Assembly: GCA_003151335.1 (NCBI GenBank)
Contig: PLXE01000108.1
Coordinates: forward strand, 62,001 to 126,000
DNA length: 64,000 nt
From: Acidobacteriaceae bacterium
GTDB lineage: Bacteria > Acidobacteriota > Terriglobia > Terriglobales > Acidobacteriaceae
Reading direction: 5' to 3'
Shown: one piece after another, positions 1 through 64,000 of the stretch
Layout of the letters: each line of letters begins with the position of its first letter
How positions within the stretch are numbered: position 1 is the stretch's first letter
Notes under the pieces: generated by a model
The model's database searches: none
The model's input: the letters and a program-made list of their open reading frames with translations, nothing else
What the model was told of the DNA's origin: nothing
Made by a program: the position numbers and the translations under genes

Positions 1-85
1 TCCCTGAAGGGACTCGTAATCTTTTGGCAGTTTACCCAGGGCTTACGCCCTGGGCTAGTATTATTTCGCCCCTGCGGGGCTGGGA
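1..85. repeat. Intergenic palindromic repeat (double hairpin)
   Basis: Two strong palindromes lie side by side. CCCAGGGC at 35-42 pairs with GCCCTGGG at 47-54, and GCCCC/GGGGC forms a second hairpin at 68-80. The layout (GC-rich inverted repeats with TTA or CTG loops) matches the palindromic elements at 17351-17459 and 35620-35822. No coding potential is seen. The left end may lie outside the window. Confidence 0.6.
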
Positions 86-175
86 TGGTATCACCGCACG
101 CTGCGCCGATCGCAATGAGTTCACACGCACTCTGAATGCCTGCTTCACAAAAGACTGGAGTTATTCCTACACAAC

Positions 176-826
176 ATGATTGCTCACATTCTTGAAATAG
201 TCGGGGCGTGGATCGTCAGCGTCATTTCGGCGGGTGGCTATGGTGGCGTGATGCTGCTGATGGCCATCGAGTCGGCCTGCATTCCGCTGCCCTCGGAAAT
301 CATCATGCCGTTCTCGGGATACCTGGTGTACACCGGCCGCTTTTCGCTGCTGGCGGTGGCCACCTGGGGCGCGATCGGCTGCAACCTGGGTTCGGTGCTG
401 GCCTACGAGATTGGCTACTTTGGTGGCCGCCCGCTGGTGGAGCGCTACGGCCGCTACATTTTCCTCAGCCATCGCGAGCTCGGTATCGCCGACCGGTTCT
501 TCGAGCGGCGAGGCGCCCTCGCCGTACTGATCGCTCGCCTGCTGCCCGTGGTCCGCACTTTCATCGCCCTGCCTGCTGGAGTCGCGCGCATGCCCCGTCT
601 CAAGTTCCACATCTACACGTTTGTCGGATCCTGGCCCTGGTGCTTTGCGCTGGCCTATGTCGGCATGCGGTTGGGCGAGCAATGGGACAAAGATCCGCGG
701 CTGAAGGTGTGGTTCCATCGCCTTGATGCCGTGATCCTGGCGGTGATCATCCTCGCCGTGGCTTACTTCGTGTGGTCGCACCTGCAGCATCGAGTGGGCA
801 GGGAAGCGGGCGAAGCGGCGAAGTAG
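176..826 (+). CDS. DedA family membrane protein
   Basis: This 216-residue polytopic protein belongs to the DedA/SNARE-associated family. Members are inner-membrane proteins linked to lipid (undecaprenyl phosphate or phosphatidylethanolamine) flipping and envelope homeostasis. The sequence shows the expected early segment with ESACIPLPSEIIMPFSGYL at about residues 33-51, the glycine-rich helix around GCNLGSVLAYEIGYFGGRP, the conserved FFERRG and the arginine-rich RLLPVVRTFIALPAG motif at about residues 121-136, followed by two C-terminal hydrophobic segments. Length is typical. ATG at 176 is the first start in frame. The gene is convergent with the SDR gene, with only 3 bases between the stops. 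The substrate cannot be read from sequence. Confidence 0.9.
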   Translation: MIAHILEIVGAWIVSVISAGGYGGVMLLMAIESACIPLPSEIIMPFSGYLVYTGRFSLLAVATWGAIGCNLGSVLAYEIGYFGGRPLVERYGRYIFLSHRELGIADRFFERRGALAVLIARLLPVVRTFIALPAGVARMPRLKFHIYTFVGSWPWCFALAYVGMRLGEQWDKDPRLKVWFHRLDAVILAVIILAVAYFVWSHLQHRVGREAGEAAK

Positions 827-829
827 CGC

Positions 830-1684
830 TCACTGATCGATCTTCGCCGCCTTGGCGATTATGCGTTCATATTTTCGCCAGGACACGATTCTCTTCAACC
901 ACACTTGCACCTTAGCGTCAGCGCCGATCAAGTATCGGAGCTTGGGATTGGGGTCGCGCGCGATGCGAACGATCAGCCTGGCTACCTCGCGCGCATCGCG
1001 CCGGTGTTTGGCACTATTCTTAACGAACTCTACGAAGCGCTGGCTGCGCTCCTTGTTCGGTGACGCCGGATCGAGCGCGCCGGCCGCAACCTTCACGTTG
1101 CGCGTCCAGATGTCGGTGTCGTAAGAGCCAGGTTCGACCAGCACGACCCGAATGCCGAGCGAGTGGGTTTCGATGCGCACCGACTCGTTCCAGCCTTCGA
1201 GTGCATATTTGGATGCGCAATAGGCGCTCAGCAGTGGCTGGCCCAAACGTCCGGCGACGGAGGTGACGGTGATGATATGTCCCGACTTCTGGGCGCGCAT
1301 CGTCGGCAGCACAGCCTTGGTCATCGCCACATTGCCGAAGAAGTTGGTTTCCAGTTGGTGGCGGAGCTCGTCGAGGGTCATGTCTTCGGCAAATCCAGCC
1401 ACGCTGAAACCGGCGTTGTTCACCAGCACGTCAACCCGGCCGTGATCGCGGACGATGGCGTCCACCGCGCCCGGCAGCGAATCGAATTCGGTGATGTCGA
1501 GCCGCCGCAGGTCGAGGCGATCGCGCACCCCGGCCTTATGCGCTGCCTCCTCAAGACGACCTCGGGTTTCGAGGTTGCGCATGGTCGCCACCACGCGATA
1601 GCCGTTGAGCGCCAACTCGACGGCGGTTAGCAGTCCAATGCCGCTGGAGCTTCCGGTTACGAGCGCAACTTTGTCTTCAGCCAT
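830..1684 (-). CDS. SDR family oxidoreductase
   Basis: A 284-residue short-chain dehydrogenase/reductase with a Rossmann fold. The N-terminal TGSSSGIGLLTAVELA is the classical TGxxxGxG cofactor motif, VLVNNAGFS is the NNAG motif, and the catalytic tetrad is visible as N, S (TVTSVAG) and YxxxK (YCASK). The PGSYDT stretch after the active site is also typical. It is closest to the classical SDR subgroup often annotated as retinol-dehydrogenase-like or 3-oxoacyl reductase-like. The arginine in TMRNLETRGR after the second strand suggests NADP(H). The substrate is unknown. ATG at 1684 opens directly into the first beta strand, which supports this start. Confidence 0.92.
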   Translation of the reverse strand: MAEDKVALVTGSSSGIGLLTAVELALNGYRVVATMRNLETRGRLEEAAHKAGVRDRLDLRRLDITEFDSLPGAVDAIVRDHGRVDVLVNNAGFSVAGFAEDMTLDELRHQLETNFFGNVAMTKAVLPTMRAQKSGHIITVTSVAGRLGQPLLSAYCASKYALEGWNESVRIETHSLGIRVVLVEPGSYDTDIWTRNVKVAAGALDPASPNKERSQRFVEFVKNSAKHRRDAREVARLIVRIARDPNPKLRYLIGADAKVQVWLKRIVSWRKYERIIAKAAKIDQ

Positions 1685-1817
1685 GGCTTTCCACCAAATC
1701 CTTCAAATTGCCGCACAGCGCACAAACGCGTCCGTTCACGCACCTTCAATTGCAATGCGGGCGGCGGTACGAGAAGATAACAGGTTTGTACATTCTTTCA
1801 TGAAACGGACTGATAAC

Positions 1818-3170
1818 ATGCCGACAACTAAGAAGCAGGGAAACACGAATACCGCCAAAGGCGAGATCGCCCCGGCCAAAGGGAAATTGGGGATTATGAT
1901 TCCGGGCATGGGCGCCGTCGCCACCACGTTTGTCGCGGGCGTCGAAGCGGTGCGCAAAGGAATCTCCAGCCCCATCGGCTCGCTGACGCAGATGGGTACC
2001 ATCCGGCTGGGCAAACGCACTGAAGGCCGCTTTCCCAAGATCAACGAATTCGTGCCCCTGGCCGGGCTCAACGACTTGGTCTTCACCGGCTGGGACATCT
2101 TCGAAGACAACATGTACTCCGCCGCGCGCAACGCGGGCGTGCTGGAGGTTTCGCTGCTGGACCAGGTCAAACCTTTTCTCTCCAAGATCAAGCCGCGCAA
2201 GGCCGTGTTCGACAACAATTACGTGAAGAGGCTCGATGGGCCCAATGTCAAAAAGGGCAAGAACAAGATGGAGCTTGCCGAGCAACTGCGCGATGACATC
2301 CGTGACTTCAGGAAGTCCAGCGGCGCCGACCGCCTGGTCATGATCTGGTGCGCCTCTACCGAGACCTTCATTGAGGCCGGTCCGGTGCATCAATCGGTGA
2401 CGGCGTTCGAGAAGGGCCTGCGCGCCAACCACGAGAACATTGCGCCGTCGATGATCTACGCTTACGCCGCGCTGAAGGAAGGTGTGCCCTTCGCCAATGG
2501 CGCCCCGAACCTCACCGTCGATATTCCCGTGATGCACGATCTGTCGAAGCAAATGGAAGCGCCCATCTGCGGCAAGGACTACAAGACCGGCCAGACGCTG
2601 ATCAAGACCATCCTCGCGCCTGGTTTCAAGGCGCGCATGATCGGGCTGAATGGCTGGTTCTCCACCAACATTCTGGGCAATCGCGATGGCGAAGTGCTGG
2701 ACGATCCCGGCTCCTTCAAGACCAAAGAAGAGTCGAAGCTATCGGTCCTGGAGCACATTCTGCAGCCCGAACTTTATCCTGAGCTTTACGGCAACATCTG
2801 CCACAAGGTTCGCATTAACTATTACCCGCCACGCGGTGATAACAAAGAGGGTTGGGACAACATCGATATCTTCGGATGGCTCGGCTATCCGATGCAGATC
2901 AAGGTCGATTTCCTGTGCCGCGACTCCATCCTGGCAGCCCCCATCGTGCTCGATCTGGTGCTCTTCCTCGACCTGGCAAAGCGTTCGTCGGAGCTGCGCG
3001 GCATCGGCATCCAGGAGTGGCTAAGCTTCTACTTCAAATCGCCGATGACGGCGCCCGGGCTGTATCCCGAGCATGACCTGTTCATCCAGTCGATGAAGCT
3101 GAAGAACACGCTGCGCCACCTGAAGGGCGAAGAGATGATCACGCACCTGGGGCTGGAGTATTACGACTGA
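1818..3170 (+). CDS. ino1: Inositol-3-phosphate synthase
   Basis: This 450-residue protein is a myo-inositol-1-phosphate synthase. The enzyme converts glucose 6-phosphate to inositol 3-phosphate with NAD, the first step to inositol lipids or inositol-derived solutes. The nucleotide-binding strand appears early (GKLGIMIPGMGAVATTFVAG, about residues 20-39). Family blocks such as NGAPNLTVDIP, GKDYKTGQT and the NGWFSTNILGNRDGEVL stretch follow. The open frame extends upstream to 1605, but that part overlaps the SDR gene and looks non-coding. ATG 1818 (or ATG 1800) fits the family N-terminus. No clear Shine-Dalgarno sequence is seen. It is divergent from the SDR gene. Confidence 0.9.
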   Translation: MPTTKKQGNTNTAKGEIAPAKGKLGIMIPGMGAVATTFVAGVEAVRKGISSPIGSLTQMGTIRLGKRTEGRFPKINEFVPLAGLNDLVFTGWDIFEDNMYSAARNAGVLEVSLLDQVKPFLSKIKPRKAVFDNNYVKRLDGPNVKKGKNKMELAEQLRDDIRDFRKSSGADRLVMIWCASTETFIEAGPVHQSVTAFEKGLRANHENIAPSMIYAYAALKEGVPFANGAPNLTVDIPVMHDLSKQMEAPICGKDYKTGQTLIKTILAPGFKARMIGLNGWFSTNILGNRDGEVLDDPGSFKTKEESKLSVLEHILQPELYPELYGNICHKVRINYYPPRGDNKEGWDNIDIFGWLGYPMQIKVDFLCRDSILAAPIVLDLVLFLDLAKRSSELRGIGIQEWLSFYFKSPMTAPGLYPEHDLFIQSMKLKNTLRHLKGEEMITHLGLEYYD

Positions 3171-3308
3171 ATGGCCGTCAGCCACCGGCTCCCAGCCTTC
3201 AGTTGGCAGCCTGCTCTTTGTTAGCGGCAGTCTGCCGTCAAGCTGCATCTTTGAGGGCGACTGAAGCAGATCGACGAAAAGCGAGCCGCGTAGCGGCGAG
3301 CGCCATCG

Positions 3309-3346
3309 CGACACCGGGTTCCCTACTCTCGTATAATTCCGCTCCT
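3309..3346 (+). promoter_or_regulatory. Sigma70-like promoter, probably leaderless transcript
   Basis: A perfect -10 hexamer TATAAT lies at 3332-3337. GACA at 3310-3313, 18 bases upstream, matches the second half of a -35 box. The peptidase start codon ATG is at 3347, only 9 bases after the -10 box, and no Shine-Dalgarno sequence intervenes. Transcription should therefore start at or just before the ATG. Confidence 0.6.
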
Positions 3347-4822
3347 ATGCACATACGCCGAATGCTCTGCCTTGCTTTGGCTATTCTTCTGGCAGCCTCT
3401 GCTGCTCCATCTGCCCTCGCGCAATCCAACGACGCCGTTATGCAGCAGGCACTCAGCCCAGCCAGCCCGCTGCAAGAGAATTTACGCAAACTCACGGACG
3501 AGATTGGTGGGCGCGTGCCGGGCACGCCCGCATTTCAGCAAGCTATGCAGTGGGGAATGGAAGGCTTCAGAGCCGCCGGCGCCGAGTCGGTCCACACGGA
3601 AGAGTTCACCATCCCAACTTCATGGGCAGAGGGCAATACCGAGGTCGACGTGGTGGCTCCGGTGAAGTTTCATGTCCGTGCGCACTCGATTGCGTGGGGA
3701 CCAGCTCTGAAGCCCACGACCGCCCGGGTGGTGGATGTCGGCATGGGCACGGCTGCCGAATTTGCCAAAGCTGGCGACGTGGCCGGCGTCATCGCGTTGG
3801 TGCACAGCGATGTGCTGAAGACTTGGGATGATCTCTTCCAGGAGTATTATCGCGCGCCGGGGATTATTGATCTTGCGCGGAAGGGCAAGGCCCTGGCCAT
3901 CGCTTTCACCTCCAGCCGCGAGCACGACATTTTGTATCGGCACATCAACACCAGCACCGGAAAGATTGACGTCATCCCTCAGGTTCTGCTGGCCCGTGAA
4001 GATTCCGAGCGCATTGCACGGCTGCTGGCGCATGGTGCGAGCGTTCAGATGGCGCTGTCGATGCCGAATCGAGTCGGGCCAACGATCACGACCCGTAACG
4101 TGGTGGCCGAGCTGAAGGGGACCGAGCTGCCGGACGAAATCGTGATTCTGGGTGCGCACCTGGATTCCTGGGAGCTGGGCACGGGAGCGCTCGACAACGG
4201 ATGCAATGCGGCGCTGGTCATCGACGCACTGAGGTCGATCAAGGCTGCAGGTATTCGTCCCAAGCGAACCATGCGCTTCATTCTTTTCTCCGGCGAAGAA
4301 GAAGGACTGCTTGGTTCGTACGCCTATGTGCGTGCCCATCAAAAGGAACTCGACAACATTGTCGGCGAGTTGGTGCTTGACGAAGGCACCGGACCAATCG
4401 CAAGTTTCTCCACTGGGGGGCGAAAGGACGTGGATGCGGCACTAGCTCCCATGGTGCAGCCATTCGCACGGTGGAAGGCCGACCAAGTGACCGACGATGC
4501 GACGGTTGGCACCGACAATTACGACTTCATGATGCAAGGCGTTCCCACAATCTTGCCGAACCAGCAAGAAGCGAACTATCTGGTCAACTATCACGCTACG
4601 TCCGACACCTTCGACAAGGTTGATTTCGCGCAACTCAAAAAGAATGAAGCCATGGCGGCGGAGTTGATGGTCGAGTTGGCCAACGCACCGCAGCGGATTG
4701 GTCCGCGGCTGACCCGAGCTCAAATCGAAGCGACCTTCAGAGAGACCCATCTCGACGATCAGATGAAGGGCTTCGGCCTATGGGACGACTGGCAGAACGG
4801 CATGCGGGGGCGAAAGCCGTAA
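3347..4822 (+). CDS. Secreted M28 family zinc peptidase
   Basis: A 491-residue exported aminopeptidase or carboxypeptidase of family M28 (glutamate carboxypeptidase-like). A signal peptide (residues 1-26, ending SALAQ) is followed by a PA-type insert domain (about residues 110-230) and the catalytic domain. The di-zinc ligands expected for M28 are visible: H271 (GAHLDS), D283 (GALDNG), E318 within GEEEG with E317 as general base, D345 (LDEG) and H416 (NYHATSD). The frame is open from 3203, but the signal peptide and the -10 box just upstream fix the start at 3347. It is convergent with the cyclophilin gene. The natural substrate is not known. Confidence 0.93.
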   Translation: MHIRRMLCLALAILLAASAAPSALAQSNDAVMQQALSPASPLQENLRKLTDEIGGRVPGTPAFQQAMQWGMEGFRAAGAESVHTEEFTIPTSWAEGNTEVDVVAPVKFHVRAHSIAWGPALKPTTARVVDVGMGTAAEFAKAGDVAGVIALVHSDVLKTWDDLFQEYYRAPGIIDLARKGKALAIAFTSSREHDILYRHINTSTGKIDVIPQVLLAREDSERIARLLAHGASVQMALSMPNRVGPTITTRNVVAELKGTELPDEIVILGAHLDSWELGTGALDNGCNAALVIDALRSIKAAGIRPKRTMRFILFSGEEEGLLGSYAYVRAHQKELDNIVGELVLDEGTGPIASFSTGGRKDVDAALAPMVQPFARWKADQVTDDATVGTDNYDFMMQGVPTILPNQQEANYLVNYHATSDTFDKVDFAQLKKNEAMAAELMVELANAPQRIGPRLTRAQIEATFRETHLDDQMKGFGLWDDWQNGMRGRKP

Positions 4823-4838
4823 ACCAGCGCCATGTGAC

Positions 4839-4868
4839 AAACGCCCGGACGGTTCCGCCCAGGCGTTT
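4839..4868. terminator. Candidate bidirectional terminator hairpin
   Basis: The inverted repeat AAACGCC at 4839-4845 and GGCGTTT at 4862-4868 sits in the 62-base gap between two convergent genes (M28 peptidase and cyclophilin). A-rich and T-rich flanks make it usable from both sides. This is inferred from position and symmetry only. Confidence 0.5.
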
Positions 4869-4884
4869 CGCAATCTCCGCCGGA

Positions 4885-5538
4885 CTACTGGCTCGGTGGT
4901 GCCGCCGGTTTCGTCTTCGCCGGCTTAGACGTCGGCTCAATGATCTTGATGCGAATGATCTTGGGCGGGTCGCGTGGCCGATCGTTGCGAGGATCGGCCG
5001 GCATGCGCGCGATCTTCTTCACCACGTCGATATCCTGGCACTGTCCGAAGATCGTGTGTTTGCCGTTGAGGTGAGGCGTGGGAACGTCGGTGATGAAAAA
5101 TTGCGAGCCATTGGTATTGGGCCCGCTGTTGGCCATCGCCAAGCGTCCGGGCTGGTCGAACTTGAGCGAGGGACTGAACTCATCTTTGAAGCTGTAGCCG
5201 GGATCACCTGTTCCGTTGCCGATGGGGTCGCCACCCTGAATCATGAAGTTTGGAATGACACGATGGAAGATGGTGCCGTTGTACAGCGGCACGCCCTTCA
5301 TCATCTTGCCGGTCTTGGGATCTTTCCACTCTTTGGTTCCCGTCGCCAGCCCGATGAAGTTGGCAACCGTCAGCGGCGCTTGACCAGGAAAAAGGGTGCA
5401 GGTGATGTTGCCCGCCGTGGTTTCGAAGACTGCGGTCGGTTCTTTCGGCTGGGCCGATGTGGAACTGGCATTCGGAGCTTGGGCCCCCGCCAAGCCAGTG
5501 AGGCTGAGGCATAGAAGTGCTGCTAACACATTACGCAT
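4885..5538 (-). CDS. Secreted cyclophilin-type peptidyl-prolyl isomerase
   Basis: A 217-residue cyclophilin that isomerises proline peptide bonds, probably in the periplasm. A signal peptide (about residues 1-19, ending AGA) precedes an alanine/serine/proline-rich linker and the cyclophilin domain (about residues 37-195). The catalytic block FHRVIPNFMIQGGDP contains the conserved Phe-His-Arg and Gln-Gly-Gly residues. Other family landmarks are TGDPGYSFKDEF, LAMANSGPNTNGSQFFIT and HTIFGQC. The tail is lysine/proline/alanine-rich. ATG 5538 directly opens the signal peptide. Confidence 0.93.
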   Translation of the reverse strand: MRNVLAALLCLSLTGLAGAQAPNASSTSAQPKEPTAVFETTAGNITCTLFPGQAPLTVANFIGLATGTKEWKDPKTGKMMKGVPLYNGTIFHRVIPNFMIQGGDPIGNGTGDPGYSFKDEFSPSLKFDQPGRLAMANSGPNTNGSQFFITDVPTPHLNGKHTIFGQCQDIDVVKKIARMPADPRNDRPRDPPKIIRIKIIEPTSKPAKTKPAAPPSQ

Positions 5539-5567
5539 AAATCCTCCCCAACAAAAAATTTTCTATG

Positions 5568-6914
5568 TTACGGCTGCGCCGTGGGTGCAATCTCGCGGCG
5601 CCTGTCTGGATTGGTTCCCGCCTGAATCTGCCGGGCAAGCTTCTCCACTTCGGCGAACACTCGCATTAAATTCCCGCCCAGAATCTTATCAAGGTCGGCG
5701 GCCTTGTAGCCGCGATCATACAGTGCCTGCGTGATCTTCGGCAGGTCGGCGGCGGAGTCGAGGCCCTGCGGCGAGCAATCGATGCCATCGAAATCGGAGC
5801 CCAGACCGACGTGGTCCACGCCCGCCACTTTCACCATGTGGTCAATGTGGTCGATCAGGTCGCTGAGCGGCGGACGCGGCAACTTGACCACGAGGCGGGC
5901 CTTGGCTGCATCCAACTCCTTCTTGACCTCAGGGGTCTGCGCCTTCATGAAAAGCGATTGCACCTTCTCGTAATCGGGATCGTGCTGGTCTTTAAGCTGC
6001 TTTTCACGATCCACATACTTCTGCGAGATAAAAGCACAATAGAAGTTTACCTGCGCCACGCCGCCGTTGCGGGCCAGTGCGATCAGCATGTCGTCGGTCA
6101 TATTGCGCGGAGCGTTGGTGAGCGCGCGCGACGAAGAATGCGACGCGATGACCGGCGCGCGGCTGGCCACCAGCGCCTGATAGAAGGTGCGGTCCGCCAC
6201 GTGCGAAATGTCCACCATCATGCCCAGCCGGTTCATCTCGCGCACCACCTGCCGCCCGAAATCGGTGATGCCGTCGTGGTGCTCGACACTCTTGTCATTG
6301 AGATCGCCGCTGGAGTCGCCCAGTTCGTTGGTGTTCGACCAAGTCAGCGTCATATAGCGAACGCCGAGGCGGTAATAGTCGCGCAGAATGCGCATGTCGC
6401 CTTCGATGGCGTGTCCGCCTTCCACCCCCAACAGCGCCGCCAGCTTGTGCTCGCGGTGGGCGGCGAGAATGTCCTGGGTGCTGAAGGCCATCATCATCTT
6501 GTCGGGATGAAGGCGCGCCTGCTCGTACACCGAGTCGATCATGTCGAGCGCGCGCTTGGTCTCGTGGCCCTTGTTGGCTTTGGGCTCGACCCAGATGGAG
6601 AAAAACTCCGCTCCGAGATTGCCGGCCTTGATCTTGTTGAAATCCAGATAGCCGGTGCCGGCGTCTTGCGAGAGATCGAAATTCTCGTCCACGAAGCGTC
6701 CAGGCGTGTCCGCATGGGTGTCAATGATGAGCGCCGAATTGTGGATGGCGCGCGCGCCCGTGGCTGCGCCCTTGGCTGAAAGTGTAGGCGCTTTGGATGG
6801 GGATTTCCTCGGCGTGGCGCTCGGCGCCGTATTGGCAGGTGGATTCGCGTTCTGGGCCACCGCAAGGGCAGGGAAGAGAACTGCGCAGATGAGTAACCGG
6901 TGGAAGCGTTGCAT
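5568..6914 (-). CDS. Secreted M19 (membrane dipeptidase) family peptidase
   Basis: A 448-residue zinc dipeptidase of family M19, which hydrolyses dipeptides, including D-amino-acid-containing ones in some members. The start ATG 6914 opens a signal peptide (MQRFHRLLICAVLFPALAVA), then a proline/alanine/serine linker and the TIM-barrel domain. Zinc ligands and active-site motifs are visible: IDTHAD (HxD), GVEGGHAIEG (bridging Glu), DISHVAD and IASHSSSR (two His), and GLGSDFDGID (Asp). The frame stays open to 7292, but that extension overlaps the upstream region of the M61 gene. It is divergent from the M61 peptidase and 29 bases from the cyclophilin gene, so the two may be co-transcribed. Confidence 0.93.
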   Translation of the reverse strand: MQRFHRLLICAVLFPALAVAQNANPPANTAPSATPRKSPSKAPTLSAKGAATGARAIHNSALIIDTHADTPGRFVDENFDLSQDAGTGYLDFNKIKAGNLGAEFFSIWVEPKANKGHETKRALDMIDSVYEQARLHPDKMMMAFSTQDILAAHREHKLAALLGVEGGHAIEGDMRILRDYYRLGVRYMTLTWSNTNELGDSSGDLNDKSVEHHDGITDFGRQVVREMNRLGMMVDISHVADRTFYQALVASRAPVIASHSSSRALTNAPRNMTDDMLIALARNGGVAQVNFYCAFISQKYVDREKQLKDQHDPDYEKVQSLFMKAQTPEVKKELDAAKARLVVKLPRPPLSDLIDHIDHMVKVAGVDHVGLGSDFDGIDCSPQGLDSAADLPKITQALYDRGYKAADLDKILGGNLMRVFAEVEKLARQIQAGTNPDRRREIAPTAQP

Positions 6915-7146
6915 CGGGATGACTGACACTCCAGAGACAAATGATGGTGCGCTTGGATTGTAAATGAAATGAGGGAGAAGAGAATCCACCTCGAGCGGAC
7001 GTCTCACATGTCTTATACGACCGTCCCTAGCTTGCGGATTGCTTGTGATTCGGGAGGAATTCTCTGCACGCCTGAGCCAATGCGGGCCAAGGAGAATTTG
7101 CTCCGCAAAACGTATACAGTATGGAGTCGAGTTCTGGAGAATCCTT

Positions 7147-9093
7147 GTGACCCATTGCTTTTTCTGCCGTCGAGGCGCCACGGCGCTTTTCGCTGCCTTC
7201 GCCATTGCTCTCAGCACTGCGGTGTATGCGCAAAATTCAGCGGGCCCACAGCCCGCACCGCTGCCTCCGCCCATTGTCGCGCCGGCAGACACGCCCTATT
7301 CCGGCGCGATTTCTCTGGTGGTCGACATCACCAACATCACAGATCGCGTGATGAAGGTGCATGAAACGATTCCTGTAAGTGGCCATGCGCTTACGCTGTT
7401 CTATCCTGAGTGGCTTCCCGGGACGCACTCCCCATCGGGTCCGATATCGAACCTGGCAGGGTTAGTGGTGTCGGCCAACGGCAAACCCATCAACTGGGTC
7501 CGCGATCGCGTCAATGTCTTCGCCTTCCACATTGACGTGCCGCAGGATGTAACCACGCTGGAAGTGAACTTTCAGTATCTGGCGCCGCTGAAGCCGGAAG
7601 CGGGCCGCGTCTCGTCGAATTTCGCCAATCTCACATGGAACGCCGTGCTTCTCTATCCGGCGGGACATTTCTCGCGGCGCATAGAAGTTTCTCCCGCGGT
7701 GCGGCTGCCGGAGGGGTGGAAATTCGCTTGCGCGCTGGAAGTGAAATCGCAGGATGGAAACCTGGTCCAGTTCAAAGACACGACGCTGAATACGCTTGTG
7801 GACTCGCCGCTGTATGCAGGCGTCAACTACAAGCGCATCGACCTGTCCACGGGCGCGGACAACCAAGTGTTCCTCGACATTTTCGCCGACAAGCCTGCCC
7901 AGCTCGAGATCACCCCGGACGAACTGCGGTATCACCGCAACCTGGTGATCGAAGCACAGAAGCTTTTCAACTCCCATCACTATGATCATTATGATTTCCT
8001 TTTCTCGCTCAGCGATACGGTCAGCGGCAAAGGCCTGGAACACCACCAGTCCAGCGAGGACGGCACTCGTGCCAACTACTTTACGGACTGGCTTGCGGGG
8101 GTTGGCGGTCGCGCCCTGCTGGCCCACGAATATGCGCACTCGTGGAACGGCAAGTTTCGCCGGCCTGCCGGCCTGTGGACGCCCAACTTTAACCTGCCGA
8201 TGCAGAACGACCTGCTATGGGTTTATGAGGGCTTGACGGACTATTACGGCAACGTCCTGACCGCGCGTTCCGGACTGCGTACAGCCGAGCAGTCACGCGA
8301 CGTGATCGCGCAGATTGCTGCCAACTTCGACATCAGCCCGGGACGTACCTGGCGCCCGCTGCTCGATACCACCAACCAGCCCATCATCGCGCGCAGGGAC
8401 CAGGCGATCTGGCCAAGCTGGCAGCGTTCCTACGACTACTATCCAGAATCGGACCTCGTCTGGCTCGATGCCGACACGAAAATCCGGGAGCTGAGCGGCG
8501 GAAAGAAGTCTCTCGATGACTTCGCTAAGCTGTTCTTGGGGATGGATAACGGCAGCTACATCACGGAAACATATACCTTTGACGACGTGGTTGCAGCATT
8601 GAATACTGTGCAGCCCTACGATTGGGCAGGATTCCTGCGCACCCGCGTTTATGATCTCGCTCCGCAGACGCCGGAGGACGGGATTACCCGAGGCGGATAT
8701 CGGCTCATCTACAACGACAACCTCCCGGACTGGATGAAGCGCGTAGAGGGTCCCCGCCCAACCAGCTTTGCTACCTCAGTCGGCTTCAGTGTGAAGGCAG
8801 ACGGCAAGATTGAAGGAGTATGGTGGGACAGTCCGGCCTCCAAGGCAGGCATCACTCCGGATATGCAACTGGAAGGCGTGAATGACCAGAAGTTCAGCAT
8901 TGAGAGCCTGCGCGAAGCCATCCTCGCTGCAGCGGTCAGTAAGCAGTCGTATCCGATTAAGCTTCTGCTGAAGCGCGAAGACCAGTTTGTCACCGTCAGT
9001 CTGGATTACCATGGCGGGCCGCGGTACCCGCACCTGGAGAGAATGGAGGGGACGCCCGATCGCCTCGATGCAATTTTCGCGCCGTCGAAATAG
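7147..9093 (+). CDS. Secreted M61 family glycyl aminopeptidase-like protein with PDZ domain
   Basis: A 648-residue M61 metallopeptidase. The zinc motif HEYAH spans residues 327-331 and is followed by the conserved WVYEGLTDYYG helix that supplies the third ligand. The N-terminal part is beta-rich (family N-domain), and a PDZ domain occupies about residues 540-630. The start is taken as GTG 7147 because GGAGA lies 6 bases upstream and a signal peptide (VTHCFFCRRG...AVYAQ) begins there. The longer frame from 7039 would bury that signal. TATACA at 7112-7117 may be a -10 element. It could trim peptides in the periplasm, alongside its M28 and M19 neighbours. Confidence 0.92.
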   Translation: MTHCFFCRRGATALFAAFAIALSTAVYAQNSAGPQPAPLPPPIVAPADTPYSGAISLVVDITNITDRVMKVHETIPVSGHALTLFYPEWLPGTHSPSGPISNLAGLVVSANGKPINWVRDRVNVFAFHIDVPQDVTTLEVNFQYLAPLKPEAGRVSSNFANLTWNAVLLYPAGHFSRRIEVSPAVRLPEGWKFACALEVKSQDGNLVQFKDTTLNTLVDSPLYAGVNYKRIDLSTGADNQVFLDIFADKPAQLEITPDELRYHRNLVIEAQKLFNSHHYDHYDFLFSLSDTVSGKGLEHHQSSEDGTRANYFTDWLAGVGGRALLAHEYAHSWNGKFRRPAGLWTPNFNLPMQNDLLWVYEGLTDYYGNVLTARSGLRTAEQSRDVIAQIAANFDISPGRTWRPLLDTTNQPIIARRDQAIWPSWQRSYDYYPESDLVWLDADTKIRELSGGKKSLDDFAKLFLGMDNGSYITETYTFDDVVAALNTVQPYDWAGFLRTRVYDLAPQTPEDGITRGGYRLIYNDNLPDWMKRVEGPRPTSFATSVGFSVKADGKIEGVWWDSPASKAGITPDMQLEGVNDQKFSIESLREAILAAAVSKQSYPIKLLLKREDQFVTVSLDYHGGPRYPHLERMEGTPDRLDAIFAPSK

Positions 9094-9165
9094 ATAGCGA
9101 ACAGATGCCGCAACCGGACGCCTGCGATCTGGATCGCCGCAGTTGGTCCACCCGTGCCCCCGCGC

Positions 9166-9918
9166 TTACGTTCGGAACAGGTCCTTGATGGCCTGCCACA
9201 TCACCTGGCCGCCGACGGCGGCGATGGATTTGGTCAAGGGCAATTCTTTGGGGCAGATCTCGACGCAGTTCTGCGCATAACCGCATTCCTGGATGCCGCC
9301 ATCGCCCATCAGGGCCTTCAGCCGTTCCTTCTTAAGGGCGCTGCCGGTGGGATGCGAGTTGAAAAGCCGCACTTGGGCGATGGTGGCGGCGCCCACGAAA
9401 CCCGTCTTGTCGTTGAACTGCGGGCAGGCTTCCATGCAGCAGGTGCAGGAGATGCAGTTGGACAGCGGATACGCTTCTTCCTGCATTTCCGACGACTGGC
9501 GCGGGCCGCAACCAAGATCGTACGTACCGTCAACCGGCACCCACGCCTTGACCCGCTTCAGATTTTCGAAGAGCACGCTGCGGTCAACCGCGAGGTCGCG
9601 AATGATGGGGAACTTGGTGAACGGTTCCAGCGTGATGGGCTGCTTCAAGTTGGCGATCAGCGCCGAGCAGGCCATCTTCGCCTGACCGTTGATGAGCATG
9701 GCGCACGAGCCGCATATCTCCTCCAGGCAGTTGGAATCGTAGGTGACCGGCGTGGTCGGCTTGCCTTGCCGCGTGACCGGTTTGGCCGCAATGTCCATCA
9801 GCGCTGAGGTGACGTTCATGCCTGGGCGGTACGACAGTTCGAACTCTTCCCAGTACGGTTTGGACTCGGGAGTTTGTTGGCGTTTTATTTTTAAGATTAC
9901 GCTTTTAGAATTCGCCAT
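9166..9918 (-). CDS. sdhB: Succinate dehydrogenase iron-sulfur subunit
   Basis: This 250-residue subunit carries electrons from the SdhA flavin to quinone in complex II. Three cluster sites are readable: the [2Fe-2S] site in NCLEEICGSCAMLINGQ with its distant partner MACSAL, the [4Fe-4S] site CISCTCCMEACP, and the [3Fe-4S] site CGYAQNCVEICPKELP. Length is normal for SdhB. It is the last gene of sdhCAB. The 95-base gap to sdhA is filled with TTTCGC-type and CTGACTA-type short repeats rather than ordinary spacer. Convergent with the M61 gene. Confidence 0.95.
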   Translation of the reverse strand: MANSKSVILKIKRQQTPESKPYWEEFELSYRPGMNVTSALMDIAAKPVTRQGKPTTPVTYDSNCLEEICGSCAMLINGQAKMACSALIANLKQPITLEPFTKFPIIRDLAVDRSVLFENLKRVKAWVPVDGTYDLGCGPRQSSEMQEEAYPLSNCISCTCCMEACPQFNDKTGFVGAATIAQVRLFNSHPTGSALKKERLKALMGDGGIQECGYAQNCVEICPKELPLTKSIAAVGGQVMWQAIKDLFRT

Positions 9919-10010
9919 TTTCGCTTTTCGCTCTTCGCTTTTCGCCTTTCGCCAAATGCGCCAGGCAAATAGAAATGCGCTTCAAACTGACTACTGACTA
10001 CTGGCCACTG
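9911..10010. repeat. Short tandem repeats inside the sdhA-sdhB gap
   Basis: Bases 9911-9953 hold reiterated TTTCGC/TTCGCT units, and 9986-10010 holds CTGACTACTGACTACTGGCC. The second type recurs at 20570-20612, and related TAGTGGATAGTGG repeats occur at 35822. The function is unknown. They lie in the 5' region of sdhB inside the operon. Confidence 0.6.
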
Positions 10011-10013
10011 CTT

Positions 10014-11795
10014 CTACGACGCCACGTCGTAGCGCCGCGGGCGGGGCTTAAGCAGCGACGTATCCACCGGCTCAAACTCGAAGCGTGGCTCATCGGCATC
10101 GGCCGCGAAGTAGGCCTTCGTGGTCTTCAACCAGTTGGCGTCATCGCGCTCCGGGAAGTCCGGCTTGTAATGCGCCCCGCGCGACTCGTCGCGCATGGCC
10201 GCGCCTTGGGCGATCACCCGCGCCAGTTGCAGCATATTGTAAAGCTGCCGCGCGAACGCGAACGACGTGTTGGCCCACATCGAGCGGTCGCTCAGGTTCA
10301 CGTGACGATAGCGCTCCAGCAGTTCCACCAGCTTGGTATCGGTCTCACGTATGTTCTTGTTGTAGCGGATGACCGTGACATTCTTAGTCATGGTGTCGCC
10401 CAGTTCGCGCCACAGCAGGAACGGATTCTCGGCGCCATCGTTCTTGATCAGATGCGCGTTGATCTCTTCCTGCCGCTTGCGCTCGGAGTCGTAAACCTGC
10501 TGTGCTGGTGCGCTCTTCATGCCGTTACGCGAATAGTTGACCGCATTCGGACCCGAGACGAATCCGGCATAGATGCACGACAGCAGCGAATTCGCGCCCA
10601 GGCGGTTGGCGCCGTGATACTGATACTCGCATTCGCCGGCGGCGTACAGGCCCTCGATATTGGTGCGCTGCTCAAAATCCACCCACAGCCCGCCCATGGT
10701 GTAGTGCACGCCGGGGAAGATCTTCATGGGCGTGTCGCGCGGATCGTCGCCGACGAACTTCTCGTAGATCTCGAGGATGCCCTCCAGTTTGCGGTCCAGG
10801 GTGGCGCGGTCGATATGCGTCAGGTCGAGATAGACCATGGGCTGCCCATCGAGGCCGAGGTGAAGTTCGTAAACCACTTTGTGGATGGCACGGGTGGCGA
10901 TATCGCGCGGCACCAGGTTGCCATACTTGGGATACCACTCTTCCAGGAAGTACCAGCGCTCGCCTTCTGGAATGCTCTTGGGATCGCGCTTGTCGCCGGG
11001 CTGCTTGGGCACCCACACGCGTCCGCCCTCGCCACGCGCCGACTCCGACATCAGGCGCAGCTTGTCTTCGCCGGGAATGCACGTGGGATGTACCTGGATG
11101 CACTCTCCGTTGGCGTAGTACGCCCCTTGCTGATAGAGCGCCGATTGCGCCGATCCGGTGCAGACCACGGAATTCGTGGACTTGCCGAAGATGGCGCCGA
11201 CGCCACCGGTGGCAATGATTACCGCCTCCGCCGGGAAGGTTTGCACGGCCATGCTGCGCAGGTCCATGGCGCAGATGCCATGGCAGACACGCTGGTCATC
11301 AATCACCGCTGAGAGAAATTCCCAGGCTTCGTACTTGGTGACCTTGCCTTCGGCTTCGTAGCGGCGCACCTGCTCGTCGAGCGCATACAGCAGTTGCTGG
11401 CCGGTGGTGGCGCCGGCAAACGCGGTGCGGTTGTAAAGCGTGCCGCCGAAGCGCCGGAAGTCGAGCAGGCCTTCGGGAGTGCGGTTGAAGGGAACGCCCA
11501 GGCGATCGAGCAGGTCGATGACGCCGGGCGCAGCCTCGCACATGGCTTTTACCGGTGGCTGGTTGGCGAGGAAGTCGCCGCCGTAGATGGTGTCATCGAA
11601 GTGCTGCCAGGTGGAGTCGCCTTCCCCCTTCAGGTTCTTGGCGGCGTTGATGCCGCCCTGCGCGCACACCGAGTGAGACCGCTTGACCGGGACGATGGAG
11701 AAGAGGTCAACGTGACCTCCCATCTCGGCAATCTTGATGGTGGCTGAGAGACCGGCCAGCCCACCACCCACAACAATGATCTTAGGCTGAGACAT
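10014..11795 (-). CDS. sdhA: Succinate dehydrogenase flavoprotein subunit
   Basis: The 593-residue catalytic subunit of complex II oxidises succinate to fumarate in the TCA cycle. The dinucleotide-binding motif IIVVGGGLAGLSATIKIAE is at residues 5-23. The His in RSHSVCAQGGINAA is the expected covalent FAD attachment residue. The substrate-site segments VHYTMGGLWVDFEQRTNIEGLYAAGECE and YHGANRLGANSLLSC are intact. The C-terminal region has the RPRRY tail. The layout resembles the Bacillus-type/diheme enzyme, in keeping with the five-helix SdhC next door. ATG 11795 starts directly at the FAD fold. The gap to sdhC is 68 bases. Confidence 0.96.
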   Translation of the reverse strand: MSQPKIIVVGGGLAGLSATIKIAEMGGHVDLFSIVPVKRSHSVCAQGGINAAKNLKGEGDSTWQHFDDTIYGGDFLANQPPVKAMCEAAPGVIDLLDRLGVPFNRTPEGLLDFRRFGGTLYNRTAFAGATTGQQLLYALDEQVRRYEAEGKVTKYEAWEFLSAVIDDQRVCHGICAMDLRSMAVQTFPAEAVIIATGGVGAIFGKSTNSVVCTGSAQSALYQQGAYYANGECIQVHPTCIPGEDKLRLMSESARGEGGRVWVPKQPGDKRDPKSIPEGERWYFLEEWYPKYGNLVPRDIATRAIHKVVYELHLGLDGQPMVYLDLTHIDRATLDRKLEGILEIYEKFVGDDPRDTPMKIFPGVHYTMGGLWVDFEQRTNIEGLYAAGECEYQYHGANRLGANSLLSCIYAGFVSGPNAVNYSRNGMKSAPAQQVYDSERKRQEEINAHLIKNDGAENPFLLWRELGDTMTKNVTVIRYNKNIRETDTKLVELLERYRHVNLSDRSMWANTSFAFARQLYNMLQLARVIAQGAAMRDESRGAHYKPDFPERDDANWLKTTKAYFAADADEPRFEFEPVDTSLLKPRPRRYDVAS

Positions 11796-11863
11796 GATGA
11801 TGTTTACGCAAAGTTATAAATCCGGCCGAAGCCGCCCATCTTGAAACTTGGGATTTGAAACCT

Positions 11864-12592
11864 CTAGTCGTGCTCGACATAGGGGACTTGGCTGGCCGGC
11901 GTTTGCACGAAGCCGGTTATTGTCCAAAGCCCGATGCCGATCAGCATAATAGCCAAGGCAACGCAAACGTAGCCGAACTTGCGGCGCGCGTTATCGCCCG
12001 TCGTAAAACCCCACTTGGCGGCAAACAGCCAAACCCCGTAAGCAAAGTGCCACGACGCGGCCACGATGCCGATGACGTAGAAGGCGATCACCCAGGGACT
12101 CTGGAAGTCGAACCACACTTTCGAGAACGCATTCTGATAGCCGCCACCCATCAGGTGGACGCCCAGGAACCGCAGGTCGATAACGTGGTACGCGATATAG
12201 ATGAAGGCGATGATCCCGGTCCAGCGCTGTGAGGTGTACAGCCAATTGCCCATCCAGGGGTATTCGCCGACGTTGGAATCGCCTTTGTACCAGATGTATA
12301 GGCCGTAGATTCCGTGATACAGCAGCGGCAGGAAGATGAACACCCATTCCAGCACGTGCACGAACGGCAGGTTGGTAAGGAACTTAACCTGGTCGTTGTA
12401 GGCCTGAACACCCTTGGTCGCTTCCGAGTTGGAGATGAAGTGTTCAATCAGGAAAGCCCCAATGGGAACAATGCCCGACAGGGAATGCAACCTGCGCAAC
12501 ACAAAGGAATAGCCCTGCCCGGCACGCAGCGGAGCCACGCCTGGCTTAATTCGAGCGGAACTCGTGTCGATAGAACTGGCCGATGAAGCCAC
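11864..12592 (-). CDS. sdhC: Succinate dehydrogenase cytochrome b subunit
   Basis: A 242-residue membrane anchor of complex II, cytochrome b558 type. Five hydrophobic segments are visible, starting with LHSLSGIVPIGAFLIEHF and ending with VALAIMLIGIGLWTITGF. Histidines placed inside the helices (LHSLSG, LIEHF, LLYHGIYG, YIAYHVIDL, WHFAYG) suit two b-type hemes. No separate SdhD exists, as expected for this class. The start is GTG at 12592 with AAGGAG 8 bases upstream. It is the first gene of sdhCAB, behind a sigma70-like promoter and a distal CRP-type palindrome. Confidence 0.92.
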   Translation of the reverse strand: MASSASSIDTSSARIKPGVAPLRAGQGYSFVLRRLHSLSGIVPIGAFLIEHFISNSEATKGVQAYNDQVKFLTNLPFVHVLEWVFIFLPLLYHGIYGLYIWYKGDSNVGEYPWMGNWLYTSQRWTGIIAFIYIAYHVIDLRFLGVHLMGGGYQNAFSKVWFDFQSPWVIAFYVIGIVAASWHFAYGVWLFAAKWGFTTGDNARRKFGYVCVALAIMLIGIGLWTITGFVQTPASQVPYVEHD

Positions 12593-12636
12593 GAAGCCAA
12601 CTCCTTATGACTGCGGAGTATATAAGCGAACCTTGC

Positions 12637-12666
12637 ATTATCAATTTCGCCAACAGCGCAAGTCAA
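12637..12666 (-). promoter_or_regulatory. Sigma70-like promoter of sdhCAB
   Basis: Read on the minus strand, TTGACT (12666-12661) and GATAAT (12642-12637) are separated by 18 bases. They would start transcription near 12630, giving a leader of about 38 bases with AAGGAG before the GTG start of sdhC. Confidence 0.6.
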
Positions 12667-12764
12667 GAAAGCCCACGGAAGTTTTGATTGGCGAAAAACC
12701 TGAGACGAGCACAATCTCCGACTGACAAGCGAGGCTCAGAATAGCTGCTGCGACGGCGAAATCG

Positions 12765-12782
12765 TTGTGATATCCATCACAA
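12765..12782. promoter_or_regulatory. CRP-type palindromic operator upstream of sdhCAB
   Basis: TTGTGATATCCATCACAA is an exact inverted repeat (7-base arms, 4-base centre) and satisfies TGTGA-N6-TCACA, the CRP consensus. It lies between the end of rdgB and sdhC, centred about 140 bases upstream of the inferred sdh transcription start. CRP control of sdh is well known in enterobacteria; its use here is inference. Confidence 0.5.
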
Positions 12783-12806
12783 TGTCTTATGACCGCGTGA
12801 TTCGGG

Positions 12807-13454
12807 TCACCGGTGGTTGTGAGGATGTTGCTCGTGACTCTCGTCCTCCCACGCGAGGAACGCCCGGAACGCCGCGCCGCGGTGGCTGTAGAGCGCTTTC
12901 TCCTCGGCGCTCAGTTCGGCGAAGGTCTTGCCGATCTCGGCGAAGTAAAAAAGCGGGTCATAGCCGAAACCGTTTGAGCCGCGAGGCGAGCGCAGCAGAA
13001 TGCCTTCGGCTTTGCCTTCAAAGGTCGCCAGAGTGTGGCCGTTACGGGCCGCGGCGATAGCGCAGACGAACCGACTGGTGCGGTATTCGTCGGGAACATC
13101 GTGCAGTTCGCGCAGCAGGCGCGCGTTGTTGGCTTCGTCGGCGGAGGTCGTCGCAGGTAGAGGCATGTCGTTCTCGTCGGCAGCATAGCGTGCGGAGCGA
13201 ACGCCTGGAGCGCCGCCCAGCGCGTCGACTTCGAGGCCGGAGTCGTCAGCGATCACCAACTCGCCTTCGGCGTACTTGCTGTAGTGCTCGGCCTTCTTGC
13301 GGGCGTTGGCTTCGAAGGTCAAGCCGTCTTCGATGACACCCGGCAGCGATGAGAAGCCGGGCAGTGCTTCGATTCGTACGTTATGGGCAACGGCGGCCCC
13401 GGCAAGGTCGCGAATTTTGCCCGGATTGGACGTGGCCACCAGAACACGTTTCAT
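12807..13454 (-). CDS. rdgB: XTP/dITP diphosphatase (RdgB/Ham1 family)
   Basis: A 215-residue house-cleaning nucleotide pyrophosphatase that hydrolyses inosine, xanthosine and related triphosphates to monophosphates. The N-terminal VLVATSNPGKIRDL is the family nucleotide-binding signature. VIADDSGLEVDALGGAPGVRSARYA holds the conserved Asp pair and the SARYA block. The FGYDPLFY and SHRGAAF motifs are present. ATG 13454 is chosen over the longer frame because GGAGGG sits 7 bases upstream. The C-terminus is extended with acidic and histidine-rich residues (EDESHEQHPHNHR). Confidence 0.95.
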   Translation of the reverse strand: MKRVLVATSNPGKIRDLAGAAVAHNVRIEALPGFSSLPGVIEDGLTFEANARKKAEHYSKYAEGELVIADDSGLEVDALGGAPGVRSARYAADENDMPLPATTSADEANNARLLRELHDVPDEYRTSRFVCAIAAARNGHTLATFEGKAEGILLRSPRGSNGFGYDPLFYFAEIGKTFAELSAEEKALYSHRGAAFRAFLAWEDESHEQHPHNHR

Positions 13455-13581
13455 CAGCCCTCCTGCGTCCAACGTACCAGAATCCGCAAACAATGCAGAG
13501 CCATGACCATGTCGCTATCGTGTCACGGTCAGCGGTCAAAGCTTCGCACGAATTGAACATCAACCTCCGCAGTTAATTCTC

Positions 13582-13599
13582 TTTTAACCCTTTGTTCAC
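13582..13599 (+). promoter_or_regulatory. Pho-box-like direct repeat
   Basis: TTTTAAC and TGTTCAC are separated by 4 bases, giving the 11-bp period of PhoB/PhoP-type operators. The repeat lies about 70 bases upstream of the start of a secreted phosphoesterase, where phosphate control would make sense. Two 7-mers with partial identity are weak evidence alone. Confidence 0.3.
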
Positions 13600-13669
13600 G
13601 CCCATTTGATCTCAGCAGGGTATCAACGCACATGAGTCCACTCTGCGGACTAGAAAGGTGAGGAAGAAT

Positions 13670-15319
13670 ATGCGTCGATTTCTCGCAGCTACGTTAACGG
13701 TGGCCATGACTCTGGGGCCACTGGCAAGCGCCTACGCCGCTCCGGCAGCCCATTCGGGCAACGCCCCCACGGCGGGCCGGACGTCCACGCCGATCAAACA
13801 TCTGGTGATTATCTTTCAGGAAAACGTTTCCTTCGACCACTACTTCGGAACCTATCCCAATGCGCTGAATCCGCGGGGAGAACCCCGGTTCCACGCTCTG
13901 CGCGATACGCCGACCGTGAACGGCTTTACGCCGGCGCTTCTGAACAGTAATCCCAACCTCAATCCGGCCAACGGTACCGGAGCGACGAATCCCTTTCGCC
14001 TGGATCCCGCGCAGGCTTGGACTGCCGACCAGGACCATGACTATGGACCGGAGCAAGCGGCTTTCGATGGCGGCTTGATGGACCTGTTTCCCCTTAACGT
14101 GGGGACCCCCGGACCTCCGCCGCATTCCGGTCCGCCGGTTGTTGACACCACGGGGCTGGTGCTGGGCTACTACGACGGCAATACCACGACGGCGGTGTGG
14201 AATTACGCTCAGTACTATGCGATGAACGATAACTCCTACGGGACGACATTCGGTCCATCGACGCCTGGGGCACTAAACGTTGTTTCGGGCCAGACCGACG
14301 GCGTCATCCAGAACATCAACTCCGACTATGCCGTGGTTCCCGATGGCAACGGCGGATTCTCGCTGGTCAGTGATGCGGATCCGGTCGGCGACGTTTGCTC
14401 AGGAAGCTCGAAGGTGCAGATGGGCGGCCCAAACGTCGGCAACCTGCTGAGTGCGGCGGGCGTTACCTGGGGATTCTTTGAAGGCGGGTTTGATCTCACG
14501 ATCACTAACCCGAACGGAACCACAGGATGCCATCGGTCTCATACCTCGGTCTATGTGGGGACACCGAAGGTGGATTACATCCCGCACCACCAGCCGTTCC
14601 AGTACTATGCTTCAACCGCTAACTTGCAGCACACACGGCCGACCTCGGTCGCCATGATCGGGCACAATGGCGACGCTGCCAATCACCAGTACGACATCCA
14701 CGACTTTTTCGACGCCGTGAATGCCGGAAACTTCCCCGCCGTCAGCTACCTGAAAGCGCCGGGATATCAGGATGGACACGCCGGCTACTCGACGCCGCTC
14801 GACGAACAGAACTTTATCGTTGAGGTGATCAATTTTCTCCAGCAGCAACGGGATTGGCGGAACACCGCGGTCGTCATCAATTGGGACGACTCGGACGGCT
14901 GGTACGACCACCAACTTGGGCAGATCGTCAATCAGTCGCAGACCTCGCAGGACGCGCTCAACGGACCCGGACTTTGCGGAAGGGCGCTTCCCACCCTGGC
15001 TGGCGTCACCGGACCCCACGCGCAGGGCCGCTGCGGCTATGGTCCCCGGTTGCCGTTGCTGGTGGTCGCTCCCTATGCCCGGCATAACTTCGTCGATCAC
15101 ACCATGACCGATCAAAGCTCCATTGTGCGTTTCATCGAGGACAATTGGCTCGGTGGCCAGCGCATACCCGGGTCATTCGACGCCATCGCCGGGCCGCTCA
15201 ACAATATGTTCGACTTTAACCAGGGTCAGGACGACCGTGTGATCCTCGACCCGCAGACCGGAGAAGTAAAATTCGCTGACAACGCGGCCAGTCGCGCGGC
15301 GAAACAAGCCCAAAAGTAA
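13670..15319 (+). CDS. Secreted phosphoesterase (phospholipase C / AcpA superfamily)
   Basis: A 549-residue exported phosphoesterase of the family that includes non-hemolytic phospholipase C and acid phosphatase AcpA. A signal peptide (residues 1-24, ending AYA) is followed by IKHLVIIFQENVSFDHYFGTYP, the family opening block with the metal-binding Glu-Asn and the nearby His/Asp. Further blocks are DQDHDYGPEQAAFDGG, WDDSDGWYDHQ and GPRLPLLVVAPYARHNFVDH. The substrate (phospholipid, nucleotide or other phosphomonoester) cannot be decided. AGGTGAGGA ends 5 bases before ATG 13670, which supports this start over the GTG 12 bases upstream. Confidence 0.9.
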   Translation: MRRFLAATLTVAMTLGPLASAYAAPAAHSGNAPTAGRTSTPIKHLVIIFQENVSFDHYFGTYPNALNPRGEPRFHALRDTPTVNGFTPALLNSNPNLNPANGTGATNPFRLDPAQAWTADQDHDYGPEQAAFDGGLMDLFPLNVGTPGPPPHSGPPVVDTTGLVLGYYDGNTTTAVWNYAQYYAMNDNSYGTTFGPSTPGALNVVSGQTDGVIQNINSDYAVVPDGNGGFSLVSDADPVGDVCSGSSKVQMGGPNVGNLLSAAGVTWGFFEGGFDLTITNPNGTTGCHRSHTSVYVGTPKVDYIPHHQPFQYYASTANLQHTRPTSVAMIGHNGDAANHQYDIHDFFDAVNAGNFPAVSYLKAPGYQDGHAGYSTPLDEQNFIVEVINFLQQQRDWRNTAVVINWDDSDGWYDHQLGQIVNQSQTSQDALNGPGLCGRALPTLAGVTGPHAQGRCGYGPRLPLLVVAPYARHNFVDHTMTDQSSIVRFIEDNWLGGQRIPGSFDAIAGPLNNMFDFNQGQDDRVILDPQTGEVKFADNAASRAAKQAQK

Positions 15320-15324
15320 ACAAA

Positions 15325-15355
15325 TTGCTCAGGGCGCGCGAATTGTCTTGAGCAA
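15325..15355 (+). terminator. Candidate terminator hairpin after the phosphoesterase gene
   Basis: TTGCTCA at 15325-15331 and TGAGCAA at 15349-15355 form a 7-bp stem 6 bases after the stop codon. No strong T tract follows, so termination is a guess. Confidence 0.35.
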
Positions 15356-15488
15356 TCAACCATTGATAACGGCGGGCCGTGTACGGCAAATTCAGCGTAC
15401 ATGTCCCTGCCGTTTTCAATTCTGAAAAACGCCCCGGCCTGCGGGTTTATACTGGCCCGCTCACACTCTTTTATTCTTCCGAGGCGCT

Positions 15489-17330
15489 ATGAAATACATT
15501 TTGCGCATTCTACTGTTTTTCTCGCTTATCTCCACGTTCAGCATGGCACAATCCACGAAGCAAATGAGCCATCCCCGTCAAGCCAATGCGAAATTTGCCC
15601 AGATGACGGACCAGTTCGTGAAAGATTCGCTGGCGCTTTCTCCGGTGAGCGCGTCGCAGGCTGGTTACCACAAGCATCTCGACCCCAAGACCGGCAAGAC
15701 GATTGACCTCGACGCGCAACTCGACGACGTTAGCGCGCCGACAATTGCTGCGCAGGAAAAGTTTTATCGCGAGTGGCGACATCGCTTCCAGGCCGAGACG
15801 CCGGTCGCGAGCTTGAATGCGCAAGACGCAGCCGACTACCGCCTGATCGACGACCAGATCGCGCTGAACCTGCTCGAGTTCGAGCACATCCAGAGTTACA
15901 AGCACAATCCTACGGGGTACGTGGAGCTAATCGGCAACGGGCTATTTCTGCCTTTGACGCAGGAATACGCGTCCAAGGAAGTTCGCGTGGGCGACGTGAT
16001 CTCGCGCATTGGCCAGATCCCGCGGTTCCTCGATCAGACCAAGGCGCAACTCACGGACTCGGACCCCATCTTCATTTCGACTGCAGTGGGAGAGAACGCA
16101 GGCAATCTTGATCTGGTGGACTCGGTGGCCGCCGATATTCCGGCCGGTTCGCCGCTCAAAGCGCAGTACGACAAAGTGGCGCCTGCCGCCAAGAAGGCGC
16201 TGACCGACTTCAACGCGTGGATGCAGAACGACCTGGCAAAACGTCCCACCCATGGCCGCACCTGGCGGCTGGGCAAGGAATGGTACGCGCCCAAGTTCCG
16301 CTACGTGATGGAGACTTCCATCGAGCCGGCGCAGTTGCTGGCCGACGCCGAAGCCGAACTGAAAAGAGTTCGCGCTGAAATGCTGCAACTGGCCCTGCCG
16401 CTTTATAAGCAGATGTACCCCGGCCAGGACGACTACAGCAGCCTGCCCGCGCAGGAGCGCGAGAACAAGGTCATCGGCGCGGTGCTCAACAAGATCAGCG
16501 ACGAACACCCGCAGCGCGATCAGTTAATCGAAGCGGTGAAGGCCGACCTGGACGGCATCAAGCAATTCATCCGCGAGAAGAAGATTGTCGCGCTCAGCAG
16601 CCGCGACAATCTGAAGGTCATCCCCACACCGGAGTTCGAGCGCGGCATCTACTCAGTCGCCGGATTTCACGGGGCGCCCCCGCTGGAGCCCAATGCCGAA
16701 GCCCAGTACTGGGTGACCCCCATCGATCCCAAGACGCCGGAGGCGAAGGCGGAGAGCAAACTGCGCGAATACAACACCTACGCGCTGAAGTGGCTCACCA
16801 TTCACGAGGCGTTGCCGGGACACTACATCCAGTTCGAGCATGCCAACGACGTTGAGCCGCCCACGCGGCGCGTCTTGCGCAACCTCTTCGGGAATGGAGC
16901 GTACGTCGAAGGATGGGCCGAGTACATCGCCGACGTGATGACCCAGGAAGGCTATCTCGATTCCAGTCCGAAGTTCCGGCTGGTCAGGATGAAGATTTGG
17001 CTGCGCGCGGTGGCCAATACCATTCTCGACATCCGCCTGCAAACCATGAATATGACCGACCAGCAGGCGCTCGATTTGATGATGAAAGACACCTTCCAGA
17101 CCCAGGCCGAAGCCGAAGGCAAAATGGTGCGCGCCAAACTCAGCTCGACGCAGCTGCCCACGTACTTCGTGGGCAACCGCCAGTGGTGGTCGTTGCGCAA
17201 GAAATATCAGGCGGCAAAAGGCAGCAGCTTCACCCTGGAGGAGTTCCACAATCGCGCACTTGACCAGGGGCCGTTGCCGATCGAGTATCTGGAGAAAATC
17301 ATCCTGCCGGAAGCAGCAACCGGCAAGTAG
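15489..17330 (+). CDS. Secreted DUF885 family protein (putative metallopeptidase)
   Basis: A 613-residue exported protein of the DUF885 family, common in Acidobacteriota and Bacteroidota. A signal peptide (residues 1-20, ending FSMA) precedes a helical N-terminal half. The conserved HEALPGH motif (His439, Glu440, His445) resembles a gluzincin-type zinc site, and GNGAYVEGWAEYIADVM about 25 residues later could supply the third ligand. The family is therefore suspected to be metal-dependent hydrolases, but the substrate is not established. GAGGCG just ahead of ATG 15489 and the signal peptide support the start. Confidence 0.85.
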   Translation: MKYILRILLFFSLISTFSMAQSTKQMSHPRQANAKFAQMTDQFVKDSLALSPVSASQAGYHKHLDPKTGKTIDLDAQLDDVSAPTIAAQEKFYREWRHRFQAETPVASLNAQDAADYRLIDDQIALNLLEFEHIQSYKHNPTGYVELIGNGLFLPLTQEYASKEVRVGDVISRIGQIPRFLDQTKAQLTDSDPIFISTAVGENAGNLDLVDSVAADIPAGSPLKAQYDKVAPAAKKALTDFNAWMQNDLAKRPTHGRTWRLGKEWYAPKFRYVMETSIEPAQLLADAEAELKRVRAEMLQLALPLYKQMYPGQDDYSSLPAQERENKVIGAVLNKISDEHPQRDQLIEAVKADLDGIKQFIREKKIVALSSRDNLKVIPTPEFERGIYSVAGFHGAPPLEPNAEAQYWVTPIDPKTPEAKAESKLREYNTYALKWLTIHEALPGHYIQFEHANDVEPPTRRVLRNLFGNGAYVEGWAEYIADVMTQEGYLDSSPKFRLVRMKIWLRAVANTILDIRLQTMNMTDQQALDLMMKDTFQTQAEAEGKMVRAKLSSTQLPTYFVGNRQWWSLRKKYQAAKGSSFTLEEFHNRALDQGPLPIEYLEKIILPEAATGK

Positions 17331-17350
17331 TAATCAGCAACTAAGGAGCC

Positions 17351-17459
17351 TCTGATTAAGTTCGGCTCTTTGAAGGGGACGGCCTTCAGGCCGTCCGTAA
17401 ATGCCCAATATGAGGCCGGGGCTTTAGCCCCTGAGGGATGTCCAGCGGACTTAATCAGA
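17351..17459. repeat. Palindromic element with 11-bp terminal inverted repeats
   Basis: TCTGATTAAGT (17351-17361) and ACTTAATCAGA (17449-17459) are exact inverted repeats bounding 109 bases. Inside are two further palindromes, GGACGGCC/GGCCGTCC near 17377-17395 and GGGGCTTTAGCCCC at 17418-17431. The architecture (terminal repeats around inner hairpins) suggests a small non-autonomous mobile or REP-like element. Confidence 0.65.
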
Positions 17460-17551
17460 CCTTCCCTAATTGCTACTTGCTAACGGCCACTCGCCGACGG
17501 CGTCTGAATGTTAGACTACTCATAACCTCTCCCTTTAGGAACTTCGCAACC

Positions 17552-18760
17552 ATGGCCGAATACCTGATCAAAATGGCCGACGAGCAGGGCCACGTCCTCG
17601 AGCAAACCGAGAATGGGGGCTCGGAGGTCGAGGTCCGGGACCGCTTTGCCCAGCAAGGCTTTCTGATCTATTCGGTCAAGCCAAAGGGTCTGTTTTCGAC
17701 CCAGGTCGGGTTTCCGCGCCGGCGCAAGATCAAGCAGGAGCAGTTTGTCATCTTCAACCAGCAGTTCGTGACCTTGATCCATGCCGGCCTGCCGATCATC
17801 CAATCGCTGGAGCTGCTGATAAGACGGCAGCGCAATCTCTTCTTTCGTTCCGTGTTGCAGAATGTGCACGACCGGGTGCGCGGTGGCGAGCTGCTCTCCG
17901 ACGCGTTCGAAGCGCAGAAAGTTTTTCCCAAGGTGTACACCACCACGCTGCTCGCAGGGGAGAAGAGCGGCAATCTGGAAGAGGTGATGGGCCGCTATAT
18001 CTCGTTCCAGCGCCTGGCAGTGAGTTTCCGCAAAAAGCTGACGGCTTCGCTGGTCTATCCCGCTTTGCTGGTGGCCATGCTGATCGTGATGATGACCTTC
18101 CTCATCACCTTTGTGGTCCCGCAGTTCGCGACCCTGTATCAGCAATTGGGTTCACCGCTGCCGGCCATGACCTCGGTGATGCTGGCAATCGGCGTCAATG
18201 CGAAAAAGTATTTCCTGGTTTCCCTGGCGGTGCTGGGGGCGATTGGGTTTTTCCTGTGGCGCTGGATGAAGAGCGACAGCGGCGCTACCAAGATGGACCG
18301 CATCAAACTAAAGGTTCCCATGTTGGGAGACGTCTGGTTGAAGTACCAGGTCGCGGTGTTTGCGCGTATGCTGTCAACCTTGCTGTCGGGCGGACTGTCG
18401 CTGGTCCCGTCGCTGGAGACGGCGTGCGAATCCATGCAGAGCCGCCTGATCTCGCACGGCATTGAGACGGCGACGCGCGGCGTGCGCGAAGGCCAGGGGT
18501 TGGCCCACAGCCTGGAAGAGACCAAGGTCTTCCCCGAGATGTCGGTGGAGATGATTGAGGTCGGTGAGTCCACGGGGGCGCTGCCTGCCATGCTGAACTC
18601 GGTTTCCGAGTTCTATGAGGAGGACGTGCAAAACGCGCTGGCTACGGCCATGGCCCTGATTGAACCGGTTATCCTGATTGTGATGGGCGTGGTGGTGGCC
18701 TTTGTGTTGATTTCCCTGTATTTGCCGATCTTTAGCTTGGGCTCGGAAGGGCTGCATTAG
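17552..18760 (+). CDS. pilC: Type IV pilus inner-membrane platform protein
   Basis: A 402-residue PilC/GspF family protein, the inner-membrane platform that couples the assembly ATPase to pilin insertion. Two T2SSF domains are visible, at about residues 67-190 and 270-395, each ending in hydrophobic helices (PALLVAMLIVMMTFLITFVVPQF and PVILIVMGVVVAFVLISLYLPIF). The AGEKSGNLEEVMGRY and VGESTGALPAMLNSV repeats are diagnostic. ATG 17552 matches the family N-terminus; the upstream frame from 17438 crosses a palindromic element. It is followed after 116 bases of short repeats by pilB. Confidence 0.93.
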   Translation: MAEYLIKMADEQGHVLEQTENGGSEVEVRDRFAQQGFLIYSVKPKGLFSTQVGFPRRRKIKQEQFVIFNQQFVTLIHAGLPIIQSLELLIRRQRNLFFRSVLQNVHDRVRGGELLSDAFEAQKVFPKVYTTTLLAGEKSGNLEEVMGRYISFQRLAVSFRKKLTASLVYPALLVAMLIVMMTFLITFVVPQFATLYQQLGSPLPAMTSVMLAIGVNAKKYFLVSLAVLGAIGFFLWRWMKSDSGATKMDRIKLKVPMLGDVWLKYQVAVFARMLSTLLSGGLSLVPSLETACESMQSRLISHGIETATRGVREGQGLAHSLEETKVFPEMSVEMIEVGESTGALPAMLNSVSEFYEEDVQNALATAMALIEPVILIVMGVVVAFVLISLYLPIFSLGSEGLH

Positions 18761-18796
18761 AAGGGGCCAGGGGCTAGAAGCAGTTGCCAGTAGTCA

Positions 18797-18867
18797 GTAA
18801 CTAACTGCTAGCGGCTAATTGCTAACGGCTAATTGCTAACTGCTAATTGCTAATTGCTAATTGCTAA
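18797..18867. repeat. Tandem CTAATTG-type repeats before pilB
   Basis: About eight imperfect units of roughly 7-11 bases (CTAACTG, CTAACGG, CTAATTG) run up to the Shine-Dalgarno region of pilB. Similar low-complexity arrays precede pilM and lie between sdhA and sdhB. No unit spacing or length fits a CRISPR. Confidence 0.65.
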
Positions 18868-18876
18868 AAGGTATTT

Positions 18877-20532
18877 ATGCCAGACATTAAGAAACCCATA
18901 TTCGTAGGCGGCGGTAACGGGAGCCCGGTCGGCACCCAGGATGAAGTCGAGCACGGCAAAGAACTGGCGCAGCGCTACCGTTGCGAGTTCGTGGACCTGA
19001 AGAACTTTCACATTCAGCACGAACTGTTCCGCAAGATTCCGGTGGACTTGATGTTCCGCTACAACTTCGTGCCCTTGGAGGACAAACCCGATGGCCGGCT
19101 GGTGATTGCTATCGCCGATCCCAGCCAGTTGATGATGATCGACGAAATCGGCCTGCTACTGGGGCGGCGCATCACCACCAAGGTAGCCAGCCTGTCGCAG
19201 ATCAGCGACATCCTGAAAAAGACGGAGCAGTCGCAACGCGTGCTGGAGGAAGCCAGCGAAGGCTTCGCGCTGGACGTGATTGTCGAAGACGAAAATTCCG
19301 ACGAGACCATCTCCTTTGAGAAGCTGACGGCCGAGGCCGACATCAGCCCCATCATCCGGCTGGTGGACACCACCATCTTTACCGCGTTGCAGCGGCGTGC
19401 CAGCGATATCCACATCGAGACGCGCGACGACTCGGTGGTCATCAAGTACCGCATTGACGGCGTGCTGCAACAGGCCATGCAGCCCATCGCCAGGGAGCAC
19501 CACTCCACCATCATCTCGCGCATCAAGGTCATGAGCGAGCTGGACATCTCCGAGCGCCGGGTGCCGCAGGACGGGCGTTTTCGGGTGCGCTATCTTGGCC
19601 GCTTCATCGACTTCCGCGTTTCCATCATGCCCTCGATTCACGGCGAAGACGCGGTGCTGCGCGTGCTCGACAAAGAGTCGATGAGCGAGAAGTTCCACAA
19701 GCTGACCCTCGACGTGGTCGGTTTCAGCGACGAAGACCTGCGCAAGTTCCGCCGCTACATCAAGGAGCCGTACGGCATGGTGCTGGTCACCGGACCGACG
19801 GGCTCGGGCAAGACCACCACGCTGTACGCCGCGCTGAACGAGATCAAGAGCGACGAAGACAAGCTGATCACCATCGAAGACCCGGTCGAATACCAGATTC
19901 GCGGCATCACCCAGATTCCGGTGAACGAGAAAAAGGGGCTGACCTTTGCCCGCGGTTTGCGCTCCATTTTGCGTCACGATCCCGACAAGATCATGGTGGG
20001 CGAAATCCGCGACACCGAGACGGCGCAGATTGCCATCAACTCCGCGCTGACCGGACACCTGGTGTTCACCACCGTCCACGCCAACAACGTGGTCGACGTG
20101 CTGGGCCGCTTCCTCAATATGGGAGTCGAGGCCTACAACTTCATTTCGGCGCTCAACTGCATTCTGGCGCAACGGCTGGTGCGAGTGATCTGCGAGTTCT
20201 GCAAGAAAGAGGTCCATTATTCCGACGAAGAGTTGGAGGCCAGCGGTTTGAATCCGCAAGAATGGGTGGGCATCCCGTTCTATGAAGGAGAGGGTTGCAT
20301 CGAGTGCTCGGACACCGGCTTCCGCGGACGGACCGCGATCCACGAATTGCTGGAGTTGACCGACAACGTGCGCGAGATGATTCTGTCGAAGAAGCCCAGC
20401 AGCGAGATTCGCCGCGCCGCCAAGGACGAAGGCATGCATTTCCTTCGCGAGTCGGCAATTGATAGAGTGAAACGAGGGGTGACCACGCTGAAGGAAATCA
20501 ACAAGGTCACCTTCATCGAGACGACCCGGTAG
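18877..20532 (+). CDS. pilB: Type IV pilus assembly ATPase
   Basis: A 551-residue GspE/PilB secretion ATPase, the hexameric motor for pilus extension. An N-terminal MshEN-type domain (about residues 20-140) precedes the ATPase core. The core has Walker A GPTGSGKTTTLYA (about residues 304-316), the Asp box ITIEDPVEYQ, Walker B ILRHDPDKIMVGEIRD and a His box GHLVFTTVHANN. A four-cysteine zinc module (CEFCKKE and CIECSDTG) follows, as in true PilB/GspE proteins rather than PilT. AAAAGG precedes ATG 18877. It is encoded between pilC and pilM. Confidence 0.95.
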   Translation: MPDIKKPIFVGGGNGSPVGTQDEVEHGKELAQRYRCEFVDLKNFHIQHELFRKIPVDLMFRYNFVPLEDKPDGRLVIAIADPSQLMMIDEIGLLLGRRITTKVASLSQISDILKKTEQSQRVLEEASEGFALDVIVEDENSDETISFEKLTAEADISPIIRLVDTTIFTALQRRASDIHIETRDDSVVIKYRIDGVLQQAMQPIAREHHSTIISRIKVMSELDISERRVPQDGRFRVRYLGRFIDFRVSIMPSIHGEDAVLRVLDKESMSEKFHKLTLDVVGFSDEDLRKFRRYIKEPYGMVLVTGPTGSGKTTTLYAALNEIKSDEDKLITIEDPVEYQIRGITQIPVNEKKGLTFARGLRSILRHDPDKIMVGEIRDTETAQIAINSALTGHLVFTTVHANNVVDVLGRFLNMGVEAYNFISALNCILAQRLVRVICEFCKKEVHYSDEELEASGLNPQEWVGIPFYEGEGCIECSDTGFRGRTAIHELLELTDNVREMILSKKPSSEIRRAAKDEGMHFLRESAIDRVKRGVTTLKEINKVTFIETTR

Positions 20533-20536
20533 GAAG

Positions 20537-20672
20537 CACTTAGCACTTAGCAACCAGCCGTTAGCAGTTAGTAACTGACTACTGGCCACTGGCAACTGGC
20601 AACTGACTACTGCCTCTGTCATCCTGAGCGAGGGAGATCGCCGCGGCGACCGACGAGTCGAAGGACCCCTAT
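20537..20672. repeat. Short repeats followed by a dispersed TGTCATCCTGAGCGA element
   Basis: Bases 20537-20612 are CACTTAG/GTTAG/CTGACTACTGGCC-type short repeats. They are followed at 20616-20672 by one copy of a dispersed element that begins CTGTCATCCTGAGCGAGG, has the palindromic core GATCGCCGCGGCGACC and ends GTCGAAGGACCCCTAT. Related copies are at 52061-52118, 52178-52221 (opposite strand) and, within a coding region, 62968-63013. Confidence 0.75.
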
Positions 20673-20752
20673 TGTGGCAGGACTGTTTGCTCGGTCTTGT
20701 CCGAGAGTGCGGCGTGGTAGAAATTTTCCGCTCCGCTCTATCGAAAATCACC

Positions 20753-20793
20753 GAAACTTGAAACTCGCAACTCGAAACTCGAAACTCGAAACT
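20753..20793. repeat. CGAAACT tandem repeat abutting pilM
   Basis: Five or six imperfect GAAACTC/CGAAACT units run to the base before the pilM start codon and occupy the place where a Shine-Dalgarno sequence would lie. Confidence 0.6.
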
Positions 20794-20794
20794 G

Positions 20795-21682
20795 ATGCCT
20801 TCCACCCACATTCCGCGGCCCCGGGTGGCCTGTGAGATAAGCGCCGAGCGCGTGGTGGCCGGCCGCGCCGGGGAAGGCGCGCAGACTCTGGAAGCAGCCT
20901 CCGCCCGGGCCATTCCCGACGGGGCACTCGTGCCGGGGCTGCAGCAGGCAAACGTTGCCGCCCGCGAGGCGCTGGTGGCGGCGCTGCGCGATGCCTTGTC
21001 GGCCGTGGCGGGACGTTCCCGCGATATCTGCCTGGTGATTCCCGACGCTACCACCCGCATCATGCTGCTGGATTTCGACACGCTGCCGGCCAAACCGGAG
21101 GAAGCGGATGCGGTGGTGCGCTTCCGCCTGAAGAAATCGCTGCCCTTCGAAGTGGAGCACTCGGCGGTGTCCTTCGATCGCCAGGGGACCGCGGACCCGG
21201 TCAGGCTGGTTGCGGCGGTGACGCCGCGCAATGTTCTGGAGGAATACGAATCGCTGGTCCGCGAAGCTGGCTACAATCCCGGTGCGGTGGTGCCTTCCAT
21301 GATTGCCGCTCTCGGCGTGGTGGATGGTTCGCGTCCCACCATGGTCATCAAGGTGGAACGGGGAACCACCACCTTCGCCATTGTGGACAATAACCAACTG
21401 CTGCTGCATCGCGCGCTGGAAAACGGCGGCTCGCTGGTCAGTGGCGAGTCTCTGGTGGATGACGTGAATACTTCGCTGGTGTACTTCGAGGACCGTTATT
21501 CGGTGGGCGTGGACCGCGTCCTGGTGACCGGAGTCGAGTCAACGCAGGCCTTGCAGGAGGCCTTGAGCGCAAATCCAAATATTCGCGTGGAAGAACTGGT
21601 ATCCAGTGGCAGAGCGGGCGCCGCCATCGGCAACGTACCTCGCTCGATGCTCGCCGCAGTTGTGGGAGCGCTGGTGTCCTGA
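20795..21682 (+). CDS. pilM: Type IV pilus assembly protein PilM-like
   Basis: A 295-residue actin-like (FtsA fold) protein expected on the cytoplasmic side of the pilus alignment complex, where PilM binds the PilN N-terminus. Visible features are the phosphate-binding-like opening PRVACEISAERVVAGRAG, SRDICLVIPDATTRIMLLDFDTLP, and the glycine-rich C-terminal region. It is shorter than classical PilM (about 350 residues). The assignment rests on fold-like motifs and position before pilN-pilO-pilP. The stop codon overlaps the pilN start (TGATG). No Shine-Dalgarno sequence is seen, because a CGAAACT repeat fills that position. Confidence 0.8.
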   Translation: MPSTHIPRPRVACEISAERVVAGRAGEGAQTLEAASARAIPDGALVPGLQQANVAAREALVAALRDALSAVAGRSRDICLVIPDATTRIMLLDFDTLPAKPEEADAVVRFRLKKSLPFEVEHSAVSFDRQGTADPVRLVAAVTPRNVLEEYESLVREAGYNPGAVVPSMIAALGVVDGSRPTMVIKVERGTTTFAIVDNNQLLLHRALENGGSLVSGESLVDDVNTSLVYFEDRYSVGVDRVLVTGVESTQALQEALSANPNIRVEELVSSGRAGAAIGNVPRSMLAAVVGALVS

Positions 21683-22581
21683 TGCGTCTCAACATCAATC
21701 TTGCCAGCCAGCCGTACGAAGCCGCGCGCTTCTATCGCCGCCGCGTGGGTGCGCTGGTGCTCGCGCTGGCCGTCCTCACCGCGCTGCTAGCGGGCTACAT
21801 CGTTTATCAGCGGGCGCAATCGCGAGGTATCAATCAGCAATTGGCCCAGGTGCGGGGGGAGATCAAGGGCCTCGATTTTGAGGATGCCCAGGCGCGCGCC
21901 CTGCTGAACAAGCCGGCCAATCGCGACATAGCCGATCAGTCGGAGTTTCTCAACCAATTGTTTGCCCGCAAGGCCCTCTCCTGGACGCGGGTGTTTACCG
22001 AGATGGAAAAGATGATGCCGCCCAATCTGCATGTCGTCTCCATGAAACCGGAGTACACCAAGACGAATGACCTGATGCTGCGCGTGGTGGTGGCCACCGA
22101 CTCGCGCGACCGCGCGGTCGAACTGGTGCGCCGCATGGAGAAATCGAACCACTTCCGCCAGGCCCAGGTGATGGCCGAAGCCGTTACCTCTAACTCCAGC
22201 GATCAAAGTGCGGGCGCTGGTAACATCCAATTCGATATTGCCGCCATCTACGTTCCCAATGCGCAGGATAACGACTCCGTCGCCGACGAGGGCAAAGCGA
22301 AGGAGAAGGAGAACGAGAAGAACGGCAACCCGCAGGCGCAGTCAATGGCTCCAGTCACCGCATCGCCGACGCAGTCGAAGGCTCCAGTCACGGCACCGCA
22401 GGCGCAGTCAATGGCTCCAGTCACAGCATCGCCGACGCCAGGCCGCAATCCCGGTCAGGCGGCGGGTGCCGGCCCAGCGCAGGCGCAGAACGGGCCGCCG
22501 AAATCCAGTCAGGCCCCCGGTGCCAGCCGGAAGCAGACGCTGAACGGGCCACCGAGATCCATGCCTACGAGGCCGCACTGA
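21682..22581 (+). CDS. pilN: Type IV pilus assembly protein PilN-like with repeat-rich tail
   Basis: A 299-residue bitopic inner-membrane protein. A short cytoplasmic N-terminus MRLNINLASQPYE carries the PilM-binding INLA motif. One transmembrane helix (about residues 19-40), a coiled coil and a PilN fold (to about residue 195) follow. The last 100 residues are a low-complexity, probably disordered extension with near-identical QSMAPVTASPT/QSKAPVTAP units (about 22336-22440), which typical PilN (about 180-200 residues) lacks. It overlaps pilM and pilO by one base each (TGATG), implying translational coupling. Confidence 0.85.
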   Translation: MRLNINLASQPYEAARFYRRRVGALVLALAVLTALLAGYIVYQRAQSRGINQQLAQVRGEIKGLDFEDAQARALLNKPANRDIADQSEFLNQLFARKALSWTRVFTEMEKMMPPNLHVVSMKPEYTKTNDLMLRVVVATDSRDRAVELVRRMEKSNHFRQAQVMAEAVTSNSSDQSAGAGNIQFDIAAIYVPNAQDNDSVADEGKAKEKENEKNGNPQAQSMAPVTASPTQSKAPVTAPQAQSMAPVTASPTPGRNPGQAAGAGPAQAQNGPPKSSQAPGASRKQTLNGPPRSMPTRPH

Positions 22582-23126
22582 TGGCCAGCATCCGCGAGAT
22601 TCGCAAAACCTGGATGCCGGTGGTCATCACCCTGGTGGTGCTGGACCTGGCCGGCATCGGCTATCTTTTGTCGCCTGCGGGACGCTCGCGCCAGGCGCGG
22701 CAGCGCGATTATTACGAGCAGCGCGCCGGTCTCACCGCCAAGCGGCAGGAAGTGCTGCCCACTCGCGGCATGGACGCGAAGTTGGTTCAGGCCTCCAAAG
22801 ACATCAACAGTTTCTACGGCCAGCGGTTTCCCACAAAGTATTCGCAGGTTGCGGAAGAGCTGGGCAAGGTGGCGGCTGACACCGGTGTCCACTTTGCGGG
22901 TGTGAAATACGACGATAAGGACGCGCCCATCGAAGGCTTGCGCAAGATGACGGTGGATATCTCGCTTTCCGGCGACTACCTCCAGGAAGTAAAGTTCATC
23001 AATCAACTGGAACGCGACAAAATGTTCTTCCTGATCGATGGCATTGCGCTGGGCGAGCAGCAGGGCAATGTCCGCCTGCAACTCAAGCTGGAAACCTATT
23101 TGCGCAGCGGGGCCGAAACCTCGTGA
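22581..23126 (+). CDS. pilO: Type IV pilus assembly protein PilO-like
   Basis: A 181-residue bitopic membrane protein and the expected partner of PilN in the alignment subcomplex. It has a short cytoplasmic N-terminus, one transmembrane helix (VVITLVVLDLAGIGYLL, about residues 11-28), a coiled-coil stretch rich in Arg and Gln, and a ferredoxin-like periplasmic domain with the PilO-type ISLSGDYLQEVKFINQLER block. The start overlaps the pilN stop by one base. Its own end overlaps pilP by 4 bases (GTGA). Confidence 0.87.
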   Translation: MASIREIRKTWMPVVITLVVLDLAGIGYLLSPAGRSRQARQRDYYEQRAGLTAKRQEVLPTRGMDAKLVQASKDINSFYGQRFPTKYSQVAEELGKVAADTGVHFAGVKYDDKDAPIEGLRKMTVDISLSGDYLQEVKFINQLERDKMFFLIDGIALGEQQGNVRLQLKLETYLRSGAETS

Positions 23127-23725
23127 AGATCGGGACCGAGAACCGGACGAAGACGATCATCGCACTGGTGCTGTTGGTCGTCGCGGTGGTCCTCGTGGTC
23201 CGCGCATTTCATGGCGGAGACGAAGAGCCGTCGCCCGTTCCATCGCCGACCGCTACCGCTTCCGGTCCGGCGCCGGGCAGCGCCACAGGGCAAGCTGCGC
23301 CAGGCGCCACAAGGACCGCGCGCAAGCCGCCTCCACTGCTGGCCCAGACCCTCGATCCCACCCTGCGCTTCGACCTGCTGAAGTCCAGCGAAGATGTGGC
23401 ATACAAGGGAACCGGGCGCGACATTTTCCGCTCGCAGGCGGCAGAGCCCCCCATTCCCAAACCTTTAACTCCGGACAAACAACCAGGTTATGTGGCGCCG
23501 CCGCCACCGCCCCCGCCGATCCCATTGAAGTTCTATGGCTTTGCCAACCGCATAGACGGCAACAAGCGGATCTTTCTCTCCAAGGGTGAGGACATCTTCG
23601 TAGCCAAGGAAGGCGACATCGTGGACCGGCGATACAAGGTCGTGCACATCGGAGCAAACTCCGTCGAGGTGCAGGACGTGCTCACCAATTACCCGCCCCA
23701 GACGCTTCCGCTGTCGCTAAGCTGA
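23123..23725 (+). CDS. pilP: PilP-like pilus alignment protein
   Basis: A 200-residue protein with an N-terminal transmembrane helix (TIIALVLLVVAVVLVVRAF, about residues 10-28) instead of the lipobox of classical PilP. A long Pro/Ala/Thr linker follows, then PPPPPPPIPLKFYGFANRIDGNKRIFLSKGEDIFVAKEGDIVDRRYKVVHIGANSVEV, which matches the beta-domain of the PilP/GspC family. PilP links PilN/PilO to the PilQ secretin; no pilQ is present in the window. Start is GTG 23123 overlapping pilO by 4 bases. Confidence 0.78.
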   Translation: MKIGTENRTKTIIALVLLVVAVVLVVRAFHGGDEEPSPVPSPTATASGPAPGSATGQAAPGATRTARKPPPLLAQTLDPTLRFDLLKSSEDVAYKGTGRDIFRSQAAEPPIPKPLTPDKQPGYVAPPPPPPPIPLKFYGFANRIDGNKRIFLSKGEDIFVAKEGDIVDRRYKVVHIGANSVEVQDVLTNYPPQTLPLSLS

Positions 23726-23769
23726 CGCTAGCAGTGGTCACGCTTGCGAAGAGGGTATAATTGCAACCA

Positions 23770-23793
23770 TTAGCCAATTGGCGTATTATAAAT
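23770..23793 (+). promoter_or_regulatory. Palindromic operator and -10 region of the toxin-antitoxin pair
   Basis: GCCAATTGGC at 23773-23782 is a perfect palindrome, extended imperfectly to TAGCCAATTGGCGTA. A second TAGCCAA half-site follows at 23793-23799, and the AT-rich TATTATAAAT (23784-23793) between them can serve as -10. The antitoxin ATG is at 23809 with AAGAGG upstream. This is the layout expected for autorepression by an Xre-type antitoxin. Confidence 0.55.
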
Positions 23794-23808
23794 AGCCAAG
23801 AGGCCAAA

Positions 23809-24243
23809 ATGACTTCCGGAGTAATTGCCGAGGTCCTGGGAGGCAGAAAAGTCCTGGGCCGCTCCATCAAGAATTTCGCCGAGCTGGCGGAGCTGGTCCG
23901 CAAGGGCTTGCCGGCCGGTTCACTGATCGTGCTGGGGGAAAAGCTCGAGCTGAAGAATTCGGCGCTTTCCAAGAAGCTGGGCATTCCCCAGCGGACCTTG
24001 ACCCGCCGTCTGAGCCAGCATTCGAGGCTTACCTCCGCTGAGTCGGACCGCACCGTTCGGCTGGCACGCGTGTACGCCACCGCGGTTGAGATGATCGGCA
24101 ATGCGGAGAAGGCTGCGCAGTGGCTCCGCACTCCCAACCGCGCGCTGGGAGGCGAGGTCCCAATCGATCAATTGGATACCGATCTCGGAAGCAAAGAAGT
24201 GGAAAACATCCTGGGGCGCATTGCCTATGGCGTGTATAGCTGA
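23809..24243 (+). CDS. Xre/MbcA/ParS family antitoxin (DUF2384)
   Basis: A 144-residue antitoxin. The central part has a helix-turn-helix-like DNA-binding region (SALSKKLGIPQRTLTRRLSQ, about residues 54-73). The C-terminal part is the DUF2384 toxin-binding domain, recognisable by AEMIGNAEKAAQWLRTPNRALGG-type sequence and the terminal VENILGRIAYGVYS. It should neutralise the RES toxin encoded immediately downstream and bind its own operator. ATG 23809 has a Shine-Dalgarno-like AAGAGG; the frame upstream to 23761 is less likely coding. The stop overlaps the toxin start (TGATG). Confidence 0.9.
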   Translation: MTSGVIAEVLGGRKVLGRSIKNFAELAELVRKGLPAGSLIVLGEKLELKNSALSKKLGIPQRTLTRRLSQHSRLTSAESDRTVRLARVYATAVEMIGNAEKAAQWLRTPNRALGGEVPIDQLDTDLGSKEVENILGRIAYGVYS

Positions 24244-24701
24244 TGCGCGTTTGGAGGATTTGCCGCCGGCTTCATGCCGCCGGCGCCTTCTCAGGTGAGG
24301 GGGCTCGCCTCTACGCTGGCCGTTGGAACAGCCAAGGCGTGAGCGTGGTGTACACGTCCCCCTCGCTCGCCTTGGCCGCGGTCGAGACGTTTGTTCATCT
24401 CGAACCCAGTCTGCAGCCCGACGATCTGGTTTCGATCGAGGCCGAGTTTCCCGACGACGTTCCGGCCGAGCGCCTTGATCTGAAATCCCTTCCCCGCAAC
24501 TGGCATAAGCTGAGAGACGAGTCGCTGAGAAAGTTTGGCGACCGTTGGATTGGGGCGGGCGAGACAGTCGCCCTGCACGTGCCTTCCGCAGCCATTCGCG
24601 GTGAGTGGAACGTGTTGCTAAATCCTGCGCATTCCGACTTTCGCAGAGTCAAGATCCAGCATCCCAAGCCCTTCGAGTTTGACCTCCGGATGTTTTCCTA
24701 G
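24243..24701 (+). CDS. RES domain toxin
   Basis: A 152-residue RES-family protein. Characterised members of Xre-RES systems degrade NAD+ and arrest growth. The family's named residues are visible: Arg27 in LYAGRWNSQG, Tyr37 and Ser39 in VVYTSPSLALA, and Glu48 in AVETFVHLE, with the C-terminal NVLLNPAHSDF block. Length is normal. The start overlaps the antitoxin stop by one base, so the pair is translationally coupled. It is intact and therefore probably functional. Confidence 0.92.
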   Translation: MRVWRICRRLHAAGAFSGEGARLYAGRWNSQGVSVVYTSPSLALAAVETFVHLEPSLQPDDLVSIEAEFPDDVPAERLDLKSLPRNWHKLRDESLRKFGDRWIGAGETVALHVPSAAIRGEWNVLLNPAHSDFRRVKIQHPKPFEFDLRMFS

Positions 24702-24774
24702 TGTTCGTAGAACGATTCCAACGAAGCCTACAGTGTGCCCCCTTCAACGCCGGCTTATCGCAAGCCTCCGCAAA

Positions 24775-26122
24775 TCACGGCCTACAAGATTGCTGAACGA
24801 CGGGCGGCCGGAGAAAGGTGGCGATCAAATTGGTAGCGAGCAGGGTGACCGCGCCGAGCTCCAGAATCGCCGAAGCGGGCAGCCAGGACCAGGCGACCGG
24901 AGCAATCTCCTGGTAGGCGAGGACCTCCGCCCGACACTCGCAAAATGCATCCCGCCGAGAGCAGCACTAATCCTGCAAACATCAACCTTGGACTGAACAG
25001 CAGCCTCATGCCGGAGAACGCTGGCAAAACCCTTTGCCCAATGCAGAAGACCATCATCGCTATGAATCCCACCGTCAACGCGTGACGGGAGGCTCCCCAC
25101 AGCCCGATTGGATTCGCAGCGTTCGCGGCCCAGACGCCAAGCGACGCGGCCACTATCAGCCACACGTAGGCGGCACGGACAAAAAACGGAAAGCTGCCGT
25201 GAATGCCCCTGGTTTTGGCGGCCTTCTCCGGCTTGGCGAAAATGCGAAGCGCCACAATGGCGAGTGAGGCAGAAAGCACGATCAAGACGGTCGTGGCGCG
25301 AAAGAAACTCGCCAGCCCCAAAGCGATGGCCACCGCGTGGACCACTACCGCCGAGCCCAACAGCCGGTTGACGGGCGGCTGCGTCCCTAAAAAAGTCGGC
25401 AGCCACTTGGTGCTGAAGCCCCATACGAATGGCACCATGAATCCCCAGGCCGCGAGCACCAGAAAGCGCTGATCGAAGGCTTGCGGAAAAGCGGGCGAAA
25501 CCCCACGCATGGCCAGCCATACAGTCGCCGCGAGATTGAGCACCAGGGTGGCGAGCAGTCCCATGGCCCCGGCGATCACGACGAAAATCCAGGTGTCCAG
25601 CCGTTTTTTGCCGCTGTCTTTGGATTTGTCGGGTTTGTGCTGCGACACCGCATGAAGAAAAATGAGAAACGCCGCCAGTTCCAACCCGGCTGAAGCCGGC
25701 AGGAGCACGCGCCATTGCCACAGATAGACATTCGCCAACCAGCGCAGCAGCACGCCTGCCATCCACATCGCGCCCGACAGCCACGCCGGCCAAAGAGCGA
25801 AAGGCTTCAACCCGCCACGCAATTTGGGAATCGAGTAGAAACCGATTCCAAGAATAAAACTGCCAATCCAGCCCAGCACCTGGGCGTGTCCGTGCGCCTG
25901 GATCCAGGCGGGAGAAATGCTGTCGGCTGCGCGGCGATCGCTAATGGAGATAAGGTTCCACACGCCGAGAAATGTGCCTGGCAGCAGCATGAATAACAGC
26001 CCGCCGGAAATGAAGAAGATGAGCAAGCGCGAGAGTTGGACTTCGCGCGCACTGGTACGGGCAAAAATCTGCTCGGGCGTTTCTGGCTCGCTGGCAAAGG
26101 TTTGAATTTGGGTGCGATTCAT
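24775..26122 (-). pseudogene. NnrS-like membrane protein gene with a single-base frameshift
   Basis: About 448 codons encode a polytopic protein resembling NnrS, a heme- and copper-containing membrane protein of nitrate/nitric oxide metabolism. HGHAQVLGWIGSFILGIGF near residue 70 is a family-like motif, and about a dozen hydrophobic segments follow. The intact frame ends abnormally: after CILRVSG it turns into arginine-rich sequence and stops at 24782. Removing one C of the CCC run at 24930-24932 restores a final helix (EVLAYQEIAPVAWSWLPASA and on to LIATFLRPP) and a TGA at 24775. Either a real frameshift or a sequencing error is possible. ATG 26122 is the start after the small membrane protein gene. 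Confidence 0.75.
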
Positions 26123-26154
26123 TTCATAAGAGGAGCGCGTTGCCCCGCTCGACC

Positions 26155-26382
26155 TCATTCTCCCTGGGCATCGCGGTCGAAGCGGAAGACGTAGCGCAAC
26201 AGTCCGGCGTTGATGGCCAGCAATACCGTCGATCCCGCGGCGGCAGGGATCAGCGTCTTGTATTCTCCGCTGAGCAGCGCTTCCACAGAAACGGTCAACA
26301 GCCATAACTGCAGCACGACGGTTGCCCCTACGAATACCAGCATGGCTGCAAACAGGGTGGTGCCTTGTCGCCGGAGACTCAT
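26155..26382 (-). CDS. Small two-helix membrane protein of the nitrate operon
   Basis: A 75-residue protein with two hydrophobic segments (FAAMLVFVGATVVLQLWLLTV, about residues 11-31, and LIPAAAGSTVLLAINAGLLRYVF, about residues 43-65) and an acidic tail. I do not recognise a named family. The ATG overlaps the Rieske stop codon by one base (TGATG), and nnrS starts 32 bases later, so it is an integral part of this operon and possibly a small subunit of the same membrane complex. Confidence 0.75.
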   Translation of the reverse strand: MSLRRQGTTLFAAMLVFVGATVVLQLWLLTVSVEALLSGEYKTLIPAAAGSTVLLAINAGLLRYVFRFDRDAQGE

Positions 26383-26906
26383 CACGCCTCCAATCCGATA
26401 GCGTAAATCTGGTCGCCGCGCTGCTGGAGTTGCACCCGCGGCAGTGGCCGGGTTGGCGGGCCCGCAATCGGCTGCCCTTCCAGGTTGAATAACCCATGGT
26501 GACAGGGACAGAACAGCCCGTTTTCGGATTTGTCGTACACCACTGCGCACGAAAGATGGGTGCACACTTGCGAATAGGCAACCAGCTTGCCCGCAGGCGT
26601 GCGCACCGCGATGCACGGGTCCTCGTTTGTGGGATAGCGAAACAGCATCGAGCCGGTTTGCTCAAGCGATGCGGCGGAGCCGACGTAACGCTCAGCGCGC
26701 GAGCCGCGATGCAGGAACCGGCTGGCCAGCGCGGCCGCCCAGTTCGCCAGGGCCAACAGCAGCGAGCCGAGCGTGAGAAACTTCACCATCTCACGACGGC
26801 TGACATAATGGTCGCCTTCCCACTCGATGGGAAAGTCCTGCCGCCACTTGGGTGAAGTCGTCGCCTTGCACCCTGCGCAGCCTTCGTCTTCGGTAGGGTT
26901 ATTCAT
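26382..26906 (-). CDS. Membrane-anchored Rieske [2Fe-2S] protein
   Basis: A 174-residue Rieske protein. A twin-arginine motif SRREMVKFL (residues 36-44) immediately precedes a hydrophobic anchor (about residues 45-62), as in Tat-exported bc1-type Rieske proteins. The cluster-binding residues are C115-T-H117 and C133-P-C-H136, with C120 and C135 placed to form the usual disulfide. An extra CxxC lies near the N-terminus (Cys10, Cys13). It is encoded between the four-cluster ferredoxin (4-base overlap) and a small membrane protein. Its presence in a nitrate reductase operon suggests a role in quinol-linked electron flow, though a periplasmic Rieske beside a signal-less reductase is topologically odd. 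Confidence 0.9.
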
Positions 26907-27529
26907 TCCACACTCTCCAGCATCAGTGCCACGTCGTAGGGATCGTCGGAGAGCGCAGATGGCGTCGGCGAAATTTGCACCAACTCGACATTCACGCGCT
27001 CCACCTCACGCGGCACAATCACGAACACTTTGGTCTTCACCACCTCGTTGCCGAACTTCCAACTATTGATGGCGATGCCACGCCGCGAGCGCTGGATCTC
27101 TTCCGCGGTGGCGAAAGTCAGCGCGCCCGAAGGGCAGACCGTAGCGCACATCGGCTTCTTGTCAACGCTGGTGCGGTCGTAGCAATAGTCGCACTTCATC
27201 ATCTGGTCGATTTCGACCTGATATCGGGGAACGCCGAACGGGCACGCCAGCACACAGTTGGAGCAACCGATACAGCGCGGCTTCAGCGAACTTTGCACCA
27301 CGCCGTCAGGCGTCTTCTTGATGGCGTCAGCAGGACAAACGCGCGCGCAGATCGGGTCTTCGCAATGCATGCAGACTTGCGGCGCGGTCTGCACGCTCTC
27401 GCGCCGCTGGATGGTTTCCAGGTGGATCAGCGACACGCCGCGGTGGGTGTCGCACTCGGCGCAGGCCTGCACGCACGACTGGCATCCGATGCAGCGGGAG
27501 TAGTCAATATAGAAGGCGCGCTCGCTCAA
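26903..27529 (-). CDS. Four-cluster ferredoxin-type electron transfer subunit
   Basis: A 208-residue DmsB/NrfC-like protein with four [4Fe-4S] motifs: [37 protein letters not shown] and [21 protein letters not shown]. It should relay electrons to the molybdopterin subunit encoded just upstream. The start is inferred as TTG 27529, whose last bases overlap the TGA stop of the reductase gene (TTGA). A longer frame to 27607 would run far into the reductase gene. No signal peptide is seen, so the protein is probably cytoplasmic or binds a membrane partner from the inside. It overlaps the Rieske gene by 4 bases. Confidence 0.9.
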
Positions 27530-29748
27530 CGAATGCCTCCGGCTTGCACCTCGAGCTTTGCGATGGGGTCGGTCGGCTGTTCTGTTTTGCTGACGCGCAC
27601 CGCGCAAATCTTGAACTCAGGGATGTTCGACACCGGATCGATGGCGCGAATCGTCAAGTTGTTGGCCGAGCGGTCCAGCGGCCAGTGGTAGGGAATGAAC
27701 ACCGTGTCGGGCCGAATCGTCTTGACCACCTGAGCGTGTACGACTACGCTTCCGCGGCGGCTCTCCACTTTGACGAAGTCACCATCCTTCACCCCGACCT
27801 TTTCTGCCAGTCGGGGATGCATCTCGCACAGCGGTTGAGGATACTGGTCCATCAGTCCGCCGATGCGGCGCGTTTGCGTGCCGGAGAGGAATTGCGAGAC
27901 GACGCGCCCGGTGGTAAGAATGATGGGATATTCGTCATCCGGCATCTCGGCCGACGGCCGCCACTCGATCGGCAGGAAGTGCGCCTTGCCGTCGGGATGT
28001 CCGAACTTCCCGCCCTCATACAAGCGCGGCGTTCCCGGATGTCCGATCTCCGGACACGGCCAGAACATTCCGTAGTTATTGTCGATGGCTTCCCAGGTGA
28101 TGCCGTAATAGTCGGAGACCCCGCCTTTCGACGCCACGCGCAATTCCTCGAAAATGTCATGCGGCGAGCTGTAGTTGAACTTGTCGCCGTGGCCGAGGCG
28201 GCGCGCAATATCGCAGACGATCTTCCAATCCTCGCGCGCCTCGCCGGGAGGACTCACCACCTTGCGATGATGGATGACGCGGCCCTCAACGCTGGTGGTG
28301 GTGCCTTCGTCTTCCTCCATCAGCGAGCCGGCCAGCACAACGTCGGCATACTGCGCAGTCTCCGAGAGGAAGAACTCGATGTTGACGTAGAACTCCAGCT
28401 TCTCCAGTGCAGCGCGGACGTAGTTCGCGTCCGGCAGCGAGACCGTCGGATTGAAGCAGATGGAGAGCAGGCCTTTGATCTTGCCGTCGTGGATCGCCTC
28501 CATCAGCGGGACCGCCGAAAGACCTTTGCCCGGGATGGACTCCTCCGGCACGCCCCACACGCCGGCAATATATTTGCGATGCTCGGGGTTTTCGATGTCG
28601 CGAGCACCCGGCAGTTGATCGCACTTCTGTCCCTGCTCGCGCGCGCCCTGGCCGTTTCCCTGGCCAGTGATCATCGCGTAGCCGCAGCCCTCGCGGCCGA
28701 TGCGTCCGCTGGCCACCACCAGGTTAATGGCGGCGATGCAGTTATCCACGCCCTTGGAGTGGTGCTCGATGCCGCGTGAGTGCAGCAGGAAGCTGGTCGG
28801 CGCCGGACCCCACATCTCGGCCGCGCGGACAATCATCTCCGCCGGCACGCCGGCAATCCTGGCTGAATACTCGGGCGTGTACTTCTTCACCGCCTCGGCC
28901 ACTTGCTCGAAGCCGGTGGTGTGCTGCGCGATGAAGTCGCGATCAATCCAGCCGCGCTCGATCATGATGTGCAGCATTCCGTTGAAGACGCCGATGTCGC
29001 CGCCGGAACGCACCGGAATGTATAGGTCTGCGTTGCGCGCGATGGGAGTAAGCCGGGGATCGAGGATGATCAGCTTGCCGCCGTTCTCCCGCGCCTGCCA
29101 CAGATAGTCGGTGGTGATGGGAGCACACTCGGCGATGTTGGCGCCGGCGGCGAGAATGACCTTGGCTTTGGGGAGGTCGGACCAGGGGTTGGCGCTGCGA
29201 TCGATGCCGAAAACCTTCTTCGAGGCAGCGCCCGCAGAAACCATGCACAGCCGGCCGTTGTAATCGATGTTGGCGGTGCGCAGCGCAACCCGCGCAAACT
29301 TTCCCAGCAGGTAGGCTTTTTCATTGGTGAGGGAAGCGCCGGTCAGCACGGCGAACGCATCATTGCCGTAGGTTTTCTGGATGCGTTGGATTTCGCTGAC
29401 CACCCGGCTCAGGGCCGCGTCCCAGCTAATCGGCTCGAAGCCCTTGCCGGCGACGCGCTGCAGCGGATGCTTGAGCCGGTCAGGGTGCTCATCCTGCATG
29501 TAACGCTTTACGCCCTTGGGGCAGAGCTTGCCCAGATTGAAGGGGAAGTCCTCCCAGGGCTCCCAGCCCACAACTTTGTTGTTGCGCACCCGCAACTGAA
29601 TGCCGCACTGCTGCCCGCAGAAGCAGCAATGGGTCTTTACCATGCGATCTTGTTCTTCCGACCCCACCCAGCCGCCGGCAGGAACGCGGTTGAGCGTGGG
29701 GCCGAACTGCTTCACCAACTCCGGAACATCAACAGGAAGTTTTGCCAT
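27526..29748 (-). CDS. Molybdopterin nitrate reductase catalytic subunit (NarB/NasA/NapA clade)
   Basis: A 740-residue bis-MGD oxidoreductase. The N-terminal [4Fe-4S] site is C41-x2-C44-x3-C48 and C76. Cys168 in [10 protein letters not shown] is the expected molybdenum ligand. [20 protein letters not shown] is the signature shared by NarB, NasA and NapA nitrate reductases. The C-terminal molydopterin-dinucleotide-binding domain ([18 protein letters not shown]) is intact. No Tat signal is present, so it acts in the cytoplasm. Unlike many NasA proteins it has no C-terminal extra cluster domain. Its neighbours are a NarK transporter, a cytochrome b-like protein, a ferredoxin, a Rieske protein and an NnrS-like protein, which points to respiratory use, but an assimilatory role cannot be excluded. 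Confidence 0.88.
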
Positions 29749-29751
29749 AAA

Positions 29752-30846
29752 TCAAAACCGATCGAAGCGCTGAAGCTCAGCTTCTGGTGTGCGCCATAGA
29801 GCATCCTGAGTCAGCGCCAGGTTCTTGCGACGGCACGCCGGACACACATCCTGATAATGCGTGCCATCCCGCATCGCGTATTGAATGCAAAGCGCGCTCT
29901 GCACCGCTTTCAGATCGCCGATCTGCAACTGGGTGGCGAAGGGCTGGCCGCAGCGTATGCACTGCGCCTGTCCGCCCTCTTCCCCGGCGCGCTTGTAGAA
30001 GTCAATGCCAAGCTGGGCCGGGCGCTGGAAGATGTGGAAGAACTTGCCGAAGGGCAGATACAACAGGGTGAAGATCACCGTGACGGCATGAAGCTGGGAA
30101 AGAAAAACATAGTACAGACCTCGCATCAGGTGGGTTGACGCGGTCAGGAACAGGCCGGTCACGGAAATCGCAAACAGCAGGACCAGGGGCAGCAGATCGT
30201 TGGAGAACTGCTGCACGCTCATGGCGCCGCGATCGCGCCCTCGTCGCCACATTGCCACGAAGACCCCGATCAGCACCATGACCGCGCAGATGTCGAGGAT
30301 GTTGAAGGCCAGCGGCGCCATGATCGAGTCCAGGGGAAAACTGGCGACGTGAATGCCGAACACGAATGCGCGATAAATCTGCTGATTGTCTGCCGCCGTC
30401 TCGAAGCGTATCCATCCAAAGGAAAGCGGGAAGGTGACTGCGGCGGCAATCAGGCATCCCCAGGCCAGAAACCAGTGCGCCGTCCAGCGGGTCTTGGAGC
30501 GCCGCTCGATGAAGCGCTGCAGCACGACGTTGTTCCAGAAGATCCGTACCAGGCGCGCGATATTTCCCGGCAGCCGTTTGGGAATCAGGAAGATCTGCCA
30601 GCCGCGAAACCAGTAAAGGCGCGTCGGTGGACGGCGCAGCCACATGGCATAGCGATAGCCCAGGCCGAAGGCAGAGAAGACGGTCGCGCCAGCATAGGAG
30701 ATCAGCGCCGGGTCGAAATCCTTGAGGCCGCGGCTGCCCACCACGATGCCCACGATGAGCGCGGCGGCGGCAATCAGGCCCCAGGCGAGCGAGTGCGCGG
30801 TGTCGGAGCCCCGCGGCGAAAGATTGATTGGCTTAAGACCGTCCAT
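29752..30846 (-). CDS. Cytochrome b-like membrane protein with C-terminal zinc ribbon
   Basis: A 364-residue protein with about six hydrophobic segments, beginning at about residues 17-37. The core resembles the NarI/heterodisulfide reductase gamma type of quinol-oxidising cytochrome b, with in-helix histidines in WTAHWFLAWG, FGIHVASF, STHLMRGL and LSQLHAVTVI. After the last helix a cysteine-rich tail (about residues 290-350) has two CxxC pairs (CIRCGQPF and CPACRRKN), which look like a zinc ribbon or a small metal site. It lies 4 bases upstream of the reductase gene and 3 bases after narK. It probably anchors and feeds the reductase from quinol. Confidence 0.78.
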   Translation of the reverse strand: MDGLKPINLSPRGSDTAHSLAWGLIAAAALIVGIVVGSRGLKDFDPALISYAGATVFSAFGLGYRYAMWLRRPPTRLYWFRGWQIFLIPKRLPGNIARLVRIFWNNVVLQRFIERRSKTRWTAHWFLAWGCLIAAAVTFPLSFGWIRFETAADNQQIYRAFVFGIHVASFPLDSIMAPLAFNILDICAVMVLIGVFVAMWRRGRDRGAMSVQQFSNDLLPLVLLFAISVTGLFLTASTHLMRGLYYVFLSQLHAVTVIFTLLYLPFGKFFHIFQRPAQLGIDFYKRAGEEGGQAQCIRCGQPFATQLQIGDLKAVQSALCIQYAMRDGTHYQDVCPACRRKNLALTQDALWRTPEAELQRFDRF

Positions 30847-30849
30847 AGG

Positions 30850-32022
30850 TCAGACCGTGGCGGCTTCCGCAATTTTACGCGTCCCTGCGCCGCGCAGCAG
30901 GACCAAGAGGCAGACGAGCGCAAAGCCGCTTAGCAGAACGAATCCGTAGGTGAAGGTGCCCGTCTGCTGCTTGATGACGCCGAGCACAAGCGGCGGAAAG
31001 AATCCGCCCAGTCCGCCCGCCGCGCCGACCAGACCGGTAACGCCGCCCACCGATTTGGGGAAGTACTCTGGAACCAGCTTGAAGACGGCGCCATTGCCGA
31101 GACCGATCGCGGCTGCCATGCCCAGCGCGCCAATGGTGAAGGTTGACATCAAGGGGCAAGCCAGGAAGATGGCCATCACCGCGGTGGCAGGGAAGACCCA
31201 CTTCAGGATCGCGCGTCCGCCAATCTTGTCCGCAAGCACGCCGCCGATCGGACGCAACACCGTCGCCAGCACAACGAATCCCGCAGTGCGAAAGCCCGCA
31301 TCTTGTGGAGTGAGCTTGAATACTTCGGTCAGAAGCGTGGGCAGATAAACGGCCATGGCGACGAAGCCGCCGAAGGTTAGGAAGTAGTAGAGGCTCAGCA
31401 CCCAACTGCGCTTGTCGTTGAGCGGTCGCACGATCTCGGCAAATGATTTTGCCGGCCCGCGGCCGGGAGCATTGCGCGCCATGCTGGCGAAGATCACCAG
31501 CCAGATGGAGAGCAACACGCCGAAGGTCCAGAAGCCCCATTTGAATCCTGCTGCCGCGGCCAGCACCGGCGAGCCGTAGGCAGCCAGCGACTGCCCAATA
31601 TTACCCGCGCCGTAAATGCCGAGGGCGAAGCCCTGTCGCTCCGGCGGATACCATCCGTTGACAAAGGCCACGCCGACCGAGAAGCTGGCCAGCGCAATGC
31701 CGATGAAAAATCCGTAGATCAGCAGTTGTGCGTAGGTGCTGACGCCGCCCATCAGAAATGCCGGAATGATGGAGAACACCATCACCAGGCTGAACACGAT
31801 GCGGCCGCCGAAACGGTCGGTGAGAATGCCCAGCGGGATGCGCCCCAGCGAACCCAGCAGCACCGGAATCGCGATAGCGATGCTCTTCTGCACCGGCGTC
31901 AGCGCCATGTGCTTGCTGATGATGGGCATCATCGCCGACATGGAGCCGAAGACGGCGAAGCATAGGGCGAAGGCGCCCGTGCCGAGAGCAAGTTGAAGCT
32001 TGGCAGAAGATTGGGACTGCAT
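30850..32022 (-). CDS. narK: Nitrate/nitrite MFS transporter
   Basis: A 390-residue major facilitator of the NarK/NasA nitrate-nitrite porter family with 12 predicted helices. The family landmarks are the arginine in the [15 protein letters not shown] segment between helices 2 and 3, [26 protein letters not shown] (nitrate signature region) and [19 protein letters not shown] in the second half. ATG 32022 is chosen because GGAGG lies 10 bases upstream; the longer frame to 32085 lacks support. It is the first gene of the seven-gene nitrate operon, with a TGAC-N4-GTCA palindrome about 90 bases upstream. Confidence 0.92.
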
Positions 32023-32112
32023 GTGCGGCTGCCTCCAAAATACCACGATGAGCGCGGCCCCGGGCCGTGTTGCCGGCAGCTTCATTCGAACATGGGAGCG
32101 GGTACGGCAGAA

Positions 32113-32124
32113 TGACTTAAGTCA
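32113..32124. promoter_or_regulatory. FNR/DNR-like palindrome upstream of the nitrate operon
   Basis: TGACTTAAGTCA is a perfect 12-base palindrome centred about 96 bases upstream of the narK start. It fits TGAC-N4-GTCA, close to the TTGAY-N4-RTCAA consensus of FNR/DNR regulators but lacking the outer T and A. A similar site, TGACGTGCGTCA, lies at 48873-48884 upstream of the universal stress gene. Confidence 0.45.
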
Positions 32125-32171
32125 CAGATGCGGTTCTGGGGACAGGATTTCGCCGGAATGAGCGATGAGTT

Positions 32172-32519
32172 CTAGCCTCCGCTGGCTTGCGCGCGGGCCT
32201 CTTCCACGGTGGGGGCAAAGGTGAAGAGTTGGTCCACCTTCGTAACTTTCAACGAGGTCAGCAGCCGTTCAGTGGCGCCCACGAGGATTAGCTTGCGGCC
32301 GGAGTTTTCTCTCGAAACGTGGGCTCCTACCAGGCAACCGATTCCCGCCGAATCAATGTATGGCATGTCGGCCACGTCGAGGATCAGCAGTTCGGAGGAG
32401 TCTGCCCGAACTTCGCTCTGAAGCGGAAAGAAGTTTCCCAGCAAAAGTGGCCCGTGGACCCGGAGGACGACATCGGTCCCGTTGGCAACTTTCTCTATTT
32501 GCAGTGGCTGATCTTGCAT
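32172..32519 (-). CDS. STAS domain anti-sigma factor antagonist
   Basis: A 115-residue single STAS domain. The conserved phosphorylation loop is DMPYIDSAGIGCLVGAH (about residues 51-67), where the serine of DSAG is the residue phosphorylated by RsbW/SpoIIAB-type kinases in characterised systems. Length is typical. Such proteins switch partner binding by phosphorylation. The partner kinase or anti-sigma factor is not in the window. It stands alone between narK and a small secreted protein gene. Confidence 0.9.
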   Translation of the reverse strand: MQDQPLQIEKVANGTDVVLRVHGPLLLGNFFPLQSEVRADSSELLILDVADMPYIDSAGIGCLVGAHVSRENSGRKLILVGATERLLTSLKVTKVDQLFTFAPTVEEARAQASGG

Positions 32520-32604
32520 AGCCGTCGATTTTACAACCGCGGCGCAGCCCCAAATGTTAATTTCCGGTTACGGACGAGGCTGTGATCGCAGCAGCGGCCA
32601 CATA

Positions 32605-32895
32605 CTAATGCGGACGGGCCGTGTCTGTGCTGGACGGCATCTGCGGATGCGTTGCGTCGTTGCTACGCGAGGGATTTGAATTTGCCTCATGGCTTCGCGA
32701 TGCGGGAGGATTTCCGGTTGCAGCCACCCGTGTTTGCGTGGCGCTGCCGCCAGACGGCGCACTCTGGTGTTTGGTCTGGACCGGCGGGTGAAAGACGTGA
32801 TGGTCACGCCCCTGGTAGCGTTGCGCCAAAAGCGGCATCGCCACCAGCAGGGTCATCGCCAGAACGGAAATCTTAACTGGGCCCGGGGTGCTCAT
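32605..32895 (-). CDS. Small hypothetical secreted protein
   Basis: A 96-residue open frame with a plausible signal peptide (MSTPGPVKISVLAMTLLVAMPLLAQ) and a low-complexity His/Ser/Pro/Asn-rich remainder. No known domain is seen. The Shine-Dalgarno sequence is weak. The signal peptide is the main reason to call it a gene; composition alone could arise by chance. Confidence 0.45.
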   Translation of the reverse strand: MSTPGPVKISVLAMTLLVAMPLLAQRYQGRDHHVFHPPVQTKHQSAPSGGSATQTRVAATGNPPASRSHEANSNPSRSNDATHPQMPSSTDTARPH

Positions 32896-32978
32896 AAAGC
32901 TTGTAAGGATATTGTAAAGCAGTCACCAACTTAAGATACGGCGACACGCTTGTCCACTGGAAAACGCTGTATTGCCTG

Positions 32979-33344
32979 CTACTTTCGCGGTAGCCGCCTA
33001 TCCTTGGAGGCGGAGCGTTGGCCGCTGGTTTTCCCAAAGCGGTGCTCAAAGTTTCGCATGTCCACCCGCTTGCCCCGGAAGCGTACGCCCTCCGACTCCA
33101 GCAGGAAGCGCTGCTCCAGGGCGAATTCGCCGGGCATCGAACTCCGCCCTCCCGAGCCCAAGACGCGATGCCAGGGCAGCCCGTCCACCTGCTGAAGAAC
33201 TCGTCCCACGTGGCGAGCACAGCGCGGATAACCGGCGGCGGCGGCGATTGCGCCATAGGTGCTGACCCGCCCACGCGGAATCTTGCGGATAGCGTCACAA
33301 ATGGCGTTTACAAGAGGTGTTTTCGCGGGGCGCTCAAGTTTCAT
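32979..33344 (-). CDS. Alkyltransferase-like (ATL) DNA-binding protein
   Basis: A 121-residue relative of O6-alkylguanine-DNA alkyltransferase. The helix-turn-helix segment RGRVSTYGAIAAAAGYP and the arginine-finger helix ARHVGRVLQQ are present. The acceptor motif PCHR reads PWHR, with Trp58 replacing the cysteine. Proteins with this change (ATL1, YbaZ) bind alkylated guanine without removing the group and hand the lesion to nucleotide excision repair. There is no N-terminal methyltransferase domain. ATG 33344 is 21 bases from the divergent methyltransferase gene, and TATCTT lies 10 bases upstream of it. Confidence 0.9.
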   Translation of the reverse strand: MKLERPAKTPLVNAICDAIRKIPRGRVSTYGAIAAAAGYPRCARHVGRVLQQVDGLPWHRVLGSGGRSSMPGEFALEQRFLLESEGVRFRGKRVDMRNFEHRFGKTSGQRSASKDRRLPRK

Positions 33345-33365
33345 CGGTCAAGTTAAGATACACCC
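33345..33365. promoter_or_regulatory. Overlapping divergent -10 elements
   Basis: In this 21-base gap TAAGAT (33354-33359, plus) and TATCTT (33360-33355, minus) occupy the same bases. Each lies only 6-10 bases from its start codon and no Shine-Dalgarno sequence is present on either side. Mutually exclusive, leaderless transcription of the ATL gene and the methyltransferase gene is suggested. Confidence 0.4.
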
Positions 33366-34142
33366 ATGGCTAAACCCACTCGCGATCCAGCAGCGCGTTT
33401 TTCCGACCGAGCGGAGGACTACGTAAAGTACCGTCCCCATTATTCGCAAGACGTGGTGCAGGCGGTTGAGCAAACCTGCGGGCTGCGTCCCGAGCACATC
33501 ATCGCTGACGTCGGCTGTGGCACCGGGCTGACGGCAAAGATATTCCTGGAGAACGGCAATCGCGTGGTGGGGGTCGAGCCCAATCGCGAAATGCGCATCG
33601 CCGGCGAGAACTACCTGGCGGCGTATCCCAACTTCAGTATGGTGGACGGCAGCGCCGAAGCCACTGGCCTGGCTGACGCGAGCGCCGACTTCGTCATCGC
33701 CGGGCAGTCGTTCCACTGGTTTCGGCCTGACGATACCCGCGTCGAGTTCGCGCGCATCCTGAAGTCGACGGGCTGGGTGGTCCTGGTATGGCACGATCGC
33801 GACACAACATCCAAGCCGTTTCTGCGCGCCTACGAAGATTTCCTGCTGCGCCATTCCACCGATTACGAACAGGTCGCGCACAAGTACCTGGCCACCTACG
33901 ACGCCTTGCAACGCTTCTTCGCTCCTGATGAAGTGCGCTTGATCGAACAGCACAACCAGCAGGAGCTTGACTTCGATGGTCTGCGTGGCCGATTGCTGTC
34001 GTCGTCCTACGTACCCAAGGCTGGCGAAAAGTACGAAGCCATGATGCGCGAGTTGCCGCGTCTGTTTTCGTCCCATGCCGAGAACGGCCACGTCACTCTC
34101 GAATACGACACCAAAATCTTCTACGGACACCTGCAACGATGA
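33366..34142 (+). CDS. Class I SAM-dependent methyltransferase
   Basis: A 258-residue methyltransferase of the type 11/25 group. AdoMet motif I is IADVGCGTGLTAKIFLENG (about residues 44-62), followed by the acidic VVGVEPNREM end of strand 2 and the DASADFVIAGQSFHWF block typical of this subgroup. The substrate is unknown. Its stop codon overlaps the fetA start by 4 bases (ATGA), so it is translationally coupled to an iron-export ABC transporter. That link is unusual and its meaning is not clear. Confidence 0.9.
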   Translation: MAKPTRDPAARFSDRAEDYVKYRPHYSQDVVQAVEQTCGLRPEHIIADVGCGTGLTAKIFLENGNRVVGVEPNREMRIAGENYLAAYPNFSMVDGSAEATGLADASADFVIAGQSFHWFRPDDTRVEFARILKSTGWVVLVWHDRDTTSKPFLRAYEDFLLRHSTDYEQVAHKYLATYDALQRFFAPDEVRLIEQHNQQELDFDGLRGRLLSSSYVPKAGEKYEAMMRELPRLFSSHAENGHVTLEYDTKIFYGHLQR

Positions 34143-34840
34143 GCGTCGCGCAACAAACCGCGTCCGGTGCGGTGGTCCTGCGCACCGAGCATCTGGGACG
34201 CAGCGTGGGAGACATCTCCGTCGTCGCCGGCATTTCCCTGGATGTGTACCACGGCGAGATGCTGGGTATCGTCGGGGCCAGTGGCTCAGGTAAGAGTTCG
34301 TTGCTGCGATTGCTGAACCGTCTCGATGAGCCGACCAGCGGTACTGTGTTTCTCGACGGCCAGGACTACCGCCAGTTCTCCCCGCGCGAGCTGCGCCGCC
34401 GGGTTGGCATGGTGACCCAGCGTCCTTTTCTCTTTCCTGGCAACGTGGCCGGCAACATTCGCTTCGGGCCTTTGCAACGCGGCGAGGTTGTGGCCGACGA
34501 AGACATCGCTCGCTTGCTGGAGCGCGTCGGCCTGCCAGGTTTTGCCGGACGCGAAGTCGCGAACCTCTCCGGCGGCGAGCAGCAACGGGTTTCGCTGGCG
34601 CGAGCGCTGGCCAATCGTCCTGACATCCTGCTGCTCGACGAGCCGACTTCGGCGCTCGATGAGCAGGCGAAGATGGGCGTCGAACAGTTGATTTGCAGCC
34701 TGGTGAAAGACACATCACTGACCTGCGTGATGGTCACACATGATCGTGACCAGGCGCGCCGCATGTGCGACCGGGTTGCCCTTCTTGAGGCCGGTCGCCT
34801 CATTCAATTTGGAAAACCGGCGGAGGTGCTGGGTGCTTAA
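34139..34840 (+). CDS. fetA: ABC transporter ATP-binding protein, FetA-like iron exporter subunit
   Basis: A 233-residue ATPase with Walker A GASGSGKSSLLRLLNRL (about residues 44-60), Q-loop VGMVTQRPFLF, signature LSGGEQQRVSLARAL, Walker B ILLLDEPTSALDE and a switch histidine in VMVTHDRDQ. The closest relatives are phosphate-type and FetA/YbbL ATPases. The adjacent FetB permease supports FetA, which in Escherichia coli exports iron and relieves oxidative stress. It overlaps the methyltransferase by 4 bases and fetB by 8 bases. Confidence 0.88.
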   Translation: MSVAQQTASGAVVLRTEHLGRSVGDISVVAGISLDVYHGEMLGIVGASGSGKSSLLRLLNRLDEPTSGTVFLDGQDYRQFSPRELRRRVGMVTQRPFLFPGNVAGNIRFGPLQRGEVVADEDIARLLERVGLPGFAGREVANLSGGEQQRVSLARALANRPDILLLDEPTSALDEQAKMGVEQLICSLVKDTSLTCVMVTHDRDQARRMCDRVALLEAGRLIQFGKPAEVLGA

Positions 34841-35621
34841 ATCGCTCTTCCACACGCAACTGACGCTTGGCTTTGCCCAGGCTGGCATCGCCTCGGTGCT
34901 GGCTTTGGCCGTTGTCCTGCTGGCGCGACGCCGCAACATTCATCTGGAAAGTGATGCCGCGATTGCGCTGCTGCGCGGCATTGTCCAGATTGTCGCCGTG
35001 GGATCGATCCTGGCCCTGCTGCTGAAGAGCCCGCGCTGGACCAGTGTCTTTCTGCTGACCGGCATGATCATTGCGGCGGGTTCGATCTCGGCCAAACGCG
35101 CCAAGAACATTCCGGGCGCGCGCAAGGTGTCCACATATTCGATTGCCGCCGGGGCTGGGTTGGTCACCGCCGTCATGACCTGGGCCGGAGTGATCGATAC
35201 CGCCATCACTTCGCTCATCCCCGTGGGCAGCATGATCATTGCCAATGCCATGAACACCAACGGACTGGCATTGAACCGCTTTCGCTCGGAAGTTCTGGCC
35301 CACGCTGGCGAGATCGAGACCGCTCTGGCGCTAGGCGCAGCACCCGAGCACACCGTCGCCAGCTACGCCGAGTCGAGCATCCACGCGTCGCTGATTCCGG
35401 CAATCGACAACCTGCGCTCGCTGGGCATTGTGTGGATTCCCGGGCTGATGACCGGCATGTTGCTCTCCGGCGCTGACCCGCTGTACGCGGCCATCTACCA
35501 GTTCGTAGTGATCGCTATGATCCTGGCGTCGTCGGGGCTGACTTCTCTGCTGAGCACGATGATGATCCGCAACCACGCGTTCTCGGCAGCGGAACAGTTG
35601 GTGCTGAAAAGCAGTGGTTAG
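34833..35621 (+). CDS. fetB: FetB-like iron export permease (UPF0014)
   Basis: A 262-residue integral membrane protein of the FetB/YbbM family with about seven hydrophobic segments. The conserved ALRGIVQ-like AIALLRGIVQIVAVGSILALLL, GSMIIANAMNTNGLALNRF and WIPGLMTGMLLSGADPLYAAIYQ blocks are present. Start is GTG 34833, preceded by GGAGG and overlapping fetA by 8 bases. The TAG stop codon (35619-35621) overlaps by two bases the left terminal repeat of the palindromic element at 35620-35822, so the element lies flush against the end of the gene. Confidence 0.9.
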   Translation: MLKSLFHTQLTLGFAQAGIASVLALAVVLLARRRNIHLESDAAIALLRGIVQIVAVGSILALLLKSPRWTSVFLLTGMIIAAGSISAKRAKNIPGARKVSTYSIAAGAGLVTAVMTWAGVIDTAITSLIPVGSMIIANAMNTNGLALNRFRSEVLAHAGEIETALALGAAPEHTVASYAESSIHASLIPAIDNLRSLGIVWIPGLMTGMLLSGADPLYAAIYQFVVIAMILASSGLTSLLSTMMIRNHAFSAAEQLVLKSSG

Positions 35622-35822
35622 AGCAGTTCCGGGATTGGTGTATCCGCCCGCACGGGTAGTGCGGCGCTTCAGCGCCGCGTTCGCCGGGCCCAAACGCCTC
35701 GCTTAAGCCGCTGAGGTCTTCGACCTCAGCGGCTTAAGCAATTTTTCTTCTTGCGCTTTACGCGGGCCTGAAGGCCCGCACTACCCGTGCAAACCGGACA
35801 CATCTATTGCGGAACTGCTCTA
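35620..35822. repeat. 203-bp palindromic element with 13-bp terminal inverted repeats
   Basis: TAGAGCAGTTCCG (35620-35632) and CGGAACTGCTCTA (35810-35822) are exact inverted repeats. Nested inside are the pair GCACGGGTAGTGCGG and CCGCACTACCCGTGC, and hairpins based on GCGGCGCTTCAGCGCCGC, a central CTGAGGTC/GACCTCAG, and GCGGGCCTGAAGGCCCGC. It resembles a non-autonomous mobile element. A further 13-bp hairpin pair, AGTGGATAGTGGA (35822-35834) and its complement (35869-35881), follows immediately. Confidence 0.7.
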
Positions 35823-35911
35823 GTGGATAGTGGATAGTGGTTAGTTAACAGCTTGGCGCGAAACTCGATCCACTATCCACTGGCCTCAAGGCCGAATTTA
35901 TGCGACAGCTA

Positions 35912-36496
35912 CTATTTCGCGGCCATCGCTTTGGCCTGGTCGAGGGCGAGATTCACCTCCAGAACATTGACCCGCGGCTCACCCAGCAATCCCCAGGTTC
36001 GCTGCTCGGTATGCTGCTGAATAATCTGCCGCACCTGGCTTTCGCTCAAACCGCGCTCGCGGGTGATGCGCGGCACCTGAAACTCCGCTCCCGCGGGCGA
36101 GACATCGGGATCCAGCCCTGACGCGGAGGTCGTCACCAGGTCCACCGGAACCGGCTGCCCAGGGTTTTCCGCCTGCAGGCGCGCAATATCAGCCTTCACG
36201 CGATCGATCAAATGCTGGTTCGTCGGACCCAGATTCGATCCGCCGGAGTTTGCTGCATCGTAGCCGTTTCCCGCCCCCGCCGCCGATAACCGCGAGTGCA
36301 GGTATCCCGGCCCGACAAAAGCTTGCCCGATAATCCGCGAACCGATGACTTGACCATTGCGCGACACGAGCTGCCCGTTGGCCTTGTCGCGAAACAGCAG
36401 TTGGGCCAGCCCCGTAACCACCAGGGGATAAATGAGCCCCAGCAGCACGGTGGTGACGATGGTCATCAGGATTGCAATCTTAAGATTCTGTTTCAT
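35912..36496 (-). CDS. kdpC: K+-transporting ATPase subunit C
   Basis: A 194-residue KdpC, which stabilises nucleotide binding by KdpB in the high-affinity potassium pump. One N-terminal transmembrane helix (ILMTIVTTVLLGLIYPLVVTGLAQ, about residues 9-32) is followed by the soluble domain with conserved IGQAFVGPGYLHSRLSAAG, VTTSASGLDPDVSP and the VNVLEVNLALD tail. Last gene of kdpFABC. No kdpD or kdpE follows; the region downstream holds repeats and the convergent fetB. Confidence 0.95.
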   Translation of the reverse strand: MKQNLKIAILMTIVTTVLLGLIYPLVVTGLAQLLFRDKANGQLVSRNGQVIGSRIIGQAFVGPGYLHSRLSAAGAGNGYDAANSGGSNLGPTNQHLIDRVKADIARLQAENPGQPVPVDLVTTSASGLDPDVSPAGAEFQVPRITRERGLSESQVRQIIQQHTEQRTWGLLGEPRVNVLEVNLALDQAKAMAAK

Positions 36497-36508
36497 AGCT
36501 TTCTGCCT

Positions 36509-38542
<2,034 letters not shown>

Positions 38543-38553
38543 GTTGAAAAGCC

Positions 38554-40353
38554 TCAGAACGTCTTGCCTGCTGCCAGCAGCAGGTGCTCAAGGATTGGTC
38601 CCAGGCTGAGCGCCGGGAAAAACGTTAACGCGCCGACGATCAGGATCACGCCGATCAGAAGCACGGTGAAAAGCGGTGTAGTCACCGGAAACGTTCCCAG
38701 TGACGGCGGAACATATTTCTTCTGGGCCAGATTGCCGGCGATCGCCAGCATCGGGATCATCATCAGGAACCGCCCGATCAACATGTCGAACCCCATGGTC
38801 GTGTTGTACCAGAGCGTGTTGGCACTGAGCCCGCCAAATGCAGAGCCGTTGTTGCCAGCCCCGGAAACAAACGCGTACAACATCTGGCTGAATCCGTGCG
38901 GCCCAGGATTGGAGATTGCTGACGTGCCAAAACCATTGATCGATGAAATTCCGGTGAATATCAAAATCACGAGTGGAAAGACGAGCGCCACCAGCATGGC
39001 CATCTTCACGTCGTAGGCTTCGATCTTCTTGCCGAGATATTCCGGCGTTCGGCCTACCATCAGTCCGGCGATGAACACGGTCAGCACGACGTAGATCAGA
39101 ATGCCGTACAAGCCGGAGCCTACCCCGCCGAATATAACTTCGCTCAACATGATATTGACCAAGGGCACCATTCCGCCCAGGGGCATAAAGGAGTCGTGCC
39201 ATCCGTTGATGGCCCCGCAGCTCGCGTCGGTGGTGACGGTGGCAAATAGCGCGGAGTTGGTAATGCCGAAGCGGACCTCTTTGCCTTCCATGTTGCCGCC
39301 CGGCTGGGTCGCAGTCGCCTGCTGATTCACGCCGGCCAGAAGCGGATTACCACGGGCTTCAGCCCAGTAGGCAACCGTTACGCCCACCAGGAACAGGATC
39401 GCCATGGCGGCCCACACCGCCCATCCGTGGCGTTGCGAGCCAGCCATGCGCCCCAGCGTGTAGGTCAATCCTGCACCAATCGTAAAGATGGCGAACATCT
39501 CGAGCAGGTTGGAGAAAGGAGTCGGGTTCTCAAACGGGTGAGCGCTATTGGCATTAAAGAATCCGCCGCCATTGGTGCCGAATTCCTTGATGATCTCCTG
39601 CGACGCCACCGGCCCTTGCGCGATGGTTTGGGTGGTGACTGTATCCATCACCGGCTTGCCCTTGGCGTCCACTGCCGGCTTGCCGTCAGCGCCCACATGC
39701 TGGACTTGCTGCGGTTCAAGCAACTTCACCGTGTCGTAAGGCCTCAGGTTCTGGACGACGCCTTGCGAGACCAGCACCAGCGCTCCGACGATACAGAACG
39801 GCAACAGGACCCACAGGCACGAGCGGACCATGTCCACCCAGAAGTTTCCGATGGTCTGCATCTGGCGGCGCGCAATGCCGCGAATAAAGGCAATCGCCAG
39901 CGCAATACCGGTCGCGGCCGAAGCAAAGTTGTGGAAGGCCAGGCCGGCCATCTGGGTGAAATAGCTCATCGTGGACTCACCCGAGTAGGCCTGCCAGTTG
40001 GTGTTGGTGGTAAACGACGCTGCCGTATTGAATGCCAAATGCTCCGGCGTTACCCCGGCGAACTTCTGCGGGTTGAAGGGAAGATGTCCCTGCACGCGCT
40101 GCATCAGGTACAGCAGCAGCATGGATACCGCGCTGAACAGCAGCATGGCGAAGGCGTACTCGGTCCAGCGCATGTCATGATTTTCGTCAACGCCGGTCAG
40201 CCGGTAGATCAGCCGCTCGATTGGCCGCAGCACCGGGTCCATGAAGGTCCGCTCGCGATTGAACACCCGCGTCATAAACACGCCCATGGGCTTAGTGACG
40301 GCGAGGATCAGCGCGAGAAATATGACGATTTGAAGCCATCCATTGGCGGTCAT
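38554..40353 (-). CDS. kdpA: K+-transporting ATPase channel subunit A
   Basis: A 599-residue KdpA, the potassium-selective channel-like subunit. The four filter-type segments are readable: [46 protein letters not shown] and [13 protein letters not shown]. It starts one base after the kdpF stop. The length is slightly above Escherichia coli KdpA (557), mainly through an insert around residues 200-225 between the early helices. Confidence 0.97.
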
Positions 40354-40354
40354 G

Positions 40355-40444
40355 TCAGAATTTCTCCGGACGCAAGAGTGCGTAGAAGAGGTAAATCATC
40401 ATCAACGCGCAGATTGCCAGCATGATGGTTGATTCGGTGTGCAT
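40355..40444 (-). CDS. kdpF: K+-transporting ATPase subunit F
   Basis: A 29-residue single-helix peptide: [20 protein letters not shown] then ALLRPEKF. The [12 protein letters not shown] ending is the KdpF hallmark. KdpF is a lipid-like stabiliser of the KdpABC complex. AGGGG precedes the ATG at 40444, and the stop is one base from the kdpA start. It is too short for usual gene calling. Confidence 0.92.
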
Positions 40445-40453
40445 AGTTCCCCT

Positions 40454-40540
40454 TTACTTCATGCGCTCGCAGAAGTGGACATAGCCCAGCGACAGGGCGA
40501 AGAAAGCAATCGTGATTGCGACATATACGAGGTCTTGCAT
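40454..40540 (-). CDS. 28-residue membrane peptide preceding kdpF
   Basis: The peptide begins MQDLVYVAITIAFFALSLGY and ends VHFCERMK. It is a single hydrophobic helix with a charged C-terminus. CAGGAG lies 6 bases before ATG 40540, and kdpF starts 9 bases after its stop. Similar MQDL-type mini-proteins sit upstream of kdpF in other genomes, to my recollection, which supports a conserved but uncharacterised Kdp-associated peptide. Confidence 0.75.
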   Translation of the reverse strand: MQDLVYVAITIAFFALSLGYVHFCERMK

Positions 40541-40565
40541 ATTCATCTCCTGAATCCCGCGCGTC

Positions 40566-42062
40566 CTACCATGGCCCCTGTTTACGGCCAAACCACCAGA
40601 TGACACCCATGGTCGCCGTGTTCTGGTCCTTAGAAAAAACGTTTTGCGTGCTGGTGAGGAAGATCGGATGGTTGGACCAATCGCGCCGGTATTCGTACTT
40701 CATTTCAAATCCGTTTGCCAATGTGAAGTCGTAGGTCGCCGTGAACTCCTTCAGCGCCTCGGTCACTCCGCTGAAGAGCCCGCCACGGTCGGAGAGGTAC
40801 TCTCCGCGACCAGCGAGATACGTCCTGGGCGTGAGCTGATATTTTGCCCAACCGGCGCCGCCCGTGGTGTGTGCCGGAGCCGAGGATTGGCCGGGTCCCG
40901 CGTTGGCCCACAAGCGCTGGATCACGTAGTCGCCTTCCAGTTGTAACGTCAGCTTCGGCGTGGTCTGCCACGTCACGTAGCTGTCGAAGATGTGCAACTT
41001 CCCGTCCGGCGCAGGACTGATCTTCTGGAAGCACAACCCGGGCTGCACCGGGACTGGGCCGCAAGTAGAAACCGGCGTCGCATCAGGGTTTTCCTGGCCG
41101 AAGTAGTAATTCACCGTCCAGCTGACATTCTTGGTTGGCGTGAGGACAAAACCAAACATCTCGTCCTTGAAGCCATTGGTAGGCTCAGTCTGGTTGGTTC
41201 CGTTCACGATCCAGTAGTTCAAGGCCAACTTCTTGTTGATCGCATATTGTGCGCGGATACCCATGTGATAGAACGGCAAAAAGTAGAACCAGTACCCGCG
41301 CGAATAGTTCATCTGGAACTGAGTGTAGTTTCCTTCCGCCCCCAGCGAGCTGGCCCACTTCCCAAAATCCACCGTAAGACCGCTGCCGACGGGCACGACG
41401 TAAGTGCCGTAGGCCTGGAAGATATTGCGGTAGATATTGGGGCGCGGTTCGTTGAGGGGGTTTCCCTGCAAGGTAGCCGTGGCCTGTCCAAATTGCAGAT
41501 CCAGGCGCGCTCCATAGCGGCGGCCGGCAGCGACATCAGGAGCCCGCTCAAAGATGAGCGCGGCCTGGTTCAAGCTAAAGGCGTTGCTGCTGACATCATA
41601 GGCGCGTAGAAGATTCACCCGTCCGACCGGCCGGTTGAAATTCCAGTCATAATATCCGTCAATTGAGACATTGATCGTAGTTCCCTTCAGGTAGTCGAGC
41701 ACACTGCGATCATCCGCCGATAACAGCGCACTTGTCTGTGACGGCGATGCGCTTTTTGCGACGCTATCTGCCGTGCTGTGAGCGGAATCGTCGGCTGAGG
41801 AAGCCGCAGCCAGCCTCGACGCCGAATTCGTGGACTGCATGTCCTTCATCTGTGCCTTCAACTGCTGCACCTCAGATTCCAGGTCCGCGAGATGTTGTTG
41901 CAGCCGCTCCATGGTTTGTGCAGGTACCGTCACAGTCTCCGCCGATTGGGCTTTGGTTTCCACCTGTTGTGCTTGAACCGGCACAAAGCAGGCCAATGCA
42001 ACACTCATTGGGAGGAACATTGCTATAAATTGCTCAACGCTTCTATCGATCGCTCTGAACAT
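40566..42062 (-). CDS. Outer-membrane beta-barrel porin (OmpL/BBP2-like), kdp-linked
   Basis: A 498-residue outer-membrane protein. ATG 42062 has AGAGGTGG upstream and opens a signal peptide ending PVQAQ at about residue 32. A coiled coil (MERLQQHLADLESEVQQLKAQMKD) and a Ser/Ala/Asp linker follow, then a barrel of about 360 residues with alternating aromatic strands (INVSIDGYYDWNFNRPVGRVN) and a terminal strand TMGVIWWFGRKQGPW. It fits the putative beta-barrel porin-2 family. The 25-base gap to the kdp mini-protein suggests one transcript with kdpFABC, so it may be the outer-membrane route for K+. Confidence 0.85.
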   Translation of the reverse strand: MFRAIDRSVEQFIAMFLPMSVALACFVPVQAQQVETKAQSAETVTVPAQTMERLQQHLADLESEVQQLKAQMKDMQSTNSASRLAAASSADDSAHSTADSVAKSASPSQTSALLSADDRSVLDYLKGTTINVSIDGYYDWNFNRPVGRVNLLRAYDVSSNAFSLNQAALIFERAPDVAAGRRYGARLDLQFGQATATLQGNPLNEPRPNIYRNIFQAYGTYVVPVGSGLTVDFGKWASSLGAEGNYTQFQMNYSRGYWFYFLPFYHMGIRAQYAINKKLALNYWIVNGTNQTEPTNGFKDEMFGFVLTPTKNVSWTVNYYFGQENPDATPVSTCGPVPVQPGLCFQKISPAPDGKLHIFDSYVTWQTTPKLTLQLEGDYVIQRLWANAGPGQSSAPAHTTGGAGWAKYQLTPRTYLAGRGEYLSDRGGLFSGVTEALKEFTATYDFTLANGFEMKYEYRRDWSNHPIFLTSTQNVFSKDQNTATMGVIWWFGRKQGPW

Positions 42063-42100
42063 CTGGCCACCTCTTGCACGACACCGTAAACTTTGCACCT

Positions 42101-42202
42101 CGGAGTCGCCAGAGATGACCGGTTAATTGCTCTCAACCGCTTGCCACCAAAATCGGCCCCGGAGATAAAACATCAGCATTCATGAACAGCGGTTGATTTC
42201 CA
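42101..42202 (-). promoter_or_regulatory. Module A, copy 1 (upstream of porin 1 and kdp)
   Basis: A conserved block containing CGGAGTCGCCAG, GATGACCGGTTAATT, TGCCACCAAAA and GATTTCCAG. Its edge is 39 bases from the porin start. The second copy is 41 bases from the DUF2254 start. Equal spacing to two unrelated genes suggests a shared promoter or operator, with the near-palindrome TGACCGGTTA as a possible binding site. Confidence 0.55.
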
Positions 42203-42235
42203 GCCGTGTTACCAATTAGGATTGGAGCATTCCGC

Positions 42236-42276
42236 CCATAAGTCCCGGCTAAAGAATTCATAAGTGTTTCGTAAAG
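42236..42276 (-). promoter_or_regulatory. Module B, copy 1: four 7-mers with 11-bp period
   Basis: Read on the minus strand, TTTACGA, CTTATGA, TTTAGCC and CTTATGG start exactly 11 bases apart (consensus YTTAYGR). The 7+4 spacing is that of OmpR/PhoB-family response regulator sites. It lies about 175-215 bases upstream of the porin 1 start. KdpE is one candidate, but no kdpDE is in the window. Confidence 0.55.
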
Positions 42277-42398
42277 ACCAGAACGGGAAATTGGTGAGCG
42301 ATGTAGAGACCAGGCAGCCGTGCTGACGGCCTTACGGCTGCTAACCGCTGGGGGCGACCGAATTCATTGGTAGCCGCATCACCCCCCCGCCAGCTGTT

Positions 42399-43733
42399 CT
42401 AATCCATAGCTGCGAGATCGCACCTGAGGCTCTCCAGCGCAGCCTGGCGAGCGCGCAACTCTCGCAGCTCCTCTTCGCCGAGCTTTTCGGCGCAGCCGGC
42501 CACTGTCCGCATTCCGTGCTCGACCAGTATCTGGCGGAACTCCGGATCGGGCGTCGAGGCGGCGATGTCACCAAGGGCCCGCAGCAACCGCAAGCTAACC
42601 GCCACGTCCGTCTTCGCATACATGCGAATCTGCTCAAAGGCTGCCTCCAGCAGGCGCTCGAAATGGATCCATGCAATGCTGGCGCGAACGATGCCCGGCG
42701 GATCAAACAGCAGTTCCTCGGGCGGCTCTCGGGACGCGAAGCGGATCAGAATGCGGCTCAACTGATCGACGCAGGTGATAGCGGTGGTAGGGTCGTTGAC
42801 GGCGGGCGAGATCGCCTTCAACGCCACATCGACAATCTGCAGGACGCCAAACTCCACATCCTGCTGCAACGTTCTAGTCGGGCCGCAATCGAACGCGGCA
42901 AGCAGTTCGGAGGTTCCTTCGGGGGGCAGACGGTCCCCCTTTGAGACCATCATCAGCGGGATGCCCGCCGGAACGAAGTGGCCGACCCTCCGCAGAACGC
43001 GGATACTGACGTGATAGTGCTTCGCAACGGCGACCAGGCGTCGCTTATCGACGAAGCGGATGTAGCCGGAAACATTGCTCAAGACGGCCACCTCGCTCGG
43101 GTTGGGTCGGAGCGGTGCGGCATCCTTCATGCGAGTCGGCTGGTGCGGCCGGGGCATCATTTCGTCGATCATGGTTTCGGTTTCTTCCGCGATTCGGTCG
43201 ACGATGTGATTGACACTGATGGCCTGCGAGATGTGGTGAATGAAAAAGAGCAGCAAGCCGACGCAGACTATCGCTAGCACCATTGCTCCCAGGACGGTGG
43301 CCACTGGAGCGAAAGGGTGAGGAAACGAACGTGCCGCCGGAAGCGCCGCCATGCAGTAGGAGAAAGTGCCAAGGAAGATGCCGAGCGTCCATTGCGTCAC
43401 GCGGTCCCGGGAAAAGCTGACGATGATGCGCGGGGAGAACTGCATCGATGCCAGGGTGAGCGTCATCAACAGGATGGCGAACACGATGGACACCACCGTC
43501 ATGATGGAGCCGGCGATGCCCGCCAGAATGACCTGGGCAACTTGCGGGTCGGCGTGCGAGGGGAACAGGGTGGAGGGCACCCAGGCGCTGACGGCCGGAT
43601 ATTCCTCTTCCAACCACGACAGCAATGCGCCCGCGCAACCCAGCGACAGCGCAATGGTGAGCGGGCGAACCAAAAAGCCGCCACGCAGGTTGTACATAGC
43701 GTGGCGAAGCAACAAAGGCAGACTTTTGCTCAC
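42399..43733 (-). CDS. DUF2254 family membrane protein
   Basis: A 444-residue protein with four N-terminal hydrophobic segments (among them PLTIALSLGCAGALLSWL, ILAGIAGSIMTVVSIVFAILLMTL and TVLGAMVLAIVCVGLLLFFIHHI) and a large soluble C-terminal half (from about residue 180). The SMQFSPRIIVSFSRDRVTQWTLG and ISPAVNDPTTAITCVDQL motifs mark the DUF2254 family, whose function is unestablished; a channel-like role is only a suggestion. Start is GTG 43733, with GAGAGA upstream and the same distance to module A as in porin 1. An alternative TTG lies at 43751. Confidence 0.85.
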   Translation of the reverse strand: MSKSLPLLLRHAMYNLRGGFLVRPLTIALSLGCAGALLSWLEEEYPAVSAWVPSTLFPSHADPQVAQVILAGIAGSIMTVVSIVFAILLMTLTLASMQFSPRIIVSFSRDRVTQWTLGIFLGTFSYCMAALPAARSFPHPFAPVATVLGAMVLAIVCVGLLLFFIHHISQAISVNHIVDRIAEETETMIDEMMPRPHQPTRMKDAAPLRPNPSEVAVLSNVSGYIRFVDKRRLVAVAKHYHVSIRVLRRVGHFVPAGIPLMMVSKGDRLPPEGTSELLAAFDCGPTRTLQQDVEFGVLQIVDVALKAISPAVNDPTTAITCVDQLSRILIRFASREPPEELLFDPPGIVRASIAWIHFERLLEAAFEQIRMYAKTDVAVSLRLLRALGDIAASTPDPEFRQILVEHGMRTVAGCAEKLGEEELRELRARQAALESLRCDLAAMD

Positions 43734-43773
43734 GGTTCTCTCTCGGTTCAAGTCACCGTGGAAGTTTACATCG

Positions 43774-43856
43774 CGGAGTCGCCAGGGATGACCGGTTAAT
43801 TACTGCCAACCGACTGCCACCAAAACTGGGCTCCGGTGCTATCGGTCGATTTCCAG
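43774..43856 (-). promoter_or_regulatory. Module A, copy 2 (upstream of DUF2254)
   Basis: This copy matches 42101-42202, including CGGAGTCGCCAG, GATGACCGGTTAATT and TCGATTTCCAG, with small indels in the middle. It fills the gap between the porin 2 stop and the DUF2254 start. Confidence 0.55.
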
Positions 43857-43867
43857 ATCTGGAGTCC

Positions 43868-45670
43868 CTAGAACATTACCATCAGGGCCCCGGTCATTCG
43901 GTTCTCGCTATAGCGAAGATCAGGCGTGAAGCCCGTTACCACCGAGCCTGGCGCGCCCGTGTTGCCGCCCGGAGGCGTAATCCCACCTGGTCCGGAGAAG
44001 TACGGCACATTGGCCGCACGGTGGTTGTATTCCATGCGGAAGGTGACGTACTGGCTCGGCATGTAATCCACCGTGGCGGAAACATCCCATGCCTTGTAGG
44101 GATCGCCGGGATTCTCCGTGAAGTACGGTGTACCGGAGATCGCGGTGGCGCCGTTGATAGGCGGCAAGAGCACCAGGTAGCGGCCGGGATTGTTGATCTG
44201 GCCCCCGCCGATCGTCAGCCCATACAAATCTTTGTGAAACCACAGGCGGTTGTATAACATGTACCCAACAAAGCTCTGCTTCGGACCCTTGGCGGAATTA
44301 CCGGTGCAGCTCACGCCGCCGCCGTGCTCGCATCCCAGATCGCCGGTGAAGGAGAAGGCGGCCATATCGAGGAAGTGGGAAGGATTCTGGTAGTACTTGT
44401 ATTGCAGGCTGTCGTCGGTGTGGTACCGCACCCGCTTAGAGATGCCGAGTGCGTCCTCGCCCAGCATGTACTGATTGCCCAGAATCGAAAGCCGGCCATT
44501 GGGCCGCCAGAGGATCTGCGCGCCGATGCCCGGCCGGTTATTGAAGCGGCCATAGGCCTGCCATCCGTTCACCAGCCAGGGCTCGATTTTCAGGTGCTCA
44601 TTGGGGAAAATCTGTACGCGCATGCCATTGAAGAACCAGGGCGTGTTCGACGACACGTACGATGGCTGATAGGCCCAGTTGTCGAAGTTGTAGTAGCTGA
44701 ACAGGCCCACATACGACATGAAGATGCCGGCTTGAATATTGATCCCATCCATCACGTTGAGGTGGTAGCCGGCGTATGCCTCGGAGACATAGCGATAGGC
44801 ATCGGCAAGCTGCCATTGGCCGCGGGCCGGGCTGGCATCGTTGCGCGGTGTGGTCGTGGAATACATGCCGAACTGCGTCATCACCCGGGCTTGCACGTTG
44901 TCCCAGTGAAAATCGCCGCCCACCCCGAGCTGGGTCACCTGGAATTCGTTTGCCCGGAAGATTTCACTGGACCCGCCAATGGTGTCATCCTTGGGGTGCC
45001 TGAAGTCGTAAACATAATCCACATCGGCGCGAATTTCAGGGGTGAAGAACTTGGTGTCGAGTGGCACGTCTTTGATGCGGCTATTGCCGTTCAGCCAACT
45101 GAAGTCGGCGAAGGAAAACGGCGCCGGCTTCTCCGGTTTGCCGGGCTTGGCCTGCTGCTGCAAAGAACCTCCCGCCGGAGCTTGCGCGGCAGAACCGACC
45201 TCGGCGGTGGAATGCACTGCTGGTGCGCCGTCCGCCATCGTGGCGGGTTGTGCTTGCGCGTTGTGGCTGTTCAGCTCCGCCTCCAGTTGCTCGATGCGCT
45301 TCTGCATGGCATCCAGCTGCTTCTGTACAGCCGGCGAGACCTGCTCCTCGGCGGCGCTTGTTGGCGGGGCGGGCACGGCGCTGCTTTGCGCCTTCATCTG
45401 CGTCGCGGCGCCAACCAAACCCACCGCAAGCAACAGGGCTGTACTCTTCCGGCCATGGCTGGACAGGAATTCGGCCATCTGTTGTTCCAGATGGATCAGC
45501 GCCCGCCGCCCGGCTGCGGAGTCGACCGCCTCGGTCGTGCTTATCTTGCGGACGACTGGCGCCCGGCGTGATGTCCGATGAGAGCGTGTGCATTTGACCA
45601 GGAACCATACGAAGAACAACACACTGGCGACGCAAATCAGTAAGAAAACGGTCATGACTTCCTTCCCCAC
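43868..45670 (-). CDS. Outer-membrane beta-barrel porin (OmpL/BBP2-like)
   Basis: A 600-residue protein. An N-terminal hydrophobic segment MTVFLLICVASVLFFVWFLVK is followed by a basic stretch, and a second hydrophobic segment (TALLLAVGLVGAATQMKAQ, about residues 78-96) may be the true signal peptide. A coiled coil (VQKQLDAMQKRIEQLEAELNSH) then leads to a long beta-barrel with alternating aromatics and a final strand SENRMTGALMVMF ending in Phe, the usual BAM recognition end. It belongs to the porin-2 type like the kdp-linked porin but is clearly divergent. The start may lie further in, at the ATG before the second hydrophobic segment. Confidence 0.8.
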   Translation of the reverse strand: MGKEVMTVFLLICVASVLFFVWFLVKCTRSHRTSRRAPVVRKISTTEAVDSAAGRRALIHLEQQMAEFLSSHGRKSTALLLAVGLVGAATQMKAQSSAVPAPPTSAAEEQVSPAVQKQLDAMQKRIEQLEAELNSHNAQAQPATMADGAPAVHSTAEVGSAAQAPAGGSLQQQAKPGKPEKPAPFSFADFSWLNGNSRIKDVPLDTKFFTPEIRADVDYVYDFRHPKDDTIGGSSEIFRANEFQVTQLGVGGDFHWDNVQARVMTQFGMYSTTTPRNDASPARGQWQLADAYRYVSEAYAGYHLNVMDGINIQAGIFMSYVGLFSYYNFDNWAYQPSYVSSNTPWFFNGMRVQIFPNEHLKIEPWLVNGWQAYGRFNNRPGIGAQILWRPNGRLSILGNQYMLGEDALGISKRVRYHTDDSLQYKYYQNPSHFLDMAAFSFTGDLGCEHGGGVSCTGNSAKGPKQSFVGYMLYNRLWFHKDLYGLTIGGGQINNPGRYLVLLPPINGATAISGTPYFTENPGDPYKAWDVSATVDYMPSQYVTFRMEYNHRAANVPYFSGPGGITPPGGNTGAPGSVVTGFTPDLRYSENRMTGALMVMF

Positions 45671-45716
45671 ACCTGTTTCTGTGCGTGGTTACACCAGTAG
45701 GATTGGAGCACTTCGC

Positions 45717-45757
45717 CTGTAAGCCCCGGCTAAAGAGTTCGTAAATTTTTCGTAAAG
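45717..45757 (-). promoter_or_regulatory. Module B, copy 2: four 7-mers with 11-bp period
   Basis: Read on the minus strand, TTTACGA, TTTACGA, TTTAGCC and CTTACAG begin exactly 11 bases apart. The array is 47-87 bases upstream of the porin 2 start, and conservation with copy 1 continues through TGCTCCAATCCTA toward the gene. Confidence 0.55.
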
Positions 45758-45848
45758 AGGGGGATTCGTGGGCAAAAAGAAAGCGCCCCGCGGGCTTATC
45801 CCCAGAGCGCGATGCATTGCAGATTGATTTTCTTAAATTGGCGTCCGG

Positions 45849-46508
45849 CTATTTCTTCTTCTTCTTGCCTTGGCCACTACTAGGCACAACCCGGAGGTTG
45901 TTGGTGATCTGAAAGGTGCCGGGGACTTGGTTGGCCCTCATGCCCGCCAGGTTCTTGTCGGTTTCGCTATCCACCACACCATCGAGCGTGACCCGTCCAC
46001 CCTTTACGATGATGTGGATAGGCGGAACGGCCATGCCTCCATACTTAAAGAGTGGCCCAAAGCTATAGATGCTGCGGTAAACCGCCCGCCGAATGCGGTC
46101 GTCCATCGGGCTGGGCGGAAGGACCTCAATGTTGTTGACCACCTTCTCCACCCCTTCGATCCGCTTCACGGAGTTCCCGGCGTCGGATTTCACAACCGGC
46201 TCCACCACCTGTCCGTCCAGAATGACGGTACGTCCCTCAATGCGAAAGGACAGAGTGTCGAAGACGCCATAGTACGGCAGCATGATTAACTCATGGCGCA
46301 CTTCCCGCACCAGCCGGTCCTGGCTTTCTGGACTGAGCGTCTCATTGGCGGGCTGCGGTTGCGCAGCACCGTTTGGCTTGGTCTGGACAGACTGATCGTT
46401 GGACGGGGCTGGGGACGGGGCAGGTGGCGTCTGTTGCGTGCTGCCGAGAACTACGAAGCACAGCATTACCAGGAAGGCAAAACCCAGGGTCCTGCAGGCG
46501 CTATGCAT
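45849..46508 (-). CDS. Secreted BON domain protein
   Basis: A 219-residue periplasmic protein with a signal peptide (MHSACRTLGFAFLVMLCFVVLGSTQQ), a Pro/Gln/Asn-rich linker and two BON domains. In the first, IEGRTVILDGQVVEPVVKSDAGNSVKRIEGVEKVVNNIEVLP (about residues 110-152) is diagnostic; in the second, IIVKGGRVTLDGVVDSETDKN is. BON domains in OsmY-like proteins bind membranes or ligands during envelope stress. The tail is a run of lysines. GGAGGAG 3 bases before ATG 46508 fixes the start. Divergent from PPK2. Confidence 0.9.
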   Translation of the reverse strand: MHSACRTLGFAFLVMLCFVVLGSTQQTPPAPSPAPSNDQSVQTKPNGAAQPQPANETLSPESQDRLVREVRHELIMLPYYGVFDTLSFRIEGRTVILDGQVVEPVVKSDAGNSVKRIEGVEKVVNNIEVLPPSPMDDRIRRAVYRSIYSFGPLFKYGGMAVPPIHIIVKGGRVTLDGVVDSETDKNLAGMRANQVPGTFQITNNLRVVPSSGQGKKKKK

Positions 46509-46659
46509 ATCTCCTCCTAATGCCAGAAACTCTACTCCGAAATGTGCGGGTCGCCAACTGGCGGCACATGGCAATCGGATGCCGCCACAGCGCAGGACTG
46601 TCGCCTCCCCGTTCGATACGCAAATTCGTGCCCGGCTCGGCAAACCGGGGAAATCCAAG

Positions 46660-46665
46660 TATGAT
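46660..46665 (+). promoter_or_regulatory. -10 box close to the PPK2 start
   Basis: TATGAT ends 10 bases before ATG 46676 with no Shine-Dalgarno sequence between, the same geometry as at 3332 and 62134. No good -35 box is seen. Confidence 0.35.
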
Positions 46666-46675
46666 CTCAACTCAT

Positions 46676-47545
46676 ATGAAGACCAAGTCCATGATGGCCA
46701 CCCCCGGCAAGCGCATCCGGCTCAAGGATTTCGACCCCGCTTTCAAAGGCGGCTATGCCTCGTACGCGCACGCTCAATCCAAGCTGAAGGCCAACGTGCA
46801 ACGCCTGGCCAAATACCAGGACCTGCTGTATTCCTCGCACACCTACGCCCTGCTGCTGGTCCTGCAGGCCATGGATGCAGCCGGCAAAGACGGCACCATC
46901 AAGCACGTGATGTCGGGCGTCAACCCTGAGGGCTGCGAGGTCCTCAGCTTCAAGACACCATCCGAGCACGAACTCAGCCACGACTTTCTGTGGAGGATCT
47001 ATCGCGAGTTGCCCGAACGCGGCCACATCGGCATCTTCAATCGTTCCTATTACGAAGAGGTGCTGGTGGTGCGGGTCCATCCTGACTTGCTCAAGGCGGA
47101 ACATCTGCCCGGCTTCACCGCGCCCAGCAAGAAGTTTTGGCAACATCGCTTTGAGTCGATCAACGACGTCGAGCGCCACCTGGTCCGCAATGGCACCCTG
47201 ATCCTGAAGTTTTTTCTGCACGTCTCCAAAGAGGAGCAGGAGAAGCGCTTCCTGGAGCGCCTGAATGATCCGAAAAAGAACTGGAAGTTTTCAGAGGGCG
47301 ACTTGCACGAGCGGCTGCGCTGGGATGACTACATGGCCGCGTACGAGGACATGATCAACCACACCAGCACCGAGCAGGCGCCCTGGTACATCATTCCAGC
47401 CGATCACAAATGGTTCACCCACCTGACCGTGTCTAATATTGTCGTGGACACGCTGAAAAAGATGGACCTGAAATACCCAACGCCGACGAACCCTCAACGC
47501 GCGCAGATCGCATTGGCGCGGGAAGCCCTGCAGCGGGGCAAGTAG
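46676..47545 (+). CDS. ppk2: Polyphosphate kinase 2 family protein
   Basis: A 289-residue PPK2 enzyme that transfers phosphate between polyphosphate and nucleotides. Walker A-like AMDAAGKDGTIKHV (Lys71), the lid-proximal NRSYYEEVLVVRVHP block and WKFSEGDLHERLRWDDYMAAYEDMI are diagnostic. The NPEGCEVLSFKTPSEHELSHDFLWR segment is typical of the subgroup that phosphorylates AMP and/or ADP. Cytoplasmic. The start is ATG 46676; ATGs at 46691 and 46694 are alternatives. Nearby USP, BON and Kdp genes suit a stress-energy role. Confidence 0.93.
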   Translation: MKTKSMMATPGKRIRLKDFDPAFKGGYASYAHAQSKLKANVQRLAKYQDLLYSSHTYALLLVLQAMDAAGKDGTIKHVMSGVNPEGCEVLSFKTPSEHELSHDFLWRIYRELPERGHIGIFNRSYYEEVLVVRVHPDLLKAEHLPGFTAPSKKFWQHRFESINDVERHLVRNGTLILKFFLHVSKEEQEKRFLERLNDPKKNWKFSEGDLHERLRWDDYMAAYEDMINHTSTEQAPWYIIPADHKWFTHLTVSNIVVDTLKKMDLKYPTPTNPQRAQIALAREALQRGK

Positions 47546-47585
47546 GCGCCTCGAATTTTTCTGCCGTACATCTCTATCGGCCCGA

Positions 47586-47786
47586 TCAGCACTCCTCGTC
47601 CACCGGTTGCCAGTAGGGTGAGCGTTCCTTTGACTGGAGCTTGGTTTCCGTGGAAACAGCCTCGGCACGATAACTGAAGCGTTCCACGATGGCCTGCTTC
47701 ATCTCCCGCTTTTTCATTTCGGCAACCAGGTCTGGTGTGGTCGCTGGGGCCGACGTCTCGTCAATGGCAAAACCGCTACGTAACAT
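47586..47786 (-). CDS. Small hypothetical protein downstream of the USP gene
   Basis: A 66-residue soluble, charged protein (MLRSGFAIDETSAPATTPDL and on to QPVDEEC). I do not recognise a family. GGGAG lies 8 bases before ATG 47786, and the upstream USP gene ends 33 bases before it on the same strand, so co-transcription is likely. A longer form could begin at ATG 47801. Confidence 0.55.
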   Translation of the reverse strand: MLRSGFAIDETSAPATTPDLVAEMKKREMKQAIVERFSYRAEAVSTETKLQSKERSPYWQPVDEEC

Positions 47787-47818
47787 TGCTTCTCCCGTCA
47801 TGGTCGTTATAAGAGTTA

Positions 47819-48724
47819 TTACTGCTGCACAACCTTGCCGCGCACGGTCAGCACCGGGCAGGCGGCTTCCCGCACAATTTCGTAGGCGTTCGGCCACATC
47901 AGCCGATCGAGCAATCCCGACCACCCACGCACGCCCATCACCAACAAGTCGGCATCGATTTCAATCTCGGTGTGCAGAATCGTGGGTACTACTTTGCCGA
48001 TCTCGACGCGGCAGCAAAACTGCAATCCTTCCGTGTCTTGCCCAATCAAAGCCGTCAGTTTGCTTTCAATTCCCTGCATGATCTCGGCACGGTCGGCGAC
48101 GCCACTCAGCTCGGGATGATCCAGCACGTGCAGCATGGTCAACTTCGCGTTGCGCTCCCGCGCCAGTGCGCTGGCATAGTGAGCGGCACATTCCGAGGCC
48201 GGCGTGAAATCAGCCGCCAGCAGGATGTTCCGGGGCGCAAACCCCCGGGCTGCGCGGTGCAAGTGCGGGCCGACGGTCATCACCGGCACGGGCGATTGCC
48301 GGAAGACGCGTTCGGCTACCGAACCCATCAACATTTTGCCCAGACCACCGCGGCCGTGGGTGCCGACCACGATCGCGTCAGCTTTATTCTGGCGCGCGCA
48401 GTCCAGGATGGATTGCGCGGCTTCCCCTTCCATCAGAAGCAGGTGATAGTCTTCACCTTCCGTATAGGAATGGGTATGCCGCAACTCGGCCTTCAACTCC
48501 AGCAGGTCGCGGCGGGCCGCATCTTTGGCGGCCACGTAGGCGTCCCGCCCGGCAATCAGAAAGTCGTCGCTGGGTAAAACGAACACCACATAGGCCTTGG
48601 CTCGGTATTCCTGGGCCAGTTCGAGGCCAAAGTTCACCGCCACCGTGGAACAGCGGGAAAAGTCTGTCGCGATGAGCACACTATGGATGCCCACCCCGAC
48701 CGGGTTGAGCTGTGCCGTCACCAT
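47819..48724 (-). CDS. Tandem universal stress protein
   Basis: A 301-residue protein with two USP domains (about residues 14-152 and 160-298). The first carries the ATP-binding loop GTHGRGGLGKMLMGSVAE (GxxGxG-9-G-S). The second has a degenerate version, GVRGWSGLLDRLMWPNAYE, and probably does not bind ATP in the same way. Tandem USPs are common in oxygen-limitation regulons, and a TGAC-N4-GTCA palindrome lies at 48873. The start is uncertain: ATG 48724 matches the USP fold, but the frame is open to 48808 and no clear Shine-Dalgarno sequence is present. Confidence 0.88.
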   Translation of the reverse strand: MVTAQLNPVGVGIHSVLIATDFSRCSTVAVNFGLELAQEYRAKAYVVFVLPSDDFLIAGRDAYVAAKDAARRDLLELKAELRHTHSYTEGEDYHLLLMEGEAAQSILDCARQNKADAIVVGTHGRGGLGKMLMGSVAERVFRQSPVPVMTVGPHLHRAARGFAPRNILLAADFTPASECAAHYASALARERNAKLTMLHVLDHPELSGVADRAEIMQGIESKLTALIGQDTEGLQFCCRVEIGKVVPTILHTEIEIDADLLVMGVRGWSGLLDRLMWPNAYEIVREAACPVLTVRGKVVQQ

Positions 48725-49482
48725 CTTGCGCGACCATTCTCCCCACGCGGTGGGGTCACTCGATGGAAGCGTTCTCGCCCAGGCGCGAAGCCACGCCCCG
48801 CTAATCAACCCGGCCGGGTGCTTCCATACGCTCGTCTATCTCTTTTGTAGCGCAATGCCGACAAGAACGCTGTGACGTGCGTCAACCGGGAAGGTGATGC
48901 AGCGCAGTTTTGGGATAGGGCCGTTTATGAGATGGATGAAGGAAGGATGATCACTTGTGTAATGGGGATTTCTCAACAGTTATGGCTTCTCACGTTCAGG
49001 TATTGTGTTCGGCAAGGGCGGGTTCTGCGTGCCCATGGGATGTTCGTCACGATGCAATTTAGGCGCAGCGATGCTGGTGACAACCAACACCGAATTGTCA
49101 GGTAGCGGCCTTTGTGGGAAATGGTTTGGGCCGACGACGACGCCAGTGAAATCGGCCTCAAGAAAATCGAACTCGCAAAGCAAGTCCATGCCGTTACACA
49201 GGAGTTTTTCTTTTTTCCTGAAAGCATCAAATTGGTATTCCGTTTCGGCGAGCAGCCGGTCTAAGGCGGGGACGTTTTGCCACACTGCTTCTGCTGCCGC
49301 CCGATATCGAGCTTAGTGAACTGAAAAAATCGGGGTCAAACTGAAGGGCCTGTCGCAGACTCTGCCCAAGAGCTCGGCCCCAAAGCTCCAGACGCTCCCG
49401 CATTGAAAGACGACCAGCCAGTCAATGAATACTTCATTCTTCGGAGGAATACTCTCTGGCTTGTGTGGGGAAAGCTCCGCGC
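48725..49482. other. Long gene-poor stretch with one doubtful open frame
   Basis: Apart from the palindrome at 48873-48884, the only candidate is a minus-strand frame at 48980-49285 (GTG start, about 100 residues, containing FLEADFTGVVVGPNHF). Its composition is protein-like, but it has no Shine-Dalgarno sequence, no recognised domain and an in-frame stop shortly before the start. It may be a decayed gene. Nothing else is seen. Confidence 0.4.
48873..48884. promoter_or_regulatory. FNR/DNR-like palindrome upstream of the USP gene
   Basis: TGACGTGCGTCA has 5-base arms (TGACG/CGTCA) and fits TGAC-N4-GTCA followed by A. It lies 150 bases upstream of the chosen USP start (65 from the longest possible). 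It shares its half-sites with TGACTTAAGTCA upstream of narK. Confidence 0.4.
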
Positions 49483-50991
49483 CTAGGGCGGGGTTCGGTG
49501 CCGCTCTAACTGCTCGACTCGATTTATCCAAGCCCAAAGAACAGCCGCGAGACCCCACACAGCCAACAGCGGAATCAGACTCGCCAAGCCATGCAGGCCG
49601 GCCAGTTCTCCCAGGTTGAAAGCGCCGTGTGCATGCCCTGTCGGTTCTTCGGAAATCGTTAGCATCGATTTCGGATTCAGGGAGAATTTGCCCGCCCAAA
49701 ACGACGGCCATAAGAGCTGGACCAGGGGACATCGAAACTCGGAAGCTGGCTGTGCCGTGGTGGAGACTGCTATCAGCGCAAACACCCCACCACAAGCTGC
49801 GGCTACCGCAAGTCCACCTCGCCAAAAAGGCCGTGCCTTGCTCCATGCCGGCGCTAACCCGACACATAGCAGGGGCAGCCCCGCCGCCATGTATCGCGGT
49901 CCGTACGATCGGCCACCCGCCCACGCCACGAACGAAGCGTTAAACAAGAAATAATAAGCGGCAACTGCGGCAGCTGCAGCCGCAGCGGCGCGGCCGGTTG
50001 GCTGTTTCCGCAGCCATCGCAAGCCGAAAGGAGCCGCCAAGGCGACCGGAGCCACAAACAGCAAGCCGCGCCGGCAGCCGATCAGCAACTTGAGTGCGAC
50101 GTCAATCCTGGGATAGGTCACTCCCATGTAGCCATGCTTCATCCACGGAAATGCTCCAGCCGGGTAGTACGAGTAGCTGGGCTGAAACGCGGAGCCAAAG
50201 ACAAGAAACTGATAAGTCAAAAGCACGGCAATGCAGGCGGACGCGCCAATTGCAATGCCCACGGACGTACGCCATCGTCGCGGCCACCCATCCTTCCAAA
50301 CCAACCCCACAGCAAGAGCAGCAACGATCGCCGCCGCTGGCGCCGCAGGGTATTCCGTAACCGTTGCCCACCCCGCTGTCAGGCCGACGGCCAGCCCCAG
50401 CAGTACATCCCCGGTGTGACTTTGATTGCGGCATAGCCTCAGGGCAAATGCAAACCCGAACACCAAGCACGCCCCCGCAAGCGAATGTCCCCAGAACAGC
50501 GTGGAGTATGCCCACATCGGAGTAGCCAAGCCCAAGGCGAGAGCCCCAAATGCGGCGGCGCTGGTATCGCTTCCCAGTTGCAGCGCAATCAGAAAGAGCA
50601 CTGCACATGCCACTGCCATCGGAAGAGCCACCCCGAATACGGTGACGACATAAGACATCGCCACGAGACCTCGGGCCGAATCCGGATCGACTCCCCCTGC
50701 CCGCAGCAAGGGTCTCGTTGCCTCTGCGATTGGCTCGGCCAGCAGCGCGAGTCCGGGAGCCTTGTCAGAATAGTAGTGGCCATTCGCGAAAGCTTTGTCG
50801 CCGGTGTTCTCGTGGTAGGCATCTATGCGCAACGTCCCCAGCTCAACCATGGCACGCACCAGGTCGAAACGCGAATTCTGGTTCCATCCCCCGCCTTGAT
50901 AGAAATACACATAGGCAACAAGAACAACAGCCCCGATCAACAGCGCACGGATTCGAATCAAGAAACACCTACTCTGTGCGGGAACATTCAT
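49483..50991 (-). CDS. Polytopic membrane protein, possible GT-C glycosyltransferase
   Basis: A 502-residue protein with about 10-12 hydrophobic segments. Between the first and second helices is a long loop with NQNSRFDLVRAMVELGTLRIDAYHENTGDKA and HYYSDKAPG. This resembles the first periplasmic loop of GT-C enzymes (PMT/ArnT/RgtA type), where an acidic residue contacts the lipid-linked donor. The acidic residues in the loop (Asp/Glu) would be catalytic candidates. The substrate is unknown. The alanine-rich helix near residue 350 is low complexity. It overlaps the small secreted protein gene upstream by 23 bases. Confidence 0.65.
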   Translation of the reverse strand: MNVPAQSRCFLIRIRALLIGAVVLVAYVYFYQGGGWNQNSRFDLVRAMVELGTLRIDAYHENTGDKAFANGHYYSDKAPGLALLAEPIAEATRPLLRAGGVDPDSARGLVAMSYVVTVFGVALPMAVACAVLFLIALQLGSDTSAAAFGALALGLATPMWAYSTLFWGHSLAGACLVFGFAFALRLCRNQSHTGDVLLGLAVGLTAGWATVTEYPAAPAAAIVAALAVGLVWKDGWPRRWRTSVGIAIGASACIAVLLTYQFLVFGSAFQPSYSYYPAGAFPWMKHGYMGVTYPRIDVALKLLIGCRRGLLFVAPVALAAPFGLRWLRKQPTGRAAAAAAAAVAAYYFLFNASFVAWAGGRSYGPRYMAAGLPLLCVGLAPAWSKARPFWRGGLAVAAACGGVFALIAVSTTAQPASEFRCPLVQLLWPSFWAGKFSLNPKSMLTISEEPTGHAHGAFNLGELAGLHGLASLIPLLAVWGLAAVLWAWINRVEQLERHRTPP

Positions 50992-51304
50992 CGCGGGTTA
51001 GGTTCAAATCAAATGCGCTATCCATTTCGACGTATAGATTCGATAGGTACGCCGGAGTTGGATAGCCGTTAGCAAGTGACAATCCGAGTGCCTTTTCGCA
51101 TCGCTCTTCTCCGATCCATGCGCCCCACTCCCAGTTGACGGAGTAACGAGCATGAACCGTGACTGACTGTCCCTCAAATCGCTCGGGATGCTTAACGATT
51201 TCGCAAACCGACGTGCGCACTGCGGGCACCTTGGCCATTGCCGCTTGCCCAAATGCAGGGGCGGCCAGAAAGACCGCGAGCAACGCCAGTGGAACTCCTC
51301 TCAT
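50969..51304 (-). CDS. Small secreted hypothetical protein
   Basis: A 111-residue protein with a clear signal peptide (MRGVPLALLAVFLAAPAFGQ). The mature part has VRTSVCEIVKHPERFEGQSVTVHARYSVNWEWGAWIG, which reads like an OB-fold strand pattern, and three cysteines (VCEIV, ERCEK, DECSR). No named family is assigned. Its end overlaps the start of the GT-C-like gene by 23 bases, so the two are likely co-expressed. ATG 51304 is preferred to 51313 because it opens the signal peptide. Confidence 0.7.
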   Translation of the reverse strand: MRGVPLALLAVFLAAPAFGQAAMAKVPAVRTSVCEIVKHPERFEGQSVTVHARYSVNWEWGAWIGEERCEKALGLSLANGYPTPAYLSNLYVEMDSAFDLNLTRDECSRTE

Positions 51305-51459
51305 TGCGACCACTCTACGCCAACGTTCCTGCGGTTTCCAGATAACTGTTGTAATCAGGCGTTATCACAAGCAATCCGCGCTTGGGCCTGCAAAGGGTCC
51401 CATGTGCGCGGTCGGCGCTCCATGCACAAAAGACCCTCTTCCATGCCCCATTTGTGACC

Positions 51460-51975
51460 TCACGACAAGCTGCGCTTCGGTTTCTTCTGGCAGCGCTCGC
51501 AGACGCCGTAAATCTGGAAGGTGTGGCGCGTGGGCAGGTACTTGTTCTTGCGGCCAACTTCCTGCTCAATGCGTTCGATCTCGCGCGAAAAGAACTCCAC
51601 CGAGCTGCCGCATTCGGTGCAAACCATGTGATGGTGATTGCGGCGATTGTACTTGTGCTCGTAACGAGTCACGCCGTCATTGAAGGCGACTTCGCTGGCC
51701 AGCCCGCACTCGGCCAGCAGCTTCAAAGTGCGATAGACGGTGGTAAATCCGATGCCCTCGTCGTGTTTCTTGACCAGCCGATACAGTTCGTCGGTGGAGA
51801 GATGGTCGCGGGTATCGAGAAAGGTGCGCAGAATGGCGTCGCGCTGCCCGGTAAGCTTAAGGCCCACGCGCTTCAGGTGTCCGTGGAAAATGGCTTCGGC
51901 CTCCCCCACCATCTCGCGTGAGATGCTGGGCCGATCGTCAATTCGTTTCCGGAGCGTGGGTCTGCTGCTTGCCAT
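51460..51975 (-). CDS. Fur family transcriptional regulator
   Basis: A 171-residue metalloregulator. The N-terminal winged helix contains LTGQRDAILRTFLDTRDHLSTDELY and the recognition helix GIGFTTVYRTLKLLAECGL (about residues 75-93). The hinge holds the metal-binding RNHHHMVCTECGS, with CTEC as the first structural zinc CxxC and GVCERC (about residues 157-162) as the second. It could be Fur, PerR or Zur; the motif set does not separate them. A pair of inverted dispersed repeats lies upstream. Confidence 0.92.
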   Translation of the reverse strand: MASSRPTLRKRIDDRPSISREMVGEAEAIFHGHLKRVGLKLTGQRDAILRTFLDTRDHLSTDELYRLVKKHDEGIGFTTVYRTLKLLAECGLASEVAFNDGVTRYEHKYNRRNHHHMVCTECGSSVEFFSREIERIEQEVGRKNKYLPTRHTFQIYGVCERCQKKPKRSLS

Positions 51976-52060
51976 TGGGGCTTATCCGCGACAGGATATC
52001 GCACGATTTGCTATCAGCATAACACCGGAAATGCAGCACGCAAGAGAAGCTTCCCAGCAT

Positions 52061-52221
52061 CTGTCATCCTGAGCGAGGAGGTCGCCGTGGCGACCGACGA
52101 GTCGAAGGACCCCTATAGTAGCGAGAAATCACAGCGGTGCAGCACAGCAACAGGCTTGAGATTCCTGGCAGGCAGAGGGATCCTTCGACTCCTCACTACG
52201 CTCGTCGCTCAGGATGACAGA
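52061..52221. repeat. Inverted pair of dispersed TGTCATCCTGAGCGA elements
   Basis: One copy at 52061-52118 (CTGTCATCCTGAGCGAGG to GTCGAAGGACCCCTATA) faces a second at 52178-52221 on the opposite strand (GGATCCTTCGACTCCTC to GCTCAGGATGACAG). The second lacks the GGTCGCCGCGGCGACC-type core and has CTACGCTCGT instead. Together they can fold into a long hairpin between fur and the reductase gene. Confidence 0.75.
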
Positions 52222-52256
52222 CGGTATGACGCGCGGCTTCTCAGCCAGCGCGCCTT

Positions 52257-53654
52257 CTACTTGCCGCTGTCCATCGCCATGAACAGGTTGTTCAGCGATT
52301 CCGCCAGAGTAGGGTGGGCGAAGACGCCATCCCGCAGTGCGGTGTAGGGCAGCTTTCCCATCATGGCAATCTCGAGCGCTGACATAATTTCGCCGCCCTC
52401 GATGCCCAGCACTGCGGCACCCAGAATCTGGTTATCTTCGCCGTCCACAATGGCTTTCATGAAACCGCGTGTCTCGTCGACTTCAAGAGCGCGCGCGACG
52501 GAGGTCATCGGCAGCGTGGCCACCCGGATGTTCCGCTTCTGCGCGCGAGCTTCGGTTTCGGTCATACCAACGCGGCCAAGTTGCGGATCGATGAACACGG
52601 TGTACGGCACCAGCCGCCCGTCGGTGGTGGCGCTTCCTTTCTCGATAAGGTTGGTGCGGATGATGCGAAAATCGTCGTAGGAGATATGCGTAAACGCTGG
52701 ACCACCCTTGATATCGCCGAGCGCATAAATGCCATTCGACGTAGTTTCGAGGCGGCCGTTCACCTTGATGAAACCGTGATCGTCCGTTTGTACTCCGGCT
52801 GCAACAAGGTTCAGAGTGTCCGAGTTCGGAACGCGCCCGGTGGCAACCAGCAGATGCGAGCCGGCAAGCGCAGTCGAATGGCCGTGTTGCTGGACCTCCA
52901 ACCGAATGCCGCCATCCGACTGGCTCACGCGATTCGCATTCGCGTTCAGCAAGACCTCAACTCCATCCTGCTGAAGTATCCTGGCGACTTCTTCCGCGAT
53001 GTCGGGGTCCTCGCGGTCGAGCAATTGGCCAGCCGACTGGACGATGGTCACGCGACTGCCGAAGCGACGAAACATTTGCCCAAACTCCAGGCCGACATAT
53101 CCGCCTCCGAGAACCAGCAGATGCTCTGGAACCGCGTCCAACTCCATGATGGAAGTACTGTCGAGAAAGGGCACGGTTTTCAGGCCGTCGAGCGCCGGCA
53201 CAGACGGACGCGCACCTGCGTCGATGAAAATCTTCCCGGCGGTGAGTACACGCTGGCCGCCGTCTTTTTGCCGAACGAGCAGGGACCTGGCGCCGGTGAA
53301 ACTGGCTTCGCCGAAGATCAACTCGAGATTTGCCGTCTTCTCAATGCGGCCCTGGCTGCCATTGCGAAAGCTGTTGACGATATCGCGCTTGCGCTGGCGC
53401 ACGCATTCCATGTCAATGCGGATGTCGCCGGCGTGAACGCCATAATCGGCGCCTCGCCGCGCGAGGTAAGCGACGCGGGCGCTGGCGACCATGGTCTTGG
53501 TGGGAGTGCATCCCTCATTGATGCAGGTCCCGCCGACATGTTCGCGCTCGATGAGAGCGGTGTGCATGCTGGCTTCGGCCAGGGCCGTGGAAAGAGGTGT
53601 ACCGGCCTGTCCGGAGCCGATCACAATAGCATCGAATTGTTGCGGAGTAGTCAT
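52257..53654 (-). CDS. Flavin disulfide reductase (mercuric reductase/lipoamide dehydrogenase-like)
   Basis: A 465-residue class I pyridine nucleotide-disulfide oxidoreductase. FAD motif [17 protein letters not shown] (about residues 11-27), redox-active [13 protein letters not shown] (Cys-x4-Cys), NAD(P)-binding [21 protein letters not shown] and the second FAD motif [14 protein letters not shown] are present. The C-terminal dimerisation domain has [13 protein letters not shown], where the usual catalytic HPT is conserved. It lacks the N-terminal HMA domain and the C-terminal Cys pair of true MerA, so the mercury label is doubtful. ATG 53654 is 27 bases inside the longest frame. Confidence 0.88.
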
Positions 53655-53770
53655 AGGCGCGTCCAAAACAATGTATCGCAACTTTGGAATTTGGAAAGTG
53701 TACGTTGCCAGAAGATGCCGAGCTTGTCAGGAAGGTCGCACGCTGAGACTTTTGGAATTCCGGCCCGACT

Positions 53771-54247
53771 TCAGAACCGCGAGACGATAAGCAGCCCCAA
53801 CCCGATTGCGATCAGATCTTCAGGAACGGCGACAGCGAAGTCGGGCACGTGCAAGGCCTTTACCAAACCGACGCGAGCGCGATAACCGCCAAACGCTCCC
53901 GCCACGGCGCCAAGCGCCGCGACGATTGCTCCCAGCCAAAGCGACGCGCCTCCGGCGATGCCGAGACAGGCACCGCAAAGCAGGCCCAAGACAATTCGCG
54001 CGCCCAGCCCACCAGGGGCCGTGCGCGCGGGGGTGCTGGGGAGCTGATCGGCGACAAATTCAAACAGCGCCAAGATGGTAAAGATGACGACCGCCAAGGT
54101 AGAGCCCATCCAGGCTAACGGAGAGCCGGAAAGATTGATCCAACCCAAGTGGGCTGCCCAAGCCACAACCGCCGGCCCCGTCCCAGACCGCAGGCCGGTT
54201 ACCACGCCAATACCAAACGTCAGCAACAGCACGAATCCGGAACTCAT
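53771..54247 (-). CDS. DUF4126 family membrane protein
   Basis: A 158-residue hydrophobic protein with about four membrane segments. GLRSGTGPAVVAWAAHLGWINL near the N-terminus, the AVVIFTILALFEFVADQLPSTPARTAP segment and GAVAGAFGGYRAR match the DUF4126 family of unknown function. It may be co-transcribed with the disulfide reductase gene about 90 bases downstream. Confidence 0.82.
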   Translation of the reverse strand: MSSGFVLLLTFGIGVVTGLRSGTGPAVVAWAAHLGWINLSGSPLAWMGSTLAVVIFTILALFEFVADQLPSTPARTAPGGLGARIVLGLLCGACLGIAGGASLWLGAIVAALGAVAGAFGGYRARVGLVKALHVPDFAVAVPEDLIAIGLGLLIVSRF

Positions 54248-54647
54248 GAAGTTCCCTCCATCACAACGGTAGATTCACTTGCGAAGGCCGACCGAGAGCT
54301 GGTGGAATGGATGACCGCTCTGCGGGAGAGATTCAAATCTGGCGCGCGCACCTCTCGACCGACGGCTCCGATGTGTCATGGCCCGGCGGCAGAACAGAGG
54401 GCGTTCTGGTTGGCCCTTGCCACAGTAGAAAGTCGCAAAGCGGATATGTGCAAAGTTTTGCACATTTGCCTATATAACGCGCCACAGGTAGAACGGACGT
54501 ACAAAACCATCACCCATGGTCGTACAATGCAGCCTTGGGCCTCTGGAGGCCTCTAAATTGCCATTCTACGAAATGCTCAAAGCACCACATTGAGGCCCGG
54601 CATGTATGGCACTAAAGTATTATAGTGTTTCCAGTCCCTCAACAGCG
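54248..54647. other. 400-base intergenic region without a supported gene
   Basis: Short open frames exist on both strands, but none has a start signal or a recognised motif. The sequence GATTCAAATC near 54330 looks like a tRNA T-loop at first sight but has no matching arms. No repeat of the families seen elsewhere was found. Confidence 0.6.
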
Positions 54648-55205
54648 TCATTCGGAAGCCTCTAGCCTCTCCGCCATCTCGAGCAACTTGGTCACGCTGT
54701 TCCAGTTTCTGCCCGTTCCGGGTACCTTTAGCATCTTCTCAAGAACTGCCCAGGACAACTTCGGCCGCGCCATGCCAATGGGGAAATAGATGTAGAGCTC
54801 GCGCCCGTTCATCCGCAACTCCTCGGGTTCGGTCTTGAGGCTAAGAACTTTGTCGCGGGTTTCTGCGCTGGGATCGCTGGCGAGAAAGTACACCAAGAGT
54901 CTGCTCGGCTCGATGCCGCTCCGCTTGGCGAACGGATTTCTGGCGATGACGTCTCGCAGTTCGCCAGAGGTCCGCAGAATTACCGCGGGGCGAAAGCCGA
55001 AGCCCTGCTCGATCGAGTCCTCGATCCGCTTGCCCAGTGCAAGCAGGTCGCGCTTGTCAGTCCCGAAAACGACGTTGCCGCTCTGCACGTAGGTTTGTGG
55101 GTCGCGCAGCCCAAGCGGTTCGTAGAGCGCGCGCAGCGCGTCCATCTTGATCCGGTGGTGCGCCCCGACGTTGACGCCGCGGAGCATGGAGATGATCACG
55201 GCCAT
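54648..55205 (-). CDS. DUF1697 family protein
   Basis: A 185-residue protein that starts MAVIISMLRGVNVGAHHRIKMDALRALYEPLGL, continues with TYVQSGNVVFGT and ends with GRNWNSVTKLLEMAE, all hallmarks of DUF1697. The family has no established biochemical role. GAAGGGG lies 5 bases before ATG 55205. It is about 30 bases downstream of the aminotransferase gene on the same strand and is probably co-transcribed. Confidence 0.9.
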   Translation of the reverse strand: MAVIISMLRGVNVGAHHRIKMDALRALYEPLGLRDPQTYVQSGNVVFGTDKRDLLALGKRIEDSIEQGFGFRPAVILRTSGELRDVIARNPFAKRSGIEPSRLLVYFLASDPSAETRDKVLSLKTEPEELRMNGRELYIYFPIGMARPKLSWAVLEKMLKVPGTGRNWNSVTKLLEMAERLEASE

Positions 55206-55235
55206 AGCAACCCCTTCAATTTCGCATTCCGATCG

Positions 55236-56408
55236 TCACCTACCGCTTGCCTTTCGCAACACCGCAAACAGCCGTTCAATGTCGCCGGCATCGTTGTACA
55301 GGTGCGGCGCGATGCGGATTGAATCTCCGCGAACGCTGACGAACACATTGGCATCATGGAGAAGCTGCGGTAGCCCGGCCGGAATACCGCGCGCGGGCTG
55401 GATGCCAATCATGTGCGCCGATCGTTGCTCAGGAGGCAGAACTGCGTAGTCAATGTCCGCCGCGAACTGTGCGACTCTTGCCGTCAGCAACGAAAGCGTT
55501 TGCTGGATCCGTTCCACACCCCACGCTAGGATTTGCTGGAGAGCGGCAATCGCCATCGGCGCCAGAACGAATTGCGGAGACTCGCCCATATCGAAGCGGC
55601 GCGCGCCCGGCCGGTAGGCGTCGGTGTGATCGACCAGCCGGGAAAAGTCGTCGCTGCCGGTGCGCGCGATCCACGACTGTTCGAGCGGCACACCCGACTC
55701 CCGCCATTTTGGCGCGACATAGAGATAACCGAGTCCGTACGGGCCAAGCAGCCACTTGTACCCCACGGCCGTCAGGAAATCCGGCTGGACGCGCTCCAGA
55801 TTCAGCGGGCTGGCCCCGAGCGATTGGCTGGCATCAATCACGAGGCCAGCACCGACGTCCCGCGCACGCTGCCCAACGCGCTCAAGATCGACTCTGCTGC
55901 CATCCGTCCAGTGACACTGCGGCACGGCAACGATTGCCGTATCGTCGTCGATGGCCGCGATCAGAGCTTCGGTCCAGTCCATGCCAGGTTCGCGCTGTGC
56001 GACCACTACGCGCCCGCCGTTTTTCTTGGCCAGCTCATACCAGGCGTAAACATTCGACGGGAACTGCTGATGCAGCATAACAATGGTCTGTCCGCGCGCG
56101 AGCGGTAAATTCGCCGCCGCGGTTGCGATTCCATAGCTGGCAGCCGGCACCAGGGCAACTGCATCGCTGTCGGTGCCCATCACTCGCGCGGCAAGAGCGC
56201 GCAACTCCTCGGAACCCGAAAACCATTCTGAGCCGGACAAATTCCAGGGCGAGGCTTTCGTGCGGACCGCGCGAAGTCCGGCCTCGGTGACGCATCGCAA
56301 CTGCGGCGACATGCTGGCGCAGTTCAGATAGGTAATGCCGTCCGGGATCTCAAACAGGTCGCGGACTGTTTCGATCGGGGTGGGGATGTTTGGCGGTAAC
56401 GGTGTCAT
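55236..56408 (-). CDS. Class V aminotransferase (PLP-dependent)
   Basis: A 390-residue fold-type I enzyme of the class V/cysteine desulfurase-like group. YLNCASMSPQLRCVTEAG is the usual opening. VPQCHWTDGSRVDL precedes the cofactor Asp region VIDASQSLGA, and the PLP lysine is in VGYKWLLGPYGLGYLYV. There is no desulfurase cysteine loop, so an aminotransferase or lyase reaction such as kynureninase-like chemistry is more likely. The substrate is not known. ATG 56408 is chosen over the longer frame to 56507, whose extra residues look unrelated to the family. Confidence 0.87.
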   Translation of the reverse strand: MTPLPPNIPTPIETVRDLFEIPDGITYLNCASMSPQLRCVTEAGLRAVRTKASPWNLSGSEWFSGSEELRALAARVMGTDSDAVALVPAASYGIATAAANLPLARGQTIVMLHQQFPSNVYAWYELAKKNGGRVVVAQREPGMDWTEALIAAIDDDTAIVAVPQCHWTDGSRVDLERVGQRARDVGAGLVIDASQSLGASPLNLERVQPDFLTAVGYKWLLGPYGLGYLYVAPKWRESGVPLEQSWIARTGSDDFSRLVDHTDAYRPGARRFDMGESPQFVLAPMAIAALQQILAWGVERIQQTLSLLTARVAQFAADIDYAVLPPEQRSAHMIGIQPARGIPAGLPQLLHDANVFVSVRGDSIRIAPHLYNDAGDIERLFAVLRKASGR

Positions 56409-56902
56409 GGGGGTTCGGTCCGCATTTGAGTTTATCGCGCAGCGAGAATGATTGGACTGGACCTCCTGGCCTGATTGTTCCGCCTTTCCCCAGGTTGCGC
56501 CCGCCACAGGTGGTCACAGTGGTTACTTCCGTTCGAAAACGTCCTTGACATCACAGACGCCGAGGCACTTGCTGCCATAGGATTCTATGTGTGGAGATTG
56601 CTGGCAGAACCTCCCTTTGTGTCCTTATCCGCAGTTTGCTCAATATACGGGCGGCCCAGCAGGCAGTGAAGATGCGGCGAGTTTCACGTGTGTAGCGCCC
56701 AGTGACTAAACCCGGATTATTGAGTTCGCCGAAAGGCGTTGGTCTTTTAGCGGGTGAAAATCCCCCCGGTCAGGCATCCGGAATTGGAAAATCGCCCTTT
56801 TCGAGATTTGCCCGGTTTTTTTACTCGCCCGCCGTGGCTGATGTCACTGACAAGCGGTCGGCGCAACCATGAAATGGTTGCGAGAAAGGACTCACGGCTA
56901 TT
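56409..56902. other. Intergenic region upstream of the phosphatase-like lipoproteins
   Basis: No gene is supported. Bases 56692-56740 (TAGCGCCCAG to GAGTTCGCCGAAA) are repeated at 58378-58420 upstream of the second lipoprotein gene, showing that the flanking sequence was duplicated with the gene. The stretch GCGGGTGAAAATCCCCCC at about 56749 looks structured, but I cannot assign an RNA family. Confidence 0.5.
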
Positions 56903-58372
56903 ATGAATAAAGCTACCGTTGTACGACTATTGTCCTTGGTTCTTGCCCTGACGCTGCTCGCAGGCTGCGGCGGCTCCAATGCGCCCCCAACTCCCGCTTC
57001 GCTGAACCCCGCCAACCTCAACCTGATCTTCGTGGTAAGCGAGGATTTGGCTTATCAAGCTCCTGGCGACGTCAATCCCACGACGGCAAACCTCACCAAT
57101 CAGGGTTTACAGCGATCGCTCCTCATGGCCCCGTTCCTGCAGCAGCAGGTACTGGGAATGCAGAACGTAACCGACATCTACGCGCTCGAACCGATGACCC
57201 ATCTGCAAACCGCAGGCAAGTATCCCGACATTGTCGCGCTGGAGACGATTCAGCAGTTCGCCATGCTGAATCAGACCAGCGCGTCGTATCAGGGCAGCGG
57301 GCCGGTTACCGCAAACAGTTATCCTATCTTCGCGTCGTATTCGTTAGAGGCCGCATTACCGCCCGACGTTGCGCCGCCGACGGTCCCCTGCGCGGCTTGC
57401 CAGGGTCTCGATTTCCGCGACCAGCACGGCGACAACGAAGTTCTGGTTAGCGGTATCGTCAAGGCAAACGCGCCGGGGTTTTATGTTTTTTCCGCGCCAT
57501 GGGAGACCGTGAGCGCCGTAATGACGAACCTCAACCAGCGCGAAGGTTATAACCTGACCCTTCCGGCGAGCTATATCAGTCCCAACTTTATTTACGCGAT
57601 TTCGGTCACGCCGTCGGGAAGCGCCAGCCTGGTCACCTACGACAGCCACATTACCCCGCCTGCCACCTACCCTGTGCTGCCCCCGCCGCCGCTGGTCAGC
57701 ACTGCCTGCAACACGCCGCAGACGCAGGCGTTTTTCAGCATCACCGTGACCGGCGGTCAGGATGGCGCCGTAATCCCGGCGGGGACCAACACCAACGAAA
57801 CGGTTTACTTTGTCCGGCACGCGGAGGCGCATCCTACGAGCTGGTGGGACGACGGCAACTATATTGGCGAGGGGCAGTGGCGCGCCCTGGATCTTCCGAA
57901 CGCATTACGCGACAAGATCCAGCCTACGCAGGTTTACTCCATCGATCCCGCGGTCGGCAACCCGGGCGAAGACGGTAGTGTCGCTTCGTCGTATGTCAGG
58001 CCTTCGTTGACCGTGGAACCGTATGCCATCGCCAACAACTTGCCCTTGAATCTGGCCGCCAGCGTCCCCGTTTTCTCCGAGATTCCGCCCGCGCCGGCCA
58101 CCGACGCCAGTGATTATTTCTTTACCGGGGGCACGTTCTCCAACCAAACGATACTGGTGGGCTGGGAGCACGATCACATCCCGACGACCGTCAATGCGCT
58201 GCTCACGAGCTATCACGCCAACGACCAACAATTGGCGCCCAAATGGCCGGACACCGACTACGACACCATCTGGACGGTGAAGCTTGACGCCGTGGGCAAC
58301 GTGACGGTGAACAACGGGATGTGCGAAGGCATCAATTCCGCGACGCTGCCGAAAACGCCGCCTCAATTCTGA
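56903..58372 (+). CDS. Lipoprotein with two histidine-phosphatase-like halves, copy 1
   Basis: A 489-residue lipoprotein (lipobox LLAGC, Cys22). Two halves each follow the histidine phosphatase outline. The N-terminal half (about 30-260) has LIFVVSED in place of the RHG motif, LTNQGLQRSLLMAPFL, DIYALEPMTHLQTA, and FYVFSAPWETVSAVM in place of the second His strand, so it looks inactive. The C-terminal half (about 270-489) has VYFVRHAEAHP, GQWRALDLPNAL, SYVRPSLTVEPYA and ILVGWEHDHIPTTV, so both catalytic histidines may be present. No exact family name is known to me. It is tandem with a diverged copy. Confidence 0.7.
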   Translation: MNKATVVRLLSLVLALTLLAGCGGSNAPPTPASLNPANLNLIFVVSEDLAYQAPGDVNPTTANLTNQGLQRSLLMAPFLQQQVLGMQNVTDIYALEPMTHLQTAGKYPDIVALETIQQFAMLNQTSASYQGSGPVTANSYPIFASYSLEAALPPDVAPPTVPCAACQGLDFRDQHGDNEVLVSGIVKANAPGFYVFSAPWETVSAVMTNLNQREGYNLTLPASYISPNFIYAISVTPSGSASLVTYDSHITPPATYPVLPPPPLVSTACNTPQTQAFFSITVTGGQDGAVIPAGTNTNETVYFVRHAEAHPTSWWDDGNYIGEGQWRALDLPNALRDKIQPTQVYSIDPAVGNPGEDGSVASSYVRPSLTVEPYAIANNLPLNLAASVPVFSEIPPAPATDASDYFFTGGTFSNQTILVGWEHDHIPTTVNALLTSYHANDQQLAPKWPDTDYDTIWTVKLDAVGNVTVNNGMCEGINSATLPKTPPQF

Positions 58373-58442
58373 ACGTGTGTGGCGCCCAGCGGCTACACGC
58401 GGATTGTTGAGTTCGCCGAAAATTGTAAGCAGGACCCATATC

Positions 58443-59939
58443 ATGAATAAAGGTATCGTTGTACGGCTACTGTTCCTGGTTTTCGCCCTGACGCTGCTCG
58501 CAGGATGCGCCGGCTCTTCAGCGCCGCCAACTCCCGCTCCCCTGAGCGCCGACAACCTCAACCTGATCTTCGTGGTCAGCGAAGATTTGGCTTACCAAGC
58601 TCCCGGAGACGTCAATCCAACGACGGCAAACCTCACCAATCAGGGGTTGCAGCGGTCGCTCTCGATGGCCACGTTCCTGCAACAGAAGGTACTAGGGACG
58701 AACAATGTAACCGGCATCTACGCGCTCGAACCCATGACCCATTTGCAAACCGCAAGCAATTACCCCGACATGGTGGCACTGGAGACCATTCAGCAGTTCG
58801 CCATGCTTAACCAGATCACTCTGTCCAGTGACTCTCAGGGCGGGACCCCATATACCGGCCAGAGCTACCCGATCAATGCATCCTATGCGTCAGGGCCGCT
58901 ACCCAGCGGAGTTGCAGTGCCGCCGCAATTCTGCCCGAATTGCCAAGGGCTCGACTTCCGCGACCAGAACGGCGACAACGAAGCCCTGGTAACCGGTATC
59001 GTGAAGGCAAACGTGCCGGGGTTTTATGTCTTCTCGGCGCCGTGGGAGACCACCCGCAGCCTGCTGGCAAATATCAACAAGCTCGAACATTACAACCTGG
59101 CTCTTCCGGCGAGCTATATCAGTCCCAACTTTATCTACGCGATTTCGATCACGCCGTCAGGCCGCGCCCACCTGGTCACCTACGACAGCCACCTGACCCC
59201 GCCTTCCACCTACCCGGTGCTGTCCCCACCACCGGCCAGCGCTCCATGCACGGCGCAGACGCCTTTCAGCATCACCGTGACCGGCGGTCAGGGCGGCGCG
59301 GTAATCCCGGCGGGAATCAACACTAACGAAACCCTGTACATCATCCGGCACGCAGACGCGCATCCGCGGACCTACTGGGACGACAACAACTATGTCGGTG
59401 CGGGGCAATGGCGCGCGCTGGATCTCCCCAACGCACTGCTCGGCAAGGTAGTCAGTCCCAACCAGGTATATTCGAACGACCCCGCTCAATTTGGCCAAGG
59501 TTCGGTCTTATATTCGAGCGACGGTTCCGTCAGCCCCTCGGGGGACCACTACTGGTCGTCGGTTGCGCCCCCCCTGACCGCCGCACCCTATGCCATCGCC
59601 AACAACCTGCCCTACAATCTGGTCACCAGCTTCGACCTCTCCGATAGCAACGTCGCCCAGGAGACCAGTACTTTCTTCTTCTTCATCAACGGCGGCCAAT
59701 TCTCCAATCAGACCGTGCTGCTGGCGTGGTCTTTCCAATTCATACAACCAACAATCTTAGCGCTGCTCACCAGCTATAACGCCGCTCAACAGGCTCCGCC
59801 TTCTGGCGTGTGGCCGCCCACCGACTACGACACCATCTGGACGGTGAAGCTTGACGCCCACGGCAACTTGACGGTGAACAACGGGATGTGCGAAGGCATC
59901 AACTCCGCGGCGCTGCCAGCGACGCCTCCGCAATTCTGA
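58443..59939 (+). CDS. Lipoprotein with two histidine-phosphatase-like halves, copy 2
   Basis: A 498-residue paralogue of the preceding gene, starting 70 bases after it, with the same lipobox (LLAGC) and the same two-half design. The N-terminal half again reads LIFVVSED. The C-terminal half keeps LYIIRHADAHP and GQWRALDLPNAL, but the second histidine strand reads LLAWSFQFIQPTI where copy 1 has GWEHDHI. The second catalytic histidine is therefore missing, and activity is doubtful. ATG 58443 follows AGGA and a duplicated upstream segment. Confidence 0.7.
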   Translation: MNKGIVVRLLFLVFALTLLAGCAGSSAPPTPAPLSADNLNLIFVVSEDLAYQAPGDVNPTTANLTNQGLQRSLSMATFLQQKVLGTNNVTGIYALEPMTHLQTASNYPDMVALETIQQFAMLNQITLSSDSQGGTPYTGQSYPINASYASGPLPSGVAVPPQFCPNCQGLDFRDQNGDNEALVTGIVKANVPGFYVFSAPWETTRSLLANINKLEHYNLALPASYISPNFIYAISITPSGRAHLVTYDSHLTPPSTYPVLSPPPASAPCTAQTPFSITVTGGQGGAVIPAGINTNETLYIIRHADAHPRTYWDDNNYVGAGQWRALDLPNALLGKVVSPNQVYSNDPAQFGQGSVLYSSDGSVSPSGDHYWSSVAPPLTAAPYAIANNLPYNLVTSFDLSDSNVAQETSTFFFFINGGQFSNQTVLLAWSFQFIQPTILALLTSYNAAQQAPPSGVWPPTDYDTIWTVKLDAHGNLTVNNGMCEGINSAALPATPPQF

Positions 59940-60366
59940 CCGTCACTCAGACATGGTGCATTCACCTGGTTGCGGGAAGGATACTGGTGGGGCTGGGGGT
60001 GCCCCATCCTTTCGCCGTTTTTGCGAAAGGGTGGGAAACTGCGGACTGCCATGATCTTGTTTGGTCAGGACAAAACTGCTCTTTGGTGCATCGCTCCACC
60101 CTTCGCGCCAAAACACGCGGGAAGGATGGGGCACCCGCGGCGGGTCAACTTCCGAGTAGCCCGTGACTCGGGCGCAATCCCGAGAACACGCTCTGATCTT
60201 TTGCGAACCAGGTCACACCTCTGCGGACACGCGACTGCGAACGCCGGGTGTGCGACTGCCTTCATGCCTTACTTGACTTCGCTGCTGTCGCGGCCCAGAA
60301 TGGTCCACAAGGCTTTTCATAGTCGGTGTTTCATTCCAGCCCTAATTAGTAACCAAGGAGACCAGC
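59940..60366. other. Intergenic region with a palindromic element
   Basis: Apart from the 140-bp inverted-repeat element at 59997-60136, no gene or motif is supported. AAGGAG for the next gene lies at 60355-60360. Confidence 0.6.
59997..60136. repeat. 140-bp inverted-repeat element
   Basis: GGGTGCCCCATCCTT (59997-60011) and AAGGATGGGGCACCC (60122-60136) are exact inverted repeats of 15 bases. Inside, TTTTTGCGAAAGGGTGG and CCACCCTTCGCGCCAAAA form a second, imperfect pair. This is a third kind of palindromic element in the window, different in sequence from those at 17351 and 35620. Confidence 0.65.
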
Positions 60367-61983
60367 ATGAAGCGACTCACCTTTTGCATGGTGCTGCTTG
60401 TGGGCGTGTGCACCGCATTCGTGCCACCAGCGCTTGCCCAGCATGAACATCCCGCAGGCGATCCGGGCAAACTCGGCAAGGTGAGTTTCCCCGTTTCCTG
60501 CGAAGCATCGGTTCAGCCGCAATTCAGCAGCGCGGTGGCGATGCTCCATTCCTTTTGGTACGAGAAAGCCAGCGATACCTTCGCTGCTGTAGCGCAAAAA
60601 GATCCCACGTGCGGCATGGCGTACTGGGGAATTGCCATGACGTACTACCATCCGCTCTGGGCCGCGCCTGAACCGGCTGACCTGAAAGCGGGCGCGGCGG
60701 CTGCGGAAAAAGCAAAGTTAGCCGGCGCCAAGACGCAGCGAGAACGGGACTATATTGCCGCTATCCAGACGTTTTACACCGACGCCGACAACCTCGACCA
60801 CCGTACTCGCGCACTGGCTTATGAAAAAGCCATGGACCAGCTTCAAGCGCGCTACTCTGACGACCATGAAGCGGCCATTTTTCATGCGCTCGCACTGCTC
60901 GCCACTGCGCCTCCCACGGACAAGACGTACGTGAATCAGAAAAAGGCCGGTGCCATCCTTGAGCCGCTATTTGTCGAACAACCAGAGCATCCCGGCATAG
61001 CCCACTACATCATCCACGCCTACGACTACCCACCGCTGGCGCAGAGGGCCCTGGACGCGGCGCGACGTTATGCCGAGATCGCGCCGGACTCGCCGCACGC
61101 GCTGCACATGCCGTCGCACATTTTCACCCGGCTCGGCTTGTGGCAGGAATCCATTGCGTCCAACCTCGTGTCGGCAGCCTCGGCCCAGAAAAACAATGCT
61201 CCCGGCAACGAGCTGCACGCGAAGGATTACCTGATCTACGCGTACCTACAAGGGGGCCAGGATCGCGAGGCGAAAAGAGCACTGGAAGCACCGCCAGCGG
61301 GCCGTCCTGACGATCCGCAATATATGAACTGGCTCTACGCCATGGGTACTTCGCCTGCTCGGTATGCTGTGGAGCGACATGCTTGGTCTGAAGCGGCTGC
61401 ACTCACGGTGCCGCCGAAAACATTTCCCGGCGGCCGATGGGCCTGGACCGAAGCCAACCTATACTTCGCAAGGGCTCTGGGCGCGTCTCATACAGGCCAA
61501 CTCGAAGCTGCTCAAAAAGATCTAGTGCAGCTCACATCCCTGCGTGACACGCTTATCCAGAACAACGTGACCTACTGGGCTGACCAGGTGGACATTCAAC
61601 GTGAGAGCACAACTGCCTGGATTACGCTGGCTGAGGGCAAGGGCGAAGAAGCCCTCCGGCAGATGCGTTCTGCCGCCGAGCACGAAGACAAGACTGACAA
61701 GAACAACGTCACCCCAGGGGTCATCGTGCCGGCTCGCGAACTGCTTGGCGAGATGTTGTTGGAACTGAAGCAGCCCGCGCAAGCGATGGTCGAGTTCGAA
61801 GCCACACTGCGCACGGCGCCAAATCGTTTCAACGCGCTATCCGGCGCCGCGCGCGCGGCCAAGCTTTCGGGCGATAAGGAAAAAGCGAAAACATACTATG
61901 CCCAGCTCCTGTCCATCTGCGCGCATGCCGACGGAGACCGGCCCGAACTTCAAGACGCACGCTCCCTGTTGGCCCAGAAATGA
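60367..61983 (+). CDS. Secreted TPR-repeat protein
   Basis: A 538-residue exported protein with a signal peptide (ending PPALAQ, residue 25) and alpha-helical repeats. The first block FSSAVAMLHSFWYEKASDTFAAVAQKDPTCGMAYWGIAMTYYHPLW is a TPR pair commonly found in secreted Acidobacteriota and Bacteroidota proteins. YIIHAYDYPPLAQRALDAARRYAEIAPDSPHALHMPSHIFTRLGLW follows, and the C-terminal part has MVEFEATLRTAPNRFNALSGAARAA. It is probably a scaffold; partners are unknown. AAGGAG lies 6 bases before ATG 60367. Confidence 0.85.
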   Translation: MKRLTFCMVLLVGVCTAFVPPALAQHEHPAGDPGKLGKVSFPVSCEASVQPQFSSAVAMLHSFWYEKASDTFAAVAQKDPTCGMAYWGIAMTYYHPLWAAPEPADLKAGAAAAEKAKLAGAKTQRERDYIAAIQTFYTDADNLDHRTRALAYEKAMDQLQARYSDDHEAAIFHALALLATAPPTDKTYVNQKKAGAILEPLFVEQPEHPGIAHYIIHAYDYPPLAQRALDAARRYAEIAPDSPHALHMPSHIFTRLGLWQESIASNLVSAASAQKNNAPGNELHAKDYLIYAYLQGGQDREAKRALEAPPAGRPDDPQYMNWLYAMGTSPARYAVERHAWSEAAALTVPPKTFPGGRWAWTEANLYFARALGASHTGQLEAAQKDLVQLTSLRDTLIQNNVTYWADQVDIQRESTTAWITLAEGKGEEALRQMRSAAEHEDKTDKNNVTPGVIVPARELLGEMLLELKQPAQAMVEFEATLRTAPNRFNALSGAARAAKLSGDKEKAKTYYAQLLSICAHADGDRPELQDARSLLAQK

Positions 61984-62133
61984 GCTGGTACTCACGTAGC
62001 CGCAGGTGAACAAACTGGCAATCCAAGACGACCTGAACGGGGCTTGGCCAGAGTTATGGAAGTATCGTCGGCAACTCGGAAGCTGACCCACTACCGCAGT
62101 TCCTCTTCGCGCGAAGCAGGTCACGGGAAACTA

Positions 62134-62139
62134 TATAAT
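62134..62139 (+). promoter_or_regulatory. -10 box of the penicillin acylase gene, probably leaderless
   Basis: TATAAT ends 10 bases before the ATG at 62150, with no Shine-Dalgarno sequence. A convincing -35 box is not seen. Confidence 0.45.
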
Positions 62140-62149
62140 CAGCTTTCCC

Positions 62150-64000
62150 ATGGGAGCTTCCACTATCGCTACTCGGGCACGGCCATCCAACTCTAAATTC
62201 ATCTTTCGCGCGGTCGTGGGAGTGCTGCTCCTCCTGCTGATCATCTTCCTCGCCTTCGACTTCTGGTTTTATCGGGCGGTGCGGGCGGCGCTGCCGCAGG
62301 TGGATGGCACGGTCCGCCTTTCCGGCCTGGCAAGCCCCGTCACCGTGACCTACGACGCGCTCGGGGTCCCCAACATCGCTGCCGCCAACTTGCCGGACCT
62401 GTTCTTTGCCCAGGGTTACGTCACCGCTCAGGACCGGCTGTGGCAGATGGACATGACCCGGCGCTACGCTTCCGGCGATCTGGCCGCCGTTCTGGGGCCG
62501 GAGTACGTCAAGCTGGATCGCGAGCATCGCATCCTAGGCCTGCGACAGGTTGCGGAGAGAAACGTGGCCAACATGGATGTGGCCCAGCTCGCCCACTTCG
62601 AAGCCTATGCCGCCGGGGTGAACGCTTACATCGCGCAGCACCAGAAAACTTTGCCGCTGGAATTCCGCTTCCTTACCTATTTTCCTCACGTCTGGACGGT
62701 GGAAGACTCGGTACTGGTGGGATTGTCGATGACCGAATTTCTGAACTACGGCCTGTACAAAAACGAGTTGGAGAAAGGAAAAATTCTGGCCCAGCTGGGG
62801 CCGGAGTTGACGGCCGACCTGTTTGTGAATTCCTCGTGGCGCGATCGTCCGCCGGGAACTGACACCACGTCCCTCGAAAACGAGGTTCCAGGCGAGACCA
62901 CTCCCGACGAGGAAGAAGATCCGGCGCCAAGGAAGAAGACCAGCCACGTTACGCCGGAAGAAAAGCAGGTCCCTCGGCTCGGTCGCCGCGGCGACCTCAC
63001 TCGGGATGACAGGACGGAAGACAGCCTTCATCCCGGCTCCAATAATTGGGTGGTCTCGGGCGCGCACACGGCCTCGGGAAAGCCGCTGCTCTCAAACGAC
63101 ATGCACCTGGACCTGCACATCCCCAACGTCTGGTACGAGGCGCACCTTACGGCGGGAGACTTCGACGTAGCCGGCGTGACCTTGCCGGGCGTGCCTTTCG
63201 TCATCGTCGGGCACAATCGCTTCATCGCATGGGGCTTTACCAATCTCGGTCCCAATGTCGAGGACCTCTACATCGAAAAGTTCAACGACAAAGGCGAATA
63301 CCTGACGCCGCAAGGTTGGGCGCAACCGGAGCATCGCAAAGAAATTATCCGCGTGAAGGGCAAGCCCGAGGTGAACGTGGATGTCGAGATCACCCGCCAT
63401 GGGCCGATCATCAGCGACATTATTCCGGGGGAGAAGCGCAAGCTGGCTCTCAAGTGGATCATCTATGACCCGCAGGCGGCGGGTGCTCCGTTCTTTGCCG
63501 TGGATTCGGCGAAAAACTGGCAGGACTTCCGCGCGGCGTTCTCGCATTTTGGCGCGCCGGGTCAGAATGTCGTCTATGCGGATGTGGAGGGGCACATCGG
63601 CTACCAGGCCACCGGGATGGTCCCGATCCGGGCAGCGGGCGACGGTTCGGTTCCCGTGCCCGGCGAGGACGACTTGCACGAGTGGACGGGATATGTTCCC
63701 TACGACAAGATGCCCAGCGTGTCCGATCCCGCTTCGGGGACCATCGCCACGGCCAACGGGCGCGTCACGCCCGACGGATATCCCTACACCGTGAGCATCG
63801 AGTGGGGTTCTCCGTATCGCACGGAGCGCATTTACAAGCTGCTAAACACAAAAAAGAAACTCACCCCGCCCGACATGCTGGCCGTCCAGACCGACATTGT
63901 TTCGGCGTTCGATCGCTTCTGCGCCGAACGCTTCGTGTACGCCGTCGATCACGCATCCACGGCATCACAGCGCGCCAAGTCGGCCGCCGACCTGATGCGA
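62150..64000 (+). CDS. Penicillin acylase family protein (3' end beyond window)
   Basis: At least 616 residues of an Ntn-hydrolase of the penicillin G acylase/acyl-homoserine-lactone acylase family, cut by the window end. A membrane anchor or signal (about residues 23-42) precedes the alpha-chain region (DGTVRLSGLASPVTVTYDALGVPNI, FAQGYVTAQDRLWQMDMTRR). An acidic spacer leads to GSNNWVVSGAHTASGKPLLSNDMHL. Ser297 would be the autocatalytic N-terminus of the beta chain. The spacer contains an in-frame copy of a dispersed intergenic repeat at 62968-63013 (residues about 274-288). Acyl specificity cannot be told. Confidence 0.92.
   Translation, partial: MGASTIATRARPSNSKFIFRAVVGVLLLLLIIFLAFDFWFYRAVRAALPQVDGTVRLSGLASPVTVTYDALGVPNIAAANLPDLFFAQGYVTAQDRLWQMDMTRRYASGDLAAVLGPEYVKLDREHRILGLRQVAERNVANMDVAQLAHFEAYAAGVNAYIAQHQKTLPLEFRFLTYFPHVWTVEDSVLVGLSMTEFLNYGLYKNELEKGKILAQLGPELTADLFVNSSWRDRPPGTDTTSLENEVPGETTPDEEEDPAPRKKTSHVTPEEKQVPRLGRRGDLTRDDRTEDSLHPGSNNWVVSGAHTASGKPLLSNDMHLDLHIPNVWYEAHLTAGDFDVAGVTLPGVPFVIVGHNRFIAWGFTNLGPNVEDLYIEKFNDKGEYLTPQGWAQPEHRKEIIRVKGKPEVNVDVEITRHGPIISDIIPGEKRKLALKWIIYDPQAAGAPFFAVDSAKNWQDFRAAFSHFGAPGQNVVYADVEGHIGYQATGMVPIRAAGDGSVPVPGEDDLHEWTGYVPYDKMPSVSDPASGTIATANGRVTPDGYPYTVSIEWGSPYRTERIYKLLNTKKKLTPPDMLAVQTDIVSAFDRFCAERFVYAVDHASTASQRAKSAADLMR
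62968..63013 (+). repeat. Dispersed intergenic repeat inside a coding region
   Basis: GGTCCCTCGGCTC, then the palindromic core GGTCGCCGCGGCGACC, then CTCACTCGGGATGACAGG, align with the reverse complement of 20616-20672 and 52061-52118 with a few small gaps. It is translated as VPRLGRRGDLTRDDR within the acylase spacer. Confidence 0.75.

What the first reader, a model, noticed from the sequence alone, without database searches (positions are those of the whole stretch)
62968..63013. A dispersed intergenic repeat is translated inside the penicillin acylase spacer peptide
The repeat found between genes at 20616-20672, 52061-52118 and 52178-52221 (CTGTCATCCTGAGCG ... GGTCC) recurs inside an open frame, in frame, 9 residues before the predicted catalytic Ser297. 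In characterised acylases the spacer between alpha and beta chains is cut out during maturation, so an insertion there would be tolerated. Rickettsia palindromic elements behave in a similar way. I know of no described case for this repeat family; that is a recollection, not a search.
Basis: partly seen in the sequence, partly recalled or inferred. Interest (0 to 1): 0.75.

Follow-up and report, generated by a model that had tools for sequence, protein, structure and literature searches.

The report
Genomic repeats translated inside an acylase
In a group of Acidobacteriota, short repeated DNA sequences that normally sit between genes have repeatedly landed, in frame, inside the one unfolded stretch of a penicillin-acylase-like enzyme that related enzymes are known to cut out of themselves, so the insertions may cost the enzyme little.

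Summary
Window 62960-63012 is a genuine, reverse-oriented copy of a palindromic repeat (family A). It has at least 39 other copies in the same genome (best 95% over 54 nt, E 3e-17) and is read in frame as acylase residues 271-288, just before Ser297. In a capped search of the whole 2466-nt gene against its genome it was the only multi-copy segment reported.

The finding is broader. At least 11 of 106 distinct acylases carry dispersed repeats of their own or a sister genome in this spacer. At least seven repeat families (A-G; F and G weaker) are involved, in four clades. One spacer has grown from about 53 to 199 aa with the frame intact. With profiles of A-E, 16 of 17 in-frame hits fall in the spacer (7% of the frame), none in beta. 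In two AlphaFold2 models of orthologues the only stretch below pLDDT 50 lies in the spacer.

Best explanation: recurrent, near-neutral in-frame insertion into a disordered spacer, filtered by selection for an open frame. Excision of the spacer is inferred from characterised relatives, not shown. In-frame repeats are known (RPE, REP, MITE); my searches listed no report of a self-processing spacer filled by many families.

The parts
62150..64000 (+). Penicillin-amidase-family (S45, Ntn hydrolase) acylase gene, window part; it continues beyond the window (821 aa in all)
   Evidence: Pfam PF01804, E 1.6e-210; full ORF in L009 8150-10615
62855..63037 (+). Spacer between alpha and beta chains by landmark (residues 236-296), variable; low confidence in models of two orthologues
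   Evidence: Alignment of 106 distinct orthologues; segments under pLDDT 50 in models of L045 and L040. The true alpha end is not known
62960..63012 (-). Family A palindromic dispersed repeat, translated in frame as residues 271-288
   Evidence: 39 other places in own genome at E <= 1e-4; consensus including the AGCAGGTCC end
63038..63040 (+). Codon of predicted nucleophile Ser297, first residue of the beta chain; His at beta position 23
   Evidence: Alignment to solved beta chains begins at 297; residues read
20616..20672 (+). Intergenic family A copy
52061..52118 (+). Intergenic family A copy, first arm of an inverted pair
52178..52221 (-). Intergenic family A copy, second arm of the inverted pair

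Best explanation
A dispersed palindromic repeat inserted in frame into the spacer between the alpha and beta chains of an S45-type acylase that is probably membrane-anchored. The spacer is unstructured and lies outside both mature chains, so almost any peptide there is compatible with folding and with self-cleavage before Ser297. Insertions that keep the frame open survive and those that break it are selected away. The spacer has therefore become a recurrent in-frame landing zone, with gains, nesting and losses, for at least seven dispersed repeat families in four clades of related Acidobacteriota. SHOWN: repeat identity, frame, recurrence, location in the spacer, low model confidence of the spacer. 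INFERRED: insertion as the direction of change, nesting and loss (my reading of an alignment), neutrality, autoproteolysis, and removal of the peptide from the mature enzyme. The confidence given is for the landing-zone reading; the first rival shares all of it except removal, so the two overlap.
For: Repeat identity and multi-copy status. Spacer inserts match repeats of their own genomes: L045, families A and B; L044, B and C; L042, B (queried with the L044 spacer; profile); L053, an 82-nt A-type hairpin; L090, D and E; L048 and L046 (queried with the L090 spacer; profiles D and E); L026, family G; L015, family F, weak in its own genome (best E 9e-7) and stronger in a sister genome. L011 was matched only to A copies of other genomes. 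Profile mapping over 106 distinct orthologues with A-E: 16 of 17 in-frame hits in the spacer (18,744 of 267,765 nt, 7%), 0 in beta; the seventeenth is at the upstream end of the stop-to-stop frame of L053. For family A, which was defined by intergenic copies, all 7 hits inside the coding part are in the spacer, though from few independent events. All 11 carriers keep one open frame from alpha through the insert to the beta end (L042 begins at a contig edge). With 0.56-4.5 of 6 frames open in dispersed copies, one event each of A, B, C, D, E and the L053 form would all be open and in frame by chance with a product of about 5e-7. Four clades, at least 5 state changes on a quick tree. Spacer identity 58% against 86-90% in the chains within the genus. 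Models: the only stretches of 3 or more residues below pLDDT 50 are 243-372 of L045 (Ser379) and 240-292 of L040 (Ser296). Different spacers use different families, frames and orientations (RLGRRGDLTRDD; VILSEAKDLL..LRFAQDDN), so the peptide itself is not what is kept. Relatives remove a 9-, 37- or 54-aa spacer (PMC3461476, passages).
Against: Processing was not observed. Solved entries titled as spacer-shortened or spacer-removed mutants, one of them in uncleaved form, suggest that spacer length can matter. A CxxC motif near the spacer end in 56 of 106 rows points to constraint there. Low pLDDT is partly expected where few rows align. Families B-G were found because they sit in spacers, so their bias to the spacer is partly circular, and the DNA searched was partly fetched because it matches these spacers; only family A and the whole-ORF searches avoid this. 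The window copy causes no net lengthening relative to L012. L043 (95-aa spacer) has no repeat that my profiles detect.
Confidence: 0.8

Rival explanations
1. The spacer tolerates inserts simply because it is a disordered linker; it is never removed and stays as a tail of the alpha chain.
For: Low-confidence segment in both models. Nothing here shows removal; in one expression host two alpha-chain forms kept 1 and 18 residues of the spacer (PMC2845550, passages).
Against: Characterised relatives remove the spacer; strong S45 homology.
Confidence: 0.3
2. The repeat-derived peptide has been domesticated and does something, for example tuning maturation or membrane association.
For: A family A copy, with variants, is present in all five members of one subclade.
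Against: Different families, frames and orientations occupy the spacer; cores differ between sister species; spacer identity is low.
Confidence: 0.07
3. Chance resemblance of GC-rich coding DNA to the repeat.
For: The repeat is GC-rich and short.
Against: E 3e-17 against the genome and 39 other places; no other part of the gene is reported as repeated. Supporting but partly circular: 5 of 530 control segments from the same genes hit the fetched non-acylase DNA, each once and weakly (30 more hit only a broken acylase), against 11 of 106 spacers.
Confidence: 0.01
4. Assembly artefact or decaying pseudogene.
For: Most of the named records are metagenome bins (titles).
Against: Frames are intact and chains conserved; carriers come from several isolates with at least three naming series (record titles).
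Confidence: 0.02

Closest known systems
Rickettsia palindromic elements (RPE)
   Same: Palindromic repeats inserted in frame within genes while also present outside them (PMC10969869, passages; PMC3733652, section 15)
   Different: RPEs are reported in many unrelated genes. Here one gene, and within it one spacer outside both mature chains, is hit by many families
Intragenic GTAG/CGTC-tagged REPs (PMC3733652)
   Same: Short palindromes inside ORFs; REPs in recB of two Xanthomonas species lie at about the same site (section 15)
   Different: No GTAG or CGTC in the family A consensus; several families in one spacer, some apparently nested
MITE or ERIC in-frame fusions (Delihas, PMC2759123; QMITEs, PMC5896051)
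   Same: Non-coding mobile repeats contributing codons to host genes (passages)
   Different: In the passages seen, not tied to a self-processing propeptide; no transposase or target duplication tested here
S45 penicillin acylases (E. coli PGA, T. thermophilus PAC, D-succinylase)
   Same: Alpha-spacer-Ser-beta layout
   Different: Spacers of 9, 37 and 54 aa in PMC3461476 against up to 199 aa, much of it repeat-derived, here

Membership tests
S45 penicillin-amidase Ntn hydrolases | Penicil_amidase domain and fold | tested here: met
   PF01804 E 1.6e-210; D-succinylase 7eby top fold match, E 5e-50, for the model of orthologue L040
S45 penicillin-amidase Ntn hydrolases | Nucleophile Ser at start of beta chain, preceded by Gly | tested here: met
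   Ser at the aligned position in 110 of 110 loci; Gly-Ser invariant in the 34-row alignments
S45 penicillin-amidase Ntn hydrolases | Autoproteolysis and removal of the spacer | not testable with these tools
   needs protein analysis
RPE-like coding palindromes | Palindromic dispersed repeat in frame inside a functional gene | tested here: met
   that the gene is functional is inferred from intact frames and conserved chains
RPE-like coding palindromes | Inserted in many unrelated genes of the genome | tested here: not met
   Sampled copies only. 52 copies in 40 own-genome loci: all 17 distinct through-frames of 125 aa or more lack a Pfam match at E 0.01. 75 copies in 60 loci of six other genomes: 3 through-frames of 150 aa or more, one with a domain, which begins after the repeat. 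Genes without a Pfam family would be missed
RPE-like coding palindromes | Sequence homology to Rickettsia RPE families | not tested
   -
GTAG/CGTC REPs | GTAG or CGTC tetranucleotide at one end | tested here: not met
   absent from the family A consensus, read by eye
GTAG/CGTC REPs | Linked RAYT transposase | not tested
MITE | Terminal inverted repeats and target-site duplication | tested here: inconclusive
   Inverted copies 100-200 nt apart appear often in the listed places and L053 carries both arms; no duplication examined

The most novel reading that the evidence does not exclude
A self-excised protein spacer acts as a safe harbour for mobile repeats: the enzyme erases selfish DNA at the protein level, so several unrelated repeat families accumulate and nest there in frame, a protein-level counterpart of introns and inteins arising without any splicing function in the repeat.
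Probability: 0.5. Interest if true: 0.8.

Novelty: new variant of a known kind. Interest (0 to 1): 0.62.

Why it matters
How palindromic repeats can sit in coding genes without harm is a question raised by the Rickettsia work. Here is a natural replicate series: one gene, one spacer, several repeat families, close relatives with and without them. It makes the idea that proteolytic removal neutralises inserts directly testable, and it would explain the odd spacer lengths of some of these enzymes.

Tried and rejected
Chance match: rejected by the genome searches, as weaker support. In one search, 35 of 530 control segments had a hit; 30 hit only L119, whose acylase frame is broken so part of the gene was left unmasked (orthologous matches, dropped from the count); 5 remain, each a single weak hit. 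The DNA searched there includes 100 loci fetched because they match these spacers or the window repeat, so the comparison favours spacers. One hit counted as alpha (L053 1698-1726) lies at the upstream end of the stop-to-stop frame and I read it as non-coding. L078 had one marginal spacer hit (E 7e-5) that I do not count as a carrier. Own-genome searches were made for 10 of the 106 spacers (window, L045, L044, L042, L053, L090, L048, L046, L015, L026; L042, L048 and L046 with a relative's spacer as query); the other 96, L011 among them, were compared only with the A-E profiles and the DNA already fetched, so 11 of 106 is a lower bound. L043 (95-aa spacer) was left as 'no repeat'; it holds a short A-like end not tested in its genome. 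L034 and L035, sisters of L026, were not searched with their own spacers. L118 was left out of the structure alignments because its frame holds a stop. Rfam on L044: 0 matches. Literature: no paper for TGTCATCCTGAGCG; for TCATCCTGAGC 28 papers, 20 listed, none of those 20 on bacterial repeats by title, 8 not seen. Searches on acylase spacers, acidobacterial repeats and acylase with mobile elements (capped listings of 15, 15, 5 and 10) listed no title on repeats in acylase spacers. Not done: RAYT/transposase search, empty-site comparison of intergenic copies, dN/dS, survey of other self-processing proteins.

Full report
What is there. The acylase starts at window 62150 and is 821 aa long. It is a penicillin-amidase family protein whose best solved sequence match is D-succinylase (fold search with the model of the 92%-identical orthologue L040). 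Ser297 follows Gly and aligns with the first residue of solved beta chains; beta position 23 is His. An N-terminal helix (residues 14-47 in the model of L040) suggests a membrane anchor (inference).

The repeat. The stretch 62960-63012 is a reverse copy of a palindromic repeat with at least 39 other places in the genome at E <= 1e-4. A search of the entire ORF against its own genome returns only this segment as multi-copy: 36 other places, all inside ORF nt 806-877 (40 of 96 candidates scored). It is translated as EKQVPRLGRRGDLTRDDR, residues 271-288. The minus-strand consensus runs from about TTTGTCATCC to GGGACCTGCT and carries neither GTAG nor CGTC (read by eye).

Orthologues. Searches in 150 genomes of the family and in the genome collection gave 110 acylase loci, 106 distinct by the sequence around the Ser. 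Spacer length, from the SWRDxPP landmark to the Ser, has median 53 aa and quartiles 49 and 60. Eight spacers are 82 aa or longer. Seven of these eight contain segments that match dispersed repeats; L043 is the exception. L045 (the L013 gene; 143 aa): families A and B. L044 (199 aa): A, B and C. L042 (106 aa): A and B. L053 (102 aa): an 82-nt hairpin of family A type. L090 (131 aa): D and E. L048 (82 aa): D; L046 (92 aa): E and a weak part of D (E 0.003). Among spacers of ordinary length, the window (A), L011/L040 (A with another core), L015 (family F, 11 other places in its own genome at E <= 0.01, 32 in a sister genome) and L026 (family G, a GTCGAC-type repeat with 49 other places at E <= 0.01) carry repeats. 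In all, at least 11 of 106 carry one; 96 of the 106 spacers were not searched against their own genomes. The spacer of the 78%-identical L012/L041 shows none of A-E. The window's repeat peptide resembles only the spacers of the congeners L013, L042, L044 and, more weakly, L011.

Turnover. In the DNA alignment of seven congeners I read B as inserted inside an A copy in L042, L044 and L045, with C after B in L044 and a second, weaker A copy in L045 (profile E 0.004). The window and L011 lack B but keep A with different cores, 3 nt apart in length, so the frame is kept. This reads as gain, loss and core replacement (inference). The tree, built without the spacer, places carriers in four clades with at least 5 changes of state (quick method, 22 open forks; it cannot tell gain from loss).

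Controls. Profiles of A-E mapped over the 106 loci: 16 of 17 in-frame hits are in the spacer (7% of frame DNA), none in beta, one at the upstream end of a stop-to-stop frame. Families B-G were recognised in spacers, so this is partly circular; family A and the two whole-ORF searches are not. Spacers hit the fetched non-acylase DNA in 11 of 106 cases and equal-length control segments in 5 of 530, after dropping 30 that hit only the broken acylase L119; part of that DNA had been fetched because it matches spacers. Those 11 are L010, L011, L013, L015, L042, L044, L046, L048, L053, L090 and the marginal L078, which I do not count as a carrier; L026 was shown instead. Elsewhere, 52 family A copies in 40 own-genome loci gave 17 distinct frames of 125 aa or more running through a copy, none with a Pfam match. 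In 60 loci of other genomes, 75 copies gave 3 such frames of 150 aa or more, one with a domain, which begins after the repeat.

Structure. AlphaFold2 models of L045 and L040 (34-row alignments; mean pLDDT 80.4 and 86.7) have a single stretch each of 3 or more residues below 50: residues 243-372, before Ser379, and 240-292, before Ser296. Low confidence is partly due to few aligned rows there.

Mechanism. On the reading preferred here insertion is random with respect to frame and survivors are in frame. Dispersed copies have on average 0.56 (C) to 4.5 (A) open frames of six, so open, in-frame insertion of one each of A, B, C, D, E and the L053 form by chance has a product of about 5e-7. All 11 carriers keep one frame from alpha through the insert to the beta end, with 523-550 residues after the Ser. 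Selection therefore seems to maintain the enzyme while ignoring the peptide: spacer identity is 58% against 86-90% for the chains, and different families, frames and orientations are used. Characterised relatives eliminate spacers of 9, 37 and 54 aa (PMC3461476, passages; see also passages of PMC2845550, and PMC11241749). Excision would make the insert nearly invisible to selection, but a disordered linker that is not excised would predict much of the same data.

Comparison with print. In-frame repeats are known: RPEs (PMC10969869, passages), intragenic REPs, including recB hit at about the same site in two species (PMC3733652, section 15 read), ERIC-type units (PMC2759123, passages) and QMITEs (PMC5896051, passages). 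One primary Rickettsia paper, PMC186582, was not held. My searches (most with capped listings) listed no report of repeats in an acylase spacer or in a self-excised propeptide; most subscription papers are not in the library.

Noticed in passing
spacer end of 56 of 106 distinct acylase rows, all within L049-L119: A CxxC motif lies within the last 12 residues before the nucleophile Ser in 56 of 106 acylases; 0 of these 56 are among the 11 repeat carriers, which are all in the other 50 (Fisher p 1e-4, not corrected for kinship). A disulfide next to the cleavage site may constrain the spacer.
   Followed up: partly
G000, e.g. C71:172005 and 172197; window 52061 and 52221: Many of the listed TGTCATCCTGAG copies come as inverted pairs 100-200 nt apart, as in a MITE or a REP dimer.
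   Followed up: no
window 20532-20795: The same intergenic gap also seems to hold short tandem-like repeats, seen as CQLPVASSQL- and EFRVSS-type peptides in antisense frames.
   Followed up: no
L205 1400-2671: A family E repeat lies directly upstream of, or at the N-terminus of, an inosine-uridine nucleoside hydrolase frame.
   Followed up: partly
L043 2676-2960: A 95-aa spacer with no repeat that my profiles detect; by eye it holds a short GGTCCTTCGACTCG end like family A. Not searched in its own genome.
   Followed up: no
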